Assembly: GCF_021026375.1 (NCBI RefSeq)
Contig: NZ_JAJNDB010000001.1
Coordinates: 1,550,001 to 1,614,000 of the forward strand
Reading direction: 5' to 3'
Source of the DNA: Actinomycetospora endophytica
GTDB lineage: Bacteria > Actinomycetota > Actinomycetes > Mycobacteriales > Pseudonocardiaceae
Length of the DNA: 64,000 bases
A model generated the notes under the pieces. The model saw only the letters and a program-made list of their open reading frames with translations, ran no database searches and was not told the origin of the DNA. Position numbers and translations under genes: made by a program. Shown here one piece after another: positions 1 through 64,000 of this stretch. Positions within the stretch are counted from its first letter, which is position 1. Each line of letters begins with the position of its first letter.

Positions 1-34
1 TCGGGACGCCGGGCTGGATGTCGAGCGCGGTCAC
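1..34 (-). CDS. Start of the next ABC-transporter operon gene (cut by window edge)
   Basis: A GTG at 34 overlaps the stop codon of the ATPase gene in a GTGA junction and opens a frame reading V-T-A-L-D-I-Q-P-G-V-P before the window ends. Osmoprotectant (OpuC/ProVWX-type) operons usually carry a second permease or a substrate-binding protein here, so this is probably that gene. Only 11 codons are visible, so the product is inference from gene order. Confidence 0.5.
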   Translation of the reverse strand, partial: MTALDIQPGVP

Positions 35-1113
35 CGCTCACGCTCCCGCGTCTTGAGGCCGGCGACGAGGTCGTTCCAGTGCAGGACGCCCTGGGGCAGG
101 CCCTCGTCGTCGACGACCGCGACCAGCGAGGCCGAGCCGTCGAGCATGACGTCCACCGCGTCGTAGACCGTGCCGGAAAGCGGCACCGTCACCAGCGCGG
201 TCCCGGCGGCGTCGCGGTCGGGCAGGTGCCGCCACGACACCGGCCGGCCCGCGCCGTCGACCTCGGCGACCGGGGTGCCGTTCTGGTTCCCGACGGCGGC
301 CACGTCGGTCTCGACCGGGTGCAGCTCGAGACGGGAGAGCTCGAGCAGCGACAGCCGGCGCACCGCGGCGCCGCCGCCGACGAAGTCGGAGACGAAGTCG
401 TCGGCCGGGTGGGTGAGCACGGTGTCCGGGTCGTCGTACTGCGCGAGCCGGCCGCCGGTGGCGAAGACGGCGATCCGGTCGCCGAGCTTCACCGCCTCCT
501 GCAGGTCGTGCGTGACGAAGCAGATCGTCTTGCCCACGGTCCGCTGGATCTCGAGGAACTCGTCCTGGAGCCGGTCACGCGTGATCGGGTCGATCGCGCC
601 GAAGGGCTCGTCCATGAGCATGACCGGCGGGTCCGCGGCGAGCGCCCGGGCCACGCCGACACGCTGCTGCTGACCGCCGGAGAGCTGGCGCGGGTAGCGG
701 TCGCGGTAGGTCGAGGGCTCGAGGCCGACCAGGTGCAGCAGCTCGTCCGCCCGCTCGCGGATCTTGTTCTTGTCCCAGCCGAGCATCTTCGGGACGACGC
801 CGATGTTGTCGGCGATCGAGAAGTGCGGGAAGAGCCCGCCCTGCTGGATGACGTAGCCGATCTTGCGGCGCAGCAGGTCCCCGTTGACGTCGGTGACGTC
901 CTCGCCGTCGAGGATGATCCGGCCCGAGGTCGGCTCGATGAGCCGGTTCACCATCTTGAGGGTCGTCGTCTTGCCGCAGCCCGACGGCCCGATGAGCATG
1001 ACGATCTCGCCCTTGGGGATCGTCATGTCGAGCCGCTCGACCGCCGGGGCGGTCGATCCGGGATAGACCTTCTCGACGGCCTCCAAGACGATCATGTTCT
1101 CGGTCTCAGACAC
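31..1113 (-). CDS. Osmoprotectant-type ABC transporter ATP-binding protein with C-terminal CBS-like region
   Basis: This 360-aa cytoplasmic ATPase should power uptake of a quaternary amine such as glycine betaine, carnitine or choline. Walker A GPSGCGKT is at residues 42-49, followed by a Q-loop, the signature LSGGQQQR, Walker B VMLMDEPFGAID and the switch His in FVTHD. The last ~70 residues look like a CBS domain (VYDAVDVMLDGSASLVAVVDDEG), which in OpuA-type transporters gates activity by ionic strength. The GTG start lies inside the last codons of the upstream permease (8-bp overlap), so the genes are translationally coupled. The substrate is not determined by the sequence; the family call is firm. 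Confidence 0.9.
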   Translation of the reverse strand: MSETENMIVLEAVEKVYPGSTAPAVERLDMTIPKGEIVMLIGPSGCGKTTTLKMVNRLIEPTSGRIILDGEDVTDVNGDLLRRKIGYVIQQGGLFPHFSIADNIGVVPKMLGWDKNKIRERADELLHLVGLEPSTYRDRYPRQLSGGQQQRVGVARALAADPPVMLMDEPFGAIDPITRDRLQDEFLEIQRTVGKTICFVTHDLQEAVKLGDRIAVFATGGRLAQYDDPDTVLTHPADDFVSDFVGGGAAVRRLSLLELSRLELHPVETDVAAVGNQNGTPVAEVDGAGRPVSWRHLPDRDAAGTALVTVPLSGTVYDAVDVMLDGSASLVAVVDDEGLPQGVLHWNDLVAGLKTRERER

Positions 1114-1792
1114 GGATCCCCCTCGGGATGGTCAGGCGCTGCACGATGGCGAAGATGATCTCGAAGAAGGCGGCCACCACCAGGCACATCACCGTGCCGA
1201 TGAGGACCTGGGGGAACGCGTTGGACGCCCCGATACGGGTGATGCCGGTCAGCAGGAGCTTGCCGAGGCCGGGCCCCTGGACGATGGACGCGACCACGGC
1301 GATCGAGATCGAGATCAGCGTGGTCACCCGGATTCCGTTGAGGATGACCGGCCAGGCCAGCGGGAGCTGGATCGTGAGCAGCCGGCGGACCCGGCCGTAG
1401 CCGAGGCCGCGGGCGGACTCGAGCACCGAGCGGTCCACCGCGGTCAGGCCGGCGACCGTGTTCCGCAGGACCGTGTAGAGCGTGTAGATCGTCAGCACGA
1501 TGATCGCGGTGGTGACGCCCAGCCCCGTGATGGGGAGGAACAGCACGAAGAGCGCCAGGGACGGGATCGTGAGGACGGCCGCGGTGATCAGCAGGGAGCC
1601 CTCGCGGATGCCGGTGGCCCACCAGTCGAAGCTGAACCGGTTGGGGTTCGGCTCGCCCGTGGACACGAGCAGACCGATGGCGATGCTGATGATCGAGCCG
1701 ATCGCCACGCAGTAGAAGACGAACTGGGCGTGCTGGATCGTCAGGTTGATGATCTGCGTGCTGTTCTCGGCGAAGTACTGGAAGACGTTCAC
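1106..1792 (-). CDS. ABC transporter permease, OpuCB/ProW type
   Basis: This 228-aa inner-membrane permease has about five or six hydrophobic helices. It carries the EAA-like loop ESARGLGYGRVRRLLTIQLP, which contacts the ATPase, followed by PVILNGIRVTT, all typical of the BPD_transp_1 fold in osmoprotectant importers. It starts with GTG at 1792 in a GTGA overlap with the stop of the IclR gene and overlaps the ATPase gene by 8 bp, so regulator, permease and ATPase form one transcript. No binding protein is visible; it probably lies beyond the left edge. Confidence 0.88.
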   Translation of the reverse strand: MNVFQYFAENSTQIINLTIQHAQFVFYCVAIGSIISIAIGLLVSTGEPNPNRFSFDWWATGIREGSLLITAAVLTIPSLALFVLFLPITGLGVTTAIIVLTIYTLYTVLRNTVAGLTAVDRSVLESARGLGYGRVRRLLTIQLPLAWPVILNGIRVTTLISISIAVVASIVQGPGLGKLLLTGITRIGASNAFPQVLIGTVMCLVVAAFFEIIFAIVQRLTIPRGIRV

Positions 1793-2775
1793 GACACTCC
1801 TTCCTTTCTGGTCGGAGGGACGGGCGGGGTGGTCGGTGGGCGGCGCTGCCGGGGGGCACGGGACGGCGGACCCGCTCCGGAGGGGGAGACGGGGGTTCCG
1901 GGGGCGCCGAGCGCGGCGGAGAGGTCGGCGGCGGCGCGCAGCACGCCCGCGCTGACCTCGGCGAGCACCGGGTCGATGCGGGAGTCGGGGCCCCCGACCG
2001 TGACGGCGGCGACGACCGCGCCCGCGGCGTCGCGCACCGGGGCGCCGACGGCCAGCAGGCCCCGGTCCATCTCGTGGCGAGCGATCGACAGCCCGCGGGC
2101 GCGGTCCTCGGCGATGCGGACGACGAGCTCGTCGAGCGACCGCGGGGCGGCCGGGCCGGCCTGGCCCAGCCCCTCGGGCACGATCAGCCGGGCGACGGCG
2201 GCGGTGTCGAGGTCGAAGAGCATCGCGCGCCCGCCCGCGGTGCAGGACAGCGGCACGGTGCGCCCGACCCAGCCGATGGCGCGCAGCTCGCTGTCCGGGG
2301 CGGCGGTGCTCACCGTCATCGCGCTCCCGCCGCTGCGCACGCAGACCTCGACGCGCTCGCCCAGCAGGGCGGCCTCGCGCTCGACGAGGGCGTCGGCCTC
2401 GTCGCGCAGCCGCCGGCTCACCGCGCGGACGCCGAGCGAGAACAGCCGCGTGCCGATGCGGTAGCGCAGCGTGCCCGCCTCGCGCTCGACGAAGCCGGCG
2501 TCGGCGAGCAGCCGCAGGAGGCGGGACACCTGCGACTTGTCCCGGCCGAGCGTGCGGGCGATCTCGACGACCCCGAACGACGTCGGCGCCTCGACGGTGC
2601 CGGACCGGCCGCCGAGACCGACCGACTCCGGGTCGCCCAGCAGCTCCAGGATCGCGAGCGCGCGGTGGACCTGACCGCCGCCCGAGGCGTCACCGGCTGC
2701 GGGGGTCGCGGAGCGGGCGGGACGTGCGACGGAGCCGTCCTCCGGCGCTGCGCCGCGCGAGGCACGTGGACTCAT
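1789..2775 (-). CDS. IclR-family transcriptional regulator
   Basis: This 328-aa regulator has a disordered N-terminus rich in A/P/G, then a winged helix (VEIARTLGRDKSQVSRLLRL at about residues 70-90) and a C-terminal GAF-like effector domain with the IclR-type run REIA/ARHEMDRGLLAVGAPVRD. The ATG at 2775 follows a strong GGAGAGGGGGG Shine-Dalgarno. Being first in the operon it probably controls the ABC transporter behind it, sensing the substrate or a catabolite. A palindrome 49-65 bp upstream of the start is a candidate operator. Confidence 0.88.
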   Translation of the reverse strand: MSPRASRGAAPEDGSVARPARSATPAAGDASGGGQVHRALAILELLGDPESVGLGGRSGTVEAPTSFGVVEIARTLGRDKSQVSRLLRLLADAGFVEREAGTLRYRIGTRLFSLGVRAVSRRLRDEADALVEREAALLGERVEVCVRSGGSAMTVSTAAPDSELRAIGWVGRTVPLSCTAGGRAMLFDLDTAAVARLIVPEGLGQAGPAAPRSLDELVVRIAEDRARGLSIARHEMDRGLLAVGAPVRDAAGAVVAAVTVGGPDSRIDPVLAEVSAGVLRAAADLSAALGAPGTPVSPSGAGPPSRAPRQRRPPTTPPVPPTRKEGVS

Positions 2776-2823
2776 GACCCCCCTCTCCGCTCCCTGACGC
2801 CGGGAGCGTGAGGGACAACCGTG

Positions 2824-2840
2824 GTTGCCGATCAGGCAAC
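2824..2840. promoter_or_regulatory. Candidate IclR operator (6-5-6 palindrome)
   Basis: The sequence GTTGCC-GATCA-GGCAAC is a perfect inverted repeat just upstream of the IclR gene. Operators of IclR-family regulators are often TTGC...GCAA palindromes, so autoregulation through this site is a reasonable inference. No binding data are implied. Confidence 0.45.
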
Positions 2841-2880
2841 GGCCTGCGAGAGATTAAGGGGCTCGCCATGTGGTTGTCAC

Positions 2881-2900
2881 CCGGAAGTTGGGACTTCCGG
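2881..2900. repeat. 8-4-8 perfect inverted repeat
   Basis: CCGGAAGT-TGGG-ACTTCCGG can form a compact hairpin or a dyad protein site. It sits 228 bp beyond the stop of the lysine-rich gene and 105 bp upstream of the IclR start, so it could be either a terminator stem without a U-tract or a second operator. Confidence 0.5.
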
Positions 2901-3128
2901 GTCAGGTCGTGACCGGATGAGTACAGCCCGATCAGTGACTGTGCGTCTCAACAAGGGGTCTGAGCTGCGGATCTGTGCCGGAGTTGTCCGCTTGGTCTCG
3001 CACGGGTGAACAGGCTGACGCCAAGACGTAACTTTGGGTGATCTCACTGAATGGGTGTACGGGGTGTCGTCCGGTGACCTGGAACATGGTCCGGGGGTTG
3101 CAGGAACGCGGCGTGCCGTTGACCCGCG

Positions 3129-3806
3129 TCAGCGTCCGGGGGCCGCTTCGCCGGGGGCCCGTCCCCCCGGCGCGTCGAGGCCCCACAGGCCCAGCAGCCG
3201 CGACTCCAGGCGGTCCAGCTCCGACGCGACGGCGAGGTGCGCCCGACGCCGACGGGCGCTCGGCATCTGCTCGGCGGAGCGGACGGCGGCCTCGAGGTCG
3301 GAGAGGCGGGTACGGGCGTCGGTGCTGAAGGTGCGGACCTCGGCGTCGTCGGGACGGCGGTTCCCGAGCTCGCGGACCGAGTTCGCGAGGTTGTGGCAGC
3401 GCGCGTAGAGCGCCGTCCCGCGCCCGGAGAAGGTCGAGAGCTCGTCGGGGGCGACGCCGAGGCGCCGGGCGCGGTAGTCGTCGACGCGGGACCGGGCCTC
3501 ACCGACCGCCTGGTAGACGATCGGGGCCGCGACCGGGACGACGATCTTGGCGATCCCGATCCACCGCTTCACCGTCGCGCTGGTCAGCGGTTCGTCCTTG
3601 CCCGCCTTCTCGGCGAGCTCGGCGTCCGCCGCCTTCTCGGCCTTCTTGGTCGCCTTCTTGTCGGACCGCGCGGCCTTCGCCGTCTCCTTCTCGGCCTTCG
3701 CGGCCTGCTTGGCGGCCTTGCGGGAGAGGACGACGACGCCCTCGTCCCCGCTGCCGTGCTCGCCGCCGAGCTCCACCGAGTTCTTCGTGCTCCGCCGCCG
3801 TGCCAT
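3129..3806 (-). CDS. Conserved actinobacterial lysine/alanine-rich protein (DUF6474-like)
   Basis: A 225-aa protein. Residues ~20-75 are a charged K/A/E-rich stretch (SRKAAKQAAKAEKETAKAA and similar), likely a long helix or coiled coil. A short hydrophobic segment follows (IGIAKIVVPVAAPIVYQAV), then a helical C-terminal half rich in R/E/D. The ATG at 3806 has a GGGAGGA Shine-Dalgarno; longer upstream extensions would run into the divergent nuclease gene and look like random high-GC translation. It resembles DUF6474 proteins of mycobacteria and relatives, whose function is unknown. The family name is from memory, not a search. Confidence 0.7.
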   Translation of the reverse strand: MARRRSTKNSVELGGEHGSGDEGVVVLSRKAAKQAAKAEKETAKAARSDKKATKKAEKAADAELAEKAGKDEPLTSATVKRWIGIAKIVVPVAAPIVYQAVGEARSRVDDYRARRLGVAPDELSTFSGRGTALYARCHNLANSVRELGNRRPDDAEVRTFSTDARTRLSDLEAAVRSAEQMPSARRRRAHLAVASELDRLESRLLGLWGLDAPGGRAPGEAAPGR

Positions 3807-4055
3807 GGGTCCTCCCGCTGTCCCGGCGGCCGGCCCTCGCCGGGCGCCCCGGGCGGGTGCCCCCGCCCGGTCGATCCCCGGGGCCGGCCGTCCCGACCCG
3901 ATGTCGATCTCCTCCCGGCACGGTTCCCCGCGAGGCCCGGACCCTAACGGGGTCTCCCCGTCCGTGGGCGGCGCCACGGCGGCGGCGTCCCGCCGGAGCC
4001 GGGCCGGTGCCCGTGGCCGACGAGGCTGTCGGGGCTCCGTGGCAGCATCGCGGTC

Positions 4056-5891
4056 ATGAGCAGCGCGGACCCGGGCGGGCCCACCCCGGGCGGTCCCCCC
4101 GGCGGCGCGCCCGTGCTGCTGGACGCCGCCGTCACCACGCGCTGCCGCCGCCGGGTCCACCTGGAGCACGATCCGTCCGCCGGCCGCGCCCGGGGGGCCA
4201 CGCCCGTCGACGGGGCGGGAGCCGTGGTGCTCCCGGAACCGGATCCGGGCGTGGAGATGCGGGTGGCCGACGCGGCGGAGCACCGCGAGGTGCTCGCCGC
4301 CCGGTTCGGCGAGCTGCTCGGCGCGTCCTACCGACGGGTGCCCGACGGCCCGCGGGGCGAGCGGGCGTCGGCCACGCTCGCGCTCGCCACGCAGGAGTCG
4401 GTCGCCGCGATCGGGGCCGCCGAGCTGCCCCCCGCCGACGGCAGGCGCGGCCACGCCGAGCTGCTGGTCCGGGCCGGCGGGGCGGGCACGGGCTGGTACC
4501 CGGTGATCGTGGTCCGGCACCGGGTGACCGATCCCGGCGCCGGCGCGGTGACCTCACCGCTGGCGCGGCCGCACCCGTCGTCGGCGGCGCCCGACGCCGA
4601 CCGCAAGGTGCGCGCGGTGTCCCGGGACGTGCTGCGGCTGGCGCACCTGCACCGGATGCTCGCCGCCGCGGGCCTCGGGGTCCCCTCCGGTCCCGCGTGG
4701 GGCGGCGTGGTCGGGCTCGACGCGGACTGCGTGGTTTGGACCGACCTCGCCGCGGCGCCGGGCAACGAGGCCGGGCGCAGCCCGCTCGACATGTACGACC
4801 GGCGCTTCGCGGACCGGCTCGCCGTGGCCGACGCCGCCCGCACCGGAGCGCCCGCGCTCGCCGAGCCCTCCCGCATCACCGAGTGCCGCCGCTGCCCCTG
4901 GTGGCCGGTCTGCGAGGCCGACCTGCGCCGCACCGACGACGTGAGCCTCGTCGTCCGCGGGGAGGACGCGCTGCGGCTGCGCGGCCGCGGGGTCGGCACC
5001 GTCCGGGCGCTCGCTGCGCTCGATCCGCGGCGCGGGCTGCCGGAGCCGGTCGACGGCACGCCCGACGACGTCGGGCTGAGCACCGACCTGCGCGAGGCCG
5101 TCGCGCTCGCCCGGGCCTGGCGCTTCGACGTGCCCCTGGTGCGGCGGGTGCACCGGCCCGACGTGCCGCGGGGCGCGGTCGAGGTCGACGTCGACATGGA
5201 GAGCCTCGGCGAGGACGGCGCCTACCTGTGGGGCGTACTGCTCTCCGGGGCCGACGTGGGGCTCGCCCACGGGTACCTGGGGTTCGCCACGTGGGACCCG
5301 GTGCCGACCCGGGACGAGGCGCGCTCGTTCGCGGCGTTCTGGGCCTGGCTGTCCGACGTCCGTCGCCGGGCCGACGAGCGCGGGCTGTCGTTCCGGGCCT
5401 ACTGCTACAACGAGCAGGCCGAGAACCGCTGGCTGCGCGGATCGGTCGAGCGCTTCGCCGGCGAGCCGGGGATCCCCCCGGCCGAGGAGGTGGAGGCGTT
5501 CATCGCCTCGGACGCCTGGGTCGACCTGTTCCCGGCCGTGAGCGACTCGTTCCTGTGCCCGCACGGCAAGGGCCTCAAGCGGGTGGCGCCCTCGGCGGGC
5601 TTCGGGTGGCGCGACCCGGAGGCCGGCGGCGAGAACTCCATGCGCTGGTACCGCCGGGCGGTCGGGCTCGACGGCGACGAACCGGATCCCGCGATGCGCG
5701 ACCGGTTGCTCGTCTACAACGAGGACGACGTGCGGGCCACCCACGCCCTGCGGACCTGGATGACCTCGGACGCCGTCCTCGCCGTTCCGCACCTCGACGA
5801 CCTGCGTCCCGAGGCGGACGCTCGTGGGTCGGCCGCCGCGGGACAGATCGCTAGCGAGGCTGCATGCGCAGCGCCCCGTCGAACCGGATGA
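4056..5891 (+). CDS. TM0106-family RecB-like putative nuclease
   Basis: A 611-aa protein. The N-terminal half begins with LLDAAVTTRCRRRVHLEHD and carries a RecB/PD-(D/E)xK-like nuclease region ending in a cysteine cluster, ECRRCPWWPVCEADLR (around residue 275-290), which may bind metal or Fe-S. A helix-hairpin-helix-like segment (RGRGVGTVRALAAL) follows, and the C-terminal third is an RNase H-like exonuclease-type domain ending YNEDDVRATHALRTWM. This order is characteristic of TM0106-type proteins, presumed DNA-processing enzymes of unproven role. No Shine-Dalgarno precedes the ATG; a CAGCAT box 7 nt upstream suggests a leaderless mRNA. The 3' end overlaps the convergent SDR gene by 41 bp. 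Confidence 0.85.
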   Translation: MSSADPGGPTPGGPPGGAPVLLDAAVTTRCRRRVHLEHDPSAGRARGATPVDGAGAVVLPEPDPGVEMRVADAAEHREVLAARFGELLGASYRRVPDGPRGERASATLALATQESVAAIGAAELPPADGRRGHAELLVRAGGAGTGWYPVIVVRHRVTDPGAGAVTSPLARPHPSSAAPDADRKVRAVSRDVLRLAHLHRMLAAAGLGVPSGPAWGGVVGLDADCVVWTDLAAAPGNEAGRSPLDMYDRRFADRLAVADAARTGAPALAEPSRITECRRCPWWPVCEADLRRTDDVSLVVRGEDALRLRGRGVGTVRALAALDPRRGLPEPVDGTPDDVGLSTDLREAVALARAWRFDVPLVRRVHRPDVPRGAVEVDVDMESLGEDGAYLWGVLLSGADVGLAHGYLGFATWDPVPTRDEARSFAAFWAWLSDVRRRADERGLSFRAYCYNEQAENRWLRGSVERFAGEPGIPPAEEVEAFIASDAWVDLFPAVSDSFLCPHGKGLKRVAPSAGFGWRDPEAGGENSMRWYRRAVGLDGDEPDPAMRDRLLVYNEDDVRATHALRTWMTSDAVLAVPHLDDLRPEADARGSAAAGQIASEAACAAPRRTG

Positions 5892-6609
5892 CCTCGCCGT
5901 TGAGGTAGTCGTGCTCGGCGATCATGGCCACGAGCTGCGCGTACTCGTCGGGCCGGCCGAGGCGCTGGGGGAACGGGATGCCCTTCGCGAGCTCGTTGCG
6001 GAAGGACTCCTCCACGCCGGCGAGCATCGGGGTGTCGATGATGCCGGGGGCGATCGTCATGACGCGGATGCCGTACTGCGCGAGGTCGCGGGCCGCGGGC
6101 ACGGTCATGCCGACCACGCCGCCCTTCGACGCGGAGTAGGCGATCTGGCCGACCTGCCCCTCGAAGGCGGCGACCGAAGCGGTGTTGACGATGACGCCGC
6201 GCGCCCCGGCCTCGAGTGGCTCGGTCTGCGCGACGGCCGCCGACGCCAGACGCATCACGTTGAACGTGCCGATCAGATTCACGGTCACGACCTGCGAGAA
6301 CGCCCCGAGGTCCATCGGGCCCTTCTTGGACAGGACGCGGCCCGCGGTCCCGATGCCCGCGCAGTTCACGACCACGCGCAGCGGCAGGCCGGTGTCCACC
6401 GCCGCGTCGACGGCCGCCTGGACCTGGTCACCGTCGGTGACGTCGGCGCCGATGTAGTCGACGCGCTCGAGCTTCTCCGCGGTGTCGATCGCCTTCGGCA
6501 GGTCGATCGCGACCACGTGCGCGCCGTCGGCGGCGAGCCGGCGGACCGTGGCTCCGCCGAGCCCGGACGCGCCTCCGGTGACGATCGCGGCGACGTCGGT
6601 CGTGTCCAT
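5851..6609 (-). CDS. SDR-family 3-hydroxyacyl-CoA dehydrogenase-like (HSD17B10 type)
   Basis: A 252-aa short-chain dehydrogenase. The nucleotide-binding motif TGGASGLG is at residues 11-18, an acidic residue after beta2 (AIDLP) suggests NAD preference, NCAG-like and Ser regions follow, and the catalytic pair is YSASK. The whole sequence resembles type II 3-hydroxyacyl-CoA dehydrogenases, which oxidise (S)-3-hydroxyacyl-CoA in beta-oxidation or branched-chain degradation. It is monocistronic and convergent with the nuclease gene. The exact substrate is not fixed by the sequence. Confidence 0.85.
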   Translation of the reverse strand: MDTTDVAAIVTGGASGLGGATVRRLAADGAHVVAIDLPKAIDTAEKLERVDYIGADVTDGDQVQAAVDAAVDTGLPLRVVVNCAGIGTAGRVLSKKGPMDLGAFSQVVTVNLIGTFNVMRLASAAVAQTEPLEAGARGVIVNTASVAAFEGQVGQIAYSASKGGVVGMTVPAARDLAQYGIRVMTIAPGIIDTPMLAGVEESFRNELAKGIPFPQRLGRPDEYAQLVAMIAEHDYLNGEVIRFDGALRMQPR

Positions 6610-6783
6610 GCGCGGTGCGCTCCTCGTGCTCGGGCCGGCCCGCGTGCTCGCGCCGGCGGGTGGCGGGCGCGGTGCGGATGGGGACGATCACCGGGCCCTG
6701 CGGCGCGCAGGCTATCCGGTGCCGGACGGCCGTGACAGTCAGGGCTGACCGTTCTGTCGAGGGTCACACCTCGGGGTCCTCCC

Positions 6784-8070
6784 TCACGGGCGCGACATCC
6801 CGAACTGCCAGTCGTCGAGGTAGCGCGTCGCGAAGCCCGCCTCGGAGTACGCGAGGTAGAAGTCCCACATCCGCACGAAGATCTCGTCGAATCCGAGACC
6901 CCGGACCTCGGCCTCGCGAGCCAGGAACGTCTCCCGCCAGCGGTGCAGGGTCTCGGCGTAGTCGGGGCCGATGGAACGCCGGTCGTCGATGCGCAGCGTG
7001 GTGTGCCGGGCGAGCGTCTGCTCGATCGCCTCGACACTCGGGATGATGCCGCCCGGGAAGATGTACTTGTGGATCCAGGTGTACGAGGACTTCGTCGCCC
7101 GGAGCCGGTGGTGCGGCATGGTGATCGACTGCAGGCCGAAGCGCCCGCCGGGCGCCAGGAGCCGGTCGACGGTGCGGAAGTACTCCGGCCAGTAGGCCAC
7201 GCCGACGGCCTCGATCATCTCGATCGAGATCGCGGCGTCGTACTCGCCGACGGCGTCGCGGTAGTCCCGCACGTCGATGGTGATCCGGTCGGACACCCCG
7301 GCCGCCTCCGCGCGGGTCCGGGCGAGCTCGGCCTGCTCGACCGAGAGCGTCAGCGTCGTCACCCGTGCGCCCCGCTGCGCGGCGCGGATGGCCGCCTCGC
7401 CCCAGCCGGTGCCGATCTCGAGGACGCGGGAGCCGTCCCGGACGCCGGCCATGTCCAGGACGCCGTCGACCTTGCGGTGCTGGGCCGCGGTGAGCGACTC
7501 GGTGTGCTGGCCGTCCTCGCCGATGGGCCCCTCGAACCAGGCCGCGGAGTACATCATCGAGTCGTCGAGGAAGAGCTGGAACAGGTCGTTCGACAGGTCG
7601 TAGTGCCGGTGGACGTTCTCCTGCGAGGCCTCGGCGTCGCCCGCGACCTCCTCCCGCGGCTGGCCCCGGTCGTAGAACCCCCGCATCTTGCGCAGCGGGC
7701 GCGGCACCAGCTCCTCGATGTTCTCGCTGAAGCACTGCAGGACCCCGACGAGGTCCTCCGAGTGCCAGTCGCCGACCATCCAGCCCTCGCCGAAGCCGAT
7801 CAGTCCCTGGCGCCCCAGGCGGGTGAAGCAGGCCTCCGGCCGGACCAGCCGGATCGCCGGCGAGGTGGGTCCGCCGCCGCCCTCGACGGTGCCGTCGGGC
7901 CAGATCAGGCGCATCGGCATGCGGCGCACCGCCGCGCGCATCAGTCCCTGCGCCACGCGCATCCGCAGCCGGTTCTCCCCCGGGTCCTGCAGGCCCGGCC
8001 ACACGCCCTCGGCCGGCCGGGGTACCGGCCGGTGGAGGGAGAGGTCGTCGGACAGGGGTGAGGTCGACAC
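6784..8070 (-). CDS. Cyclopropane-fatty-acyl-phospholipid-synthase-family methyltransferase
   Basis: A 428-aa SAM-dependent enzyme expected to methylate or cyclopropanate unsaturated acyl chains of membrane lipids. Family hallmarks include HYDLSNDLFQLFLDDSMMYS, the SAM-binding loop VLEIGTGWGEAAIRAA, SIEMIEAVG and a C-terminal FARYxxxWxF-like stretch. I chose the GTG at 8070 because a GAGAGGA Shine-Dalgarno lies 6 nt before it; an ATG at 8124 would add 18 poorly conserved residues and has worse spacing. The gene is divergent from the 8294 membrane-protein gene. Confidence 0.88.
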   Translation of the reverse strand: MSTSPLSDDLSLHRPVPRPAEGVWPGLQDPGENRLRMRVAQGLMRAAVRRMPMRLIWPDGTVEGGGGPTSPAIRLVRPEACFTRLGRQGLIGFGEGWMVGDWHSEDLVGVLQCFSENIEELVPRPLRKMRGFYDRGQPREEVAGDAEASQENVHRHYDLSNDLFQLFLDDSMMYSAAWFEGPIGEDGQHTESLTAAQHRKVDGVLDMAGVRDGSRVLEIGTGWGEAAIRAAQRGARVTTLTLSVEQAELARTRAEAAGVSDRITIDVRDYRDAVGEYDAAISIEMIEAVGVAYWPEYFRTVDRLLAPGGRFGLQSITMPHHRLRATKSSYTWIHKYIFPGGIIPSVEAIEQTLARHTTLRIDDRRSIGPDYAETLHRWRETFLAREAEVRGLGFDEIFVRMWDFYLAYSEAGFATRYLDDWQFGMSRP

Positions 8071-8293
8071 AGCAGGTCCTCTCGACGCGGGACGATCGTT
8101 TTGCGACGACGTTGGAGTCGACATCACCTTCGTGGCCCGAAGCCGGAGCGTTCGATCTCGGGCGAGGAGATCGTGACCACGTCGGTTCGGAACGGGTGCG
8201 GTGCACCGTTGGTCCGTTACCGTGCGCGTCGAGCTACGGACACCGATCCTCACGCGGTCGGTGCGGGTCCGGTCCGCCGGGAGGGTGCCTGAG

Positions 8294-9223
8294 GTGGACG
8301 CCAGCGAGGAGCTGCAGCGCCTGGACGACGACCTCGCGGCCGGTCGCGTCGACGCGACCTCCTACCGACGCCGTCGCGACGAGCTGAGCGCCCGGCGTCG
8401 CGAGGAGGAATCGGCGGCGCGCGTGGCTCGTGCGTCGGCCCCGGTCGAGGAGCCGAGCGCGGTCGCGGAGAGTGCGACTGCGGGGGGCGCGTCCGGACCT
8501 TCGGCTACCGCGGAGCCGGTGTCTCCGCCGTCAGGCACCTCCGTTCCGGCCTTCCCGGCCGGGGGTTCTCCGGCAACCGGGTCACCGCGACTCGGTTCCG
8601 GCGGAACGGTGTCGTCTCCGGAGCCGTCCGGTGCGGCGGGATCCGGGCCGGCAGCACCCGGCGCCACCGGATCGACGACGACGCCGCCGGCGTCTCCGCC
8701 GGATACCGGCCCGGCGACCGACTCGATCCCCGTCGTGCCTCCGGAGCCCCCGCGCGGAGCACCCCACGAGCGCCGGACGCCGGACCCCTTCCCGCCGCCC
8801 TTCCGCTGGGGCGACCCGCAGCCGACCGCCGCCACGGAGGCCGAGGTGACCCAGGTCGTCGAACGCGATGCGGAGAGCACCCAGGTCGTCCCGGGTCCGC
8901 CGTCCGGCGGGTTCCCCCCGCCCGGCCCGGATCCCACGCCCCCGCCCGGCTTCCGCCCGCCGTCGTTCGCGGCGCCGCCGGAGCGGACGCAGATCGTGCC
9001 CGGCGGCATCGCCGGACGGCGACCGTCGGCGCCGGTACCGGCCGCGCACACCACGCCGCCGTGGGTCGAGCGGTCACCGGAACGGGTGGAGCGCGACCCG
9101 TCGGGGATGCAGGGCGCCGAGGTGTTCCTGGGCCGGCGCCGCGAGCTCGCCTCGGTGATCGGGACGGCGGCGGTGGTGCTCGTCGTGATCCTCGTGCTCG
9201 TGCTGTCGTTCACCCTCGGCTGA
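8294..9223 (+). CDS. Proline-rich membrane protein with N-terminal SHOCT-like helix pair
   Basis: A 309-aa protein of unknown function. The first ~35 residues (EELQRLDDDLAAGRVDATSY) have the short-oligomerisation (SHOCT-like) pattern. About 230 residues of P/G/S/T-rich disordered sequence follow, containing repeats of the type TQVV/TQIVPG. A single C-terminal transmembrane helix (VIGTAAVVLVVILVLVLSF) ends the protein. The GTG at 8294 is favoured because GGGAGG sits about 9 nt upstream. It is probably a tail-anchored protein with the long disordered part in the cytoplasm; TQ/TP sites may be kinase targets, which is inference. Confidence 0.65.
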   Translation: MDASEELQRLDDDLAAGRVDATSYRRRRDELSARRREEESAARVARASAPVEEPSAVAESATAGGASGPSATAEPVSPPSGTSVPAFPAGGSPATGSPRLGSGGTVSSPEPSGAAGSGPAAPGATGSTTTPPASPPDTGPATDSIPVVPPEPPRGAPHERRTPDPFPPPFRWGDPQPTAATEAEVTQVVERDAESTQVVPGPPSGGFPPPGPDPTPPPGFRPPSFAAPPERTQIVPGGIAGRRPSAPVPAAHTTPPWVERSPERVERDPSGMQGAEVFLGRRRELASVIGTAAVVLVVILVLVLSFTLG

Positions 9224-9257
9224 TCCCGGTGGGCCCCCCGGGGCCCGGTCGGCCCAC

Positions 9258-9263
9258 TAGGCT
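9258..9263 (+). promoter_or_regulatory. -10 box TAGGCT of a predicted leaderless promoter
   Basis: TAGGCT ends 8 nt before the GTG at 9272, and no Shine-Dalgarno is present. This spacing would place transcription initiation at or next to the start codon. Confidence 0.55.
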
Positions 9264-9271
9264 CTCGGATC

Positions 9272-10105
9272 GTGGCCACCCTGGTGACGTTCCACGCCCA
9301 TCCGGACGACGAGTGCATCGCCTGCGGCGGCGTCATGCGGGCCGCGGCGGACGCCGGGCACCGCGTCGTCCTCGTCGTCGCCACCGGCGGTGAGCACGGC
9401 GAGATCGTCGCCGACGTCCTCGCGCCGGGGCAGACCCTCGCGCAGCGCCGGCACGAGGAGACCCTCGAGTCGGCCCGCATCCTCGGCGTCGCCCGGACGG
9501 AGTTCCTCGGCTACGTCGACTCCGGGATGGTCGGCACCGAGACCAACACCGCGCCGGGCGCGTTCGCGGCGGCCGACGTGGAGGAGGCCGCCGGGAAGCT
9601 CGCCGTGATCCTGCGCGACGAGGCGGCCGACGTCGTGACCGTCTACGACGACCACGGCGGCTACGGCCACCCGGACCACGTCCAGGTGCACCACGTCGGG
9701 ATGCGGGCCGCCGAGATCGCGGGCACGCCGCGCGTGTTCCAGTCGACGATGAACCGGGACGAGATGCGCCGGCTGATGGCGGCCGCGGCGCAGGCCGGAC
9801 TCATGGGCGACGGGGACGGACCGGACGAGGCCGACCTGCACTCGATGGGCACACCCGAGTCGGACCTGACCACCCGTGTCGACGTGACGCCGTGGATCGC
9901 CGCGAAGCGGGACGCCATGCGGGCGCACTCCAGCCAGATCGCCGGGGACTCGTTCTTCCTCGCCCTGCCCGACGAGGCCTTCGCCTCCGCGTTCGGCACC
10001 GAGTGGTTCCTGCGGCCGGGCGCGCCGGCGGGCGGACCGTTCGAGACCGACCTGTTCTCGGACGAGCCGTCGCGCTCGGAGGGCCGCGTACCGTCGGCCT
10101 CATGA
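9272..10105 (+). CDS. PIG-L family N-acetylglucosaminyl deacetylase
   Basis: A 277-aa LmbE/PIG-L zinc deacetylase. The metal and catalytic motif AHPDDE is at residues 9-14 and the second metal motif HPDHVQVHH near residue 133. Family members remove N-acetyl groups from sugar conjugates; in actinobacteria MshB and Mca act in mycothiol synthesis and recycling, but this sequence does not clearly match either. The start is set by the leaderless -10 box 8 nt upstream. It overlaps msrA by 4 bp (ATGA), suggesting a shared role in oxidative or thiol stress, which is inference. Confidence 0.82.
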
Positions 10106-10764
10106 GCCTGTTCGGTCGCGACAAGCGCCAGATGGTCGCGCGGGCCGACGCCCTGCCCGGCCGCTCCACGCCCCTTCCGACGTCGGAGCGCCACCTCGTC
10201 TCCGGACGCCCCATCAAGCCGCCGTTCCCGGAGGGTCTGCAGACCGCGGTGTTCGGCATGGGCTGTTTCTGGGGCGCCGAGCGGGTCTTCTGGCGGACGC
10301 CGGGCGTCTGGTCCACCGCCGTGGGCTACAGCGGCGGCTTCACGCCGAACCCCACCTACGAGGAGACCTGCACCAACCTCACCGGTCACGCCGAGGTGGT
10401 CCTCGTGGTGTTCGACCCGACGGTCGTCACCTACGAGCAGCTCCTGAAGATTTTCTGGGAGGAGCACGACCCGACCCAGGAGATGCGGCAGGGCAACGAC
10501 GTCGGCACCACGTACCGCTCCGCGATCTACTACGCCGGCGACGCCCAGCGGACGGTCGCCGAGGCGTCCCGCGACGCCTACCAGCAGGCGCTGGACGCCG
10601 CCGGGCGCGGCCGGATCACCACGGAGATCGCGCCGCTCGGCGAGTTCTACTACGCCGAGGACTACCACCAGCAGTACCTCGAGCGGGTCCCGAACGGTTA
10701 TTGCGGCCTCGCGGGCACCGGCGTGTCCTGCCCGACCGGTCTCGGGGTCGCCGCCGACGGCTGA
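10102..10764 (+). CDS. msrA: Peptide-methionine (S)-S-oxide reductase MsrA
   Basis: A 220-aa enzyme that reduces methionine-S-sulfoxide in damaged proteins. The catalytic motif GCFWG has its Cys at residue 55 and is followed by the typical VGYSGG and HAEVV. Resolving cysteines are likely in NGYCGL and GVSCPTG near the C-terminus. The ATG overlaps the stop of the deacetylase gene (ATGA), so it is co-translated. The N-terminus (~45 residues before the fold) is a normal actinobacterial extension. Confidence 0.93.
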
Positions 10765-10822
10765 CCGCGGTGACCTGGCACACTCCGTCGTCGTTCGATC
10801 GGGACGATCCGGAGGTGTGACG

Positions 10823-11722
10823 GTGGCGGTGGGAGAGATCGCGCTCGAGTCGGAGGGCAGGCGGCTCGGGGCCTGGTACCTGCGGGCGGAGGACGAGTCC
10901 CTCGCGACCGGCGCGGGCCGGCCGTGCGTCGTCATGGCTCACGGGTTCGGGGCCACGAGGGACTCCGGCCTGCTGCCGTTCGCCGAGGGGTTCACCGCGG
11001 CGGGGGCCGACGTGCTCCTGTTCGACTACCGCGGTTTCGCGGACTCCGACGGCGACCTGCGCCGGAACATCGACCACCGGGCGCACCGCCGCGACTACCA
11101 CGCCGCCGTGGCCCGGGCCCGCCTGATCGAGGGCGTCGACCCGGCCCGCATCGTGCTCTGGGGCTCGTCGTACTCCGGCGGTCACGTCGTGGCGGTGGCC
11201 GCCGAGGATCCGCGGATCGCCGGGGTCATCTCCCAGGGCGCGGCCATGGACGGGCTCGGCGCGGTCATGGAGATCCTCCGCTACGCCGGGGCCGGGCAGC
11301 TGCTCAAGCTCTCGGGCCACGCGATCGTCGACATGGTCGGCGCCCTGCTCGGCCGCCGTGAGCATCGGGTGGGCATCTTCGGTGCGTCCGGCGCGACCGC
11401 CGCGATCACCTCCGCGGACGCCGCCCCCGGGTACGGCGCGATCATCGGGCCGTCGTTCGAGAACGACATGCCGGCGCGGGGCATCCTCACGATCCCGCTG
11501 AACCGTCCGGTGACGGCGGCGCCCCGCGTGCGCTGCCCGATGCTGCTGGTGGTCGCGGGCGACGACTCGATCGCCCCGCCCGCCGCCGTCCGGAAGGTGG
11601 CCGCGACGGCCGGCGGGCCGGTCGAGACCCTCGAGCTCGACTGCGGGCACTTCGACATCTACGTCGGTGAGCCGTTCGCGACCTCGCTCGAGCGCCAGAT
11701 CGGCTTCCTGCGCTCGCTGTAG
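10823..11722 (+). CDS. Alpha/beta hydrolase
   Basis: A 299-aa serine hydrolase with the oxyanion segment AHGFGATRD, nucleophile elbow WGSSYSGGH, acid loop VAGDDSIAPP and catalytic His in CGHFDIY. The sequence resembles dienelactone-hydrolase-like or X-Pro-peptidase-like esterases of unknown substrate. I use the GTG at 10823 because GGAGG then lies 7 nt upstream; a GTG at 10817 is in frame but only 1 nt from it. It stands alone downstream of msrA with a ~58-bp gap. Confidence 0.8.
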   Translation: MAVGEIALESEGRRLGAWYLRAEDESLATGAGRPCVVMAHGFGATRDSGLLPFAEGFTAAGADVLLFDYRGFADSDGDLRRNIDHRAHRRDYHAAVARARLIEGVDPARIVLWGSSYSGGHVVAVAAEDPRIAGVISQGAAMDGLGAVMEILRYAGAGQLLKLSGHAIVDMVGALLGRREHRVGIFGASGATAAITSADAAPGYGAIIGPSFENDMPARGILTIPLNRPVTAAPRVRCPMLLVVAGDDSIAPPAAVRKVAATAGGPVETLELDCGHFDIYVGEPFATSLERQIGFLRSL

Positions 11723-11856
11723 GTCACCTCTCCGGGTGCTCCTGCCGCCGGACCGGTCTCGATCGGGTCACGACGGAAACACGGGGCCGGGCCCGGCGAT
11801 AGGTCTCATGACAGCGGCCCGCACCTCCTGGGTCGCACCTCTCGGGGGAGACAGTC

Positions 11857-12144
11857 ATGGGCCGCCACCACGTCGCCGACACCGCCGACACCGCTGACGC
11901 CGAGGCGCCGCAGGTCGTCGCGCTGCGCTCGACCCCGTTCCCGGCGGTGGTCCCGGGTCCGCGGGTGTCGCCGGAGGCCGTGCCCGCCGCCACCCCCGCC
12001 GTCGTCTCGCCGCCGCGGGGGTGGCGGGCCCGGCGCGTCGCCCGCGCCGAGGCCGCCGTCGCCCGGGCGCACGCGATGCAGATCGCGCACGCCGAGCGCC
12101 GGGCCCGCCAGGTCGCCCTGGCGTCGCGGGTCCAGGCGCGCTGA
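11857..12144 (+). CDS. Small hypothetical protein, Ala/Arg-rich
   Basis: A 95-aa protein starting at an ATG with a GGGGGAG Shine-Dalgarno 6-7 nt upstream. The N-terminal half is acidic and disordered (DTADTADAEAPQ); the C-terminal half (residues ~55-95) is a predicted basic helix rich in A/R (ARRVARAEAAVARAHAM). I do not recognise a family. It converges with the response-regulator gene, 11 bp apart. Confidence 0.55.
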   Translation: MGRHHVADTADTADAEAPQVVALRSTPFPAVVPGPRVSPEAVPAATPAVVSPPRGWRARRVARAEAAVARAHAMQIAHAERRARQVALASRVQAR

Positions 12145-12155
12145 GGCGCAGGTAC

Positions 12156-12866
12156 CTAGCCCTCGAGGACGTATCCCCGGCCGCGGATGGTGCGGATGCG
12201 CTCCGCCCCGAGCTTGCGGCGTAGGTAGCCGATGTAGACCTCGACGATGTTCGAGGTCGGCGGGCCGCCCCACACGCGCGTGACCAGGTCGTCCTGCGAC
12301 ATGGCCTGCCCGCGCGGGTGGCGGATCAGCGCGTCGACGACCGCGTACTCGGTGCGCGAGAGGCTGACCGGTTTGTTCTCGACGAACACCTGCTCGAGGG
12401 CGGTGTCGACCATGACCTCGCCGCGGCGCAGGTAGAGCTGCGCGGTCGGCCGGTCGTCGCCCAGGCGGAGCCGCAGGCGCGCCAGCAGCTCCTCCATGGG
12501 GAAGGGCGTGACCAGGTAGTCGTCGTGGGTCGCCCGCAGCGTCGAGACCGTGCGGTCACGGGCCTCCGCCGACGTCAGCGCGATGATCGGCGTCCGCGGG
12601 CTCTCGCGGTGCAGGTCCGCGAGGACCTCCACCGGCCGGAGGCCGCTCATCTCGACGTCGAGGACGACGGCGCGAGCGCCGCCCGCCCGTGCCGCGGCCC
12701 CGACGCTCCAGCTCTCCCGCAGGAGTTGAGGTTCGAAGCCGTTGGACCGCAACGCACCGACGAGCACGCTCGTTGTGCGGTGGGGAGGGGCTACACACAG
12801 CACGCGGCCCCGCTCCGCGTCCGCATAACGATTGGGTTGCATCGCGGACCAGGCTGCCGTGCGCAC
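12156..12866 (-). CDS. OmpR-type winged-helix regulator with degenerate receiver domain
   Basis: A 236-aa regulator. The C-terminal Trans_reg_C domain is intact (SRTEYAVVDALIRHPRG ... RTIRGRGYVLEG). The receiver keeps the phospho-acceptor position (VVLDVEMSG), but the acidic pair after beta1 is replaced by APPH and the conserved Lys before PF is Thr (VTPFP). Normal Mg2+-dependent phosphorylation is therefore doubtful. No histidine kinase is adjacent. Start codon GTG at 12866 or ATG at 12842; neither has a good Shine-Dalgarno. It is divergent from the DUF1996 gene. Confidence 0.78.
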   Translation of the reverse strand: MRTAAWSAMQPNRYADAERGRVLCVAPPHRTTSVLVGALRSNGFEPQLLRESWSVGAAARAGGARAVVLDVEMSGLRPVEVLADLHRESPRTPIIALTSAEARDRTVSTLRATHDDYLVTPFPMEELLARLRLRLGDDRPTAQLYLRRGEVMVDTALEQVFVENKPVSLSRTEYAVVDALIRHPRGQAMSQDDLVTRVWGGPPTSNIVEVYIGYLRRKLGAERIRTIRGRGYVLEG

Positions 12867-13215
12867 GACCGGAGTTCAACGGTCCGGCGCCGAACGGTGG
12901 CGTGGCGTGTTCGACGGGCGGTTCCCTGAGAGCGGGTACCGGCGTCCGTTGCATCCTCTGGGCCGGTTGGGCTAGACCCCCCACCCTTCGTCGCGCCTCA
13001 GCGCGCGGTCAGCGGCATCGCGTTCATGCCGCTCTCAGATCACGGTCCGGTGAACGGTTCCGCTCCTAGCGTTCCGCCTCGCGTTCCCCCCAGGCGTCGT
13101 CCGCGCTCCCCCTGGACGGGCATCAGAGCCCGCTCCGCCGGCCGACGTCGCTCGTGCCCCGGACCGCGCTCCCCACGGCCCGGGACCGAAGAGAAGGTCA
13201 GGAGGTCGTTCGCCC
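12867..13215. other. 349-bp divergent intergenic region
   Basis: This separates the atypical response regulator (minus) from the DUF1996 gene (plus). I see no gene. A TAGCGT box at about 13068-13073 could be a -10 for the plus-strand gene, leaving a long ~140-nt leader; the region between is GC-rich with no recognisable riboswitch. Confidence 0.4.
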
Positions 13216-14607
13216 ATGCCCCGACGTGGACGACATCGCACGCGGCTCCCGCTCCGGCTCCTCGCGGCCGTCGCAGCCCTGCTCGTCGGCGGCACCGCCG
13301 TCGTGCTGGGCGGCACGGCGCTGGCGAAGGGCTCGGACGGCGGGAACATCATCTCGTCGCTCACCGGCAGCTCCAAGTCCGACGGTGGATCGTCGGACGA
13401 CAAGAGCGACGGCAACGGTGGAGGTGGCAAGGACTCCGGGTCGTCGGACTCGAAGGACTCGTCGGACTCCAAGGACTCCTCCGGCAAGGACTCCTCCGGC
13501 AAGGATTCGTCCGACGGCAAGGACGACTCCTCCGGCGACTCGAAGGACTCGTCCGACAAGAGCGGTCAGGACGACCAGAACAAGGACGACCAGAACAAGG
13601 ACGACCAGAACAAGGACGGCGAGAGTCAGGACGACAAGAACAAGAGCGATCAGGGCAAGGACGACAGCAAGAACGACGCCAACGGCGACAACAAGAACGA
13701 CGAGTTCCCCGGCCGGGACAAGATTTCCCCGGCCAGTGGCGACGACTTCGTGGACATCAACGACGTGAGCCCCGACGGGGGCAACCGCGGCAACGGCGGC
13801 GTGTTCTCCGCCGGCAGCGCCGCGGTGAACTGCGGCGTGAGTGACCACAACAACTCGGACAACTTCATCGCCGCGCCGGGCAAGCGCAACGGCGCCCAGC
13901 ACGTCCACGACTACGTGGGCAACACCTCGACCAACGCGAACTCGAGCGACGGTTCGCTCGACGCCGCGGACACCTCGTGCGCCAACGGCGACAAGAGCAC
14001 CTTCTACTGGCCGGTGCTGCGCGACATCAAGGGCCAGGGCCCGGACGTCGGCCAGGACGGCGGCAGCAAGGACGGCAACGTCGGCAGCATCCTCAAGCCG
14101 ACCTCGGTCCAGATCAGCTACCGCGGCCACGGCGACGACCAGGTCCAGGCGATGCCCAAGAACCTGAAGATCATCACGGGCAACGCCAAGGCCAAGGTGC
14201 AGGACGGCAAGAACGCCAACTCCAAGTACACCTGCACCGGGTTCACCGACCGGGTCACCGACAAGTACCCGATCTGCCCGGCCGGCTCGAAGCTGCAGCG
14301 CATCATCGACTTCCCCAGCTGCTGGGACGGGCAGAACCTGGACTCGAAGGACCACATCTCGCACACGGCCTTCCCGGACGAGAAGGGCAACTGCCAGGAC
14401 GGCTTCGAGCCGATCCCGGCGCTGCACGAGGTGCTGACCTACAACCAGCCGGCGGGGAAGAACTTCTCCATCGACTCGTTCCCGGACAACCAGCACGACC
14501 CCACGACCGACCACGGGGACTTCGAGAACGTCGCGACCGAGGCGCAGAACCAGGCCGTTGCGAACTGCATCAACAAGAACCAGAACTGCACCAACGTCAC
14601 CGGCTGA
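13216..14607 (+). CDS. Secreted DUF1996 protein with Lys/Asp/Ser-rich linker
   Basis: A 463-aa exported protein. Residues 1-37 form a signal peptide or signal anchor (basic start, then LLAAVAALLVGGTAVVLGG). Residues ~40-165 are an extreme low-complexity tract of K, D, S, G and N, including three tandem DQNKD units (13573-13617). The C-terminal ~290 residues are the DUF1996 domain, with the typical HNNSDNFIAAPGK-like, HVHDYVGN, YWPVLRD and HTAFPD elements. DUF1996 is common in fungi and actinobacteria; its activity is unknown, though paired His/Asp residues suggest a metal-dependent carbohydrate-active or hydrolytic function. AGGAGG precedes the ATG at a distance of ~10 nt. Confidence 0.82.
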   Translation: MPRRGRHRTRLPLRLLAAVAALLVGGTAVVLGGTALAKGSDGGNIISSLTGSSKSDGGSSDDKSDGNGGGGKDSGSSDSKDSSDSKDSSGKDSSGKDSSDGKDDSSGDSKDSSDKSGQDDQNKDDQNKDDQNKDGESQDDKNKSDQGKDDSKNDANGDNKNDEFPGRDKISPASGDDFVDINDVSPDGGNRGNGGVFSAGSAAVNCGVSDHNNSDNFIAAPGKRNGAQHVHDYVGNTSTNANSSDGSLDAADTSCANGDKSTFYWPVLRDIKGQGPDVGQDGGSKDGNVGSILKPTSVQISYRGHGDDQVQAMPKNLKIITGNAKAKVQDGKNANSKYTCTGFTDRVTDKYPICPAGSKLQRIIDFPSCWDGQNLDSKDHISHTAFPDEKGNCQDGFEPIPALHEVLTYNQPAGKNFSIDSFPDNQHDPTTDHGDFENVATEAQNQAVANCINKNQNCTNVTG

Positions 14608-14631
14608 CCGAGAACCGAAAGGAGGCGTGAG

Positions 14632-14814
14632 ATGCAGGCCGACTACCTCGCTCTCGAGGTCGAGGACTACAGTTCCCGTCCCCAGGTCGACTCCCAGGAG
14701 CCGACCCGGGAGAAGAACGGAGTGTCGATCCCGGCCCTCATCATGTTGACCGCGTTCTTCGCGGGATTCGTGACGCTGGCCGTGGCTCTCGGTCAGATCG
14801 CCGGAGCATGTTGA
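14632..14814 (+). CDS. Small single-pass membrane protein
   Basis: A 60-aa protein with a strong AAAGGAGG Shine-Dalgarno. Residues 1-30 are acidic and polar (ALEVEDYSSRPQVDSQEPT) and residues ~34-55 form one transmembrane helix (PALIMLTAFFAGFVTLAVAL). It starts 24 bp after the DUF1996 gene, so it is probably co-transcribed and may be its membrane partner. No family recognised. Confidence 0.65.
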   Translation: MQADYLALEVEDYSSRPQVDSQEPTREKNGVSIPALIMLTAFFAGFVTLAVALGQIAGAC

Positions 14815-14852
14815 CCTGAGCGGCTGAGGCAGCGCCCGCGTCACACCCCCTC

Positions 14853-14972
14853 GCGCCCCACCACCGGGAGCCCGAGAGACGGGCTGAGAGGGGACCTGGC
14901 CGCGGGACGCGGCGGTGGTCCCGACCGTTCGAACCTGATCCGGGTCATGCCGGCGCAGGGAAACGGAGGCGC
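14853..14972 (+). promoter_or_regulatory. TPP (thiamine pyrophosphate) riboswitch
   Basis: The conserved THI-box elements are present in order: GGGAGCCC at 14866-14873, the invariant CTGAGA at 14884-14889, a variable hairpin (14899-14921), and the second conserved block ACCTGATCC-GGGTCATGCC-GGCGCAGGGA at 14933-14962. The Shine-Dalgarno GGAGG (14965-14969) starts 3 nt after the aptamer. GCGCC at 14853-14857 can pair with GGCGC at 14968-14972, overlapping that Shine-Dalgarno. Ligand binding would therefore be expected to block translation initiation of the downstream permease. The motif call is strong; the pairing and mechanism are inference. Confidence 0.92.
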
Positions 14973-14975
14973 AGC

Positions 14976-16391
14976 ATGCCCCTGTCCACGCCCTCGACGT
15001 CGCCGACGTCCACGGCCGACCGGGGGAGGAGGGCCGACGAGGTCGCCCCCACCCTCGACGGGCCGGTGCCCCGCTCGCTCGGCCTGCTCGACCAGGGCGC
15101 GTTCTGGGCGAACCTCGGGGTCAGCCTGCTCGGCTTCGCCGGGGTCCTGGCCGTCCTGCAGCCCGCCGGTGCGCCGCCCCTGACGATCGGCGCCGCGGTC
15201 GTCGCGACCGTCGTCGGCACCGTGATCGGCAGCGCGATGGTGGGGCTGTCCGCGATACCCGGCGCGCGGACCGGTGCGCCCGCGATGGTCGTACTGCGAG
15301 GTCTCTTCGGCGGAGTCCTCTCATGGATCCCCTCGGTGCTCAACGTCGTCCAGCTCGTCGGCTGGGGGACCTTCGAGCTCGTCGTCATCGCGCAGGCCGG
15401 GGTGGTGGCGCTCGGCGGACCGACCTGGGCGTGGGTGCTCGGCGCCGGGATCGTGACGACGCTGCTCACGCTGCGTCCGCTCGGGATGCTGCGGCTGCTG
15501 CGCCGCGTCGTGACGATCCTGGTCGCGATCTCGGTCGCGTACCTCGCGTGGTGGCTGTTCACCCGGCCCGCGGCGGTGGACCTCGGGCAGGCCGGCTCCT
15601 GGTCCGGGTTCTGGGCGGGCACCGACGCCGCGATCGCGGTGGCCGTCTCGTGGATCCCGGTCGCGTCGGACTACTCGCGGCACTCCAAGCGGGTGTCGAC
15701 GGCGTTCACCGCGGCGACCGTCGGGTACGCGATCACCCAGATTCTCTGCTTCGTCGTCGGGCTGGCGGCGCTCTCGCTGGTCGGCGGGAACGGCGACGAC
15801 GTGTTCACGCCGATGCTCGCCGCGCCGTTCGGGCTGGCCGCGCTGCTGATCCTCACCCTGCGCGAGACCGACCAGTCGTTCGCGAACGTCTACTCGACCG
15901 CGGTCTCGGCGCAGAACCTCTGGCCGCGCGCGGACCGGCGCGTGCTGTGCCTGGTGATCGGCGCCCTGGTCACGGTGCTCGCGCTCGGGGTGACGATCAA
16001 CGACTACTCGAGCTTCCTCGCCGTCATCGGCTCGGTGTTCGTGCCGCTGCTCGGGGTCGGCGTCGGGGACGCGCTGGTGCGACGGCGAGACCGGGATCTG
16101 TCCCGGTGGGCCCCGTCCCGGCCGTTGATGGTCGTCGCCTGGCTGATCGGGCTCGTCGCGTACCAGCTGGTCAACCCCGGCGGGGCGCCCGGCTGGTCGG
16201 ACATGTGGACCGCGGCCCGGGAGGCGATCGGGTTCAGCCCGCCGTCGTGGCTGTCGGCCTCGCTGCTCTCCTTCGTCGTCGCCGGCCTGGTGGGTGCGGC
16301 CCTCGCCCGGGTCGAGCGCCGTGCTTCGACACCCGCCGTGGCGGCTACTCCGGGGGGACAGGCCGACGAGGGAGGCACCACCGAACGATGA
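14976..16391 (+). CDS. NCS1-family permease, probable thiamine-precursor (HMP) transporter, CytX-like
   Basis: A 471-aa membrane protein with about 12 transmembrane helices of the purine-cytosine permease (NCS1) fold. The start of the fold, LGLLDQGAFWANLGVSLLG, follows a ~35-residue cytoplasmic tail. NCS1 members carry nucleobases, allantoin or thiamine precursors. The TPP riboswitch directly in front argues for hydroxymethylpyrimidine or thiamine uptake, as for CytX. The ATG has GGAGG 6 nt upstream and ends in an ATGA overlap with the aldo/keto reductase gene, so both are under thiamine control. Confidence 0.85.
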   Translation: MPLSTPSTSPTSTADRGRRADEVAPTLDGPVPRSLGLLDQGAFWANLGVSLLGFAGVLAVLQPAGAPPLTIGAAVVATVVGTVIGSAMVGLSAIPGARTGAPAMVVLRGLFGGVLSWIPSVLNVVQLVGWGTFELVVIAQAGVVALGGPTWAWVLGAGIVTTLLTLRPLGMLRLLRRVVTILVAISVAYLAWWLFTRPAAVDLGQAGSWSGFWAGTDAAIAVAVSWIPVASDYSRHSKRVSTAFTAATVGYAITQILCFVVGLAALSLVGGNGDDVFTPMLAAPFGLAALLILTLRETDQSFANVYSTAVSAQNLWPRADRRVLCLVIGALVTVLALGVTINDYSSFLAVIGSVFVPLLGVGVGDALVRRRDRDLSRWAPSRPLMVVAWLIGLVAYQLVNPGGAPGWSDMWTAAREAIGFSPPSWLSASLLSFVVAGLVGAALARVERRASTPAVAATPGGQADEGGTTER

Positions 16392-17416
16392 AGATGCGGA
16401 CACTGGGCCGGACCGGCATCAAGGTCAGCCCGTACTGCCTGGGCGCCATGATGTTCGGCGCCTGGGGCAACACCGACCACGACGACTCGATCCGGATCAT
16501 CCACAAGGCGCTCGACTCCGGGATCAACTTCGTCGACACCGCGGACGTCTACGCGCAGGGCGAGTCCGAGGAGATCGTCGGGAAGGCGTTGAAGGGTCGT
16601 CGCGACGACGTCGTGCTGGCCACCAAGGTCCACGGCGGCATGGGCGACGACCCGAACCGGGCCGGGAACTCCCGGCGCTGGATCGTCACGGAGGTCGAGA
16701 ACTCGCTGCGCCGACTGCAGACCGATCACCTGGACCTCTACCAGATCCACCGCCCGGACAACTCGGTCGACGTCGAGGAGACCCTCTCGGCGCTGTCCGA
16801 CCTGATCCGCAGCGGCAAGGTCCGCGCGGTCGGGTCGTCGACGTTCCCGGCGTCGGAGATCGTCGAGGCGCAGTGGGTCGCCGAGCGCCGGGGTCTCGAG
16901 CGCTTCCGGACCGAGCAGCCGCCGTACTCGATCGTCAACCGGGGCATCGAGCGCGAGGTGCTGCCGGTCTGCGAGCGCCACGGGATGGGCACGCTCGTCT
17001 GGAGCCCGCTCGCGATGGGACTGCTCACCGGCCGCTACCGCAAGGGCCAGGAGACCGACAGCGCCCGCATGAAGTTCGCGCCGGGACGCCTCACCCACGA
17101 GCGCAAGCTCGACGTCGTCGAGGAGCTGCTCCCGCTGGCCGAGAAGGCCGGGGTCTCGCTGACCCACCTGGCGATGGCGTTCGCGGTGGCGCACCCGGGC
17201 GTCACGAGCGCGATCGTCGGACCGCGCACCATGGAGCACCTCGACGACCTGCTCGCCGGGGCCGAGGTGACCCTCGACGACGAGATCCTCGACCGCATCG
17301 ACGAGATCGTCCCGCCGGGCACCGACGTGGACCCGGGCGACGTCTCGTACGCCCCGCCGGCCATCGAGCAGGCGTCGCTGCGTCGCCGTCCCGCCGCGGA
17401 GCGCTCCGCCGCCTGA
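16388..17416 (+). CDS. Aldo/keto reductase
   Basis: A 342-aa NADPH-dependent oxidoreductase of the AKR (yakc/YhdN-like) type. The catalytic tetrad is visible: Asp and Tyr in FVDTADVYAQGESEE, Lys in VVLATKVHG and His in LYQIHRPD. The NADPH-binding C-terminus includes AIVGPRTMEHLDD. The ATG overlaps the permease stop (ATGA), so it is coupled to a riboswitch-controlled transporter. Some actinobacterial AKRs act on pyridoxal or similar heterocyclic aldehydes, so a role in processing the imported precursor is possible but unproven. Confidence 0.87.
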   Translation: MKMRTLGRTGIKVSPYCLGAMMFGAWGNTDHDDSIRIIHKALDSGINFVDTADVYAQGESEEIVGKALKGRRDDVVLATKVHGGMGDDPNRAGNSRRWIVTEVENSLRRLQTDHLDLYQIHRPDNSVDVEETLSALSDLIRSGKVRAVGSSTFPASEIVEAQWVAERRGLERFRTEQPPYSIVNRGIEREVLPVCERHGMGTLVWSPLAMGLLTGRYRKGQETDSARMKFAPGRLTHERKLDVVEELLPLAEKAGVSLTHLAMAFAVAHPGVTSAIVGPRTMEHLDDLLAGAEVTLDDEILDRIDEIVPPGTDVDPGDVSYAPPAIEQASLRRRPAAERSAA

Positions 17417-17440
17417 CGGCCGGGACCCTCACCCGGTTCC

Positions 17441-17491
17441 GAGCGAAGGGCACCTTCGGTCAGCTCTATCGATCGACGGTGCCCTTCGCTC
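17441..17491 (+). terminator. Strong hairpin after the thiamine operon
   Basis: GAGCGAAGGGCACC (17441-17454) and GGTGCCCTTCGCTC (17478-17491) form a perfect 14-bp stem with a 23-nt loop, 25 bp downstream of the aldo/keto reductase stop. No U-tract follows, as is common for actinobacterial terminators. Confidence 0.65.
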
Positions 17492-17518
17492 AGATGGGCG
17501 GGCGCGCGGGGATTCCGG

Positions 17519-17566
17519 CGAGGGGCGCCCCCGGTCGGCTCCATCGAGCGACGGTGCCCTTCGCTC
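17519..17566 (+). terminator. Second, degenerate copy of the same hairpin
   Basis: The right arm and part of the loop at 17533-17566 repeat those at 17458-17491 with four differences in 34 nt. The left arm has diverged (GCGAGGGGCGCC instead of GCGAAGGGCACC), but both changes are A to G opposite U, so pairing is kept in RNA as G-U wobble. Confidence 0.55.
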
Positions 17567-17692
17567 GAAACGGCCCGAGAACGCGACTTTTCCGGCACTC
17601 CACCCTCATCGCCACGCGCGGACACGGTCCTTCGACCGTGGTGTGACCTGGCCCTGGTAGAAAAAGCCCAGTATTCGGCGAGGGGATCGGTC

Positions 17693-18298
17693 GTGAGCTA
17701 CCCGCAGCGTTCCTGGGACGACGGCGATGTCGAGGTCGTTTCCAAACGCCTCTGGGCCGGTGGCGTCGCGACCGCGCTCGTCGCGGCGGGCATCGCCTTC
17801 GTCGGCGTCCTGATCATCAACAGCATCTTCGAGGTCGGGATCCAGGCCGCGGGCCGCAGCGGCGCCCTGGTCGACAACGCCTCGACCGTCATCCCGATCG
17901 CCGCCGGGATCGCCGCCCTGGCGAGCACCGCGCTGCTCCACCTGCTGCTGATGACCACCCCGCGCCCCGCGTCGTTCTTCTCGGCGATCGCGGTGCTCGT
18001 CATCGTCGTGCTGATCCTGCAGGTCTTCCTGGCGGACGGCTCGATCTCGGCGCACATCGCGACCGGAATCCTCTACGCCGCGATCGGCATCGCGATCGTG
18101 TCGATGCTCTCCGGGGTCTCGGCGACCTCGGTGCGGCCGGCGACCCACGGCGGCTGGGGCGGCCGGGAGTACGACGGCCGGTACGACGCCGGCTACGGCA
18201 CGCACGACCCGCAGCCGCAGTACCCGCCGCAGAACTACTACGGCGATCAGCGCACGCAGCGTTACGACCCCCGCGGTCAGCGTGACCAGTGGCGGTGA
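17693..18298 (+). CDS. Four-helix membrane protein (DUF6069-like)
   Basis: A 201-aa protein with four hydrophobic helices (about residues 20-45, 62-85, 92-112 and 120-145). A G/Y/R/Q-rich cytoplasmic tail follows (YDGRYDAGYGTHDPQPQY). The GTG at 17693 has GAGGGG 7-8 nt upstream. The topology and first-helix motif (RLWAGGVATALVAAGIAFVG) match DUF6069 proteins of actinobacteria as I recall them; function unknown. Confidence 0.65.
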   Translation: MSYPQRSWDDGDVEVVSKRLWAGGVATALVAAGIAFVGVLIINSIFEVGIQAAGRSGALVDNASTVIPIAAGIAALASTALLHLLLMTTPRPASFFSAIAVLVIVVLILQVFLADGSISAHIATGILYAAIGIAIVSMLSGVSATSVRPATHGGWGGREYDGRYDAGYGTHDPQPQYPPQNYYGDQRTQRYDPRGQRDQWR

Positions 18299-18304
18299 AC
18301 CGCC

Positions 18305-18327
18305 CGACGTGGTGACCACGTCGTGTG
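18305..18327. repeat. Overlapping inverted repeats after the four-helix protein gene
   Basis: CGACGTGGT-g-ACCACGTCG (18305-18323) is a perfect 9-1-9 palindrome. Its central GTGGTGA can alternatively pair with TCACCAC just downstream (18329-18335). It begins 7 bp past a stop codon and ~190 bp before a methyltransferase gene, so it may be a terminator or an operator. Confidence 0.5.
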
Positions 18328-18509
18328 ATCACCACCCGACTCCGGGGCGCCGATTCAAGAGATCGTGATGCTTTTCGCTGTCGGGCCCCGGTTCCTTGAC
18401 CGGTCACGACCGCCTTGGTGACGATCAGCCGTCCTGATCCTGCGGACCCGTCGATGACGCCTGTCCGCGTGCCGGCCCACCGTAAGATGGGTCCGAAGGG
18501 GTGGTCGCC

Positions 18510-19370
18510 ATGACGCAGACGGTCAACGGACACGGAACCGTCACGACGTCCGGATCGGGACCGCGCGGCGGCGACGACCGGCTGGGCAGCGGGGTCTACG
18601 ACGGTCCCCGCGCGCTGGCCGAGGCCCGCCGCGCCCTGCGGGTGGCGCTGCCGGAGCCGAGCAGCAAGTACACCCAGGACGACGAGTGGTGCGTCGTCCA
18701 GCAGCCCGACGGCGCGTGGAGCGAGTTCCGGTTCCACGACTACGACCGCATCTTCGACGTCCCCGGGCTCTACGAGAAGATCTTCTACGACGTCCTCGGC
18801 TGCGACTCGCCGCGCTTCATGGTCGGGCTGCTGGCCGACGCGCTGGCCGACGCCCGCATCGAGGCCGCCGACGTGCGGGTCCTCGATCTCGGCGCCGGCA
18901 ACGGGATCATGGCCGAGGAGCTCGCCGCCGTCGGGGTGGCGCACAACGTCGGGGTCGACATCCTCCCCGAGGCGAGGACGGCCGCGGAGCGTGACCGCCC
19001 CGGGCTGTACACCGACTACCTGGTCACCGACCTCACCGCGCTCGACGCCGAGGGGTCGCGGCGCCTGGCCGGCCACGAGCTCAACGCCCTGACCGTCGTC
19101 GCCGCGCTCGGCTTCGGCGACATCCCGCCGGAGGCGTTCCGGACGGCGTACGACCACGTCGCCGAGGGCGGCTGGGTCGTGCTGACGATCAAGGACGCCT
19201 TCCTCGCCGCGGACGACACCTCGGGCTTCGCCCGCATGATCGCCGACGGCATGGCGTCCGGGACCCTCGAGGTGGTGCGTCGCGAGCGCTTCCGCCACCG
19301 CCTGGCCACCGACGCGACCCCGCTGGTCTACGAGGGGATCGTCGCCCGCAAGCGCGGCCCGCTCGCCTGA
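18510..19370 (+). CDS. Class I SAM-dependent methyltransferase
   Basis: A 286-aa cytoplasmic methyltransferase. The SAM-binding glycine loop is VLDLGAGNGIMAEELA (about residue 122), motif II is VGVDILPEA, and the later core strands include LNALTVVAALGFGDIP and GGWVVLTIKDAF. I chose the ATG at 18510 with GAAGGG 9 nt upstream over an in-frame GTG at 18501. The substrate is unknown. It is the last gene before the PHA locus, but nothing links it functionally. Confidence 0.8.
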   Translation: MTQTVNGHGTVTTSGSGPRGGDDRLGSGVYDGPRALAEARRALRVALPEPSSKYTQDDEWCVVQQPDGAWSEFRFHDYDRIFDVPGLYEKIFYDVLGCDSPRFMVGLLADALADARIEAADVRVLDLGAGNGIMAEELAAVGVAHNVGVDILPEARTAAERDRPGLYTDYLVTDLTALDAEGSRRLAGHELNALTVVAALGFGDIPPEAFRTAYDHVAEGGWVVLTIKDAFLAADDTSGFARMIADGMASGTLEVVRRERFRHRLATDATPLVYEGIVARKRGPLA

Positions 19371-19543
19371 CGGCGGGTCGCGGCTCTTGGGCGCCCCCGG
19401 CGTCGACGGCGTGGGATCCGGCCCGCGCCCCGTCCCTTCGGTTGTTTCCTCATCCGGGTGACCGGGCACACACTTGACCGGACGACGGGTCCCGGAGGCA
19501 CTCCCCGGCCCGGGGCGCGGGACCTGCCGACAGGAGCGCACGC

Positions 19544-21334
19544 ATGGCCGTCAGCACCGATCACGCGAACCGTCACGAGCCGCGGCTGCCCGCGGCGCGG
19601 ACCCCGGACGTGGCCCGCGCCGTCGAGACGTTCGTGCCGGACGCGGTACTCGCCCGCACCGACCCGGCCCTGTTCGGCCGGACCGCACTGCAGCTGGCCC
19701 AGGGCTGGGCCACGCATCCCGGCGAGGTGGGTCGCGCGGCGTCGACGCTCGCGGCCGTGTCCGCCCGGATCGGTGCGGCGACGGCGGGCCGGGCGCTGCG
19801 CGGGCTGGCCGGCGGGGACATCACCGGCGGTGACGACGCGGCCCCGATGCCGATCACCAAGGACGGCCGGTTCAAGGACACGACCTGGACCGAGAACCCG
19901 GGCTACTGGGCGCTGCGCCAGGAGTACCTGGCACTCGTGTCCTTCTTCGAGGACCTCGTCGGCGCCGCCGGCCTCGACCCGGACTCCGACGAGCGCGCCC
20001 GGATGCTCATGGGCCTCGTCGGGAGCGTGGTGTCGCCCACCAACGTCCTGCCGGGCAATCCCGCCGCCCTCAAGCGGGCGTTCGAGACCGGCGGCGCCAG
20101 CGTCGTCGGGGGGCTGCGGAACCTGCTCGACGACCTGGCGACCAACAACGGCAAGCCCCGCCAGGTCGACGCGAGCAAGCTGCGGGTGGGCCAGGAGCTC
20201 GCGGCCACCCCGGGCAAGGTCGTCTACCGCAACCGGCTCATGGAGCTGGTGCAGTTCGACGCGCAGACCGACGAGGTCCACGAGATCCCGCTGCTGTGCA
20301 GCCCGCCGTGGATCAACAAGTACTACGTCATGGACCTCGCGCCCGAGCGCAGCCTCGTCGAGTGGGCGGTGCAGCACGGCCACACCGTGTTCATGATCAG
20401 CTACCGCGACCCGGACTCGTCGATGGCGTCGACGACGTTCGAGGACTACCTGGAGCTCGGTCCGGCCGCCGCCCTCGACGTCGTCACCGGGATCACCGGG
20501 TCCGACAAGGTCAACGTCATGGGCCTCTGCCTCGGCGGGCTGATGGCCGCCCTGCTGACCACGCGCTGCGCGGTGCGCGGCGACGACCGGATCAACAGCC
20601 TGACCCTGCTCAACACCATGCTCGACTACTCCGAGGTCGGACCGGTCTCGTCGTTCGTCAGCCCGGAGATCGTCGAGCGGCTCGAGCAGTCGATGAAGCA
20701 GACCGGCTACCTGCCGGCGGAGTCGATGGCCACGACGTTCGACCTGCTACGTGCCAACGACCTGATCTTCAACTACATCGGCCCGAACTGGCTGGAGGGC
20801 AAGGCGCCGCCCGCGTTCGACATCCTCGCCTGGAACTCGGACTCGACGCGCATGCCGGCGGCGATGCACGCGTCCTACCTGCGGCACTTCTACCTCGACA
20901 ACGAGCTCTCCCGCGGCGTGCTGGAGCTCGACGGGGACCTGCTCTCGCTGAAGTCCGCCCAGGCCGACACGTTCATCGTGGCCGCCGAGAACGACCACAT
21001 CGCGCCGTGGCGGACCTCGTTCACCTCCACCGAGCTGCTGGGCGGAGACGTGACGTTCGTGCTCTCGACGGCGGGTCACATCGCCGGGGTGGTGAACCCG
21101 CCGAGCCCGAAGGCCAAGCACTGGGTGGGCACCGTCGGCGCGAGCGGGCCGGACGCACCCGGTCCGGACGCCTGGCGCTCCCGCTCCACCGAGGTCAAGG
21201 GCTCCTGGTGGGACACCTGGGCCGAGTGGATCGGCGAGCGTGCCGGCGGAATGCGCACGCCGCCGGTGACCGGCAGCGACGAGCACCCCGTCCTCGGCGA
21301 CGCCCCGGGGGACTACGTCCGCGGGACGGCCTGA
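19544..21334 (+). CDS. phaC: Poly(R)-hydroxyalkanoate synthase, class I (PhaC)
   Basis: A 596-aa synthase that polymerises (R)-3-hydroxyacyl-CoA on the surface of PHA granules. The lipase-box-like motif GLCLGG carries the catalytic Cys at residue 329; the family's Asp and His are in the segments NDHIAPW and STAGHIAG. The block PGNPAALKRAFETGGASVVG is typical of class I enzymes that work as a single subunit. ATG with GGAG about 10 nt upstream. Downstream lie a phasin-like gene, an HTH regulator and a PhaZ-like hydrolase, consistent with a PHA locus. Confidence 0.93.
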   Translation: MAVSTDHANRHEPRLPAARTPDVARAVETFVPDAVLARTDPALFGRTALQLAQGWATHPGEVGRAASTLAAVSARIGAATAGRALRGLAGGDITGGDDAAPMPITKDGRFKDTTWTENPGYWALRQEYLALVSFFEDLVGAAGLDPDSDERARMLMGLVGSVVSPTNVLPGNPAALKRAFETGGASVVGGLRNLLDDLATNNGKPRQVDASKLRVGQELAATPGKVVYRNRLMELVQFDAQTDEVHEIPLLCSPPWINKYYVMDLAPERSLVEWAVQHGHTVFMISYRDPDSSMASTTFEDYLELGPAAALDVVTGITGSDKVNVMGLCLGGLMAALLTTRCAVRGDDRINSLTLLNTMLDYSEVGPVSSFVSPEIVERLEQSMKQTGYLPAESMATTFDLLRANDLIFNYIGPNWLEGKAPPAFDILAWNSDSTRMPAAMHASYLRHFYLDNELSRGVLELDGDLLSLKSAQADTFIVAAENDHIAPWRTSFTSTELLGGDVTFVLSTAGHIAGVVNPPSPKAKHWVGTVGASGPDAPGPDAWRSRSTEVKGSWWDTWAEWIGERAGGMRTPPVTGSDEHPVLGDAPGDYVRGTA

Positions 21335-21517
21335 GGAGCCGGGGGAGCCGCTGTCACGGTGTGTCGCCGCCATGACGTTCGCGCGGCCGGGGTGTGACAC
21401 ATCTTGACCGGACCCGACCGGAACGCGCACGGTGTTGCGCAGAGCGCGATGACGCTGCCTCTGTCGCAACACTCGTCGCGGTCGTCGTTGCCCGCCGCCA
21501 CGCGATCGGTGACGCCC

Positions 21518-21727
21518 ATGGAGCCCCTTCCCGCCCGCCCCGTGCGCTGCGCGTCCACGGCCCTGCGCCGCCTGGTGGACGACGCCGTCGGGTCGGTCTA
21601 CGACGCGCCGTTCCTGCGTCTCGACCTGCTGCTCGCGGGTCGTCGGGCGCGCTGCGGCTGCGACGACTGCACGGCGCAGGTGCGCCGGACCGTGACGGAG
21701 ATCGTCGCCTCGCTGCCGGCGCCCTGA
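21518..21727 (+). CDS. Small cysteine-containing protein, ComFB-like
   Basis: About 69 aa from the ATG at 21518 (a TTG at 21404 would give 107 aa). The C-terminal part RLDLLLAGRRARCGCDDCTA has a C-x-C-x2-C cluster like that of late-competence ComFB-type proteins, which may bind zinc. No clear Shine-Dalgarno. The 183 bp before it contain an 8-bp inverted repeat (21432-21439 with 21465-21472) that could fold in the leader. The family assignment is tentative. Confidence 0.4.
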   Translation: MEPLPARPVRCASTALRRLVDDAVGSVYDAPFLRLDLLLAGRRARCGCDDCTAQVRRTVTEIVASLPAP

Positions 21728-21852
21728 CCCTCCGCCGGGTGGGCGCGGACGCTCCTGCTCGGTATCCTGAGCGGGCGATCGGCCGGTCGAGCACGCCCGG
21801 CCGACCCGACCGCGCCCCGCACCTCACCGTCGGGGCGCCCCAGGAGGAGCCG

Positions 21853-22137
21853 ATGACGTCAGCCTCGAACGGCCACCGGAACACCGTCACCGACCAGGTG
21901 ACCGACGTGATGTCCCGGGGGCAGCAGGCGATGACCGACGCCGCCACCGGGATGGCCCAGCTGTGGGGCGCCGCGCTCCACGGGGCCGACGACGCCGCAC
22001 GCCGCACGTCGGGGTCGATCCCGGCCTATCCGTCGGCGGGCGAGATGGTCGACCGCGCGGTCGACACCGGCATCGCGGTCCTCGAGATGCAGCGCTCGGT
22101 CGCCCACCAGGTGCTCGACGCGCTGCGGCTGCGCTGA
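21853..22137 (+). CDS. Small helical, phasin-like protein
   Basis: A 94-aa protein with a strong AGGAGGAG Shine-Dalgarno before ATG 21853. It is mostly amphipathic helix (VTDQVTDVMSRGQQAMTDAA ... DRAVDTGIAVLEMQRSVAHQ), as in phasins, which coat PHA granules. Sequence identity to known phasins is not obvious to me. The call rests on size, helicity and position between PhaC and the PhaZ-like gene. Confidence 0.6.
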   Translation: MTSASNGHRNTVTDQVTDVMSRGQQAMTDAATGMAQLWGAALHGADDAARRTSGSIPAYPSAGEMVDRAVDTGIAVLEMQRSVAHQVLDALRLR

Positions 22138-22184
22138 GCGAGCACGCCGGGCCGGAGGCCGAGGACACGGCGCCGCCCCGGGGG

Positions 22185-22610
22185 ATGAACGGCGTCTGGG
22201 ATGCCCAGCGCCGCGCCCTCGGGTCGTTCATCCGTGACCAGCGACGCCTCGCCCGGCTCTCGCTGCGGCAGCTCTCGGCGCTGTCGCACATCTCCAACCC
22301 GTACCTCAGCCAGGTCGAGCGCGGGCTGCACGTGCCCTCGGTGCGTGTGCTCTCGGCGATCGCCGACGCGCTCGACCTCTCGGCCGAGACCCTCCTCGAG
22401 CAGGCGGGCCTCGTCCGGGAGCAGGCCGGCCCGCGACCCGGGCCGGGATCGCGCGGGGAGACCGGCGACGACCGTGCGGTGGAACGCGCCGTCCGGGCCG
22501 ACCGCCGGCTCTCCCAGGCGCAGAAGGAGGCCCTGATCGCCGTGTACCGGAGCTACGTGGAGTCCGCGTCCCCACCCGAGCACGCCCCCGACCTGGGGAC
22601 CCGCCGGTGA
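22185..22610 (+). CDS. XRE-family HTH regulator of the PHA locus
   Basis: A 141-aa DNA-binding protein. The Cro/C1 HTH spans residues ~15-70 (RLARLSLRQLSALSHISNPY, LSQVERGLHVPSVRVL). A short C-terminal helix follows (RRLSQAQKEALIAVYRSYVE). ATG 22185 has a G-run just upstream; a longer N-terminus cannot be excluded. The stop forms a GTGA overlap with the depolymerase gene, so it probably regulates the PHA cluster, much as PhaR or PhaD do elsewhere; this is inference. Confidence 0.72.
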   Translation: MNGVWDAQRRALGSFIRDQRRLARLSLRQLSALSHISNPYLSQVERGLHVPSVRVLSAIADALDLSAETLLEQAGLVREQAGPRPGPGSRGETGDDRAVERAVRADRRLSQAQKEALIAVYRSYVESASPPEHAPDLGTRR

Positions 22611-23476
22611 CCGCCACCGCTCCCCGTCCGGCGACCGACTCCCCGGAGGAGGGGATCGAGCGCACCCTCACCGTCGCCGGGCGACGCATCCGGGTGGCGA
22701 TCCGTCCCGGTACCGACCCGGCGGTGCGGCCGCTGGTGCTGGTCAACGGGATCGGGGCGAGCCTCGAGCTCTTCGAACCCCTCGTCGACGCGCTCGACCC
22801 GCGCCGCGAGGTGGTGCGCTTCGACGTCCCCGGGATCGGCGGCTCCCAGGGGTCGGCGGTGCCGCTGCCGATGGCGGCGCTGTCCGCCCTGCTCGCCGAC
22901 CTGCTCGACCAGCTCGACGACCTCACCGGCGTCGGCCATCGCGTCGTCGACCTCCTCGGGCTGTCCTGGGGCGGCGGGATCGCGCAGCAGTTCGCGCTGC
23001 AGTACCCGCGCCGCACCGGCCGGCTGGTCCTCGCGAGCACCGGGACCGGCGTGATGATGGTCCCGGCCCGCATCGGGGTGCTCGCCCGGATGCTGACCCC
23101 GCGGCGCTACAACGACCCGACCTACCGGCGCCGGGCCGGGCGCGAGATCTACGTCGGGGAGGACCCGGACACCGTCGACGCGCTGTTCGCCCGCGTCCGG
23201 CCGGTGCGCGCGACGGCCTACCTGCACCAGCTGTTCGCCCTCACGACGTGGACCAGCCTGCCGGTGCTGCCGTTGATCACGGCCCCGACGCTGGTGCTCG
23301 CCGGCCGTCGCGACCCGGTCATCCCGGTGGTGAACGCCCACGTCATGGCCGGCCTGCTGCGACACGCCACGGTGCACCTCCACGACGGCGGGCACCTCGG
23401 ACTGCTGACCAGGCCCGACGCGCTCGGGCGGGTCGTCGAGGACTTCCTGGATCCGATTCCGCGCCGCGCGCCCTAG
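22607..23476 (+). CDS. Poly(3-hydroxyalkanoate) depolymerase-like alpha/beta hydrolase (PhaZ)
   Basis: A 289-aa intracellular hydrolase. LVNGIGASLELFEPL forms the oxyanion side and the nucleophile elbow is GLSWGGGIAQQFA, closely matching Pseudomonas-type intracellular PHA depolymerases. The acid is in AGRRDPVIP and the His in HDGGHLGLL. The GTG overlaps the regulator's stop (GTGA). Together with phaC this allows both synthesis and mobilisation of PHA. Confidence 0.82.
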   Translation: MTATAPRPATDSPEEGIERTLTVAGRRIRVAIRPGTDPAVRPLVLVNGIGASLELFEPLVDALDPRREVVRFDVPGIGGSQGSAVPLPMAALSALLADLLDQLDDLTGVGHRVVDLLGLSWGGGIAQQFALQYPRRTGRLVLASTGTGVMMVPARIGVLARMLTPRRYNDPTYRRRAGREIYVGEDPDTVDALFARVRPVRATAYLHQLFALTTWTSLPVLPLITAPTLVLAGRRDPVIPVVNAHVMAGLLRHATVHLHDGGHLGLLTRPDALGRVVEDFLDPIPRRAP

Positions 23477-23479
23477 AGT
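23474..23479 (+). promoter_or_regulatory. -10 box TAGAGT of a predicted leaderless promoter
   Basis: TAGAGT overlaps the stop codon of the depolymerase gene and ends 8 nt before the GTG at 23488; no Shine-Dalgarno intervenes. Confidence 0.5.
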
Positions 23480-23487
23480 GGGTCGGC

Positions 23488-23934
23488 GTGAGTGCGAAGA
23501 CGGTCACCGGCGTGGACGGCCGCGAGTGGCTGGTGAGCATGAAGATCATGTGGAGCGACCGCTCCGAGGGCTTCGAGCACGAGAAGGAGGGCGGCCGTCG
23601 GGCCGTCATCGGCATCATTGTGGTGCTGGGGCTGCTCTGGTTCGCCCTCATCGCGTGGAAGTTCCAGGTCGCGGCCGTGAGCGTGCCCTGGTGGGTGGTG
23701 GCGATCCTGCTCGCCGTCGCGGGGTTCTTCCCGGTCCGCTGGGCGCTGCGCCGCCCCCGCCGGCTCATGGTGGAGGGCGGGCGCTGGCCCGAGGACGACC
23801 AGGGCTTCGGTGAGGCCTGGAGCGGTTACATCCGCGGGCGCGCCGACGCCCGGGCCGAGTTCCGGCAGGCCGTCCGCACGCTGCAGAAGCGGGGCACCCC
23901 GGCGCGGGCGAACAGCCCGCTGCAACCGCAGTAG
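23488..23934 (+). CDS. Two-helix membrane protein (DUF983-like)
   Basis: A 148-aa protein. A soluble start (KTVTGVDGREWLVSMKIMWS) precedes two transmembrane helices (residues ~38-57 and 64-85). The tail is basic and charged (GYIRGRADARAEFRQAVRTL). It resembles mycobacterial membrane proteins annotated as DUF983, with the VxGxDGREW start and the FPxRWxLRRP motif (FFPVRWALRRP). Function unknown. The leaderless GTG at 23488 fixes the start. Confidence 0.65.
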   Translation: MSAKTVTGVDGREWLVSMKIMWSDRSEGFEHEKEGGRRAVIGIIVVLGLLWFALIAWKFQVAAVSVPWWVVAILLAVAGFFPVRWALRRPRRLMVEGGRWPEDDQGFGEAWSGYIRGRADARAEFRQAVRTLQKRGTPARANSPLQPQ

Positions 23935-23948
23935 TCACAGGAGGAGCC

Positions 23949-24809
23949 GTGCCGGAGCTGCCCGAGGTGGAGGCGCTCGCCGAGCACCTGCGCACGCACG
24001 CGCTCGCCCGTCCGGTGGCGCGGGTCGATCTCGCGAGCATGACCGCGCTCAAGACCTTCGACCCGCCGCTGTCCGCGCTGACCGGACGGCTGGTCACCGG
24101 GGCGGGGCGGTTCGGGAAGTTCCTGGACGTGCAGCTCGACGGTCTCCACGTCGTCGTGCACCTCTCCCGCGCGGGCTGGCTGCGCTGGCATGAGCAGGCC
24201 TCGACGACCCCGCCGAAGCCGGGCAAGGGCCCGCTGGAGATGCGGGTGCACCTGGACGCGGTCGGCGGCCCCGGGTTCGACCTCACCGAGGCGGGCACGC
24301 AGAAACGCCTCGCGGTGTACGTGGTCACGGACCCGGCCACCGTCCCGGGCATCGCCTCGCTCGGCCCGGACGCCCTGACCCTCTCCCGCGAGGCGCTCGC
24401 GGGGCTGCTGCGCGGCGCGTCGTCGCGGCTCAAGACGCTCCTCACCGACCAGCGGGTGCTCGCCGGCATCGGCAACGCCTACTCCGACGAAATCCTCCAC
24501 GTCGCCCGGCTCTCGCCGTTCGCGATGTCGAACAAGCTCGACGACGAGGCGATCGACCGGCTGCACGCCGCGATGATCTCGGTGCTCACCGACGCCGTCG
24601 ACCGCGCCGTCGGACAGGACGCCGCCCTGCTCAAGGGCGAGAAGCGTTCCGGGATGCGGGTGCACGCCCGCACGGGGCTGCCGTGCCCGGTGTGCGGCGA
24701 CGTGGTCCGGGAGGTCTCCTACGCCGAGCGGTCCTTCCAGTACTGCGCCACCTGCCAGACCGGGGGGAAGCCGCTCGCCGACCGTCGGCTGTCGCGGCTC
24801 GTGAAGTGA
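23949..24809 (+). CDS. Fpg/Nei-family DNA glycosylase
   Basis: A 286-aa base-excision repair enzyme. After the initiator Met the N-terminus is PELPEVE, with the catalytic Pro and Glu. An H2TH region (DQRVLAGIGNAYSDEILHVA) follows, and a C-terminal zinc finger C-P-V-C ... C-A-T-C (Cys near residues 243-265) completes the fold. It removes oxidised bases and cleaves the strand. Details such as the ALKTFDPP segment suggest an Nei-like actinobacterial subgroup rather than canonical MutM. GTG with AGGAGGAG upstream. Confidence 0.9.
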   Translation: MPELPEVEALAEHLRTHALARPVARVDLASMTALKTFDPPLSALTGRLVTGAGRFGKFLDVQLDGLHVVVHLSRAGWLRWHEQASTTPPKPGKGPLEMRVHLDAVGGPGFDLTEAGTQKRLAVYVVTDPATVPGIASLGPDALTLSREALAGLLRGASSRLKTLLTDQRVLAGIGNAYSDEILHVARLSPFAMSNKLDDEAIDRLHAAMISVLTDAVDRAVGQDAALLKGEKRSGMRVHARTGLPCPVCGDVVREVSYAERSFQYCATCQTGGKPLADRRLSRLVK

Positions 24810-24915
24810 CGACGCCGGTGCGGGCCGTGATGTATACCGCCGGACGGAGGAGACGGGGCCTACCTCCCCGTGTGCCGCGTTGCTCTGGGGCGGCACGCTG
24901 GCGGACGATGTCCTG

Positions 24916-26121
24916 ATGCCCGGCTGGTTGACCGACCCGACGCTCTACGTCGCGCTCGTCGTGGTCGTCGTCCTCGCCGCGGCGGGCCTGTTGATCTACC
25001 GGCGGTTGCGGCGCAGGCACGCGTTCGCCTCACCGCTGGAGCGGGCCACCTTCTCGACACTGCACACGGTCTCGCTGGCCGCGCCGGCGCTGCGCGAAGG
25101 GCTCTCGGAGTCCTCGGCGCAGTTCGCGGTGCCCTACCTGCGCACCCTGCTCGACACCGAGGCCCTGTCGATGACGGCGGCCGACTGCGTGCCGCTGGCC
25201 TGGGACGGCAACGCCGAGCACCACAACCTCGACGTGCGCTTCTACGCCGAGAAGGTCATGAAGACCGGCCGCCAGCAGATGGCCAGCCGCAAGGACATCG
25301 AGTGCGGGTCGGACCGCTGCGGCGTCAAGGGCATCGTCGTGGTGCCTCTCGAGGTGGACGGCAACGTCGTCGGGACCCTCGCGGCGGTCAGCGCCGAGAC
25401 CCCCGGACCGGTCCTGCTGCGGGCCTCCGCCGAGGTCGCCCGCTACATCTCCAGCCAGCTCGAGCTCGCCGACCTCGACGACTCCCGCGACCGGCTCAAC
25501 CGCGCGGAGGTCCGGGCGCTGCGGGCCCAGATCTCGCCGCACTTCATCTACAACGCGCTCAACACCGTCGCCTCCTTCATCCGCACCGACCCGGAACGCG
25601 CCCGCGAGCTGCTCATGGAGTTCGCGGACTTCACCCGCTACTCCTTCCGGCAGGCCGGCGAGTACACGACGCTCGCCGAGGAGCTCAAGAACATCGACCG
25701 CTACCTCATGCTCGAGCGCGCGCGGTTCGGCAACCGGCTCGCGGTGAAGGTGCAGGTCGCCCCCGAGGTGCTCTCGGTGGTGCTGCCCTTCCTCGCGCTG
25801 CAGCCGCTGGTGGAGAACGCGGTGCGCCACGGGCTCGCGGGCAAGGTCGAGGGCGGCACCGTCACCCTCACCGCGGAGGACTCGGCGAGCGAGTGCCTGA
25901 TCACCGTCGAGGACAACGGCGTCGGCATGGACCCGCAGGCGCTGCGCGAGGACAACCGCGACGCGCACCTGTCCGGGGCCCACGTCGGGCTCGGCAACGT
26001 CGACGACCGGATGCGCTCGGCGTTCGGGCCGGACTACGGCCTCGTCGTCGAGACCGAGCGGGGCGCGGGCACGAAGATCAGCCTGCGGGTGCCGAAGTTC
26101 CGGGCCGGGGTGCGGGTCTGA
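24916..26121 (+). CDS. LytS/YehU-type sensor histidine kinase
   Basis: A 401-aa kinase. One N-terminal transmembrane helix (YVALVVVVVLAAAGLLIYR) is followed by a GAF-like sensor (residues ~50-185). The His_kinase domain has the phospho-acceptor His in AQISPHFIYNALNTV, and the ATPase has N-box LVENAVRHGL and G-box DNGVGMD. Such kinases pair with LytTR regulators; the likely partner is at 30103, 4 kb downstream, beside two carboxylate-type symporters. ATG 24916 has no good Shine-Dalgarno, so the start is uncertain. Confidence 0.85.
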   Translation: MPGWLTDPTLYVALVVVVVLAAAGLLIYRRLRRRHAFASPLERATFSTLHTVSLAAPALREGLSESSAQFAVPYLRTLLDTEALSMTAADCVPLAWDGNAEHHNLDVRFYAEKVMKTGRQQMASRKDIECGSDRCGVKGIVVVPLEVDGNVVGTLAAVSAETPGPVLLRASAEVARYISSQLELADLDDSRDRLNRAEVRALRAQISPHFIYNALNTVASFIRTDPERARELLMEFADFTRYSFRQAGEYTTLAEELKNIDRYLMLERARFGNRLAVKVQVAPEVLSVVLPFLALQPLVENAVRHGLAGKVEGGTVTLTAEDSASECLITVEDNGVGMDPQALREDNRDAHLSGAHVGLGNVDDRMRSAFGPDYGLVVETERGAGTKISLRVPKFRAGVRV

Positions 26122-26167
26122 CACGCGGGTGTCTCACTCCCGTCCCCGGCGCGTCGTCCGGAGCCGA

Positions 26168-26173
26168 TAGCCT
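26168..26173 (+). promoter_or_regulatory. -10 box TAGCCT of a predicted leaderless promoter
   Basis: TAGCCT ends 6 nt before the GTG at 26180 of the S49 peptidase gene, without a Shine-Dalgarno. Confidence 0.5.
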
Positions 26174-26179
26174 CGTGGT

Positions 26180-27088
26180 GTGGACCTGAAGCTGCCCTCG
26201 GCCCTCAAGCTCCCGCCCGCCGTCTCGTCGGTGCTGCCCGGCGTGCTCGCGTCGAAGGTCGGCGGCGGCACGGTGAGCGTGGTGCGCCTCAACGGCATCA
26301 TCGCGTCGGCCTCCGGCCCGGTGCCCCGCTCCGTGATCAATCTGCAGGCCGTGGAGTCGGCGCTGGTGCGGGCCTTCGAGGCCGAGAACGCGGTCGCGGT
26401 CGCCCTGGTGATCAACTCGCCCGGGGGCTCGCCGACCCAGTCGCAGCTCGTCGCCGACCGCATCCGCGGCCTCGCCGCGGAGCACGAGCTCCCGGTGCTG
26501 GCGTTCTGCGAGGACGTCGCGGCCTCCGGCGGCTACTGGCTCGCCTGTGCGGCCGACGAGATCTTCGCGTGCCCGACGTCGCTGGTCGGCTCGATCGGCG
26601 TCGTGTCCGGCGGGTTCGGGCTCACCGGCCTGATCGAGCGCTTCGGCATCGAGCGCCGCCTGCACACCGCCGGGGCCAACAAGGCCCGGCTCGACCCGTT
26701 CCAGCCCGAGAAGCCCGAGGACGTCGAGTGGCTGCTCGGCATGCAGGGCGAGCTGCACGAGCTGTTCATCGAGTGGGTGCGCTCCCGGCGCGAGGGTCTC
26801 GACGAGTCGGCGGACCTCTTCACCGGCGAGGTCTGGACCGGGCGGCGCGCGCTGGAGCTCGGGCTGATCGACGGGATCGGCAGCCCGCACGAGATCCTCT
26901 CGCAGCGCTACCCCGACGCCGAGCCGGTCGGCGTCGAGCCCCGCAAGCCGCTGCTCGCCCGGCTGGGCGTCGGTGTCCTCGGCGGGGTGCCGGGGCTGGG
27001 CGCGTCGTCGCTCGACCCTGCGGCCGCGGTCGTCGGCGCGCTCGAGTTCCTGGAGCAGCGCGCGCACTGGAGCCGGTTCGGTCTCTGA
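26180..27088 (+). CDS. S49-family (SppA-like) serine peptidase
   Basis: A 302-aa protease of the ClpP/crotonase fold. LVINSPGGSPTQS forms the oxyanion strand, the nucleophile Ser is in DVAASGGYWLA and the general-base Lys in GANKARLDPF, matching the Ser/Lys dyad of SppA/SohB. Short actinobacterial forms like this have no clear N-terminal transmembrane helix. Likely role: degradation of signal peptides or membrane-associated fragments. Monocistronic. Confidence 0.87.
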   Translation: MDLKLPSALKLPPAVSSVLPGVLASKVGGGTVSVVRLNGIIASASGPVPRSVINLQAVESALVRAFEAENAVAVALVINSPGGSPTQSQLVADRIRGLAAEHELPVLAFCEDVAASGGYWLACAADEIFACPTSLVGSIGVVSGGFGLTGLIERFGIERRLHTAGANKARLDPFQPEKPEDVEWLLGMQGELHELFIEWVRSRREGLDESADLFTGEVWTGRRALELGLIDGIGSPHEILSQRYPDAEPVGVEPRKPLLARLGVGVLGGVPGLGASSLDPAAAVVGALEFLEQRAHWSRFGL

Positions 27089-27095
27089 TTGCCCG

Positions 27096-27175
27096 CTGAT
27101 CCGCCACTGATCCGCCACTGATTCCGTACGAACGGCACGTTGGTCACCTTCATGGGTGACGAAAGTGCCGTTCGT
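27096..27175 (+). terminator. Short tandem repeat followed by a two-part hairpin
   Basis: CTGATCCGCCA occurs twice in tandem (27096-27118), followed by a partial third copy. The hairpin ACGAACGGCAC (27128-27138) / GTGCCGTTCGT (27165-27175) encloses an inner stem GTCACC/GGTGAC (27143-27148 / 27155-27160). It lies 40 bp after the S49 peptidase gene and probably terminates it. Confidence 0.6.
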
Positions 27176-27309
27176 GGTTTCGGGGGGAGGACGGGGCGGG
27201 CGGCGCGGGCGGCGCGGGCCCGGTGACCTCCTGCTCCGCTCCGTCACGATCAGTGGTGCTCTCCCGGCCGCGGCCACCTACTCTCGACGGTCGCGGAGAG
27301 GGGGCGTGA

Positions 27310-28803
27310 GTGGCGGCGGTCGGGTGGGACGGGCGCGACGTGTCCGGGCTGTCCCACGAGCAGATCCACCGCTGGACCCGTGACGGCGCGAGCCCCGAGG
27401 CCCTGGCTGCCGCTCGGGATCGCCACGTCGCCCGGGCCGACGAGCTCCGCACCACCGCCGACCGCCTCCGCAGCGCGCAGCGCGGAGTGGCCGAGGGCTG
27501 GATCGGGCGCGACGCCGACGCGGCGGGACAGCGCACCGGGGCCCTCGCCTCGCGGATGGAACAGCTCGCGGAGACGGTGTCCGGTCAAGCCCGCGGCGTG
27601 GACGGGATGCGGGCGGCGCTGCTGCGGGTGCAGGCCGCGGTCGGGCCGCCCCGGCCCCCGGCGCTGCCCGGTCTCGGAGCGCCGCCGGTGCTGGGCGAGC
27701 TGCGCGCGCTGGTCACCGGTGCCCCGGCCGACGGATTCGGCGGGTTCCGCGCCGCGGCCGCGGACCAGGCGGCGGCCCGCGAGGCCTACCGGACCTACCT
27801 GACCGAGACGGCGGCCGCCGCCCGCGGGGTCACGACGGCGGGTGCGGGCCCGCCGCCGCCGACCGCCGCGCCGGCCGCTCCGGGCACCGCGCCGGTCCCG
27901 TCGGCCGCGCCGGGCCGGTCGATCGCGCCGGGCCCGTCGGCCGGGACGGGGCCGACCGCCTCGGCCTCCTCGCCGGCGGGCGGCGAACCAGCAGCGGCCC
28001 GCGGCGTCGTCCCAGCCCCCGGCGTCCGGGGCGCCCCGACCGGGGTGCTGCAGCGGGCCGCGGCGGCGACGCCGGGTCCGACGCCGCCCGGTGACCTACC
28101 GGTCGGCCCGCGCGCGGTGGCTCCGGTTCCCGGGAGCACCGCGGTCGGCAGTGCGGGGACGGTCGTCGAGCACGGCCCCGCGGTCGTGTCCTCCACGCCG
28201 ACGCCCTCGTCCGCGCCGGGAGCGTCGGTGTCGGGACCGTCCGCGCCGGCGGCCTCGGGCGCACCGCCGGCCGCCGCCGGACCCGTCGACCCCGGCCGGG
28301 CCCCGGTGGCCCCGGGCTCGCTCGACGGCGGCACAGCGCGCCCGGTCCCGTTCCCCGCCGCGGGGGTGGGCCGGTGGGACCGGCAGCAGCGGCGTCGCGG
28401 CGAGCGTGCCGGCGAACCGTCCGGTGCCGGAGCGGACGGTGCGCGGGGGACATCGCCCGCCGGAGGCCCGGGTCCCCCGGCCGACCCACCCGGCCACGCC
28501 CCGAGCACCGCCCCGCCGGGCGACAACGCACCCGGCACCACCCCGATGAGTGCCGACGCCACCGGAGCACCCGACGGCCACGGTGGTCACGCCGACCCCG
28601 CCGGCCACCCCGCCGTCGGCCCCCTCGACGCGGCCCCTCTCGGTCTGGCGCCCACCGGCGGGTCCGGCGAGCACCGGCTGCCGCCACGGCGGACCGAGTA
28701 CCTCGTCGATCCCGACCCGGCCGGCTGGGGCGCCGACGCCGGCCGTCGGGTCGCCCCGCCCGTGCTGGGCGAGGACGAGCACGACGACGAGGCCGCACCG
28801 TGA
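27310..28803 (+). CDS. PPE/WXG100-like protein with long Pro/Ala/Gly-rich tail
   Basis: A 497-aa protein. Residues ~1-170 are helical with a W-x-G-type turn (GVAEGWIGRDADAAG) between two helices, as in WXG100/PPE-type substrates of type VII (ESX) secretion. Residues ~175-480 are low-complexity P/A/G/T/S. The C-terminus YLVDPDPAGWGADAGRRV resembles the conserved tail motif of actinobacterial PPE-like proteins. GTG 27310 with GAGAGGGGG upstream. It is followed at once by an EspG-like gene, the usual PPE chaperone partner. Confidence 0.72.
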   Translation: MAAVGWDGRDVSGLSHEQIHRWTRDGASPEALAAARDRHVARADELRTTADRLRSAQRGVAEGWIGRDADAAGQRTGALASRMEQLAETVSGQARGVDGMRAALLRVQAAVGPPRPPALPGLGAPPVLGELRALVTGAPADGFGGFRAAAADQAAAREAYRTYLTETAAAARGVTTAGAGPPPPTAAPAAPGTAPVPSAAPGRSIAPGPSAGTGPTASASSPAGGEPAAARGVVPAPGVRGAPTGVLQRAAAATPGPTPPGDLPVGPRAVAPVPGSTAVGSAGTVVEHGPAVVSSTPTPSSAPGASVSGPSAPAASGAPPAAAGPVDPGRAPVAPGSLDGGTARPVPFPAAGVGRWDRQQRRRGERAGEPSGAGADGARGTSPAGGPGPPADPPGHAPSTAPPGDNAPGTTPMSADATGAPDGHGGHADPAGHPAVGPLDAAPLGLAPTGGSGEHRLPPRRTEYLVDPDPAGWGADAGRRVAPPVLGEDEHDDEAAP

Positions 28804-29600
28804 GCACACCCTTCCCCGTCCTCACGCTGCGGCGCCTCGAGCTCACGTGGGTGCTCGAGCAGTGCGGCGCCAGCGCCTGGCCCTACCCGCTCGCGGCGGC
28901 CGTCTGGCCCGCGGACAGGGAGGACGAGACCGTGCTGGCCCGGGCCCGCGCCGAGGACGCCCTGCGGGCCCGCGGCCTGCTGGAACCCGGCCCGGCGGCG
29001 GTGCTGCTCGCGGTCGGGGCCGCCGTCCGGGACCGGACCAGGCAGGTCGACCTGGTGCGGCGCAGCGCGACGACGCCGTGCGCCGCGGTGGCGCTCGGCA
29101 GCGCCACCGACGCCGCCCTGCTCTGGTCCGCCGATCACGCGGACGCGGACGTCGCGGTCCGACGGCTCGATCCCGAGGGCCTCGTCGCCGGGCTGCTCGC
29201 GCTCGTCCCGCCGCTGGCGCCGGCCGTCGGGCCCGCGCTGGAGGTCCCGGCGATCCCGGGCGTGCCGGCCGGTCCGGGCACGGTGCGCGGTGAGCGGGAA
29301 CGGCGCGCCGTCGAGGACGTGCTCACGGCGGCGGAGGCGTGGACGCAGATCGGAGCGGTTCCTGCTCCGAACGGGCTAACTTCTGTCCGGGAACGTGTCG
29401 ATGCCACGATCAAATGGCTGGACGGGCCCCGCGGACGGTACCGACTGCGGCACGATCCGGGGCACACGCACGACGCGGGCCCCGGGCGGACTTCGCGAGG
29501 GAGGGCACGGCTCGTGGGGGAGGATGCGACCTCGCCCGCGGTGCGCGCCGAGCTCGAGGCCGCGCTCGGCCCACTGGACCGCGGAAGGAGCACCGTATGA
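28800..29600 (+). CDS. EspG-family ESX secretion-associated chaperone-like protein
   Basis: A 266-aa protein with the layout of EspG proteins: an N-terminal LTLRRLELTWVLEQCGA-type segment, mixed alpha/beta body, and a C-terminal RYRLRHDPG-like strand. EspG chaperones bind PE/PPE pairs and deliver them to ESX machinery in the cytoplasm. The GTG overlaps the PPE-like stop (GTGA), strongly implying a dedicated pair. No ESX core gene (EccB-E, MycP) is in the window. Confidence 0.7.
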   Translation: MSTPFPVLTLRRLELTWVLEQCGASAWPYPLAAAVWPADREDETVLARARAEDALRARGLLEPGPAAVLLAVGAAVRDRTRQVDLVRRSATTPCAAVALGSATDAALLWSADHADADVAVRRLDPEGLVAGLLALVPPLAPAVGPALEVPAIPGVPAGPGTVRGERERRAVEDVLTAAEAWTQIGAVPAPNGLTSVRERVDATIKWLDGPRGRYRLRHDPGHTHDAGPGRTSRGRARLVGEDATSPAVRAELEAALGPLDRGRSTV

Positions 29601-29968
29601 GCGGACCGGGACCCTCGGGGCCCGGGCCCGGTACGCCTTCCGGCGAGGACGGGTCCGCGGCGCTGCACCCGGCCGACGCGCGGCGGTTCGCGGGCCGGGT
29701 GGACGACCTCGAGCGCACGGTGGCCGAGGCCCGGGAGGCGTTGCGCCGCCTCGCGGAGGACCCGTTGGCCACCGGGACCGGGCAGGACAACGCGGACATG
29801 GCCGCCTGGTACCGCGAGCTGCTGGTCACCGACACGGTGCCCGCCGCGGACGACCTGTCGCGCCAGCTGGACGCGGTTCGCCGCGCCGTCGTCGAGGGCA
29901 CCGCGGCGTGGGAGGAGTCGGAGCGTTCGATCTCCGATTCGCTCGGCCCCGGCACCGACGCCCCCTGA
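29597..29968 (+). CDS. Small helical protein of the PPE/EspG operon
   Basis: A 123-aa protein: a G/P-rich N-terminus, then helices (RVDDLERTVAEAREALRRLA; ADDLSRQLDAVRRAVVEGT) and a short tail. ATG in an ATGA overlap with the EspG-like gene and GGAAGGAG upstream. The size and two-helix pattern recall WXG100-type or ESX-accessory proteins, but there is no clean W-x-G, so function is open. Confidence 0.6.
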   Translation: MSGPGPSGPGPGTPSGEDGSAALHPADARRFAGRVDDLERTVAEAREALRRLAEDPLATGTGQDNADMAAWYRELLVTDTVPAADDLSRQLDAVRRAVVEGTAAWEESERSISDSLGPGTDAP

Positions 29969-30102
29969 AACGTCCGTCGATCGGGTGGCGATGTACGTCA
30001 GGTCCGGTACGGCGGCGCCGTGACCGGCACCGGTGGGATCGCCCGACCGGCTGGGTCCCTATCGTGGACGCGGGACCGACCCTTGGGCAGGATGGCGAAG
30101 CA

Positions 30103-30963
30103 GTGACTACCAACGACAACGACGGCCTGGTCGTCCTCGCGGTCGACGACGAGGAACCTGCGCTCATGGAGCTCGCCTACCTCCTGGAGCAGGACCAGCG
30201 CGTCTCAACGGTGCTGAAGGCGAACGACTCCATTTCCGCCCTGCGCATCCTCACCGGAGGCGACCAGGTCAACATCGGCGGCTTCGGCACCCCGCCGTCG
30301 GGCATCTCCGCGCCCGCCAAGCAGTCCGACGTGGACGTCCTGTTCCTGGACATCCGCATGCCCGGGCTCGACGGCCTGGAGCTCGCGCAGGTGCTCTCGC
30401 GCTACGTGATCCCGCCGTCGGTGGTCTTCGTGACCGCGCACGACGACCGCGCGGTCGAGGCGTTCGACGTCGGCGCGGTCGACTACCTGCTCAAGCCGCT
30501 GCGCCCGGAGCGGCTCTACGCCTCGCTGACGCGCATCCTCGCCTCGCGCGGCACCACGGTCCCCGTGGAGCCCGCCATCGAGGAGGAGGGCGACGACGAG
30601 GTGATCCCCGTCGAGCTCGCCGGGACCACCAAGCTCGTGCAGCGGTCGACGGTGCGCTGGGTCGAGGCGCAGGGCGACTACGCGCGCCTGCACACCACCG
30701 AGGGCAGCCACCTCGTGCGCATCCCGCTCTCGGTCCTGGAGGAGCGCTGGTCGGACGCCGGCTTCGTGCGGATCCACCGCTCGTACCTCGTCGCGCTTCC
30801 CCTGATCACCGAGCTGCGTCTTGCCGGGTCGGGCTACGTCGTCCGGCTGGGCAACGGCGGCGGGACGGGCGAGGTCGCGGAGCTGCCGGTGAGCCGCCGG
30901 CACACCCGTGAGCTGAAGGACCGTCTCGTCCGGTCGACGAAACAGGCCTGGGGCCGACGGTGA
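30103..30963 (+). CDS. LytTR-family response regulator
   Basis: A 286-aa regulator. The receiver domain (residues ~8-150) has acidic residues in AVDDEEPAL, the phospho-acceptor in LFLDIRMPGLDG and Lys in YLLKPLRP. The C-terminal LytTR DNA-binding domain (about 170-280) has VRWVEAQGDYARLHT and FVRIHRSYLVAL. An unusual ~25-residue G/P-rich insert (GGDQVNIGGFGTPPSG...) sits before beta3. GTG 30103 has only a weak Shine-Dalgarno. It is the likely partner of the kinase at 24916 and leads an operon with symporter genes. Confidence 0.87.
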   Translation: MTTNDNDGLVVLAVDDEEPALMELAYLLEQDQRVSTVLKANDSISALRILTGGDQVNIGGFGTPPSGISAPAKQSDVDVLFLDIRMPGLDGLELAQVLSRYVIPPSVVFVTAHDDRAVEAFDVGAVDYLLKPLRPERLYASLTRILASRGTTVPVEPAIEEEGDDEVIPVELAGTTKLVQRSTVRWVEAQGDYARLHTTEGSHLVRIPLSVLEERWSDAGFVRIHRSYLVALPLITELRLAGSGYVVRLGNGGGTGEVAELPVSRRHTRELKDRLVRSTKQAWGRR

Positions 30964-31913
30964 CGACGACCGACGGGCGGACCCGGTCCGGGGGCGGTTC
31001 CCCCGGCTCGGGAGACCCGTCGGCCCACGACGGCGCGGGCGAGGCTGCCGGCGCCCCGGCGGCACGCTCCGCCGAGCCCGACGGCGGACCGGCGGTGGCG
31101 CGGGTGCGCGCGCGCCGGGAGCGTCCCTCGCCCGGGCCCACGGGCGCGACCGGGCCCGCCGGACGGCACGCCCGCAGCGACGAGTCCGTCGGTACCGGGC
31201 ACACGCCGCCGCCGGGGTACCGGCCTCGGCACGCCGCGCCGGACGCCGAGACCGAGCAGATCGCGGCCTCGCCCGAGCAGGGCCCGCCGGCCGCGTCCGC
31301 TCCGCCTGCCGCCTCCGCTCCGGACGCGGTCACCGACGAGCCCGCCCCGGTCCCCCGGGTCCCCGGCCCGCCGACGCCAGCGGCACCGGATCCGAGCGCG
31401 ATCGACCCCACACCGGTCCGCGGCCTCCCGCTCGCCTCGACGTTCCCGGCCTCCGCGGTCACCGCGTCCGAGGACGTGCCGATGCCCGAGGGGAAGAAGC
31501 CGATCTTCGGCTGGTCCCCGGGCGAGGAGGACGAGCTCGACGCGGACGGGCGGCCCTTCGAGCGCGTGCGCATCGTGCTGTCCGAGCGGCGCTCGCCGAC
31601 GCGCGCGGTCGGCACCGTCGCCGAGATCGAGGCGCAGACCGCGACCGGTGAGCTGCTGCTGTCCAATCTCATGCGCTCCCAGCTGACGCTCGCGCTGCGT
31701 CTCGCCGCCGTGGCGGTGCTCGTCCTGGGTGTGCTGCCCATCGTCTTCCTGACGATGCCCTCGGTGGCCGACGCGGCCCCCGTCCTCGGCATCGGTCTCC
31801 CCTGGCTGCTGCTCGGGGTCCTCTCCTTCCCGTTCCTGCTCGTGCTGGGGTGGCTCTACACCCGCCACGCCGAGCGGAACGAGCTCGACTTCGCCGACGA
31901 CGTCGAGGACTGA
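30960..31913 (+). CDS. Membrane protein with disordered N-terminus, symporter-associated
   Basis: A 317-aa protein. Residues 1-~215 are P/A/G/E-rich and disordered, including a MPEGKKPIFGW segment. Two transmembrane helices follow (LRLAAVAVLVLGVLPIVFL and LPWLLLGVLSFPFLLVLGWL), ending YTRHAERNELDF. The helix pair and tail resemble a DUF485-type partner (compare the gene at 33791), fused to a long disordered region. GTGA overlap with the LytTR gene and a 3-nt gap to the symporter place it in the same operon. Confidence 0.68.
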   Translation: MTTTDGRTRSGGGSPGSGDPSAHDGAGEAAGAPAARSAEPDGGPAVARVRARRERPSPGPTGATGPAGRHARSDESVGTGHTPPPGYRPRHAAPDAETEQIAASPEQGPPAASAPPAASAPDAVTDEPAPVPRVPGPPTPAAPDPSAIDPTPVRGLPLASTFPASAVTASEDVPMPEGKKPIFGWSPGEEDELDADGRPFERVRIVLSERRSPTRAVGTVAEIEAQTATGELLLSNLMRSQLTLALRLAAVAVLVLGVLPIVFLTMPSVADAAPVLGIGLPWLLLGVLSFPFLLVLGWLYTRHAERNELDFADDVED

Positions 31914-31916
31914 GCG

Positions 31917-33629
31917 GTGTCCACCGCCGCTGCTGTGGTCGCGCTCGTCCTGGCGGGCCTGACGGCCGTCGCGGTGATCGTCATCGGTTCGCTGGGCGTC
32001 CGCGTCACTCGTTCCACGGATGACTTCCTCGCCGCCTCGCGGACCGTGCGCAGCCGCGCGAACGCGGCGGCGATCGCCGGCCAGTCGCTGTCGGTGGCCT
32101 CGTTCCTGGGGATCGCCGGGATCGTCCTGAGCCAGGGCGTCGACGGTCTCTGGTACCCGGTCGGCTTCGTCGCCGGGTTCCTCGTGCTGCTGCTCTTCGT
32201 CGCCGCCCCGCTGCGGCGCTCGGGCGCCTACACGGTCCCCGACTTCGCCGAGACCCGGCTCGACTCCGCCGCGCTGCGCACGATGACCACGGTGGTGGTC
32301 TGCGTCATCGGCTGGCTGTACCTGGTGCCCCAGCTGCAGGCCTCCGGCCTCCTGCTCATGGTGCTCACCGGCGCCCCGGGCTGGGTGGGCGTGCTGACCG
32401 TCGGCGTCGTCGTCACCGCCGCGGTGACCTTCGGCGGCATGCGCTCGATGACCTTCGTGCAGGCCTTCGGGTTCTGGGTCAAGGCGGTCGCGCTGACCGT
32501 CCCGGCCGTCGTCCTCGTCGCCTGGTTCCTCGGGACCGGGCTCGCCACCGGGCCCGCTGCCCCGGCCACTTTCGACCGGCCGACCAGCATCGCCGTCCAC
32601 GACCCGGTCACCCTCCAGGTCGCCGACCCGGTCACGGTCCGGATCAGCGGCGACGGCCCCACCCGCACGGTCACCTGGGAGCCCGGCCCGCGCCCCGTCG
32701 CGGGCGGGAGCTCGCTGGCGTTCCCGGCCGGGGCCCGCGTCCCGGTGGTGGAGGGCGCGGTGGCCGACCAGGGGGCCTGGGACCGCCCGTTCGGCAGCGG
32801 GGAGCGCGACCCGTTGTGGGTCTACTCGCTGCTGCTCGCGACCTGTCTCGGCGTCGCGGGCCTGCCGCACGTGCTCGTCCGGTACTACACCAACCCCGAC
32901 GGCCGGGCCGCGCGCCGCACGACCGTGCTGGTCCTCGCGCTCCTCGGCGGGTTCAGCATCGTGCCGATCGTGCTGGGAGCGCTGTCGCGGTTGTCCGCAC
33001 CCCAGCTCCTGGTGGGCGGCGAGGGCGACGCGGCGGTCCTGACGCTGCCCTCGATCGCCCTGGGCGGCTGGCCGGGCGTGGTGCTCGGCGGCCTGGTCGC
33101 CGCCGGGATCGCGACAACGCTGCTCGCGGTCTCGGCCGGGCTGTTGCTGTCGGTGGCGGGGGTGCTCTCGAGCGACGTCCTGCCCGGGCGACTCGGGGAC
33201 TTCCGGATCGCCGCGCACGTCGCCGGGGCGGTCCCGATCGTGCTCGCCCTGGTCATGGTCCGGCTGGACTTCGCCCAGACCATCTCGCTCGCGCTCGCCG
33301 TCGCGGCGTCCACGTTCGCCCCGCTGCTGCTGCTCGGGATCTGGTGGCGCGGCCTGACCGACCGCGGCGCGCTGGCCGGGATCGTCGTCGGCGGGGTGAT
33401 CTCGCTCGGCGCGGCGCTCGCCACCCTCTTCGGCGCCCAGCTGCCCGGGACGCTCGGGATCCTGCTCGATCAGCCGGCCGCGGTGTCGGTCCCGCTCGCC
33501 GTCCTGACGATGGTCCTGGTGAGCCGCGCGACCGCCTCGCGGATCCCCTCCGGCGTGGGCCGGACGCTGCTGCGGCTGCACGCGCCGGAGCGGCTGGGCC
33601 TGGGCGAGATGCGGGTCGGCCGGGGCTGA
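31917..33629 (+). CDS. Sodium:solute symporter (SSS family), acetate/pyruvate type
   Basis: A 570-aa symporter with about 13 transmembrane helices. Family signatures include SLSVASFLGIAGIVLSQGVDG in the first half and LGVAGLPHVLVRYYTNP in the middle, as in ActP/MctC. Unusually, an ~85-residue hydrophilic beta-rich insert (residues ~211-298, e.g. VTLQVADPVTVRISGDG) lies between two helices and should face outside. GTG 3 nt after the preceding stop. Likely substrates are acetate, pyruvate or other short carboxylates. Confidence 0.85.
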   Translation: MSTAAAVVALVLAGLTAVAVIVIGSLGVRVTRSTDDFLAASRTVRSRANAAAIAGQSLSVASFLGIAGIVLSQGVDGLWYPVGFVAGFLVLLLFVAAPLRRSGAYTVPDFAETRLDSAALRTMTTVVVCVIGWLYLVPQLQASGLLLMVLTGAPGWVGVLTVGVVVTAAVTFGGMRSMTFVQAFGFWVKAVALTVPAVVLVAWFLGTGLATGPAAPATFDRPTSIAVHDPVTLQVADPVTVRISGDGPTRTVTWEPGPRPVAGGSSLAFPAGARVPVVEGAVADQGAWDRPFGSGERDPLWVYSLLLATCLGVAGLPHVLVRYYTNPDGRAARRTTVLVLALLGGFSIVPIVLGALSRLSAPQLLVGGEGDAAVLTLPSIALGGWPGVVLGGLVAAGIATTLLAVSAGLLLSVAGVLSSDVLPGRLGDFRIAAHVAGAVPIVLALVMVRLDFAQTISLALAVAASTFAPLLLLGIWWRGLTDRGALAGIVVGGVISLGAALATLFGAQLPGTLGILLDQPAAVSVPLAVLTMVLVSRATASRIPSGVGRTLLRLHAPERLGLGEMRVGRG

Positions 33630-33650
33630 CGCCGCCGCCTCCGGGCTTTC

Positions 33651-33681
33651 ACCTATGGTTCACGCCGGACATACCGTGCGT
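33651..33681 (+). promoter_or_regulatory. Possible LytTR-type direct repeat
   Basis: ACCTATGGT (33651-33659) and ACCGTGCGT (33673-33681) are 22 bp apart, two helical turns, the spacing typical for LytTR regulators (9-bp half-sites with a 12-13 bp spacer). Only 5 of 9 positions match, so this is a weak candidate for control of the 33791-35826 operon. Confidence 0.3.
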
Positions 33682-33790
33682 GACGTAGCGAGCCACACGA
33701 AAAGAGCATCTCGTACGGAGTGACGACAACTAGGGTTCCGGCGTTGACAACCCGGCACCCGGCGACCCCGACTCCGAAGGGTGAGAGCGC

Positions 33791-34150
33791 ATGAGCGCAA
33801 CCGACGAGAGCTCTCGCGGTGCGGCCCCGCCCGGCAGCGGGCCCACCCCGTACGAGGAGATGCAGCGCAGTCCGGAGTTCAAGGCCCTCCGCAGCCGCTG
33901 GCGCCGCTACATCTTCACGATGAGCGGCCTGTTCCTCGCGTGGTTCCTGGTCTACGTCCTGCTCGCCGACTTCGCCCCGGACGTCGTCAACACGAAGCTG
34001 GGCGACACGAACATGACCGTGGGCCTCCTGCTGGGCCTGCTGCAGTTCGTGTCGACGTTCGCCATTGCCGTGGCGTACGCGCGCTACGCCGAGAAGAACC
34101 TCGACCCGACCGCCGCGGAGCTCCGCGCCCGCGTGGAGGAGAAGCTGTGA
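33791..34150 (+). CDS. DUF485 membrane protein
   Basis: A 119-aa protein with the family start YEEMQRSPEFKALRSRWRRY and two transmembrane helices (FTMSGLFLAWFLVYVLLADF; VGLLLGLLQFVSTFAIAVAY), ending in YARYAEKNLDPTAAELR. DUF485 proteins (YjcH in E. coli) are almost always encoded beside ActP and probably assist it. ATG with GAAGGGTGAG upstream; GTGA overlap with the symporter gene. Confidence 0.9.
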   Translation: MSATDESSRGAAPPGSGPTPYEEMQRSPEFKALRSRWRRYIFTMSGLFLAWFLVYVLLADFAPDVVNTKLGDTNMTVGLLLGLLQFVSTFAIAVAYARYAEKNLDPTAAELRARVEEKL

Positions 34151-35826
34151 CGGCTCCCCAGACCCTCGCCGCCCTGCCGGCGCAGGCCGCCGCCCCGAAG
34201 GAGCTGGGCAGCCCGGCGCTGAACATCGGGATCTTCCTGGTGTTCGTCGTCATCACCCTCTTCATCGTCTACCGGGTGAGCCGGGCCTCGACGACGGCGT
34301 CGGACTACTACGCCGCGGGGAGCTCGTTCACCGGGCCGCAGAACGGCATCGCGATCTCCGGGGACTACCTCTCGGCCGCGTCGTTCCTCGGCATCGCCGG
34401 CGCGATCGCCGTCAACGGCTACGACGGGTTCCTGTACTCGATCGGCTTCCTCGTCGCGTGGCTGACGGCGCTGCTGCTCGTCGCCGAGCTGCTGCGCAAC
34501 GTCGGGCGCTTCACGATGGGCGACGTCCTGAGCTTCCGGATGCGCCAGCGGCCGGTCCGCGCGGCCGCCGCGGTCTCCACGCTGGTCGTCTCGTTCTTCT
34601 ACCTGCTCGCGCAGATGGCGGGCGCCGGCGGGCTCATCTCGCTGCTGCTGGGCATCCCGAACAGCCCGGGGATCTTCGACGGCCAGGCGCTCGTCATCGC
34701 CCTGGTCGGCTTCGTGATGATCATCTACGTGCTGTACGGCGGGATGCGCGGCACCACCTGGGTGCAGATCATCAAGGCGACCCTGCTCGTGATCGGCGCG
34801 GCCGTCATGACGGTGTGGGTGCTGGGCCTGTTCGGGTTCAACCTGTCGGCGGTCTTCGGCGCCGCGGACTCGAACGCGACCGCGAACCTGCTCAACGCGG
34901 GCAACCAGTACGGCAAGACGGTCACCAGCAAGATCGACTTCCTGTCGCTCGCCGTCGCGCTCGTCCTGGGCACCGCGGGCCTGCCGCACGTGCTCATGCG
35001 CTTCTACACCGTGCCGACCGCCCAGGAGGCGCGCCGTTCGGTGAACTGGGCGATCTGGATCATCGGCATCTTCTACCTGTTCACGCTGGTGATCGGGTAC
35101 GGCGCCGCGGCGCTGGTGCCGAAGGGGATGCTCTCGTCGTCGAACGTCAACGACGCCGCCCCGCTGCTGGCCTTCGAGCTCGGCGGCACGATCCTGCTCG
35201 GCATCATCTCCGCCGTCGCGTTCGCGACGATCCTCGCCGTCGTCGCCGGTCTGACGATCACGTCGGCGGCGTCCTTCGCGCACGACGTGTACGCGTCGGT
35301 GCTCAAGGACGGGAAGCCCGAGCCCGGCTCCGAGGTGCGGGTCGCGCGGCGGACGGCGCTCGTCGTCGGGTTCGTCGCCGTGCTCGGCGGCATCCTCGCC
35401 AACGGCCAGAACGTCGCCTTCCTGGTCGCGCTCGCGTTCGCGGTGGCCGCCTCGGCGAACCTCCCGACGCTGCTCTACTCGCTGTTCTGGAAGAGGTTCA
35501 ACACCACCGGGGCGCTGTTCAGCATCTACGGCGGGCTGGCGATCAGCATCATCCTGATCATCTTCTCGCCCGCGGTGTCCGGGAAGGTGACCGCCGGCAA
35601 GAGCGCGTCGATGCTGCCCATGGGCGTCGACTTCCACTGGTTCCCGCTGGACAACCCCGGGATCGTGTCGATCCCGCTGTCGTTCATCCTCGGGATCGTC
35701 GGCACGTACGTCGGCGCCAACCGCGTCTCCCCGGAGGAGCGGGAGGAGTTCGAGCGCCGGGCCGCCGAGATGGAGGTCCGCTCCATGACCGGGGCGGGCG
35801 CGTCGACGACGGTGGCGTCGCACTAG
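34147..35826 (+). CDS. actP: Cation/acetate symporter, ActP type
   Basis: A 559-aa SSS-family symporter with about 13 transmembrane helices. Characteristic segments are DYYAAGSSFTGPQNGIAISGD, YLSAASFLGIAGAIAVNGYDG, GTAGLPHVLMRFYTVPT and TSAASFAHDVYASVLK. It couples acetate (and possibly pyruvate or glyoxylate) uptake to Na+ or H+. It is coupled to DUF485 by a GTGA overlap and lies downstream of the LytTR regulator. A strong hairpin overlaps its stop codon. Confidence 0.92.
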   Translation: MTAPQTLAALPAQAAAPKELGSPALNIGIFLVFVVITLFIVYRVSRASTTASDYYAAGSSFTGPQNGIAISGDYLSAASFLGIAGAIAVNGYDGFLYSIGFLVAWLTALLLVAELLRNVGRFTMGDVLSFRMRQRPVRAAAAVSTLVVSFFYLLAQMAGAGGLISLLLGIPNSPGIFDGQALVIALVGFVMIIYVLYGGMRGTTWVQIIKATLLVIGAAVMTVWVLGLFGFNLSAVFGAADSNATANLLNAGNQYGKTVTSKIDFLSLAVALVLGTAGLPHVLMRFYTVPTAQEARRSVNWAIWIIGIFYLFTLVIGYGAAALVPKGMLSSSNVNDAAPLLAFELGGTILLGIISAVAFATILAVVAGLTITSAASFAHDVYASVLKDGKPEPGSEVRVARRTALVVGFVAVLGGILANGQNVAFLVALAFAVAASANLPTLLYSLFWKRFNTTGALFSIYGGLAISIILIIFSPAVSGKVTAGKSASMLPMGVDFHWFPLDNPGIVSIPLSFILGIVGTYVGANRVSPEEREEFERRAAEMEVRSMTGAGASTTVASH

Positions 35827-35887
35827 GTGCCTCGGCTCGTGAGCGCTGATCGATGCCCGGGCGTCAATCGGTGCTCACGGGCACCTA
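35824..35887 (+). terminator. Long hairpin terminator at the actP stop
   Basis: TAGGTGCC (35824-35831, including the TAG stop) pairs with GGCACCTA (35880-35887). Inside, CGTGAGC (35838-35844) pairs with GCTCACG (35873-35879), with a further GCCCGGGC core. It sits between same-direction genes, so it should terminate the symporter operon. Confidence 0.7.
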
Positions 35888-35936
35888 CCGCACCGTGTGG
35901 TTGCATGGGGACCATGCGTGAGAGCTGGGGACGCCC

Positions 35937-36263
35937 GTGACGTCGGAGGCGCCCGCCGTGGCCGTGACCGAGGTGCCCCAGGGCGCGACGCTGCTCGACG
36001 TCCGGGAGGACGACGAGTGGGTCGCGGGGCACGCCCCGGAGGCGGTCCACGTGCCGATGTCGCAGTTCCTGTCGCGGCTCGACGACGTGCCGGAAGGGCC
36101 GCTGGCCGTGGTCTGTCGCGTCGGCGGCCGGTCGGCGCAGGTGGCCGCGTACCTGGTCGGGCAGGGCCGCGAGGCGGTGAACGTCAGCGGCGGGATGCTC
36201 GCGTGGGAAGCCGCCGGCCGCCCCGTGGTGGCCGACGGGCCGGGACCCGCGCAGGTGGTGTGA
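35937..36263 (+). CDS. Single-domain rhodanese-like sulfurtransferase
   Basis: A 108-aa rhodanese fold: LLDVREDDEWVAGHAPEAVH, then the active-site loop with catalytic Cys in VVCRVGGRSAQVA, then VNVSGGMLAWEAAG. It transfers sulfane sulfur from persulfide carriers to acceptors in the cytoplasm. The GTG start has weak upstream signals. It is 4 bp before the next gene and probably co-transcribed with it. Confidence 0.87.
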   Translation: MTSEAPAVAVTEVPQGATLLDVREDDEWVAGHAPEAVHVPMSQFLSRLDDVPEGPLAVVCRVGGRSAQVAAYLVGQGREAVNVSGGMLAWEAAGRPVVADGPGPAQVV

Positions 36264-36267
36264 CCCG

Positions 36268-37191
36268 GTGACCTGCCCGCGCTGCGGCCGGGAGCAGCCG
36301 CCCGGCGAGTCCGGCCGTTTCTGCGTGCACTGCGGCCGCGTGCTGAGCGGGGTGCGGTGGGTGGCGACCACCCCCGACGCCATGCGCCCCCGCGAGCCGG
36401 TGCTGACGCGGCTCCCGTACGCCGGGCCGCCGAGCTACCGCCAGATCCCCCGCTGGAGCCTCTGGCCCTGGGCGGAGCGCCCGGAGCCGGGGAGCCCGGA
36501 CGGGCCGCTGCCGCCGCGCGCGGCCACCGAACCGCAGGAGGCCCTCCGGGCCCATGCCGCGTTCCTGCGGCAGCTCGCGATCACCACCGGTGTCCTCGCC
36601 GGGGTCGCCGCCGCGGGCGAGGTGTTCCGCTACGTGCTGCTGCTCCTGTCCCGGGACCGCGCGCTCTCCGGGGTCGTCCTGGGCTGGTCGGACGTGCTCG
36701 TGACGCTGTTCGGCCTGCTCGCCCCGGTGGCCGCGCTCGCGACCGGGGTGATCTTCCTGCGCTGGCTGCTCGCGGCGCGGACCGTCGCCTCCGAGATCTC
36801 CGGTACCCGCCCGTGGCGGTCCACCCGGATCCTGCTGCTGGGTTGCGTCCTGCCGCCGTTCACGCTCACCGTGCCGGGCGCCACGCTCGCCGAGATCGAG
36901 CACGCGGCCGGGCGGGATCCGGCGCGGCGCCCGGTGCCGTCCCGGCCGGTGCTCACGTGGTGGGCGACCTGGGCGGTCGGGGTCGTGCTCGGCATCCTCA
37001 CCGTGGTGCAGGGGTTCTGGACGAGTACGCAGGCCCTCGCCGACGGCGTCGAGCTGCACGCGCTGGTCGACGTGGCCGCCGTCGTGACCGCCTGGGCGAC
37101 CATCCGCGTCGTCGCGCACCTCACCGAGCTGCTCGCTCCGGTGCTGCGCCCGACGGGCCGCAGCTGGGTGGTCCGCCCGGCGGCCGCCTGA
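36268..37191 (+). CDS. Zinc-ribbon membrane protein, DUF4328-like
   Basis: A 307-aa protein. The N-terminal zinc ribbon is C-P-R-C ... C-V-H-C (residues 3-23). A P/R-rich linker follows, then about four to six transmembrane helices (e.g. ATGVIFLRWLLAARTVASEI). The pattern RTVASEISGTRPWRSTRILL matches DUF4328 proteins of actinobacteria. Function unknown. It ends in a hairpin-rich gap facing the convergent ferritin gene. Confidence 0.72.
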   Translation: MTCPRCGREQPPGESGRFCVHCGRVLSGVRWVATTPDAMRPREPVLTRLPYAGPPSYRQIPRWSLWPWAERPEPGSPDGPLPPRAATEPQEALRAHAAFLRQLAITTGVLAGVAAAGEVFRYVLLLLSRDRALSGVVLGWSDVLVTLFGLLAPVAALATGVIFLRWLLAARTVASEISGTRPWRSTRILLLGCVLPPFTLTVPGATLAEIEHAAGRDPARRPVPSRPVLTWWATWAVGVVLGILTVVQGFWTSTQALADGVELHALVDVAAVVTAWATIRVVAHLTELLAPVLRPTGRSWVVRPAAA

Positions 37192-37209
37192 GACGCCCCC
37201 GCCGGCGGG

Positions 37210-37259
37210 ACGAACGACCCGTTCGTGGCGTCTATCGGGACGAACGAGTCGTTCGTCCC
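37210..37259. terminator. Double ACGAACG hairpin between convergent genes
   Basis: ACGAACG-acc-CGTTCGT (37210-37226) is followed by GGGACGAACGA-g-TCGTTCGTCCC (37237-37259), an 11-bp perfect stem. Lying between convergent stops at 37191 and 37275, they can terminate both directions. Confidence 0.65.
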
Positions 37260-37274
37260 GGGTGGGGCGCGGCC

Positions 37275-37829
37275 TCAGGCGCCGGCGAGCGTCGCGACCC
37301 CGCCCGCGGACGGCGGCGCCGTCGGGTCGGTCCCGGCGCCCCCGGGCATCTCCCGGGCCACGAAGTCCTCGACGTGGAACAGGTTGTCGCCCGCCCGACG
37401 CACGATCCGCAGCAGCGTCGTCATCGAGGCGACCTCCTCGACCTGCTCCTTGAGGTACCACTGCATGAACTGCTCGCCGAGGTAGTCGCCCTGGTCGCGG
37501 GCGGCGCGGGCGAGCAGCGTGATCTGGTCGGTGACCCGCTTCTCCTGATCGAGCACCAGCTCCACGACGTCCTCGACCGACTTGAAGTCGTTGCGGACCT
37601 CGTCGAGGCCCGGGATGCGGACCTGGACGTCGTTGTCGAGCAGGTACTGGACCATGCCCATCGCGTGGTTGCGCTCCTCGAGCGCCTGCGCGTAGAAGTG
37701 CGCCGCGAGCTGGGGCAGGTCCTCGTCGTCGCAGTACACGGCCACGGCGGTGTACTGCTGGGACGCCGTGAACTCGTGCCGGATCTGCTCGGTGAGGAGT
37801 TCGTGGAACGTCGACGAGGGGTCGTTCAT
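37275..37829 (-). CDS. Ferritin
   Basis: A 184-aa iron-storage protein of the four-helix ferritin fold. Diiron-site residues are in LLTEQIRHEFTASQQYTAVAVY (first Glu and Tyr) and ALEERNHAMGMVQYL (E-x2-H), with a third Glu near EQVEEVASM. It resembles actinobacterial BfrB-type heme-free ferritin. The ATG lies 2 nt after the stop of the reductase gene, so the two are co-transcribed; a TACACT box within the reductase 3' end could give an extra internal promoter. Confidence 0.92.
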   Translation of the reverse strand: MNDPSSTFHELLTEQIRHEFTASQQYTAVAVYCDDEDLPQLAAHFYAQALEERNHAMGMVQYLLDNDVQVRIPGLDEVRNDFKSVEDVVELVLDQEKRVTDQITLLARAARDQGDYLGEQFMQWYLKEQVEEVASMTTLLRIVRRAGDNLFHVEDFVAREMPGGAGTDPTAPPSAGGVATLAGA

Positions 37830-37831
37830 GG

Positions 37832-39250
37832 TCACCGAGTGTAGGTGCCCCGGGTCCTCGCGTCCGCTGTCGGCCGGGATGTCACACCCTGGCTCCCCGT
37901 GCGGGTGGTCACCGCCGGCGGCGCGGCGGGGCCGGTCGGCCCGGTGGGCGCCTGCACCGGCATCGGGCCGGACCAGCCGAACTGCTCGGTGTGCACCCGC
38001 CCGACCGGCACCGCGAGCTGCTCGAGCGCGGCGAGCGTCCCGGCGAGCAGGGAAGGCGGTCCGCACACGAAGTAGTCGAGCTCGTCGCGCCAGGGGCGCC
38101 CGGGGAGCACCTCGGTGAGGAGCGAGAGGTCGACGCGGCGCCCGGCGGTCCGGATGATCTCCAGGTCCAGGCGGCGGCTCAGCACGTCGAGCTCGTCGGC
38201 GAACAGCGGCTCGGTGCCGCGCTCGGCCAGCACGAGCCGGTGGCAACGGGTGTCGCCGCGCTCGGCCAGCGTGCGCAGCATGCTCATCATGGGCGTGATC
38301 CCGACCCCGCCCGCGACCAGCACCAGCCCCGCGCAGCCGCGGTCCTCCTCGGCGGTGAACGACCCGTGCGGGCCGTCGAGCCACACCTTCTGGCCCTGCC
38401 GCAGCGCGGCCACCCGGTGCGAGAAGTCGCCCTGGTCGCGGACGGTGAGCTCGAGGCGGCCGGTGACGTTCGCGCTCGAGGCGATCGTGAACGGGTGCTC
38501 CTCGGTGCCGACGACCGCGCGTCGCAGCCGCAGCCACACGAACTGGCCGGGGTCGAAGCGCATGCCGCCGCGGCGCAGGTGCACCGGCGCGAGCACGAGG
38601 GTCGACACGCTGGGGCCCTCCCGGCGCACGCCGTACACGACGTAGGCGCCCTGCCGGGAGAACAGCGGCCGCCACACCCAGCGGTGGGAGAGCACGGCGA
38701 GCAGCACCCCGGCCAGCACCACCAGGCACACCCGCATGACGGGGTCGGCGACGAGGTGGTTCAGCCAGAGCACATGTAGCCCCGCGAGCACCAGCCCGAG
38801 GCCGGCGAGCCCGACGTGCAGGCGGGCCCAGATCTCGTAGCGGGCCCCCGGCCGTCGTCCGCCCGCGGCGACCCCACCCACGAGCAGCAGGGATACCAGC
38901 GAGCCCCAGCCGACCTTCGCGGTGTCGCGCGCGGTCAGCGGGTTGATCAGCTCGGGGTGGTTCCAGAGCGCCACGACGGCGTGCATCACGACCGCGGCCA
39001 GCGCGAGGATGCCGAGCCACCGGTGCAGGCCCATGACCCGGTCGACCCCGAAGGCGCGGGTCAGCGTGCGGATGCGCGACGGCACGAGCACGACCACGAC
39101 CAGTGCCCCGAGCCCGAGCACCCCGAGGCCCACCGACAGCATCGAGCCGACGCGGGTGGAGTTGCCCCGCCAGGCCGACATCACGAAGGGCACCACGGCC
39201 AGCAGGACCAGGGCCCCGGCCCACGCCGTCGTCGTCATCCGTCTGCGCAC
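37832..39250 (-). CDS. Ferric-reductase-like transmembrane flavoprotein (FAD/NAD(P)H)
   Basis: A 472-aa protein. The N-terminal ~230 residues form six or more helices with paired haem-ligand His (MGLHRWLGILALAAVVMHAV and RLHVGLAGLGLVLAGLHVLW), as in ferric reductases and NOX. FAD binding is at HPFTIASS, NAD(P) binding at LVAGGVGITPMMSML and FVCGPPSLLAG. It moves electrons from NAD(P)H across the membrane, perhaps to Fe(III). Start GTG 39250: a TAGCGT box lies 8 nt upstream (leaderless). Ferritin follows after 2 nt. Confidence 0.88.
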   Translation of the reverse strand: MRRRMTTTAWAGALVLLAVVPFVMSAWRGNSTRVGSMLSVGLGVLGLGALVVVVLVPSRIRTLTRAFGVDRVMGLHRWLGILALAAVVMHAVVALWNHPELINPLTARDTAKVGWGSLVSLLLVGGVAAGGRRPGARYEIWARLHVGLAGLGLVLAGLHVLWLNHLVADPVMRVCLVVLAGVLLAVLSHRWVWRPLFSRQGAYVVYGVRREGPSVSTLVLAPVHLRRGGMRFDPGQFVWLRLRRAVVGTEEHPFTIASSANVTGRLELTVRDQGDFSHRVAALRQGQKVWLDGPHGSFTAEEDRGCAGLVLVAGGVGITPMMSMLRTLAERGDTRCHRLVLAERGTEPLFADELDVLSRRLDLEIIRTAGRRVDLSLLTEVLPGRPWRDELDYFVCGPPSLLAGTLAALEQLAVPVGRVHTEQFGWSGPMPVQAPTGPTGPAAPPAVTTRTGSQGVTSRPTADARTRGTYTR

Positions 39251-39258
39251 GATCGGGG

Positions 39259-39264
39259 ACGCTA
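39259..39264 (-). promoter_or_regulatory. -10 box TAGCGT of a predicted leaderless promoter
   Basis: On the minus strand TAGCGT ends 8 nt before the GTG at 39250 that starts the ferric-reductase/ferritin operon. Confidence 0.5.
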
Positions 39265-39476
39265 GGGGCGTGACCTGTCCGTGATCGGCGAGTCTGAGAA
39301 CGGCCACCCGTCGATCGCGCCGAGAGCCCGCCGCCGGGCGACGACGGGCGGCGCGATGCTCCGATCGGACGCGGTGATGATGCGTGTGCGGGATCGGGCT
39401 CTCAGATTCGGCGACCCGCCCGCCCCGCCCGGGCCGCTCGGCCCGCCGGACCGGCCACCCGGCAGGATGGCGCGCC

Positions 39477-40199
39477 GTGACTTTCGACCGGGCGCGCGAG
39501 GCCGCCGAGGTACCCGCGGCGTTCGACCAGGACGCGTCGTCCTACGACCGGCTCGTCGGGGCCAATCCGGGGTACTTCGACCACCTGAAGCGCTCGGCGG
39601 CCCGCCTCGGCCTGCCCGGGCGCGGTGCGGGCCTGCGGCTGCTCGACGTCGGGTGCGGTACGGGCCTGTCGACGCGGGCGCTGCTCGACACCTACCCGGA
39701 GGCGGAGATCGTCGCCGCGGACGCGTCGGCGGAGATGCTGGCGCAGGCGCGGGCGAAGGCGTGGCCCGCGACGGTGCGGTTCGTGCAGTCCCGGGCCGAG
39801 GACCTGGCCACGGCGGGCGTCGAGGGGCCGTTCGACGGCATCCTCGCCGCGTACCTGCTCCGCAACCTGCCCGACGTCTCGGCGGGTGTGGCGGACCTGC
39901 GGGACCTGCTCGCACCGGGCGCACCGCTGGCCGTGCACGAGTACTCGGTGGCGGACTCGGCGTACGCGCGGGCGGTGTGGACGGCCGTGTGCTGGGCGAT
40001 CGTCATCCCGCTCGGGAAGCGGGTGACCGGTGACGCGTCGCTGTACCGCTACCTCTGGCGCAGCGTGCTGGCGTTCGACGGGCTGACCCGGCTGACCGGG
40101 CGACTGTCCGGCGCCGGACTGGAGCACGTGCACGTCGAGCCCATGGACGGGTGGCAGCGCGGGATCGTGCACACGGTGGTGGGCCTCCGGCCCATGTGA
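39477..40199 (+). CDS. Class I methyltransferase, UbiE/CrtT-like
   Basis: A 240-aa SAM-dependent methyltransferase. Motif I is LLDVGCGTGLSTRALLDTYP, motif II IVAADASAEML, and post-motif DGILAAYLLRNLPDVSAG resembles UbiE-like enzymes (LRNxxD). C-terminal hydrophobic helices (ARAVWTAVCWAIVIPLGKRV) suggest a lipophilic substrate. GTG 39477 has CAGGAT 8 nt upstream and no Shine-Dalgarno. It converges with a Rieske gene; such pairs occur with carotenoid genes in streptomycetes, so a carotenoid or quinone substrate is possible. Confidence 0.78.
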   Translation: MTFDRAREAAEVPAAFDQDASSYDRLVGANPGYFDHLKRSAARLGLPGRGAGLRLLDVGCGTGLSTRALLDTYPEAEIVAADASAEMLAQARAKAWPATVRFVQSRAEDLATAGVEGPFDGILAAYLLRNLPDVSAGVADLRDLLAPGAPLAVHEYSVADSAYARAVWTAVCWAIVIPLGKRVTGDASLYRYLWRSVLAFDGLTRLTGRLSGAGLEHVHVEPMDGWQRGIVHTVVGLRPM

Positions 40200-40238
40200 A
40201 TGGATGTGGTCGCCATGACGACCGAAATCGTTCACATG
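40193..40238. terminator. Bidirectional hairpin between convergent genes
   Basis: CATGTGAA (40193-40200) and TTCACATG (40231-40238) form the outer stem, GGTCG/CGACC (40208-40212/40219-40223) the inner one. The stem includes both stop codons, so it can terminate both transcripts. Confidence 0.6.
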
Positions 40239-41236
40239 CGACGCAGTCGCTGCTGGTAGAGCCGTTCGGCGTACTCGATGTCGTCGACCCAGAGCCGCTT
40301 CGCCGCCCACTCGATGAGCGGGCGGACCAGCGGCTGGGCGCGCCGGGCATGGACGAACCCCGACCGGTCGGAGTGCGCGACGACGGCCTCGGTCACCTGG
40401 GTGCGCGCCCGGCCGTCGGGGTGCGGGGCGAGCGGGGTCGCGTGGGTCTCGACGACGCTGCCCGCCCCCTCGCCGCGGGTGATGTGCATGACGACGGTGC
40501 GCGGGTCCGGGCACGTGAACCGGGCCTCGACGGGGACGCCGTAGTTCCTCGAGACCCGGAACGCGACGTGCAGGTCGAAGTGGTCGGAGTCCTCGTCCGC
40601 GGTCCGTCCCGGGGCGGAGTCGACGCGCAGGTCCGCGAACGAGTGCGGGTGGAACCACGCGCCGTGCCAGGGGTCGAGTCGGTTCGCGACGACGTCGTCG
40701 GGCTCGCACGTCCCGACCATCGTCGCCACCGCGACCAGGCTCTCCGTGTGCTCCGGCCGCACCGGCAGGATCGGGGCGTCGGTGGGCTCCTCGCCGCCGA
40801 CGGCGTCGAGCCGGACCCACGCCAGCACCCCGTCGTCGTGCGCGGGCAGCGTCCGCCAGCCGGCCCGCCCGGACGGCCCGAGCGAGAGCCCGTGCCAGCG
40901 GCAGATGAGCTCGCACCCCGATTGCGTCGCGGTCGACAGATCCGCGCCCAGGTGCGGGCAGGCGCCAGGACCGGCGTGCAACTCGCCGGAGGGGGCGCGC
41001 CATGCCACGAGCTCGACCCCGGCCACCGTTGTCCCGAACGGGGTGCCGGCGCGGATCTCGCGCGACGCCCCGACGACGAACCAGTTGCCCGACGGCCGCG
41101 CCTTCGCCCGCTCGAGCGCGGCGTGGATGATCCCGGGCCGCGCGTCGCGCCAGGTCGGCTCCATGGCCTCCCAGCGCTCGCCGGAGAGCCGGCGCAGCGG
41201 GTTCACGGGACGGCGGGCGGGGCGCTTGTCCAGCAC
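40232..41236 (-). CDS. Rieske 2Fe-2S protein (DUF5914-like)
   Basis: A 334-aa protein. The Rieske domain has C-P-H-L near residue 97 and C-R-W-H at about 115 (ligands Cys/His and Cys/His). The C-terminal half is a conserved DUF5914-like region (DPWHGAWFHPHSFADLRVDS). Such proteins sit in carotenoid clusters of some actinobacteria and may be oxygenase-like or redox partners. The start is GTG 41236 with TAGCGT 8 nt upstream; the longer frame is not supported. The family name is from memory. Confidence 0.78.
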   Translation of the reverse strand: MLDKRPARRPVNPLRRLSGERWEAMEPTWRDARPGIIHAALERAKARPSGNWFVVGASREIRAGTPFGTTVAGVELVAWRAPSGELHAGPGACPHLGADLSTATQSGCELICRWHGLSLGPSGRAGWRTLPAHDDGVLAWVRLDAVGGEEPTDAPILPVRPEHTESLVAVATMVGTCEPDDVVANRLDPWHGAWFHPHSFADLRVDSAPGRTADEDSDHFDLHVAFRVSRNYGVPVEARFTCPDPRTVVMHITRGEGAGSVVETHATPLAPHPDGRARTQVTEAVVAHSDRSGFVHARRAQPLVRPLIEWAAKRLWVDDIEYAERLYQQRLRRM

Positions 41237-41244
41237 GGTGCCCG

Positions 41245-41250
41245 ACGCTA
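41245..41250 (-). promoter_or_regulatory. -10 box TAGCGT of a predicted leaderless promoter
   Basis: On the minus strand TAGCGT ends 8 nt before the GTG at 41236 of the Rieske gene. Confidence 0.5.
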
Positions 41251-41366
41251 GGCGTGGCGCGGGTGACGCTGCAGTTCCCCGGGCGCGCTCTGTGGCCGGA
41301 CGCACGTCTGGCTGCGACGAACGTGGCTGGTGGGCACCCGTCCGGGTGGGGCCCGACCGAGATTCA

Positions 41367-41425
41367 GCGATGCGGCGTCGCAGACACCCGACGTCCGCGA
41401 TGCGGCGCCGCTGACACCGGACGTC
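41367..41425. repeat. Two tandem copies of a 29-bp unit
   Basis: Units at 41367-41395 and 41397-41425 begin GCGATGCGGCG and end GACGTC, differ at 3 of 29 positions and have a 30-bp period (about three helical turns). They lie in the 213-bp gap downstream of arginine deiminase and ~120 bp upstream of the Rieske promoter. Confidence 0.6.
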
Positions 41426-41449
41426 AGCAGAACCGCATCCTCGATCCGG

Positions 41450-42646
41450 TCACGACGGCAGGTCGCGCTCCCACGGACAGCTCAGGCACCGCGGCCCGCC
41501 GCGCCCGGAGCCCAGCTCGAACCCCTCGATCGTCACGACCTCGATCCCGGCGTCGCGCAGCCGCCCGTTCGTCGCGGTGTTCCGCTCGTAGGCCACGACG
41601 ACGCCGGGTGCCAGCGCCAGGGTGTTGTTGCCGTCGTCCCACTGCTCGCGCTCCGCGGCGACGCCGGCGGGCCCGGTGTCGACCGCGCGCAGCTCGGCGA
41701 TCCCCATGGCCCGCGCGGCGGCGGGACGGAACGGCTCCGGCCCGGTGATCGCGAGCCCGTCGCCGTCAGGGGTGATCGTCCAGGCCTGCAGCGCGTCGAG
41801 GACCTCGGGGAACACGACCATCGCGTCGACGTCGACCATGGTCGCGACGGTGTCGAGGTGCATCGTCGCGCGGCGCTGGGTGATCGGGACGGCGAGCACG
41901 GTGCGGGCGAGCCCGTCGGCGAACATCGCGCGGGCGAACGACTCGGCCCCGGCCGGGCTGGTGCGCTCCCCGACCCCGACCGCGAGCACCCCCGGCGCCA
42001 GGAGCAGCACGTCGCCGCCCTCGACGGGGGAGGGGTCGCGCGGGTCGGTGTGTCCGACGCCGCCGAGCTCCGGGTGGCCCCGGTGGGCGAGCGCGACGAG
42101 GGCCGCCTCCCGCCGTCGGGCCGGCATGCCCATCGCGGCGGCCACAACGCGGTCGCCGACCCGCACCGACGAGTCGCGCGTGAACATCAGGTTGGGCAGC
42201 GGGTCGACGGCGAACTCGTCGGGGCCGTGCATGCGCCGGACCAGCGAGTTCTGCCCGTCGACGAGCTCGCGGAAGGTGAGCCCGCCGATGAGCGCCCGGG
42301 CGAGGTGTCCCGCGTCGAGCGTGGCGAGCTCGCCGCGGACCGCGGCGCCGAGCTCGCGGCCGACGGAGCGCTCGTCGACGGCGTCGGCGATCCCGTGGGC
42401 GCGGACGTCGTCGTCGGCCAGGGCGGTCCGGAGCAGGTCGGCGAGGAGCAGCACCCGGACCCCGTGCTGCTCGAGGGTGGCGGCGAAGCGGTCGTGCTCG
42501 AGCTGCGCGCGCTCGACCCACGGGATGCCGTCGAAGAGCAGCCGGTCGGCATTGCGCGGGGTCAGCCGCTCGAGCTCCGGGCCGGGCCGGTGCAGCACGA
42601 CCGTCCGCAGCGGGCCGACCTCGGTGTCCACGCGGGGCGGGGTCAT
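41450..42646 (-). CDS. arcA: Arginine deiminase
   Basis: A 398-aa enzyme hydrolysing L-arginine to citrulline and ammonia. Conserved parts are the N-terminal [51 protein letters not shown] and, near the C-terminus, the catalytic Cys in [18 protein letters not shown] 42646 has TAGGGT 8 nt upstream and no Shine-Dalgarno. No ornithine carbamoyltransferase or carbamate kinase lies nearby, so the full ADI pathway is not clustered here. Confidence 0.93.
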
Positions 42647-42654
42647 GGGCGCCG

Positions 42655-42660
42655 ACCCTA
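42655..42660 (-). promoter_or_regulatory. -10 box TAGGGT of a predicted leaderless promoter
   Basis: On the minus strand TAGGGT ends 8 nt before the ATG at 42646 of arcA. Confidence 0.5.
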
Positions 42661-42752
42661 GATGGCAGGAAGGGTTCATCCTGACGTCTCGTGTCAGGGT
42701 CAAAGCCAGCACGCCGATAGGGGACCATCGCTGACGACAGCGGGTCGAGATC

Positions 42753-43580
42753 TCAGTGCGGCAGGAACGACACCTTCCCGGCCAGCAGCGCCGACCCGAC
42801 GAACGCCACGACGTCGATCAGCGCGTGCGCCCCGACGAGCGGCCACAGCCGGCCGGTGCGCTGCCAGTAGCGCCCGAACACCAGCCCCATGATCACGTTG
42901 CCCAGCCCGCCGCCGAAGCCCTGGTAGAGGTGGTACGAGCCGCGCAGCAGGGCCGAGACGACCAGTGACCGGTTCTCCGAGAGCCCGAGCCGCCGCAGCA
43001 CGGTGAGCAGCCACCCGACGACGAGGACCTCCTCGGCCCACGAGTTCGCCAGCGCCGAGAGCACGAGGACCGGCACCCGCCACCAGTGGTCGTCGAGCAC
43101 CGACGGCACCACGGTGAGGTTGATCCCGAGCGCCCGCGTGACCAGGTAGAAGCCCAGCCCGGGGATCCCGATCAGCGCGGCCAGCCCCAGCGAGGCCAGC
43201 ACGTCGCGGCCCGGGCGGGTGCCGTCGAGCCCGACCGCGCGGGGACCGGACCCGGCGCGCAGCAGCAGGTAGAGCCCCAGGCCGCCCCAGGCGACCAGCT
43301 GCAGCGACGACGCCAGCTGCGCCGCCAGGTCCACCCAGGCGTCGGTGGCGAGCGGCCGGTCGATCGAGACCTGCCGGGAGGCCAGCGGCGCCGGACCCGC
43401 GAGCGAGTCGAGCAGGGAGACCAGCGAGCGCAGGCCGGACAGGCCCAGGGTCACGGTGGCGACGACGAGGATCTCGGTCACCAGCAGCCGGCGGTCCCGC
43501 CCGTCGGCCATCGCCACGTCGGCCGGGCGCGGCGGCGAGAGCCACGCCCGCACGCGGCCCTGGGGCGGGGAGGCGGTCAT
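42753..43580 (-). CDS. CPBP-family intramembrane metalloprotease (variant motif)
   Basis: A 275-aa protein with about 7-8 transmembrane helices. The core motif is [17 protein letters not shown]; it has the EE pair, but the Arg of the usual EExxxR is replaced by a hydrophobic residue, a variant common in actinobacteria. Later motifs RGSYHLYQG and [11 protein letters not shown] supply the other His residues. The family includes CAAX prenyl proteases and Abi proteins; substrate unknown. ATG 43580 with TAGGCT 9 nt upstream (leaderless). Confidence 0.83.
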
Positions 43581-43589
43581 CGGGCGATC

Positions 43590-43595
43590 AGCCTA
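43590..43595 (-). promoter_or_regulatory. -10 box TAGGCT of a predicted leaderless promoter
   Basis: On the minus strand TAGGCT ends 9 nt before the ATG at 43580 of the CPBP gene. The facing gene at 43639 has its own TAACCT box at 43626-43631, 7 nt before its GTG, so this gap holds two back-to-back leaderless promoters. Confidence 0.5.
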
Positions 43596-43638
43596 GGACG
43601 ACGGCGGCCACACCGCGGGCGTCGGTAACCTCGCCGGT

Positions 43639-44121
43639 GTGCGACAGGTCCTGCGAGTGCTCGCCACCGCCCGGTGGGTGGGCTGGACGCTGCTCGCGAT
43701 CGTCGCGGTGATCGTCTGCGGCGGGATGGCCTACTGGCAGCTCGGCCGGGCGGAGTCGCCCACGGGCACGCTGCTCAATGCCGGGTACGCGCTGCAGTGG
43801 CCGCTGTTCGGGGTGTTCTTCGCGGCGCTCTGGTGGCGGATGCTCCACGCCGAGTCGCAGCAGCTCGCCGTCATCCGCGGCGAGATCGAGGATCCCGACG
43901 CCGTCCCGGAGGCCGCGGAGCCCGACGGTGCCCGCCCGGCCAGGGCCGCCGTCGTCGACCCCATGACCACCGACGCCGGACCGTTCACCCCCCGCCCCGC
44001 GGGCGTGCGGCCCGGTGACGGCCAGGGTGCCCCCGTCCGCGGGCGCGCCCGGACCGACTACAACGCCATGCTCGCCGCCCTGGCCCGCTCGGACGCCGAC
44101 GCCGCCGACGAGACCCGCTGA
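43639..44121 (+). CDS. Two-helix membrane protein of unknown function
   Basis: A 160-aa protein. Two transmembrane helices (residues ~13-33, WVGWTLLAIVAVIVCGGMAY, and ~45-65, ending WWRM) precede a disordered, P/D/A-rich cytoplasmic tail. The YWQLGRAE motif after helix 1 recalls the first helix of SURF1-like proteins, but the extracellular SURF1 domain is missing. It precedes a DUF3817 gene by 19 bp, an arrangement I recall from other actinobacteria. GTG 43639 is predicted leaderless. Confidence 0.68.
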   Translation: MRQVLRVLATARWVGWTLLAIVAVIVCGGMAYWQLGRAESPTGTLLNAGYALQWPLFGVFFAALWWRMLHAESQQLAVIRGEIEDPDAVPEAAEPDGARPARAAVVDPMTTDAGPFTPRPAGVRPGDGQGAPVRGRARTDYNAMLAALARSDADAADETR

Positions 44122-44140
44122 CCTCCCCAGGAGCCCCCGC

Positions 44141-44494
44141 GTGACCGCATCGACGCCCACGACGACGCTCACCCCGAAGATCGTCTCCGCGATGAAGCGC
44201 TACCGGGTGATGGCCTGGGTCGTCGGCGTCGGGCTGCTCGTGCTCGTGCTGGTCGCGATGCCGCTCAAGTACTTCGCCGCCGACCCGCTGCTCGTCGCGA
44301 TCGTCGGGCCCATCCACGGCTTCCTCTACATGGGCTACCTGGCGCTGACGGCCGACCTCGGCGTGAAGAGCCGGTGGCCGGTCGTGCGCCTGCTGCTGGT
44401 CGCCCTGGCGGGCACGATCCCGTTCGTCTCGTTCATCGCCGAGCGGAAGGTCACCGCTCCGTTGCGGGATGCGGCGCCGGTGACGCCGGGCTGA
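44141..44494 (+). CDS. DUF3817 membrane protein
   Basis: A 117-aa protein with three transmembrane helices: YRVMAWVVGVGLLVLVLVAM, then VGPIHGFLYMGYLALTADLG with the family's conserved His, then VRLLLVALAGTIPFVSFIAE. It starts with GTG at 44141, 19 bp after the preceding gene; CCAGGAG upstream is a fair Shine-Dalgarno. Function unknown. The end overlaps the convergent DUF2470 gene by 44 bp. Confidence 0.85.
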   Translation: MTASTPTTTLTPKIVSAMKRYRVMAWVVGVGLLVLVLVAMPLKYFAADPLLVAIVGPIHGFLYMGYLALTADLGVKSRWPVVRLLLVALAGTIPFVSFIAERKVTAPLRDAAPVTPG

Positions 44495-45260
44495 GCTCGG
44501 CGAGGCGGCGGACCTCCGTCCCGAGCATCCGGGGGCAGGCGACCGGGGTCGAGAAGCCGATCCGGACGTCGTGGTCGCCGCGGTCGGTCTCCACCCGCAG
44601 CCGCAGCCCGAGCCGGTCGACGGCCAGCGGCACCACGGTGTGGTCGGGGCCGCGCAGCGCGGGCGGCAGGTGCTGGGCGAGCCCGGCGACCAGCGAGCCG
44701 TGCGCGAGCGCGAGGTGGGAGAGCCACGAGTCCCCGCAGCCCACGAACGGGTCGGCCGACGCGGCGGCGACCTCGGCGGGCGTGAACGTGCCCGTGCCCT
44801 CGGCGTCGGACAGCACCACCGATCCCGGATCCATCCGCAGCAGCACGTCCGAGTGCCCGACGTCGAGCAGCCGCTCGTCGGGGGAGTCGGCGGCGATCCG
44901 CAGCGCCGCCCGCCGCGCGACGCGGGTCGGGAGCACCCGCACGCGCCCGGCCACCCACACCAGGCCACGGACCGGCTGCCGGACCGGCAGCGGCGCGGTG
45001 TCGGTGAGCTCGAGCATCACCGGCAGGTACTCCCGGGCACGGGTGAGGGTCACGAGCGGGTGGTCCGCGGCCAGCTGCAGCGTCGCGGCCCCGGAGGCGG
45101 GCACGTGGTGCAGGACCGGGGTGACCCGGCCGCCGTCGTCGGGATCGGACCCCTCCAGGGGCCCGGCGATCAGTGCCGCGCCGCTCGCGCGGACCGCGGT
45201 GGCCCGGGCGCGCTCGGCCGGGCTCGGGACGGGCGGCTGGTGCGGGCAGCTCCTGGCCAT
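44451..45260 (-). CDS. DUF2470 / pyridoxamine-oxidase-like protein, iron-regulated
   Basis: A 269-aa protein. The N-terminal part resembles a split-barrel flavin/haem-binding domain (VLHHVPASGAATLQLAADHP ... LVWVAGRVRVLP). The C-terminal ~90 residues have the DUF2470 pattern (LSHLALAHGSLVAGLAQHLP ... VPLAVDRLGLRLRVET). Proteins of this architecture, including HugZ relatives, are linked to haem-iron use. ATG 45260 has GGAGGAG upstream, and a 17/19 DtxR/IdeR box lies 24 bp before it, so expression should rise when iron is low. Confidence 0.78.
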   Translation of the reverse strand: MARSCPHQPPVPSPAERARATAVRASGAALIAGPLEGSDPDDGGRVTPVLHHVPASGAATLQLAADHPLVTLTRAREYLPVMLELTDTAPLPVRQPVRGLVWVAGRVRVLPTRVARRAALRIAADSPDERLLDVGHSDVLLRMDPGSVVLSDAEGTGTFTPAEVAAASADPFVGCGDSWLSHLALAHGSLVAGLAQHLPPALRGPDHTVVPLAVDRLGLRLRVETDRGDHDVRIGFSTPVACPRMLGTEVRRLAELSPASPAPHPATER

Positions 45261-45283
45261 CGGGCTCCTCCGGATCCTGTCGG

Positions 45284-45302
45284 TTAGGTGAGCCTAACCG
45301 AA
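45284..45302 (-). promoter_or_regulatory. DtxR/IdeR iron box
   Basis: The 19-bp site TTAGGTGAGCCTAACCGAA matches the DtxR/IdeR consensus TTAGGTTAGSCTAACCTAA at 17 positions and is nearly palindromic. On the minus strand it contains TAGGCT, a plausible -10 box, so bound IdeR-Fe would block the DUF2470 promoter. A plus-strand gene at 45421 could also be affected. Confidence 0.85.
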
Positions 45303-45408
45303 CTCATGCCGGGGAGAGCAAGACCTGATCTCGTGGTCGCCCCGCTCGGTGCTTTCGTCCCCGCCGCCGCCGTTCGCCCCGGTGCGGAACCGGGTACGAC
45401 GCGACCGC

Positions 45409-45414
45409 TACCGT
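45409..45414 (+). promoter_or_regulatory. -10 box TACCGT of a predicted leaderless promoter
   Basis: TACCGT ends 6 nt before the GTG at 45421; no Shine-Dalgarno is present. Confidence 0.45.
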
Positions 45415-45420
45415 TCCCTC

Positions 45421-46416
45421 GTGTCCACCGTCCCCCAGGCCGGTGGGGCACCGGTCGACGGTGTGCCCCCGCTCCTCGCGCGCCTCCTCGACGACGCCGC
45501 ACTCGTCTCGCCGGGTCCCCGGCTCGAGATGTCCGACGTGCTCGAGTCCCACCTCGACGCGCGCGCCGGCGATCACGGTGGCCTGCTCGGGTCGCTGGTG
45601 GTGCCGGTGTCCCGGTTGCAGGAGTTCGTCGCCGAGCTGGTGAAGCGCCGACCGGCCGCCCCGGTGCCGATCACGCTCTCGGTCGACACCGGCCTCGGCG
45701 GGGTGCCGAAGGCGCTGTCGCTGACCACCTCGCGCGCCGCGCTGCTCACCACCGCCATGGTCGAGATGCCCGCCCCGCACGACGTGGACTCGGTCTGGCT
45801 CGAGCGCGTCACCGAGTTCGTCCCCGACGACGTCGTCGCCGTCGTCGAGCCCCGCCGTCCCGACGCCGACGGGTCCGACGACTGGATCGACGGCGTCCGC
45901 CGGGTCGTCGGGCACGGGTGCCGGCCCAAGCTGCGCTGCGGCGGCGACCGTGCCGGCGCGTTCCCCGGGGTCACCGACGTGTCGCGGTTCCTCGCGGTCC
46001 TCGCCGCCTCCGGCCGCTCCTTCACCGCGAGCATCGGACTGCAGGGCGCGGCCCGCCACGTCGACCCGGAGACCGGGTTCGACCACCACGGCTGGCTCAA
46101 CCTCATGGTGGCGGTCACCCGGGCGCTGCGCTCCGTCCCGGAGCCGCCCGCCGGCGGACCCGACGACGGCGGCCGCGGCTCCGGCTCCGAGGACGACGAC
46201 GAGGGCCCGCGGGAGATCCCCGTCGTCGACCCGTCCCCGGAGCTCGTGGAGGCCGTCCGCGGCGCCCTGGACGCCACGGACGCGGCCGCGCTGGCGGCGG
46301 AGGTCTCCGCGGTCGACGAGCCGACGGCCACCCGCGTGCGGGCGCACCTGTCGTCGTTCGGCTCCACCGCGCCCGCCGACCAGGGCGCCGAGATGGCCCG
46401 CCTGGGCCTGGTCTGA
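45421..46416 (+). CDS. Conserved actinobacterial protein of unknown function
   Basis: A 331-aa soluble protein. The order of segments ITLSVDTGLGGVPKALSL, VVAVVEPRRPD, PKLRCGG...AFPGVTDVSRFL, FTASIGLQGAARHVD and HHGWLNLMVA suggests a TIM-barrel-like fold with conserved Arg/Cys/His. A D/E/G-rich linker and a small helical tail follow. I have seen similar sequences in other actinobacteria without a known role. GTG 45421 is favoured by the leaderless -10 box. It ends 1 nt before the pheA start and is probably in one operon. Confidence 0.65.
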   Translation: MSTVPQAGGAPVDGVPPLLARLLDDAALVSPGPRLEMSDVLESHLDARAGDHGGLLGSLVVPVSRLQEFVAELVKRRPAAPVPITLSVDTGLGGVPKALSLTTSRAALLTTAMVEMPAPHDVDSVWLERVTEFVPDDVVAVVEPRRPDADGSDDWIDGVRRVVGHGCRPKLRCGGDRAGAFPGVTDVSRFLAVLAASGRSFTASIGLQGAARHVDPETGFDHHGWLNLMVAVTRALRSVPEPPAGGPDDGGRGSGSEDDDEGPREIPVVDPSPELVEAVRGALDATDAAALAAEVSAVDEPTATRVRAHLSSFGSTAPADQGAEMARLGLV

Positions 46417-46417
46417 C

Positions 46418-47401
46418 GTGACCGCGCCCGACATCGCGTTCCTCGGGCCGCACGGCACCTTCTGCGAGCAGGCCCTGCGCTCGCTCGTCGAGGCGCCGGG
46501 CTCGGCGCTCGCCGGATCGCGCCTGCGTCCGGCCGCCAGCACCACCGCCGCGCTCGACCTGCTGCGCGCGGGCGAGGTCGGGCTCGCGTGCGTGCCGATC
46601 GAGAGCTCGGTCGAGGGCGCGGTGCCGGCCACGATGGACGGGCTCGTGGAGGCGCCGTCGGTGGTGGTCGTGCGGGAGATCCTGCTGCCGGTGCGCTTCG
46701 CCGTGCTGGTGCGGCCCGGGACGACGCACGACGACGTCCGCACCGTGGCCTCGCACCCGCACGGCGAGGCGCAGACCCGTCGGTGGCTCGCCGCGCACCT
46801 GCCCGCCGCCGAGGTCCGCATGACGCCCTCCACGGCCGCGGCCGCGGCCGCCGTGGCCGACGGGCAGGTGGACGCCGCGGTGTGCGCACCGGTGGCCGCC
46901 GGGCACTACGGCCTGGAGATCCTCGCCGACGGGGTGCACGACACCGGCGACGCGGTGACCCGCTTCGTCGTCGCGGCCCCGGCCGGCTCCCGGCTCCCCG
47001 CGCCGACCGGCAGCGACCGCACCTCGATCGCCGCGACCACGGTCAACGAGCCCGGCGCGCTGCTGGCGATCCTCACCGAGTTCGCGATCCGCGGGGTCGA
47101 CCTCACGCGCATCGAGTCCCGCCCCTCGAAGGAGCGGCTCGGGACCTACTGGTTCTTCCTCGACGGGGCGGGCCACGTCGCCGAGCCGGCGATGGGGGAG
47201 GCGCTCGCCGCCCTGCACCGCCGCTGCACCGAGCTCCGGTTCCTGGGCTCGTACCCCCGCGCGACGGTGCCCGCCGGCTCGACCGCGCCCTCGCCGCCCG
47301 TCGCTCCTCCGGTTCCCGGGCAGGGGACCGGCGACTACGACGCGGCCGCGGGGTGGCTCACCGCACTGCGTGACGTCCCGGACGACGCCCTCGGCATCTG
47401 A
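46418..47401 (+). CDS. pheA: Prephenate dehydratase
   Basis: A 327-aa monofunctional enzyme of phenylalanine synthesis (prephenate to phenylpyruvate). The PDT domain starts IAFLGPHGTFCEQAL, continues VPIESSVEGAVP, and ends near GDAVTRFVV, which carries the catalytic TRF. An ACT domain with SIAATTVNEPGALLAIL and the ESRPS phenylalanine-binding motif follows, indicating feedback inhibition. A ~35-residue P/G-rich tail is extra. GTG 46418 lies 1 nt after the preceding stop; the next gene follows within 15 nt. Confidence 0.94.
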   Translation: MTAPDIAFLGPHGTFCEQALRSLVEAPGSALAGSRLRPAASTTAALDLLRAGEVGLACVPIESSVEGAVPATMDGLVEAPSVVVVREILLPVRFAVLVRPGTTHDDVRTVASHPHGEAQTRRWLAAHLPAAEVRMTPSTAAAAAAVADGQVDAAVCAPVAAGHYGLEILADGVHDTGDAVTRFVVAAPAGSRLPAPTGSDRTSIAATTVNEPGALLAILTEFAIRGVDLTRIESRPSKERLGTYWFFLDGAGHVAEPAMGEALAALHRRCTELRFLGSYPRATVPAGSTAPSPPVAPPVPGQGTGDYDAAAGWLTALRDVPDDALGI

Positions 47402-47416
47402 GCGGGCGTGGTAGTG

Positions 47417-48076
47417 ATGGGAGTCGTGCTGCGCCTCGTGCTCGCCCGTCACGGCCAGACCCCGGCGAACGTCGCGAAGACCCTCGACACGCTGCTCCCG
47501 GGACCAGGACTGACCGACCTCGGCCGCCTGCAGGCCGAGGCGCTCGGCAAGGAGCTCGCCGCCGACCCGTCGGGGCCGGTCACGGCCCTCGTCAGCTCCC
47601 CGGCCCGGCGCGCCCGCGAGACCGCGGGACTCGTCGCGCCTGCCCTCGGGCTCACCCCGGGGGTCGTGGACGGCACCCACGAGGTGCAGGTCGGCGAGCT
47701 CGAGGGGCACAACGACGAGGCGTCCATCGAGCGCTTCCGCGCCACGTACGACGCCTGGCGCGAGGGCGACGTCACCGCGCGGATGCCGGGGGGCGAGTCC
47801 GGCCAGGACGTGCTGGACCGCTACCTCCCCGCGCTCGAGGGGCTGCGCGCCGAGCACCGCGACGGCACCGTCGTGCTGGTCAGCCACGGGGCGGTGCTGC
47901 GGCTCGTCGCGCACGCGCTGGTGGGGGAGATCCCGGACCTCGGCTCCGACGACCACGTCGACAACTGCGGGCGCGTGGTGCTCCGGGCGGTCCCGGACGC
48001 CGGGTGGTCGCTCGAGGCGTGGCGCCGCGAGGCCCCGGGCGGGCTGGCCTCGAACCGCGACGCGACCGGCGGATAG
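47417..48076 (+). CDS. Histidine phosphatase (phosphoglycerate-mutase-like)
   Basis: A 219-aa enzyme. The catalytic LARHGQTPANV is at residues ~8-18, SSPARRARETA follows, the acid is in EVQVGELEGHND, and the second His is in VLVSHGAVLRLVAH. This is a broad phosphatase family; in mycobacteria the gene after pheA is a similar PGM-like protein. ATG 47417 or GTG 47408; neither is decisive. Likely in the pheA operon. Confidence 0.87.
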   Translation: MGVVLRLVLARHGQTPANVAKTLDTLLPGPGLTDLGRLQAEALGKELAADPSGPVTALVSSPARRARETAGLVAPALGLTPGVVDGTHEVQVGELEGHNDEASIERFRATYDAWREGDVTARMPGGESGQDVLDRYLPALEGLRAEHRDGTVVLVSHGAVLRLVAHALVGEIPDLGSDDHVDNCGRVVLRAVPDAGWSLEAWRREAPGGLASNRDATGG

Positions 48077-48081
48077 GTGCG

Positions 48082-48423
48082 CTAGCCCCAGCCCAGCCGG
48101 TGCAGCGTGTCGTCGTCGATCCCGAAGTGGTGCGCGATCTCGTGCACCACGGTGATCGCGACCTCGTCCCGCAGCTCGTCCTCGTCGTCGCCGCACATCT
48201 CGACCAGGGCGTCGCGGTAGAGCGTGATCCGGTCGGGCAGGACGCCGCCGTAGTCGCTGGTCCGCTCGGTGAGCGCGACGCCGTCGTAGAGCCCCAGCAG
48301 GTCCGGCTCCTCGGGATGGCGCCCCTCGACCAGCACGACGACGTTGTCCATCGCCCGCAGCAGCTCGTCCGGGAGCTCGTCGAGGGCCTCCCCGACGAGC
48401 TCCTCGAACCGCTCCGGGTCCAC
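48082..48423 (-). CDS. Small zincin-like metallopeptidase
   Basis: A 113-aa protein. The zinc motif HEIAHHFGIDDDTLHRLG (HExxHxxxxD-type) is at the C-terminus, and the family's MDNVVVLVEGR and EEPDLLGLYDGVAL are in the middle. Such 'metallopeptidase family' proteins are small actinobacterial zincins of unknown substrate. GTG 48423 is the best start because family members begin with a (V/I)xxExFE segment. It follows the septum-formation gene by 14 bp and is likely co-transcribed. Confidence 0.83.
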   Translation of the reverse strand: MDPERFEELVGEALDELPDELLRAMDNVVVLVEGRHPEEPDLLGLYDGVALTERTSDYGGVLPDRITLYRDALVEMCGDDEDELRDEVAITVVHEIAHHFGIDDDTLHRLGWG

Positions 48424-48437
48424 CGCCGGGCGGGCCT

Positions 48438-49652
48438 CTAGTTGCCCTGGTTCGCGCCGGGCAGCAGCGGCGGGAGCGAGGGCAGCACGCGCGGGACGCC
48501 CGGCGCGGCGGGCGCCTGGCTCGCCGGCGCCTGCTGGGCGGGTGCCGCCGTCGTCGGCGCGGCCGTGTCGGACGGCTCGACGGCGGGTGCGCCTGCGGGC
48601 GGCAGCGGGTCCGGGGAGGCCGGGGCCGAGCCGCCGATCTTCACGCCGTCCTTCACCGCGCCGGTCAGCGGGGCGAAGCCGGAGTTGTCGCCGAGCAGCG
48701 AGCCCATGTTGCAGCTCACGCGGCGGGTGCCCGCGTCCCAGGACGCCTGGTTGACGTTGGTCCAGTAGACGGTGAGCTTCGAGTCGGTGAGCTTCTGCGC
48801 GCCGACCGCGTTCTGCGCGACCTTGGCGCACTCGGGCTGCAGGTAGTTGTCCTGGTCGTCGACCGAGGGCAGGTTCCCGGTGAACTTCTGGCCGAGGTCC
48901 ACGGTGCCCGCGACCTCGGCGGCGTGGGTCTTCGCGCACGAGGAGACCGGGTCGGACACCTCCTTGCCGTTGAGCCCGAGGCAGGTGCCCGGCGAGAAGA
49001 CCACGGCCTGGTCGGCGTCGGCGACCTTGCCCGTCGACGAGAACAGCGCCCCGCTGGTCCCCGGGGCCTGCAGGCCGCAGCGCACCGTGCGGTCACCGTC
49101 GGCCCAGGCGGCGGCCGTGGGCTTGAGCGCGCCCACCTTGTAGCGGCCGGTCGGGTCGAGCGGCTTGCCCACGTACTTCTGCACCAGCGTCCCGCACTGG
49201 TTGGAGACGACGGTCTGCCAGGCGGCGTCGTTCGGGAACGGCGCGCCGTCGGGCTGCGCCGCGTTCACCGGGCCGGCCGTCTCGAACAGGTGCGACTGCG
49301 TGCAGTCGACCTGCTTGACGTCCGAGCCGTCGGCGCGCTGCCAGTTCAGGCACGTGCCCGGGGCGGAGGAGAGCTCCGGACGGTCCGACGCCGGACCACT
49401 GCTCGACCCGCCGAGGACCCCCGGCGACGAGCCGCTCGAGTCGCCCGCGAGCCCGAGGAAGCCCAGCCCGTTCCCGGTGGCCGCGAAGGCACTGGCGGCG
49501 AGGAGCATGATCAGCGCACCGGCCAGGATGCCGACGACCCCGCGGCGCGCGACCAACCGTCGCGCGGCGTGATCGTCGGTGTCGTCCGCCGCCCGATCGT
49601 GGCTGTCGTCGTTGCGTCCTCGGCCCGAGGACGGACGTTCCCGTAGGACCAT
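48438..49652 (-). CDS. Septum formation family membrane protein
   Basis: A 404-aa protein: cytoplasmic basic N-terminus, one transmembrane helix (residues ~37-58, GVVGILAGALIMLLAASAFA), then two extracellular repeats of the Septum_form domain. Each repeat has the cysteine pattern CLNW...V.C...H..E..G (first near residue 100, second around CLGLNGKEVSD). A P/A-rich C-terminal tail (residues ~335-404) follows. Related proteins act at the division septum or cell wall. The short gap to the divergent gene at 49735 holds both promoters. Confidence 0.8.
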   Translation of the reverse strand: MVLRERPSSGRGRNDDSHDRAADDTDDHAARRLVARRGVVGILAGALIMLLAASAFAATGNGLGFLGLAGDSSGSSPGVLGGSSSGPASDRPELSSAPGTCLNWQRADGSDVKQVDCTQSHLFETAGPVNAAQPDGAPFPNDAAWQTVVSNQCGTLVQKYVGKPLDPTGRYKVGALKPTAAAWADGDRTVRCGLQAPGTSGALFSSTGKVADADQAVVFSPGTCLGLNGKEVSDPVSSCAKTHAAEVAGTVDLGQKFTGNLPSVDDQDNYLQPECAKVAQNAVGAQKLTDSKLTVYWTNVNQASWDAGTRRVSCNMGSLLGDNSGFAPLTGAVKDGVKIGGSAPASPDPLPPAGAPAVEPSDTAAPTTAAPAQQAPASQAPAAPGVPRVLPSLPPLLPGANQGN

Positions 49653-49734
49653 GGTGCTGACATCATGCCGCGTGCCGGACTTGTCTTCCTCGTGGGGGGA
49701 CCCTTAACCGGTCGGGTGGGACGGGAGTGAGGAC

Positions 49735-50625
49735 ATGAGCGAGGACACCGGCGGCACGCCGCGCCGGACCGACGGATCCGCGGACGACGCGACGCCGCCG
49801 TCGGGCACCCCGGCCGTCGGTGGCTCCTCCGCGTCCGGGGCGCCCACCGAGCGCACCGCTGAGCCCTGGTGGAACGCGAGCTCCGACGGGGAGACGGCCG
49901 GCGGGTCGACCGGCCGCCACGCCGCGGTGGGGGAGGTCGAGGAGCCCGACTCGACGGACACGACCGGAGAGGCCGCCGCGGGTGCCCCCGACGAGGAGCC
50001 GCGACGCGGCCGGGTCCGCTACCAGGACCCCGAGACCACGACGCCGCGGGAGCCGACCGTCGCCGAGCAGCGCGCGCGGCGGGAGGCCGAGCGCCGGCAG
50101 AAGGCGCAGGAGGAGGCGGCGGCCGCCGCCGCGCAGCGCAAGTCGAAGATCCGCAAGCGGGTGCTCATCGGGGGCGGGGTCGCCGTCGGGGTCGCGGCCG
50201 TCGTCGCCATCGCCTACGCCGCGTCCTCGGGCGGCGGCGACGAGGTCAACGCCCAGTGCACCGACCAGAACGGTGTGGTCGTCGACGACAACTTCTGCTC
50301 GGGCACCCCGACCAACGGGTCGTACCACGGCGGCTTCGTCCCGATCTTCCTCGGCGGGTTCGGCAACCAGTACCACTACAACTACGGCTCGAGCTCGCCC
50401 ATCGGCACCGTCGCGAGCGGCGGATCGACCACGGCACCGCCCAGCGGTACGAGCATCCGCAGCGGCACCTCGGGCAGCAGCCTCGGCTCCACGTCCTCCA
50501 GCGGGACGGTCAGCCGCGGCGGCCTCGGCGTCTCGGGGAGCTCGTCCTCGTCGGGCTCGGGGTCCAAGGGCTCGTCGTCGGGCTCGGGTTCGTCGTCCGG
50601 CTCCGGCTCGTCGTCGGGCAGCTGA
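49735..50625 (+). CDS. YgiB-like membrane protein with Ser/Gly-rich tail
   Basis: A 296-aa protein. A 140-residue acidic disordered cytoplasmic N-terminus ends in a K/R-rich stretch (RRQKAQEEAAAAAAQRKSKI). A transmembrane helix (VLIGGGVAVGVAAVVAIAYA) leads to an outer part with AQCTDQNGVVVDDNFCSGT, a Y/H/G-rich segment, and a S/G/T-rich tail containing TVSRGGLG. That RGG(F/L)G motif and the S-rich end recall E. coli YgiB (DUF1190), whose gene also precedes a GSP-synthase-like gene. ATG with GGGAGTGAGG upstream. Confidence 0.68.
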   Translation: MSEDTGGTPRRTDGSADDATPPSGTPAVGGSSASGAPTERTAEPWWNASSDGETAGGSTGRHAAVGEVEEPDSTDTTGEAAAGAPDEEPRRGRVRYQDPETTTPREPTVAEQRARREAERRQKAQEEAAAAAAQRKSKIRKRVLIGGGVAVGVAAVVAIAYAASSGGGDEVNAQCTDQNGVVVDDNFCSGTPTNGSYHGGFVPIFLGGFGNQYHYNYGSSSPIGTVASGGSTTAPPSGTSIRSGTSGSSLGSTSSSGTVSRGGLGVSGSSSSSGSGSKGSSSGSGSSSGSGSSSGS

Positions 50626-50655
50626 GCAGCACCCCCACCACCCGAGAGGACGCGC

Positions 50656-51822
50656 GTGCGTCGCGAGAGGTCGACCCCCCGCCCCGACTGGCGCCGGAAG
50701 ATCGAGGAGCAGGGGCTCGTCTTCGGCACCCCGGCCGCCGGGCAGAACGGCGCGCGGCCCTACTGGGACGAGTCCGTGCACTACGTGTTCGACATGGCCG
50801 AGATCCTCTCGCTGGAGGCCGACGTCGAGCTGCTGCACTCGATGTGCCTGGAGGCCGTGGACCACGTCGTCACCACCGAGCGGTTCCGCGACTTCGCGCT
50901 GCCGGAGTGGTGCTGGGAGCAGGTGGCGGACTCGTGGAAGCGCCACGACCCGCACCTCTACGGGCGCTTCGACCTGCGCTACGACGGGTCCGGCCCGGCG
51001 AAGCTGCTGGAGTACAACGCGGACACCCCGACGTCGCTGCTCGAGGCCAGCATCTGCCAGTGGTACTGGCTCAAGGACGTCTTTCCCGACCAGGACCAGT
51101 GGAACTCGCTGCACGAGAAGCTGGTGGCGCAGTGGTCCGCGATCGCCGGCGACCTGCCGCGCAGCGAGGTCCACTTCTGCTGGTCGCAGGCCGAGACCAC
51201 CGGTGAGGACCACGTCACCACGGCCTACCTGCAGGAGACCGCCGCCGAGGCCGGGCTGGACACCGTGGGCCTCGCGATCGAGCAGATCGGCTGGGACTCC
51301 GCGCTGGACCGGTTCGTCGACCTCGAGGAGTCGCCGATGAGCTGTGTCTGCAAGCTCTACCCCTGGGAGTGGATCCTCGGCGACGACTTCGGGAAGCACG
51401 TCACCCGCAGCCTCCCGGAGACCCAGTGGGTCGAGCCGCTGTGGAAGACCCTGCTGTCGAACAAGGCGATCCTCGCGGTGCTCTGGGAGATGTACCCCGG
51501 CCACCCGAACCTGCTGCCCGCCTCGCTCGGCGATCCCGGGTTCCTCACCGAGTACGTCCGCAAGCCGCTGCTCGGCCGCGAGGGCGCGAACGTGCAGATC
51601 GTCGCCGGCGCGGGCGAGCCCGTCGTCGAGACCGGCGGCGTCTACGGCGAGGAGGGCTACGTCTACCAGCTCTTCGACCCGCTGCCCGAGTTCGACGGGT
51701 ACCGCCCCGCCCTCGGCGCCTGGATCGTCGGCGACGAGTCCGCCGGGCTCGGCATCCGGGAGACGACCGGTCTGGTCACCGACAACGGCGCCGCGTTCGT
51801 CCCGCACCGCATCCCGGACTGA
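50656..51822 (+). CDS. Glutathionylspermidine-synthase-family ATP-grasp amidoligase
   Basis: A 388-aa ATP-grasp enzyme. RFDLRYDGSGPAKLLEYNAD and DTPTSLLEASICQWYWLKD match the E. coli YgiC/YjfC synthetase domain. Acidic metal ligands and the C-terminal AWIVGDESAGLGIRE complete the active site. It lacks the amidase domain of GspSA. Such stand-alone ligases are predicted to form an amide between a carboxylate (peptide or protein) and an amine such as a polyamine. GTG 50656 with GAGAGGA upstream, 30 bp after the YgiB-like gene. Confidence 0.88.
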   Translation: MRRERSTPRPDWRRKIEEQGLVFGTPAAGQNGARPYWDESVHYVFDMAEILSLEADVELLHSMCLEAVDHVVTTERFRDFALPEWCWEQVADSWKRHDPHLYGRFDLRYDGSGPAKLLEYNADTPTSLLEASICQWYWLKDVFPDQDQWNSLHEKLVAQWSAIAGDLPRSEVHFCWSQAETTGEDHVTTAYLQETAAEAGLDTVGLAIEQIGWDSALDRFVDLEESPMSCVCKLYPWEWILGDDFGKHVTRSLPETQWVEPLWKTLLSNKAILAVLWEMYPGHPNLLPASLGDPGFLTEYVRKPLLGREGANVQIVAGAGEPVVETGGVYGEEGYVYQLFDPLPEFDGYRPALGAWIVGDESAGLGIRETTGLVTDNGAAFVPHRIPD

Positions 51823-51875
51823 TGAGCACCGGACACGAAGCATTCAACGGAGCACGCCGATAGGGGAGCTGGACC

Positions 51876-52757
51876 ATCGGTGCCGCTCGACGGCTGTGGG
51901 CGCTCTACGAGCCGGTCCACGCGCTCACCTACTTCGCCCCGGCCGCGCTCGCGGTGGCGGAACCCCTCGGCGACTCGTTCTGGGCCCGCTACGTCGCCCA
52001 GCGCGCCGCCCCGCTGGAGGACGTCCCGACGGCGGTCGTGGTCGCCGCCTTCGGGGGCTTCGCGCCCGACCGCATCGCCGACGCGCGGGCCGGCATCGCC
52101 CCGGACGCCACCCCGACGACGGCCCTGGAGACCCGGCTGCGCGGGATCGACGCGGCCGTCGCCGAGCTCCCGGGCCTTCCCGACGACGCGGTGGTCACCG
52201 AGGCGGCCGACCTCGCCTGGACCGCGGCGCAGGCGTGCCAGGACGCCGGCCGCGTGCTCGGCGCGGCGAACCGGGCGATGCCCCGGCCGTCGACGCCGCA
52301 CCTGGCCCTCTGGCAGGCGACGACGACCCTGCGCGAGCACCGCGGCGACGGTCACCTCGCCGCGCTGGCGGTGCACGGGATCGGGCCGGTGGCCTCGCAC
52401 GTGCTCAAGGTCGCCGCGGGGGAGTCCCCGGCGCGGGACCTGCGGCTCGGGCGACGGATCGGCGACGAGGCGTGGGACGCGGCGGTGGCCCGGCTGGCCG
52501 ACGACGGCCTGCTGACACCCGGTCACGAGGACGGCGGCCCGACGTTGACGGCGGCGGGCGCGGCCCTGCACCGGGCCGTCGAGGACGCCACCGACCGCGC
52601 GGCCGCCGGGCCGTGGGAGGCGCTGGGCCCCGAGCACACCGACCGGCTGGCGACGCTGCTCGAGCCGATCGCGGCCGCCGCGCGATCGGTGGTCCCGCCG
52701 GTCAACCCGATCGGGCTCCCACCCCGAGAGGACGCTGGTGCACCCGGATCCCGCTGA
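51876..52757 (+). CDS. SCO6745-family helical protein, non-standard start
   Basis: About 293 aa. The conserved N-terminus A-R-R-L-W-A-L-Y-E-P-V-H-A-L-T-Y-F is encoded from 51882, but the frame has no ATG, GTG or TTG before 51954, which would cut that motif off. The only codon with a well-placed Shine-Dalgarno (GGGGAG, 7 nt) is ATC at 51876; CTG at 51894 is another option. A winged-helix-like C-terminal part (EAWDAAVARLADDGLLTPG) follows. Family function unknown. It sits between the GSP-synthase and DUF350 genes. Confidence 0.7.
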   Translation: MGAARRLWALYEPVHALTYFAPAALAVAEPLGDSFWARYVAQRAAPLEDVPTAVVVAAFGGFAPDRIADARAGIAPDATPTTALETRLRGIDAAVAELPGLPDDAVVTEAADLAWTAAQACQDAGRVLGAANRAMPRPSTPHLALWQATTTLREHRGDGHLAALAVHGIGPVASHVLKVAAGESPARDLRLGRRIGDEAWDAAVARLADDGLLTPGHEDGGPTLTAAGAALHRAVEDATDRAAAGPWEALGPEHTDRLATLLEPIAAAARSVVPPVNPIGLPPREDAGAPGSR

Positions 52758-52854
52758 TCCGGGTGCATGAACGTCTCCTCGACGGTCGGGGCAGGCGGGG
52801 GGCCGCTAGGGTGCGGCGTCTCTTTCGTCCGGATGGACCCGCACGGAGGCCTGC

Positions 52855-53292
52855 GTGCTGACGCCCGACTTCTTCCCCACCCTCTTCGGCAACATCGGCC
52901 TGATCGCCCTCTACGCGGTGCTCGGCGCCGTGCTCATGTACGTCGGCTACTTCGCGATCGACCTGACCACGCCCGGTGACCTGCGCGGGCTGGTGCGCGA
53001 GGGCAGGCCCAACGCCGTCGTGGTGTCCGCGTCCGGGCTGGTGTCGATGGCGCTGATCGTGGTGGTCGCGATCTACATCTCCGGGGGCGGGCTGCTCGCG
53101 GGGGTCATCAACACCGCGGTCTACGGCCTGGTCGGGATCCTCGCGCAGGTCCTGGTGGTGCGCGGGCTCGAGGCGGTGTCGCGCCTGGACGTCGGCGCCT
53201 GCCTGCACGACGAGTACTTCACCCCGGTGTCCGCCATGATCGCGGGGATGCACGTGGCGATGGGGCTGGTCGTGGCGGTCGCGATCATCTGA
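52855..53292 (+). CDS. DUF350 membrane protein
   Basis: A 145-aa protein with four transmembrane helices. It holds two related helix pairs: GLIALYAVLGAVLMYVGYFAIDLTTPG, then the repeat-like INTAVYGLVGILAQVLVVRGLE. DUF350 (YjfL) proteins recur beside GSP-synthase-like ligases and YgiB-like proteins. GTG 52855 with GGAGG 7-8 nt upstream. Confidence 0.87.
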   Translation: MLTPDFFPTLFGNIGLIALYAVLGAVLMYVGYFAIDLTTPGDLRGLVREGRPNAVVVSASGLVSMALIVVVAIYISGGGLLAGVINTAVYGLVGILAQVLVVRGLEAVSRLDVGACLHDEYFTPVSAMIAGMHVAMGLVVAVAII

Positions 53293-53380
53293 TCCGACCT
53301 GCGGGTGTCGCGTCCGGGCGACGCCTCGTGGCTGTCTACCCTCTCGACCGGGCGGCACTGCGCCGCCGGGGGGAGGAGAG

Positions 53381-56300
53381 ATGGCGGCGGGGACCTCCAT
53401 CGAATCACCGAGAGTGCCGGACCCGGCGTCCTCGGGCGGTGTCCCCTCCCCGGATCCCGGCCACGTCGCCCTACGGCCGCGACTGCTGGTGGCCCTCGGC
53501 GCCCTCGCCGTCGTCCTCGCGATCGGCGCGGCGCTCGCCCCCGTCGTCGTGTCGACCCCGACGCTGGTCTGGCCGCAGGCCGGTCGGCCCGCCACATCGA
53601 CCACCCTCGCGCTCGCCCCGCCGCGGCCGCTGTCGTTCGACGCGACCGTCCCGTGCGCCGCGCTCGCCGGCAGCGGGCCCGGGACCGTCGAGGCGCTGCG
53701 CACCGCCCCGCCGGGCGACTCGCTCGGGCTGCTCGTCGCGGCCCACGGCGACGGCCCCGCACGCCGGATCACCGTCGACCTCGACCGGCAGCGCCTGGTC
53801 GACACGCCGCTCGGGTCCACGGCGTGCACCTGGGCGATCTCGGTCACCGCGGGCACGCCCCCACGGGTGACCCGCGACGGCGTCCCGATCGCCCTGGCCT
53901 GTGGGGCCTGCGCCGCCGTGGAACCCCCGTACGTCACCCGGCTGTCCACCGACCGGGCGGGCACCCCCGGGCTCGGCGTCGAGCTGCGCCCCGACGACCG
54001 CTACGACTCCTCGCCCTCGACGCTCAAGACGGGGCTGCTCGTCGCCCTGCTCGTCGTCCTGGCAGCACTGGTCGCGGTGCTGATCGGCCGCCCGCGCCGC
54101 GGCCCGCCCGGCCTCGGGGCGCGGCTGCGTCGTCGCGCCGGCGGCCTGCTGGCCCGGGCCCGCGCGCACCGCTCGCCGGCGGACGCTGTGGTGGTCGTCG
54201 TCTCGGGGGCGTGGGCCGTGCTCGGCCCGACGAACTTCGACGACTCCTGGTATCCGCTCATGGCCCGGGCGGCGACGCAGACCGGGACCATGGCCAACGC
54301 GGTCTACATGTTCGACGCGACCGAGGCCCCGTTCGTCGCGTCGCAGTATCTCGTGCAGGTCTGGGGCGCGATCGGCGGCTGGTCGCTGCTGTGGATGCGG
54401 CTGCTCGCCACGATCCTCGGTCTGCTGGCCTACGCCGGGCTGCGGATCTACACGGTGCTCGCCCTGCGCGGGTCCGGGGTGCGCGAGGCGAAGGTCCCGT
54501 GGGCGCTGCTCGTGGCGTACCTGCTCTGGTGGATGCCCTACGGGCTCACGCTGCGCCCCGAGCCGCTGATCGTGCTGCTGTCCGTGGTGGTGCTGGTGTG
54601 CGGGCAGCTCGCGCGCCGCTGGGGACCGAAGGGCGCGGTCGGCGCCGTCGCGGTGGCGGCCGCGGCCGCCTCGGTGTCGCTGATGTGCTCGCCGACGGGG
54701 CTGGTCGCCGTCGCGCCGCTGCTGGTGGACGCGCCGCGGGGGTGGGCCTGGCTGCGCGGCGTCGCGCGGGAGCGGCCCTGGTCGGCGGCCGCCGCGGTCG
54801 CGGTCGTCGTCGCAGCGACCACCGTCGCCGTCCCGGTCGGACTCGCCGACGCCTCGGTCGGCGACATCCTCGAAGCGGCGGCGGTGCACGCCTGGTACTA
54901 CGCGACGGTCCCCTGGTACGACGAGCTCGTCCACTACCAGACCCTGCTCAACCCCGGGGTCACGCCGTGGGCCCGCCGGGCGCCGGTGCTGATCACGCTG
55001 GCCGTGCTGCTCGTCGCCGCGATCGCGAGCGGTCGCCGGGACGACCAGGACCCGCTGCGCCGCCTGCTGCTCACCAGTGCGGCGACCACGGGCATCGCGT
55101 TCGCCCTGCTCACGATCAGCCCGACGAAGTGGGTGCTGCACTTCCCGGCGGTGGCCGCGTCCGGCACCGTGCTGGTCGCGGTCGCGCTGCTGCGCGCCGC
55201 CCTCCCGCGTCAGGAGCGGGCGTTCGCGACGGCGGCCAGTGTCGCGATCCTCGTCGGCGCCGCCGCGGTCACCTTCGCCGGGCTGAACCTCTGGCGACCG
55301 TTCTCCGACCGCGGCCAGCCGTTCGGCCCGCACGCCGTCCCCGACCTCACCCGCTCCGAGCAGGGCCTGCTCGCCCCGCACCTCGGGCCGATCTTCCTGC
55401 GCAACCCGCTGATCTGGATCGCGATCGCGCTGCTCGCCGCCTGGTGGGCCCGCGCCCGGTGGATGCCGAGGGCGCCGCGGCCCTCGCCCGCCCGCGCGGT
55501 GCTGGTGGCGACCTGCCTCGCGGTGGTGGTCGGGCTGGCCGGGGTGTTCGTGCTCGCGCCGATCCGCCAGTACCCGGGCTGGACGGTCGCGCTGGGCAAC
55601 GTCCACGACGTCGTCCACAGCGCCTGCGGACTCGAGAACGAGGTGTCGGTGCTGCGTCCCGCGCCGACGCCGCTGGGGACACCCACAGCCCCCGTGCTCA
55701 CCGGGGACTTCGCCGCCGCCGTCGGGAGCCCCGTCCCGCGCGACGTCCCGGGCCTGGGCACCGTGTGGCACACCGACGCGCCCGCGCGGAGCGGCGAGGG
55801 CTCGCTCGACTCCGGGTGGTTCCCGCTGCCGGCCGCGGCCGGGACGCCCGCTCCCGCCGGTGACCCGCAACCCGGCGCCACCGACGTCGTCGTCCCCGTC
55901 CTGGCCAGCAGCGCGGACGGCGCGATCCATGCCGGCGTACGCCTCGAGATCGGCACCGGCCCGGTCGGTGCTCCCACCTCGGTGACCAGCGAGAAGGTCG
56001 GGCTCTCGCCCGCCGCCGACGAGCGCACCTGGCAGGAGATCCCGATCTCGTTGGTCGGCCGGCCGGGCCACCCGACCGCGGTCCGTGTCGTCGCGGACTC
56101 CCCGACCGGCGTCCTCGCCGTCGCCCAGCCCTGGATCGGCGGGGCGCGGCCGGTGCGGGAGCTGCTCGACACCCCGGACGGGAAGGGTGTGCCGGTCCGC
56201 GCCGACCAGATGAGCTCGGCCCTGTGGCCGTGCGTGAACCAGCAGATCGTCGCGGGCGGCGTCGCCCCGCCGACGCAGTACCGGATGCAGGCGGGGGAGG

Positions 56301-56581
56301 ACCTCGGCCCGAACTACACCGGCCTGTGGACCGACGACACCCTCGGCGGCGTGTGGCGCGGCGAGGAACTGGAGTCGACCTACGTGCGCCTCCCGACCTC
56401 GGTCCCGGTCGGCGGCCCCGCCACCCGCCCGTGGGGCTCGGTCGACGTCGTCGTGCACGACCTCCCCACCGGCGGGTACGCGCTGGAGCCCGGCACGACG
56501 ACCCGCTCCGGCCTGGCCCGGCTGCCCACCCTCGCCCGCGAGTCGTACGCCGGGATCGAGTACCAGGGCGTCGACGACTGA
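53381..56581 (+). CDS. EmbABC-type arabinosyltransferase
   Basis: A 1066-aa GT-C glycosyltransferase that adds D-arabinofuranose from decaprenyl-phosphoarabinose (DPA) to arabinogalactan or lipoarabinomannan outside the membrane. N-terminal helix, then a large extracellular carbohydrate-binding-like domain (residues ~60-210), a helical core with the catalytic GPTNFDDSWYPLMARAA, about 12 more helices, and a C-terminal extracellular domain with SRLPT-like ends. ATG with GGGAGGAG upstream. EmbA, B and C cannot be told apart here; ethambutol is known to act on this family. Confidence 0.9.
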   Translation: MAAGTSIESPRVPDPASSGGVPSPDPGHVALRPRLLVALGALAVVLAIGAALAPVVVSTPTLVWPQAGRPATSTTLALAPPRPLSFDATVPCAALAGSGPGTVEALRTAPPGDSLGLLVAAHGDGPARRITVDLDRQRLVDTPLGSTACTWAISVTAGTPPRVTRDGVPIALACGACAAVEPPYVTRLSTDRAGTPGLGVELRPDDRYDSSPSTLKTGLLVALLVVLAALVAVLIGRPRRGPPGLGARLRRRAGGLLARARAHRSPADAVVVVVSGAWAVLGPTNFDDSWYPLMARAATQTGTMANAVYMFDATEAPFVASQYLVQVWGAIGGWSLLWMRLLATILGLLAYAGLRIYTVLALRGSGVREAKVPWALLVAYLLWWMPYGLTLRPEPLIVLLSVVVLVCGQLARRWGPKGAVGAVAVAAAAASVSLMCSPTGLVAVAPLLVDAPRGWAWLRGVARERPWSAAAAVAVVVAATTVAVPVGLADASVGDILEAAAVHAWYYATVPWYDELVHYQTLLNPGVTPWARRAPVLITLAVLLVAAIASGRRDDQDPLRRLLLTSAATTGIAFALLTISPTKWVLHFPAVAASGTVLVAVALLRAALPRQERAFATAASVAILVGAAAVTFAGLNLWRPFSDRGQPFGPHAVPDLTRSEQGLLAPHLGPIFLRNPLIWIAIALLAAWWARARWMPRAPRPSPARAVLVATCLAVVVGLAGVFVLAPIRQYPGWTVALGNVHDVVHSACGLENEVSVLRPAPTPLGTPTAPVLTGDFAAAVGSPVPRDVPGLGTVWHTDAPARSGEGSLDSGWFPLPAAAGTPAPAGDPQPGATDVVVPVLASSADGAIHAGVRLEIGTGPVGAPTSVTSEKVGLSPAADERTWQEIPISLVGRPGHPTAVRVVADSPTGVLAVAQPWIGGARPVRELLDTPDGKGVPVRADQMSSALWPCVNQQIVAGGVAPPTQYRMQAGEDLGPNYTGLWTDDTLGGVWRGEELESTYVRLPTSVPVGGPATRPWGSVDVVVHDLPTGGYALEPGTTTRSGLARLPTLARESYAGIEYQGVDD

Positions 56582-56727
56582 TCATCAGCCCGGCTCGTCC
56601 CCGGGTGTCCGGATCGTGACGGCGGGTGACGCCACGGGGGTCACCCCGACGACGGCCGCCGGATTCGCGCTCGCCATGATGGGTCTCACGCGCCGTCGTC
56701 CTGCGGCGCCCACCGGAGAGGGGGAGC

Positions 56728-57945
56728 ATGTCCGGATCCACCGACGTCGCGGTGGTCGGCGCAGGCCCGTACGGGCTGTCCGCCACCGCGTTCCTGCGCC
56801 ACCAGGGCACGTCCACACACACCTTCGGTGAAGTGATGGGCTCGTGGCGCCACCAGATGCCTCAGGGGATGATCCTGCGCTCGAAGGAGCGCGCGTCCTC
56901 GATCGCGCACCCCGTGCCGGGGCACACCATCACCTCGTGGGCCCGCGCCCACGACATCGCCCTCGACAACCCGGCCTCGCTCGAGCACTTCCTCGCCTAC
57001 GGCGAGTGGATCTCCGAGCGGATCGTGCCCGACCTCGACCACCGCCGCGTGGAGCAGGTCGCGCGGGAGGGCTCCGGCTTCTCGGTGCACCTCGACGACG
57101 GCGACCGGATGCACGCCGAGCGGGTGGTGCTCAGCGTCGGGCTGCTCAACATGGAGCGCTCGGTGCCCGAGCTCGAGAACCTCCCCCAGGGCACCGTCTC
57201 CCACGTGGCCCACCACGAGGACCTCTCGGTGTTCGCCGGGAAGCGGGTCCTCGTCCTCGGCCTCGGGCAGAGCGCGCTCGAGAACGCCGCGATCCTCGCC
57301 GACCTCGGCGTGGACGTGTCCGTCACGGCCCGTTCGAAGGCGGTGCACTGGCTCGGCCCGCACCGTCCCGGGACCCCGACGTTCCGGCAGAAGTGGCGGG
57401 TGCCCCCGACGGACGTGGGCGGCCGCGCCACCGGCTGGATCGCCGCCACGCCCGAGACCTACCGGCGGCTGCCCGCGCGGGCCCAGCTCGAGGTCCGCAA
57501 GCGCTGCCTGTTCCCGGCCGGCTCGCACAACCTGCGCGCCCGCCTGGAGCACGTGCCGTTCCACCTCGGCAGCGCGATCCGGTCCGCCGAGTACACCGGC
57601 GGCGAGATCGTCGTGACGCTGAAGGACGGGTCCACGCTGAAGGCTGACCACATCATGGCCGGCAGTGGCTACGACTACGACGTCGCGCGCTACGACCTGC
57701 TCGACAAGGAGCTGCTCGGCGAGGTGGAGCTCCTCGACGGGTTCCCGAAGCTCGGCAAGGGCTTCGAGTCCTCGGTGCCCGGGCTGCACTTCCTCGGGGC
57801 GCCCGCGGTCCGCTCGTTCGGTCCGGTGAACCGCTTCGTCACGGGCACCTGGTACGCCGGGCCCGAGATCGCGCGCCGCATCGCCGGCAAGCGCGGCCCG
57901 ACGATGCGGGTGGCCTTCCCCGTGGGGTCGCACTCGATCGCCTGA
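56728..57945 (+). CDS. FAD/NAD(P)-dependent oxidoreductase
   Basis: A 405-aa flavoprotein. The FAD motif is VAVVGAGPYGLSATAFLRHQG (residues ~7-27), a GSWRHQMPQGM-type segment follows, and a second Rossmann motif RVLVLGLGQSALENAAIL (~172-190) binds NAD(P)H. C-terminal HFLGAPAVRSFGPVNRFV closes the FAD site. It resembles lysine/ornithine N-monooxygenase-like and thioredoxin-reductase-like oxidoreductases of unknown substrate. ATG with GAGAGGGGGAG upstream. It converges with an ATP-grasp gene. Confidence 0.82.
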   Translation: MSGSTDVAVVGAGPYGLSATAFLRHQGTSTHTFGEVMGSWRHQMPQGMILRSKERASSIAHPVPGHTITSWARAHDIALDNPASLEHFLAYGEWISERIVPDLDHRRVEQVAREGSGFSVHLDDGDRMHAERVVLSVGLLNMERSVPELENLPQGTVSHVAHHEDLSVFAGKRVLVLGLGQSALENAAILADLGVDVSVTARSKAVHWLGPHRPGTPTFRQKWRVPPTDVGGRATGWIAATPETYRRLPARAQLEVRKRCLFPAGSHNLRARLEHVPFHLGSAIRSAEYTGGEIVVTLKDGSTLKADHIMAGSGYDYDVARYDLLDKELLGEVELLDGFPKLGKGFESSVPGLHFLGAPAVRSFGPVNRFVTGTWYAGPEIARRIAGKRGPTMRVAFPVGSHSIA

Positions 57946-57963
57946 CGGATCTCCCAGTACGGC

Positions 57964-58011
57964 ACGAACGGCTCGTTCGTCACCTTCAAGAGTGACGAAC
58001 GAGCCGTTCGT
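57964..58011. terminator. Perfect 20-bp hairpin between convergent genes
   Basis: The arms at 57964-57983 and 57992-58011 are perfectly complementary, begin ACGAACGGC and enclose an 8-nt loop. The position between stops at 57945 and 58073 suits a bidirectional terminator, and the arm sequence is shared with hairpins at 27128 and 37210. Confidence 0.75.
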
Positions 58012-58072
58012 TCGTTCCGGGGCTGGGCCGAACGGCCGAACAGGCGACCAGCTGAACGGCCGCGCGGGCCGC

Positions 58073-59350
58073 TCAGCGCGGCTTGCGCAGACGCGGCACC
58101 CAGGTCCGGGTGAACCGCTGCAGCACCGGCGACGCCCGGCCCACGAGCATCGGCAGGAACGGCAGCGGGTCGTCGAGGGCGAACCAGCCGTGCTCGGTCG
58201 ACGGCGGGCGGCCGTCCGGCGCCGGACCGTCGGTGCGGTCGCCGCGGTACGCCACGCGGGCGGCGTAGTCGAAGTCCTCGACCACGAACGCCCGCCCCTC
58301 CGGGAACCGCGCGTGGGGCACCGGACGGCCGGTGAGGGCCAGGTGCTGGGCGCGGACGACGTCGAGGCCTGCCTCGTCCTCGAAGAGCCGGAACTGCGCC
58401 CCGACCCGCGGGTTGAAGTCGACGAGCTTGTAGCGCCCGTCGCGCAGGTCGCGGCGCCAGTCGAGGTCGGCGATGCCGCGGAACCCGACGGTGTCGAAGA
58501 GCCGCCGGGCGTGGTCGGCGAGCTCGTCGTTCCAGCGGGCCCGGCCCGCCGTCGTGAACCCGGCGTGCGGCGGCCACGAGCGCAGCTTCACGCCGGTGAA
58601 CAGCGCCTCCTGGCCCGGCGCGTCCGGTCCCGGCCACCAGGCGTGCACCACCCAGTCCTCGGCGGTCTCGCGCGGCACGTACTCCTGCAGGATCAGCGAC
58701 GGCACGTCGTCCCAGTCGAGCGCCATCGCCCGGAGCCGGTCCGGGGTCTCGACGACGGTGGACGAGCGCACCGTCGGGTGGCGGTGGCGCTCGAACGGGT
58801 CCCGGCTCTTCACGACGACGGGGAACGCGCCGGTGGCGGCGTACTCCTCGACGTCGGCGAGGTTCTCCGGGAAGACCGTCATCGGGGTCGGGATGCCGTG
58901 GGCGCTGCAGAGCCGGAAGAGCCCCTCCTTGCTGGCGACACGGCGGGGCAGGCCCGGGTCGGCGCAGCGCGGGAAGAGGAAGTCGTCGGCGAGCCCGGGC
59001 TCGTCGGCCAGTTCCGACACCACCGCCGCGGCCTCGTCGTCGGTGGTGACGAGCACGGCGGGCCGCCCGATCGCCTTCGCGATGCCGTGCAGGCCCTCGG
59101 CGAGCTCGGCCGGGTCCTCGCTGCCGGTCGTGGGCCACGAGAACCGGCCGTGCAGGTGTCGCGAGAGGGCGGCCGGGGTGAACCGCCCCTCGGTGACCGC
59201 GTAGACGTCCACGCCGCAGCGACCGAGGCTGCGGACCACGCCGACGCCCCCGTGGTGCAGCGGGTAGTTGCCGAGCTTGAGCAGCAGCGCGGGCACCGAG
59301 CGGTCCAGCTCCACCCGGTTCCGCGCCGAACCGTGCGCGTCCAGCAGCAC
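58073..59350 (-). CDS. ATP-grasp carboxylate-amine ligase-like protein
   Basis: A 425-aa protein. A pre-ATP-grasp region (PLHHGGVGVVRSLGRCGVDVYAV) leads to ATP-binding FPVVVKSRDPF, LILQEYVPR and the metal-binding end YKLVDFNPRVGAQFRLFE. Members ligate a carboxylate to an amine, but the substrate here is unknown. GTG 59350 with GGGGAGGGG 6-7 nt upstream. It faces the flavoprotein gene; homologous pairs are common in actinobacteria. Confidence 0.8.
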   Translation of the reverse strand: MLLDAHGSARNRVELDRSVPALLLKLGNYPLHHGGVGVVRSLGRCGVDVYAVTEGRFTPAALSRHLHGRFSWPTTGSEDPAELAEGLHGIAKAIGRPAVLVTTDDEAAAVVSELADEPGLADDFLFPRCADPGLPRRVASKEGLFRLCSAHGIPTPMTVFPENLADVEEYAATGAFPVVVKSRDPFERHRHPTVRSSTVVETPDRLRAMALDWDDVPSLILQEYVPRETAEDWVVHAWWPGPDAPGQEALFTGVKLRSWPPHAGFTTAGRARWNDELADHARRLFDTVGFRGIADLDWRRDLRDGRYKLVDFNPRVGAQFRLFEDEAGLDVVRAQHLALTGRPVPHARFPEGRAFVVEDFDYAARVAYRGDRTDGPAPDGRPPSTEHGWFALDDPLPFLPMLVGRASPVLQRFTRTWVPRLRKPR

Positions 59351-59565
59351 GACGCACCCCTCCCCCTGTCGCCGGATCCGACCGTGCTCGGGAGGTCCAA
59401 CGACGTCGTCGCACGGACGGCCGTCCGGTTCGTCCCGCTCGTCCGGACCGTCGCCCGATCGGATGACACGCTGGTCAGGAGCGTAGACGGGGGCGGCGCC
59501 GATCCCGGGGGCAGGAGCCCGGTCGAATCGGCGCCCCGGCCGTGCGAGCGGCGAGAATCGGGTCC

Positions 59566-60366
59566 ATGCGCTCCCCCCGGCTGGTCGCCAGCGACGTCGA
59601 CGGCACGTTGCTGGGCGCCGACGGGCACCCGGGGCCGCGCCTGCTCGCCGTCCTCGACCGGATGCGCGACGCGGGCGTGCCGCTGGTGCTCGCGACCGGC
59701 CGCCCGCCGCGCTGGATCCTCCCGGTGTGCGACGCGATCGGGCTGCGCGGACTCTGCGTCGCCGCCAACGGGGCGGTGCTCTGGGACGCGGGCACCGACG
59801 AGGTCCTCGAGGCCGCGGAGTTCGACCGTGACGTGCTCGTCGAGGTGATCGACCGGCTGCGGGTGGCCCTGCCCGGTGCCGGGCTCGCGGTCGAGCGGGT
59901 GCCGCGCCCGGGCGTCGCGGAGTTCTGCTGCGAGCCGGCCTACGAGCACGCCTGGCCGAACTCCGACCACGTCGAGGTCCCGGCGGCCGAGCTCACCGCG
60001 GAGCCGGCCGTGAAGGTCCTCGCCCGACGCCGGGGGATCGCCAGTGACGTCCTGGCCCGGGCCGTGCGCGCCGGGCTCGGCGAGCTCGTGGACGTCACGT
60101 TCTCCGCGGGCGGCGGGCTCGTGGAGTGCTCGGTGCGCGGCGTGACGAAGGCCCACGGGCTCGCGCAGGCGGCCGTGCACCTCGGGGTGGACGCCGACGC
60201 GGTCGTGGCGTTCGGCGACATGCCCAACGACCTCGAGATGCTGCGCTGGGCCGGCCACGGCGTCGCGATGGGCAACGCGCACCCCGAACTGCACGCCGCC
60301 GCCGACGAGGTCACCGCCCACCACGACGAGGACGGGGTGGCGCTCGTGCTGGAGCGCTGGTTCTGA
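59566..60366 (+). CDS. HAD-superfamily (Cof-type) phosphatase
   Basis: A 266-aa phosphatase. The nucleophile motif is ASDVDGTLLG (residues ~8-17), motif II LVLATGRPPR, Lys in VKVLARRRG and motif IV AFGDMPNDLEML. A C2-type cap lies between. It removes phosphate from sugar phosphates or similar; substrate open. ATG 59566 has a GAGAAT box 7 nt upstream and no Shine-Dalgarno, so a leaderless message is likely. Confidence 0.87.
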   Translation: MRSPRLVASDVDGTLLGADGHPGPRLLAVLDRMRDAGVPLVLATGRPPRWILPVCDAIGLRGLCVAANGAVLWDAGTDEVLEAAEFDRDVLVEVIDRLRVALPGAGLAVERVPRPGVAEFCCEPAYEHAWPNSDHVEVPAAELTAEPAVKVLARRRGIASDVLARAVRAGLGELVDVTFSAGGGLVECSVRGVTKAHGLAQAAVHLGVDADAVVAFGDMPNDLEMLRWAGHGVAMGNAHPELHAAADEVTAHHDEDGVALVLERWF

Positions 60367-60453
60367 CCCCGACCCCGCGGGGTGGACGCCCGGCGTCGGG
60401 CGGTCGACGCCCGGGTGAGCACGAGGCCGACGCCACGCGCACGCGAGCCTCCC

Positions 60454-60469
60454 TGACAGGCGCTTGTCA
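60454..60469. promoter_or_regulatory. 16-bp operator-like palindrome before the DPA operon
   Basis: TGACAGGCGCTTGTCA has perfect TGACA/TGTCA arms and a GCGC core. A TAGCAT -10 box follows at 60479-60484, so the site would overlap the -35 region. The form resembles TetR- or GntR-type operators; the regulator is unknown. Confidence 0.4.
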
Positions 60470-60553
60470 AGGCCCGCGTAGCATCGCCCCGGTTGTCCGC
60501 CCACCCGTCCGGTGGGCCCTGACCTGACTCGGGGAGACCCGGGAGGAGGACGT

Positions 60554-61111
60554 GTGCTCGATCGGGCGCCCGATGTGAGCGACGACCCGGCCGCCGAGGT
60601 CGCCGCGCTCACCGCCGTCCAGCGGCGCATCGACCACCCCTCGGTGGTGCGCGGTGCGCAGGCGATGTCCCTGTTCGGTGAGCACGCCGCCGGGTGGCTC
60701 GCCATCGGTGCCGCGGGTGCCGCGCTCGACCGGCCCCGCCGCCGGCAGTGGCTCACCGCCGCCGCCGCCGTCGCGGGGGCGCACGGCGCCTCCATCGCGG
60801 TGAAGCGCGTCGTCCGCCGGCCGCGGCCGCACGACCCGCGCATCGCGGTGTACGTCGGCACGCCGAGCCGGCTGAGCTTCCCCTCCTCGCACGCCACGTC
60901 CACCACCGCGGCGGCGCTGCTCTACGGCGGCCTGCTCGGGCGGCCCGGCGTCGCCCTCCCGACCGTGCCCGCGATGGCGCTCTCGCGCCTCGTGCTGGGC
61001 GTCCACTACCCGACCGACGTGCTGGCCGGATCCGCCCTGGGGGCGGTGTGCGCGCTCGGCGCCCGCCGTCTCATCGCGCGCGGATCCGTCGGCCGCTGGA
61101 GGACTGCATGA
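60554..61111 (+). CDS. PAP2 phosphatase, probable decaprenyl-phospho-ribose 5-phosphate phosphatase
   Basis: A 185-aa membrane phosphatase. PAP2 motifs: KRVVRRPRPHD (K-x6-RP), PSSHATSTTAA (PSGH-type) and RLVLGVHYPTDVLAG (R-x5-H-x3-D). It has about four helices. Gene order PAP2-UbiA matches mycobacterial Rv3807c-Rv3806c, so it should dephosphorylate DPPR on the way to DPA. GTG 60554 has GGGAGGAGG 5-6 nt upstream; ATGA overlap with the UbiA gene. Confidence 0.87.
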   Translation: MLDRAPDVSDDPAAEVAALTAVQRRIDHPSVVRGAQAMSLFGEHAAGWLAIGAAGAALDRPRRRQWLTAAAAVAGAHGASIAVKRVVRRPRPHDPRIAVYVGTPSRLSFPSSHATSTTAAALLYGGLLGRPGVALPTVPAMALSRLVLGVHYPTDVLAGSALGAVCALGARRLIARGSVGRWRTA

Positions 61112-62208
61112 CGATGTCCCAGGACGCGAAGCCCTCCGAGGCGACACCCTCCGACGTCGAGACACCCGCCGACGTCGAGACCACGGACGCGTCGCGCCCG
61201 GAGTCCGACGGCGCCGGTGAGCTCGCCGCCGAGGCGCTCGAGGAGCGCGAGCCGGAGGACGCCCCCGACGACACCGCGGTGCCGGTGGTCCGCAAGGGGC
61301 CGCTCGCGCTGCCGCTGGGCGTGCTCAAGACGATGCGCCCCAAGCAGTGGGTGAAGAACGTGCTGGTCCTGGCGGCGCCGTTCGCCGCGGGCCGGCTCGG
61401 CGAGGTCGGCGTGCTCACCCACGTCCTCGTCGCCTTCGTGGTGTTCTCGCTCGCCGCGTCCGGGGTCTACCTGGTCAACGACGCCCGCGACGTCGAGGCC
61501 GACCGCGCCCACCCGAAGAAGCGCTTCCGGCCGATCGCGGCCGGCGTGGTGCCGGAGTCCGTGGCCTACGGGGTCGCCGTGGTGCTCTTCGCCGGGGCCA
61601 TCGCGCTGAGCTTCCTGGCGAGCCGCAACCTCGCGGTGGTCGCCGCGGTCTACATCGTCGTGCAGCTGGCGTACTGCCTGTGGCTCAAGCACGAGCCCGT
61701 GATCGACATCTGCATCGTGTCCTCCGGCTTCCTCATGCGCGCGATCGCCGGTGGCGCCGCGGCGACGCTCTACCTCTCGCCCTGGTTCCTGCTGACCATG
61801 GCGTTCGGGTCGCTGTTCATGGCCGCGGGCAAGCGCTACGCCGAGATGCGTCTCGCGGAGCAGACCGGCGCGAAGATCCGCAAGTCGCTCGAGCGCTACT
61901 CGTCGTCGTACCTGCGGTTCGTGTGGTCGCTCTCGGCCACCGTCGTGATCATGGCGTACGGCCTGTGGGCCTTCGGGATCGGCGTGCTCTCCATCCCCGG
62001 CCGTCTCCCCACCCCGCCGAGCATGTGGGCGATCATCTCGGTCGTGCCGTTCGTCGTCGCCATCCTGCGCTACGCGGTGGACGTCGACGGCGGCAACGGC
62101 GGCGAGCCCGAGGAGATCGTGCTGCACGACCGCGTGCTGCAGGTCCTCGGTGTCGCCTGGGTGGTGCTGGTCTTCCTCGCGGTCGAGCTCAGCCCCCTCC
62201 CGCGCTGA
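61108..62208 (+). CDS. ubiA: Decaprenyl-phosphate 5-phosphoribosyltransferase (DPPR synthase)
   Basis: A 366-aa UbiA-fold prenyltransferase that moves 5-phosphoribose from PRPP to decaprenyl phosphate. A ~70-residue acidic disordered N-terminus (E/D/T/P-rich) is unusual in length. Then LKTMRPKQWVKNVLVLAAP, the catalytic YLVNDARDVEADRAHPKK (NDxxD) and AAGKRYAEMR, with about nine helices. The sequence matches Rv3806c-type proteins. ATGA overlap with the PAP2 gene; 60 bp before the GtrA gene. Confidence 0.92.
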   Translation: MTMSQDAKPSEATPSDVETPADVETTDASRPESDGAGELAAEALEEREPEDAPDDTAVPVVRKGPLALPLGVLKTMRPKQWVKNVLVLAAPFAAGRLGEVGVLTHVLVAFVVFSLAASGVYLVNDARDVEADRAHPKKRFRPIAAGVVPESVAYGVAVVLFAGAIALSFLASRNLAVVAAVYIVVQLAYCLWLKHEPVIDICIVSSGFLMRAIAGGAAATLYLSPWFLLTMAFGSLFMAAGKRYAEMRLAEQTGAKIRKSLERYSSSYLRFVWSLSATVVIMAYGLWAFGIGVLSIPGRLPTPPSMWAIISVVPFVVAILRYAVDVDGGNGGEPEEIVLHDRVLQVLGVAWVVLVFLAVELSPLPR

Positions 62209-62268
62209 CGTCCCACCGAACCGGAACGGCACCGCCGTACGGACACCGGACATGAGGAGGCGGACACG

Positions 62269-62883
62269 GTGAGCGCGCCGGCCCCGGGGTGGACCCGACG
62301 GGCCCCGCTGCTGTGGGCCCTGGTGCGCTACGCGCTCGTGGGGGTCGTGAACGCCGCGACCTACTACGTGGTCTACCTGCTCGTGCTCCGCGAGGTCGGC
62401 TACCTCACCGCGCACGTCATCGGGCTGGGCGCCGCGATGATCGTGTCGTTCTTCCTGAACTGCCGCGTGACGTTCCGCGTGCGGCCGTCGTGGCGCCGCT
62501 TCCTGCTCTACCCCGCCTCGCAGGCGGTCAACGTGGCCGCGACGACGGTCGGGGTGGTCGCGCTCGTCGGCGTCGGCGTGGACGAGCGCCTGGCCCCGCT
62601 CGTGGCCGCGGTGCTCGCGGTGCCGGTGAGCTTCCTCGCCACCCGGCTCGTGCTCGCCCACCACCGCGCCACCACGACCACCGGGCCGATCCCGGTCGTG
62701 ACGGCCACCGGCCCGGTCCCCACCGCGAGCCCGACCGCCGACACCGGCCCGATCCCGGTCGTGCCCGACGACCCGGGGACCCGCAGCCCCGGCACCGGGC
62801 CCCTCGCGACGGTGGACCCGGCCGCCGCCGCGGTCCTCGAGGAGGACCCGGCGACCCTTCAGCTCATCGCCGTTCGACGGTGA
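62269..62883 (+). CDS. GtrA-family membrane protein
   Basis: A 204-aa protein with four transmembrane helices in residues ~15-125 (RYALVGVVNAATYYVVYLLV; GLGAAMIVSFFLNCRVTFRV). A disordered C-terminal tail has two TGPIPVV repeats. Rv3789, the mycobacterial GtrA protein, is linked to DPA translocation or to organising arabinan synthesis; proximity to DPPR synthase supports the same role. GTG 62269 with GAGGAGG upstream. Confidence 0.87.
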   Translation: MSAPAPGWTRRAPLLWALVRYALVGVVNAATYYVVYLLVLREVGYLTAHVIGLGAAMIVSFFLNCRVTFRVRPSWRRFLLYPASQAVNVAATTVGVVALVGVGVDERLAPLVAAVLAVPVSFLATRLVLAHHRATTTTGPIPVVTATGPVPTASPTADTGPIPVVPDDPGTRSPGTGPLATVDPAAAAVLEEDPATLQLIAVRR

Positions 62884-63310
62884 TCGTCGTCCACGCCCCG
62901 ACGTGGATGCTGTCGCCGGAGCCCAGCGGGACGGCGGTGCCCGGTTCGAGGCGCTCGGCCGCGTAGTTCACCGAGGTCCCGTTGGTGGACCCGGCGTCGA
63001 GCACGACCCAGCGGTCCGGACCGACCGCGAGCAGCACGGCGTGCAGGTGCGAGACGCCGGGGTCGCGCGGCGGGCCGGTCAGGTCGATCCCCGGCACCTC
63101 GTCGTCGTCGGCGACGGAGGCCGACGGGTCCTCGTCCGGGACCCCGCGCCGCCCGATGCGGATCTCCTCGCCGCGCAGCGCGATCTCGAACTCCACCGGC
63201 TCGCCGGGGAAGGCGGGCACCGCGACCGGGTCCGTGGCGGGCTCGGCCCGCGCGCGCACCAGCTCGTAGTGGTCCCGGTCGGCCCAGACGCGCGCCGTCC
63301 AGCCCGTCAT
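62864..63310 (-). CDS. FHA-domain protein
   Basis: A 148-aa phosphothreonine-binding protein. An N-terminal ~45-residue region (ARVWADRDHYELVRARAEP) precedes the FHA core IRIGRRG ... DPGVSHLHAVLL ... LDAGSTNGTSVN, which holds the conserved Gly-Arg, Ser-x-x-His and Asn-Gly. It overlaps the PP2C stop by ATGA, so both belong to one phospho-signalling operon. The 3' end overlaps GtrA by 20 bp. Confidence 0.87.
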   Translation of the reverse strand: MTGWTARVWADRDHYELVRARAEPATDPVAVPAFPGEPVEFEIALRGEEIRIGRRGVPDEDPSASVADDDEVPGIDLTGPPRDPGVSHLHAVLLAVGPDRWVVLDAGSTNGTSVNYAAERLEPGTAVPLGSGDSIHVGAWTTITVERR

Positions 63311-64000
63311 GGTCGGCCCGGCCGGGACGGGTCGTCGGTGTCCGCGGCCCGGTCGTCCTCACCGGGAGCGTCCACGTCGTCGCCGTCGAGCGGGATCAGG
63401 ATGGGCCCGGTGTCGTCGCTGCCGTCGGGGCGCGGGCCCCACTCGCCGTCGCCGTCGGCGGGGTCGAGCGGGAGCAGCGCCACGGTGGTGTTGTCGTGCC
63501 CGCCGTCCGCCAGCGCCGCGTCCACGAGGGCGCGGGCGTCGGCGAGGACGTCGTCGCCGCTCAGGAGCCCCGCGAGCCGGTCGGCGTCGGGGAGGTGGTT
63601 CCACAGCCCGTCGCTGCAGAGCAGCAGGAACCCGGGTCCGGCGGGCCGGAAGCGCCGCGCGCGGGCGGGTCCCTCGGGGGAGTCGTGGCCCAGCCACCGG
63701 GTGAGCACGTGGGCGCGGCGGTCGGCGTGGGCCTGCTCCCGCGTCATGACGCCCGCCGCGGCGATCTCCTCGGCCCACGAGTCGTCGGTGGAGAGCAGCT
63801 GCGAGGTGCCGTCGGAGGCCAGCCAGTACACCCGGCTGTCGCCGACCCAGGACACCACCGCGGAGCCGGCCCGGGTGACCGCGCCGGTGTAGGTGGTCGC
63901 GGGCGGGTCGTTCGGGTCCCCGAAGCGCACCAGGTCGGCCGCGGCCTCGGCCGCCGCGCTGGCGCCCGCCGCGGCCAGGTTGTCGAGCCCGCCGCGGCGG
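63307..64000 (-). CDS. PP2C-family Ser/Thr protein phosphatase (N-terminus beyond window)
   Basis: At least 230 codons are visible and the frame is open to the window edge. The motifs SWVGDSRVYWLA, FLLLCSDGLWNHLPD and GGHDNTTVALL supply metal-binding Asp residues of PPM phosphatases. The first DG(H/M)GG motif is missing only because of the edge. A ~45-residue acidic tail follows the fold. It should reverse STPK phosphorylation; the FHA gene downstream suggests a kinase/phosphatase/FHA signalling unit. Confidence 0.88.
   Translation of the reverse strand, partial: RRGGLDNLAAAGASAAAEAAADLVRFGDPNDPPATTYTGAVTRAGSAVVSWVGDSRVYWLASDGTSQLLSTDDSWAEEIAAAGVMTREQAHADRRAHVLTRWLGHDSPEGPARARRFRPAGPGFLLLCSDGLWNHLPDADRLAGLLSGDDVLADARALVDAALADGGHDNTTVALLPLDPADGDGEWGPRPDGSDDTGPILIPLDGDDVDAPGEDDRAADTDDPSRPGRP

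Follow-up and report, generated by a model that had tools for sequence, protein, structure and literature searches.

Gene content and conservation of the cluster

Four genes on the forward strand, at positions 49735-53292 of the window (the whole stretch of DNA analysed, 64,000 nucleotides from Actinomycetospora endophytica), encode a single-span membrane protein, hereafter the partner, an ATP-grasp ligase, an SCO6745/HTH_67 protein and a DUF350 protein (Table 1). The gene set is real and its positions are confirmed, and profile matches make the identities of the ligase and of the DUF350 protein firm. The ligase matched Pfam GSP_synth (PF03738) over positions 1-371 of 371 (E 4.6e-153), as well as PDB entries 7uk8 (YgiC; E 2.7e-89) and 7uk6 (E 9.2e-85). 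The DUF350 match (PF03994) scored 64.3 bits (cut-off 26; E 1.5e-17); structure comparison of this protein (Foldseek, VIA) returned middling, scattered helical matches only. Of the profile searches proposed in a preliminary description of this DNA, those with GSP_synth and DUF350 were thus positive, and that with DUF1190 gave no match to the first gene.

Table 1. Features of the cluster, with positions in the window
Feature	Position	Strand	Basis
Partner ('client'), 296 aa; low complexity at the N-terminus, then a single span, a region with two Cys and a Gly/Ser tail	49735..50625	+	
Likely transmembrane span of the partner, preceded by basic residues (IRKR...)	50149..50229	+	Sequence reading; helix in AlphaFold model
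Tail motif TVSRGGLG of the partner	50506..50529	+	Sole part aligned with DUF1190-type proteins (hhalign)
31-residue Ser/Gly tail after RGGLG, ending ...SSSGS; proposed acceptor: carboxylate of the terminal Gly-Ser	50530..50622	+	
GSP_synth ATP-grasp ligase, 388 aa, YgiC/YjfC type	50656..51822	+	Pfam; PDB match; residues common to Gss, YgiC and YjfC
SCO6745-family HTH_67 gene, lineage-specific insertion, outside the core	51876..52757	+	Profile matches; locus survey
DUF350 membrane protein, 145 aa, four long helices	52855..53292	+	Pfam PF03994

The partner, ligase and DUF350 genes recur together at 17/17 loci read in the genus, so that the conservation in relatives proposed as a check does hold. 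In the named set of loci, the tail protein is present at 80/80 and DUF350 lies less than 3 kb from the ligase, on the same strand, at 70/80. Given this co-occurrence, the cluster is not a product of chance. At 43 further loci of the order, outside the genus, DUF350 was found near the ligase in 23; at the 20 where it was not found, it is optional or too divergent to be picked up. The SCO6745 gene behaves differently. Positions 51954-52757 match the HTH_67 and SCO6745 families (E 1.1e-71 and 1.3e-67), and the true start is probably upstream, ATC 51876 or CTG 51894 being likelier than GTG 51954. The gene is present at the cluster in 8/17 genus loci, 0/43 other order-set loci and 0/80 named loci; it was accordingly rejected as a component of the system, a role that its insertion between ligase and DUF350 had suggested in the preliminary description. 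An arabinosyltransferase-like (Emb) gene adjoins the cluster in the window, and in two congeners Emb genes separate the ligase from DUF350; none was found beside the ligase at any of the 43 loci from other genera of the order.

The ligase lacks an amidase half and keeps the active-site residues of Gss

The ligase corresponds to the synthetase half only of glutathionylspermidine synthetase (Gss), with 388 aa against 619 aa; the lack of an amidase half had been noted in the preliminary description. Its score with the NCBIfam equivalog for bifunctional Gss was 133.4, far from the cut-off of 882. Residues R104, D106, E119, N121 and E184 align with R316, D318, E330, N332 and E391 of Gss, and K270, K303, R308 and R368 with K498, K533, R538 and R598; all nine are kept, and we take these Gss residues to have catalytic roles in the ATP-grasp domain. 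RefSeq keeps YgiC and YjfC apart from Gss and gives both the product name peptide--spermidine ligase. The E. coli enzymes are likewise called peptide-spermidine ligases in the title of Pederick 2023, as it appears in the reference lists of PMC10948618 and PMC12568646, and YgiC is described as having no Gss activity in PMC12506659.

The tail, not the body, of the partner is shared with YgiB and YjfM

The partner had been described as YgiB-like. However, the profile match to the YgiB family by which this could be checked was absent: the 296-aa protein gave no Pfam DUF1190 (PF06693) match at E up to 1, and with a limit of E 0.05 none of its 49 relatives gave one either (15 families listed in full). 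The profile does recognise YgiB and YjfM of E. coli. When actinobacterial partners were aligned with DUF1190-type proteins by hhalign (probability 93.8), the 18 aligned columns covered the C-terminal TxxRGGFG...G tail alone, and homology of the whole partner with YgiB was therefore rejected. Because the tail is the sole similarity, it is the tail and not the body that follows the ligase. The window tail, TVSRGGLG...GS, is a close form of the [ST]RGG[FY]G...GG of YgiB and YjfM, ending in GS rather than GG. The lipoboxes of YgiB (LAGC) and YjfM (LKGC) have no counterpart in the window partner as read, in which the span is internal and the two Cys are residues 175 and 188. Its AlphaFold model is of low confidence (pLDDT 65.5), with most of the tail below 50. 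A search of the window genome for further paralogues of the partner gave one weak match (E 2.6e-4, model positions 40-106 only).

A tail protein was found beside the ligase at 140/140 loci when the order and named sets are combined (a script found 139, and L094 was read by eye), a few of which look like one strain counted twice (e.g., L114 and the G012 locus, whose contigs are equally long), and at 14/15 loci of a phylum sample (10 by script and four, with variant motifs, by eye). The motif RGG[FLIVYA]G occurs in 125/139 partners, the remainder being K, S or Q variants. For the 140 genome loci, the criteria for choosing a partner were the motif, the presence of a Cys and coding bias; the last residue was not among them. 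Among 154 bacterial proteins with 124 unique tails (viral, phage and phylum-sample partners were omitted, as was the Bacillus tail of L227, which lacks RGG and has nothing after its matched motif), 119 tails end in G followed by G, S or A, against a mean of 36.7 (sd 5.0, maximum 55) in 5000 shuffles; after clustering, the figures are 49/52 and 13.9. The tails are related by descent, so the shuffle test answers only in part the objection that any end of a low-complexity, Gly/Ser-rich tail would look alike. Exceptions among the genome-locus tails are a single Thr end and three Ala ends; a Sphingomonas tail ends ...IHA. Four viral tails end in Glu. Viral partners were chosen by a rule requiring a G, S, A or E end, so that their ends are no test. 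No tail partner was seen for 1/6 phage ligases, for 3/15 plasmid ligases read (plasmid partners were read by eye), in 5/51 viral contigs or at 1/15 phylum loci. In phage Motura, an annotated homospermidine synthase occurs together with a tail lipoprotein, a ligase and DUF350.

Lys-ended tails in clusters with a spermidine-synthase fusion

DUF350 also occurs in clusters with an MFS/spermidine-synthase fusion, and DUF4247 and DUF350 appear in operon variants noted in PMC11237479. The window genome gave no DUF4247 match; the Corynebacterium glutamicum genome used as a control gave family matches to DUF350, spermidine synthase and DUF4247. The partner ends in Lys at 10/10 DUF350-linked fusions, that is, in the functional group that an aminopropyltransferase fusion would need, and a Lys-ended partner was found at 0/8 fusions lacking DUF350. 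How these loci were collected bears on the count: four of the ten (4/4 with DUF350), like the eight without DUF350, came from a search that started from the fusion enzyme, with a lax rule for Lys tails, and the other six from further cluster readings. The DUF4247 loci were found by family, and once they had given Lys ends, such ends were sought elsewhere, which yielded three Lys tails that are not DUF4247 (L327-L329). The search from the fusion enzyme is the fairer test. No Lys-tail protein was found at a Gemmatirosa fusion locus (L326), where there is half a DUF350. By one rule, Lys tails lie beside 0/140 ligases. Both kinds of cluster combine DUF350 with a small envelope protein bearing a Gly-rich, mostly RGG-type tail and with an adjoining polyamine-type enzyme; in the DUF4247 clusters, however, the enzyme is aminopropyltransferase-like and the tail ends in Lys, whereas in the window it is a ligase and the tail ends in Gly/Ser.

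Comparison with the E. coli clusters and with Gss

The cluster is an actinobacterial counterpart of ygiBC and yjfLMC, as originally proposed. With YgiB-YgiC it has in common a ligase of one family (43% identity), the order partner then ligase, and the partner tail (TRGGFG...GG in YgiB), but YgiB has a DUF1190 body and a lipobox, in place of which the partner in the window shows a single internal span and two Cys and lacks a DUF1190 match, and ygiBC has no adjoining DUF350 in the stretch shown. The yjf cluster likewise brings together DUF350 (YjfL), a tail protein (YjfM, SRGGYG...GG) and a ligase (YjfC), in a different gene order; YjfI, the PspA-like YjfJ and YjfK have no counterpart among the four window genes, and the DUF350s of the two clusters lie far apart in a tree that took in every second named ligase-linked row. 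Gss is alike in its synthetase domain and aligned catalytic residues and differs in its amidase half, and glutathione is not the substrate to be expected of the window ligase.

Possible polyamination of the partner C-terminus

The sequences show which genes these are and that they are linked, that active site and tail are conserved, and that the genome has spermidine biosynthesis genes. The most probable function of the gene set is to add a polyamine, for example spermidine, at the extreme C-terminus of the membrane-bound partner. The ligase would couple the polyamine to the C-terminal carboxylate of the partner, and the product would work with DUF350 in the envelope, a reading based on sequence comparison to which we give a probability of about 0.6. 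By analogy with Gss, which acts on the C-terminal Gly of glutathione, the ligase would activate with ATP the carboxylate of the disordered tail (a Gly-Ser or Gly-Gly end) and couple it, through a primary amine, to spermidine or a similar polyamine, RGG[FLY]G with at least seven further residues serving as the recognition tag. The product would be a membrane-anchored envelope protein with a mobile tail tipped by a polycation, and DUF350 would act with it in the membrane as partner or effector, most likely in envelope stress or membrane stability. In the sister clusters, the fusion would aminopropylate the terminal Lys; the outcome would again be an envelope protein tipped with a polyamine and working with DUF350.

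The tail is proposed as substrate because it accompanies the ligase at nearly all loci with conserved ends, because the Gss-aligned residues are kept, and because Lys-ended partners occur in the aminopropyltransferase clusters and beside none of the 140 ligases. The Ser/Gly tail, already put forward as a possible target in the preliminary description, is now the best candidate site on comparative grounds. A polyamine is proposed because ODC/ADC-like and SpeD-SpeE genes for spermidine biosynthesis are present in the window genome, and in view of the homospermidine synthase of phage Motura and the RefSeq ligase names. Against the proposal count the topology, in that the partner tail should lie outside the membrane and the ligase inside (we assume that the tail is modified before export is complete), as well as motif variation, odd tail ends, ligases seen without a partner and the 20/43 order ligases near which DUF350 was not found.

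Alternatively, the RGG[FLY]G tail may bind the partner to DUF350 or to the ligase, which would itself make a small peptide-polyamine sensed or bound by the partner. A Ser/Gly tail is plausible as a linker, glutathione is the substrate of the related Gss, and the title of Pederick 2023 speaks of peptides; yet conservation extends to the last two residues of the tail, and tails that accompany an aminopropyltransferase end in Lys, a chemistry-matched end for which a binding peptide has no need, which makes this alternative unlikely. Still less probable is an amine other than spermidine (putrescine, cadaverine, agmatine, an amino sugar or a lipid amine), whose product may anchor the partner to cell wall or lipid with no polycation formed. 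The Emb genes at the window cluster and in two congeners would fit an anchor of this kind; their absence beside the 43 ligases outside the genus, the acidic residue E391 of Gss kept in the ligase, the homospermidine synthase in a phage cassette and the aminopropyltransferase-like enzyme in the sister clusters speak against it. That the ligase acts as Gss does on a low-molecular-weight thiol or peptide, with neighbours merely co-regulated, is very improbable: Pfam and NCBIfam do name the fold after glutathionylspermidine synthase, and active-site residues are common to both enzymes, but the ligase has no amidase half, mycothiol rather than glutathione is generally regarded as the thiol of this group of actinobacteria, RefSeq splits YgiC/YjfC from Gss, YgiC is described as lacking Gss activity, and the tail would be left unexplained.

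Returning to polyamination of the tail, we tentatively suggest, at somewhat less than even odds, a C-terminal tail code used in bacteria and phages with two chemistries, the ligase joining a polyamine to RGG[FLY]G...G[GSA] tails and the membrane-bound fusion aminopropylating ...G.GK tails, so that polyamine-tipped envelope proteins result; bodies would be interchangeable, the tail would define the substrate, and DUF350 would be the shared partner. The ligase chemistry and the DUF350 linkage are already known; the tail rule appears to be new, as judged from open-licence PMC papers. YgiC/YjfC-type ligases and MFS/spermidine-synthase fusions are widespread in bacteria; a tail with a chemistry-matched last residue makes the target of the enzyme family easy to test. 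If true, the tail code would name the missing substrate of both the ligase and the fusion enzyme, and bacteria would be seen to modify proteins in a new way, by polyamination of the C-terminus, a modification possibly tied to envelope stress and borne by phages too.

Organization and conservation of the cluster

The four genes of the cluster, on one strand at 49735-53292, are listed in the table. Profile searches with the GSP_synth and DUF350 models confirmed the ligase and the DUF350 protein of the preliminary description. The ligase is 42% and 41% identical to E. coli YgiC and YjfC, for which Pederick is said to have found peptide-spermidine ligase activity in 2023, and which RefSeq product names likewise mark as peptide-spermidine ligases. 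It keeps all positions aligned with R316, D318, E330, N332, E391, K498, K533, R538 and R598 of glutathionylspermidine synthetase/amidase (Gss), residues of that enzyme's active site. Among 80 named loci, its nearest relatives belong to Actinomycetospora (86-87%). The DUF350 protein, the sole family match in its genome, gave a confident structure model (pLDDT 93.4) with four long helices, and comparison with solved structures returned no clear relative.

Genes of the cluster and related features (window coordinates, except for loci L112 and L213, which have their own numbering)
Feature	Position	Strand	Assignment	Evidence
Gene 1, partner	49735-50625	+	One span, two Cys, Ser/Gly tail at end	Read from sequence
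Gene 2, ligase	50656-51822	+	GSP_synth full length, YgiC/YjfC type	Profile E 4.6e-153; YgiC structure 7uk8 E 2.7e-89
Gene 3	51864-52757	+	SCO6745/HTH_67	Profile matches
Gene 4	52855-53292	+	DUF350	Pfam profile match
L112, same genome	1324-3506		ODC/ADC-like gene overlapping SpeD-SpeE fusion	
L213, Achromobacter phage Motura	1303-4896		Phage-borne cluster	

PF03738 matches were found in 17 of 18 genomes of the genus, 56 of 150 of the order and 19 of 296 of the phylum sample, one of the last under the curated cut-off. The expected conservation of the cluster held in the genus, where tail protein, ligase and DUF350 recur together in all 17 loci, the window's own counted. DUF350 was found near the ligase in 23 of 43 further order loci and at most 3 kb from it in 70 of the 80 named loci, whereas tail protein and ligase are paired in 140/140 loci of the order and named sets (139 by script, L094 by eye); the latter is thus the tighter pair. 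In the phylum sample, the tail protein adjoins the ligase in 14 of 15 loci (10 by script, and four with the variant motifs RAGFG, REGFG and, twice, QGGFG, by eye), and none was seen beside the ligase of the remaining locus, L206. In one genome of the order (G128), the ligase occurs in a second copy, whose partner carries a Cys-rich tail ending in NCGGS.

The SCO6745-family gene had been suggested to be an extra component of the system, a role that its distribution contradicts: an HTH_67 gene is present at 8 of 17 genus loci, at 0 of the 43 further order loci and at 0 of the 80 named ones. In two congeners (L057 and L058) the space between ligase and DUF350 is occupied by an Emb arabinosyltransferase-like gene; this gap therefore accepts insertions. 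Both congeners have a second Emb-like copy 3' of DUF350. The window's SCO6745 frame has no ATG, GTG or TTG from the in-frame stop (51861) up to GTG 51954, and N-terminal residues kept in relatives are encoded 5' of that GTG; translation probably starts at ATC 51876, with GGGGAG upstream, or at CTG 51894, the position of the ATG in most relatives.

A common tail on unrelated partners

The partner had been described as YgiB-like. The DUF1190 profile, which matches both E. coli YgiB and YjfM, found none of 49 actinobacterial partner relatives at E up to 0.05, nor the window protein at E up to 1. When a profile of these 49 was compared with one of 13 DUF1190-type proteins, only 18 columns aligned, those of the TxxRGGFG...G tail (probability 93.8, E 1.7e-7). 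Homology to YgiB was accordingly rejected for the body of the protein and, judged by sequence, it is the tail that defines the partner. YgiB ends in TRGGFG...SRSMGG and YjfM in SRGGYG...HWGG; in one actinobacterial clade the terminus is ERGGFGTHLASCGG or close to it, reminiscent of glutathione, which ends in Cys-Gly. RGG[FLIVYA]G occurs in 125 of 139 partners, and the other 14 have variant motifs. The last two residues are Gly plus Gly, Ser or Ala in 119 of 124 unique tails (from 154 bacterial proteins), against a mean of 36.7 (sd 5.0, maximum 55) in 5000 rounds of shuffling, and in 49 of 52 tails after clustering, against 13.9. At least seven residues separate the motif from the C terminus in every tail tested, a count that leaves out a Bacillus tail without RGG. 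A C terminus of two Gly/Ser residues is found in 4.4% of the 1696 remaining genes called at these loci.

Fifteen plasmid and six phage regions were also read, and the tail protein adjoins the ligase in 12 and five of them, respectively, with variant motifs in Rhizobium (RQGFG), an Aeromonas phage (SGGFG) and Bacillus (without RGG). None was seen beside the ligase in Photobacterium (both sides), Azospirillum, Leptolyngbya or phage DSS3_VP1, and the Sphingomonas tail, ending in HA, is an exception. Phage Motura carries the whole cluster, in the order annotated homospermidine synthase, tail lipoprotein (DUF1190 score just under the cut-off), ligase, one gene and DUF350. A YjfC-like ligase occurs in 135 phage-collection records, some resembling bacterial contigs. 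A script that took the terminal residue into account found the tail protein in 45 of 51 viral contigs, several being near-copies of each other, and L247 is a further case. Four viral tails (L232, L238, L241, L242) end in Glu (GGE or VGE) and not in Gly/Ser, and may offer a different acceptor carboxylate.

Origin and proposed activity

A tree of 61 DUF350 rows places the ligase-linked copies of actinobacteria in one group (37 rows, support 100/99), nested among actinobacterial synthase-linked ones and distant from the ligase-linked ones of E. coli and phages, in a topology to be taken with caution given its long branches and midpoint root. The tree, together with the lack of detectable homology between partner bodies, suggests that the two ligase systems, actinobacterial and proteobacterial, were assembled independently from a shared ligase family and a shared tail.

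By analogy with its family, the ligase would convert the carboxylate at the C terminus of the partner to an acyl phosphate and then link this to an amine of a polyamine; the ODC/ADC-like and SpeD-SpeE genes make a spermidine supply in this bacterium plausible. The tail is probably disordered, falling in a low-confidence region of the model. Since the positive-inside rule predicts that it lies outside the membrane, the ligase would need to act before export is finished. DUF350, from its gene linkage, may be a partner or effector of the tagged protein. What the tagging is for is the most tentative part of the proposal: a flexible tail made polycationic could attach to negatively charged polymers or lipids of the envelope, or else block channels. 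Genes for ion channels or ion transporters are found nearby in Rhizobium, Deinococcus and Pseudarthrobacter records.

A sister system with Lys-ending partners

DUF4247 and DUF350 are reported to occur in variants of these operons, and the linkage of DUF350 to polyamines is already described (PMC11237479). Searches found DUF4247 in 25 of the 101 genomes from the order and in 10 of the 296 from the phylum. Each of the 20 DUF4247 regions read has a tail protein that is rich in Gly and has Lys as its last residue (GK, TK, AK or VK), and 18 of the regions also have DUF350 and a spermidine-synthase-like enzyme (one has no DUF350 match, one contig is too short); a GK terminus is likewise seen in four further DUF4247 proteins from other orders. 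A search with the MFS/spermidine-synthase fusion gave 18 matches, spread over 17 of the 296 genomes: a DUF4247 Lys tail accompanies 10 of 10 with DUF350 and 0 of 8 without it, the eight being all from one other actinobacterial genus, presumably Streptomyces. These eight fusion homologues (L354-L361), without DUF350 or Lys tail and with a different neighbourhood in common, may thus have another substrate. By the same rule, no Lys tail lies beside any of 140 ligases.

Partners outside DUF4247 end likewise in Ensifer (78 aa, RLGGGPESGK), Alteromonas (about 510 aa, RNRGPSSGK) and Novosphingobium (48 aa, TGPSHK); a Pfam scan of the first two gave no family match, and no Lys-ending partner was seen at a Gemmatirosa fusion locus. 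In the open-licence literature searched, a scope outside which key papers lie, we found neither the tail rule, nor the terminal Lys of synthase-cluster partners, nor the use of non-homologous partners described. The acceptor must be an amine for an aminopropyltransferase and a carboxylate for a ligase; in both systems, the terminal residue, as read from sequence, fits the enzyme encoded beside it.
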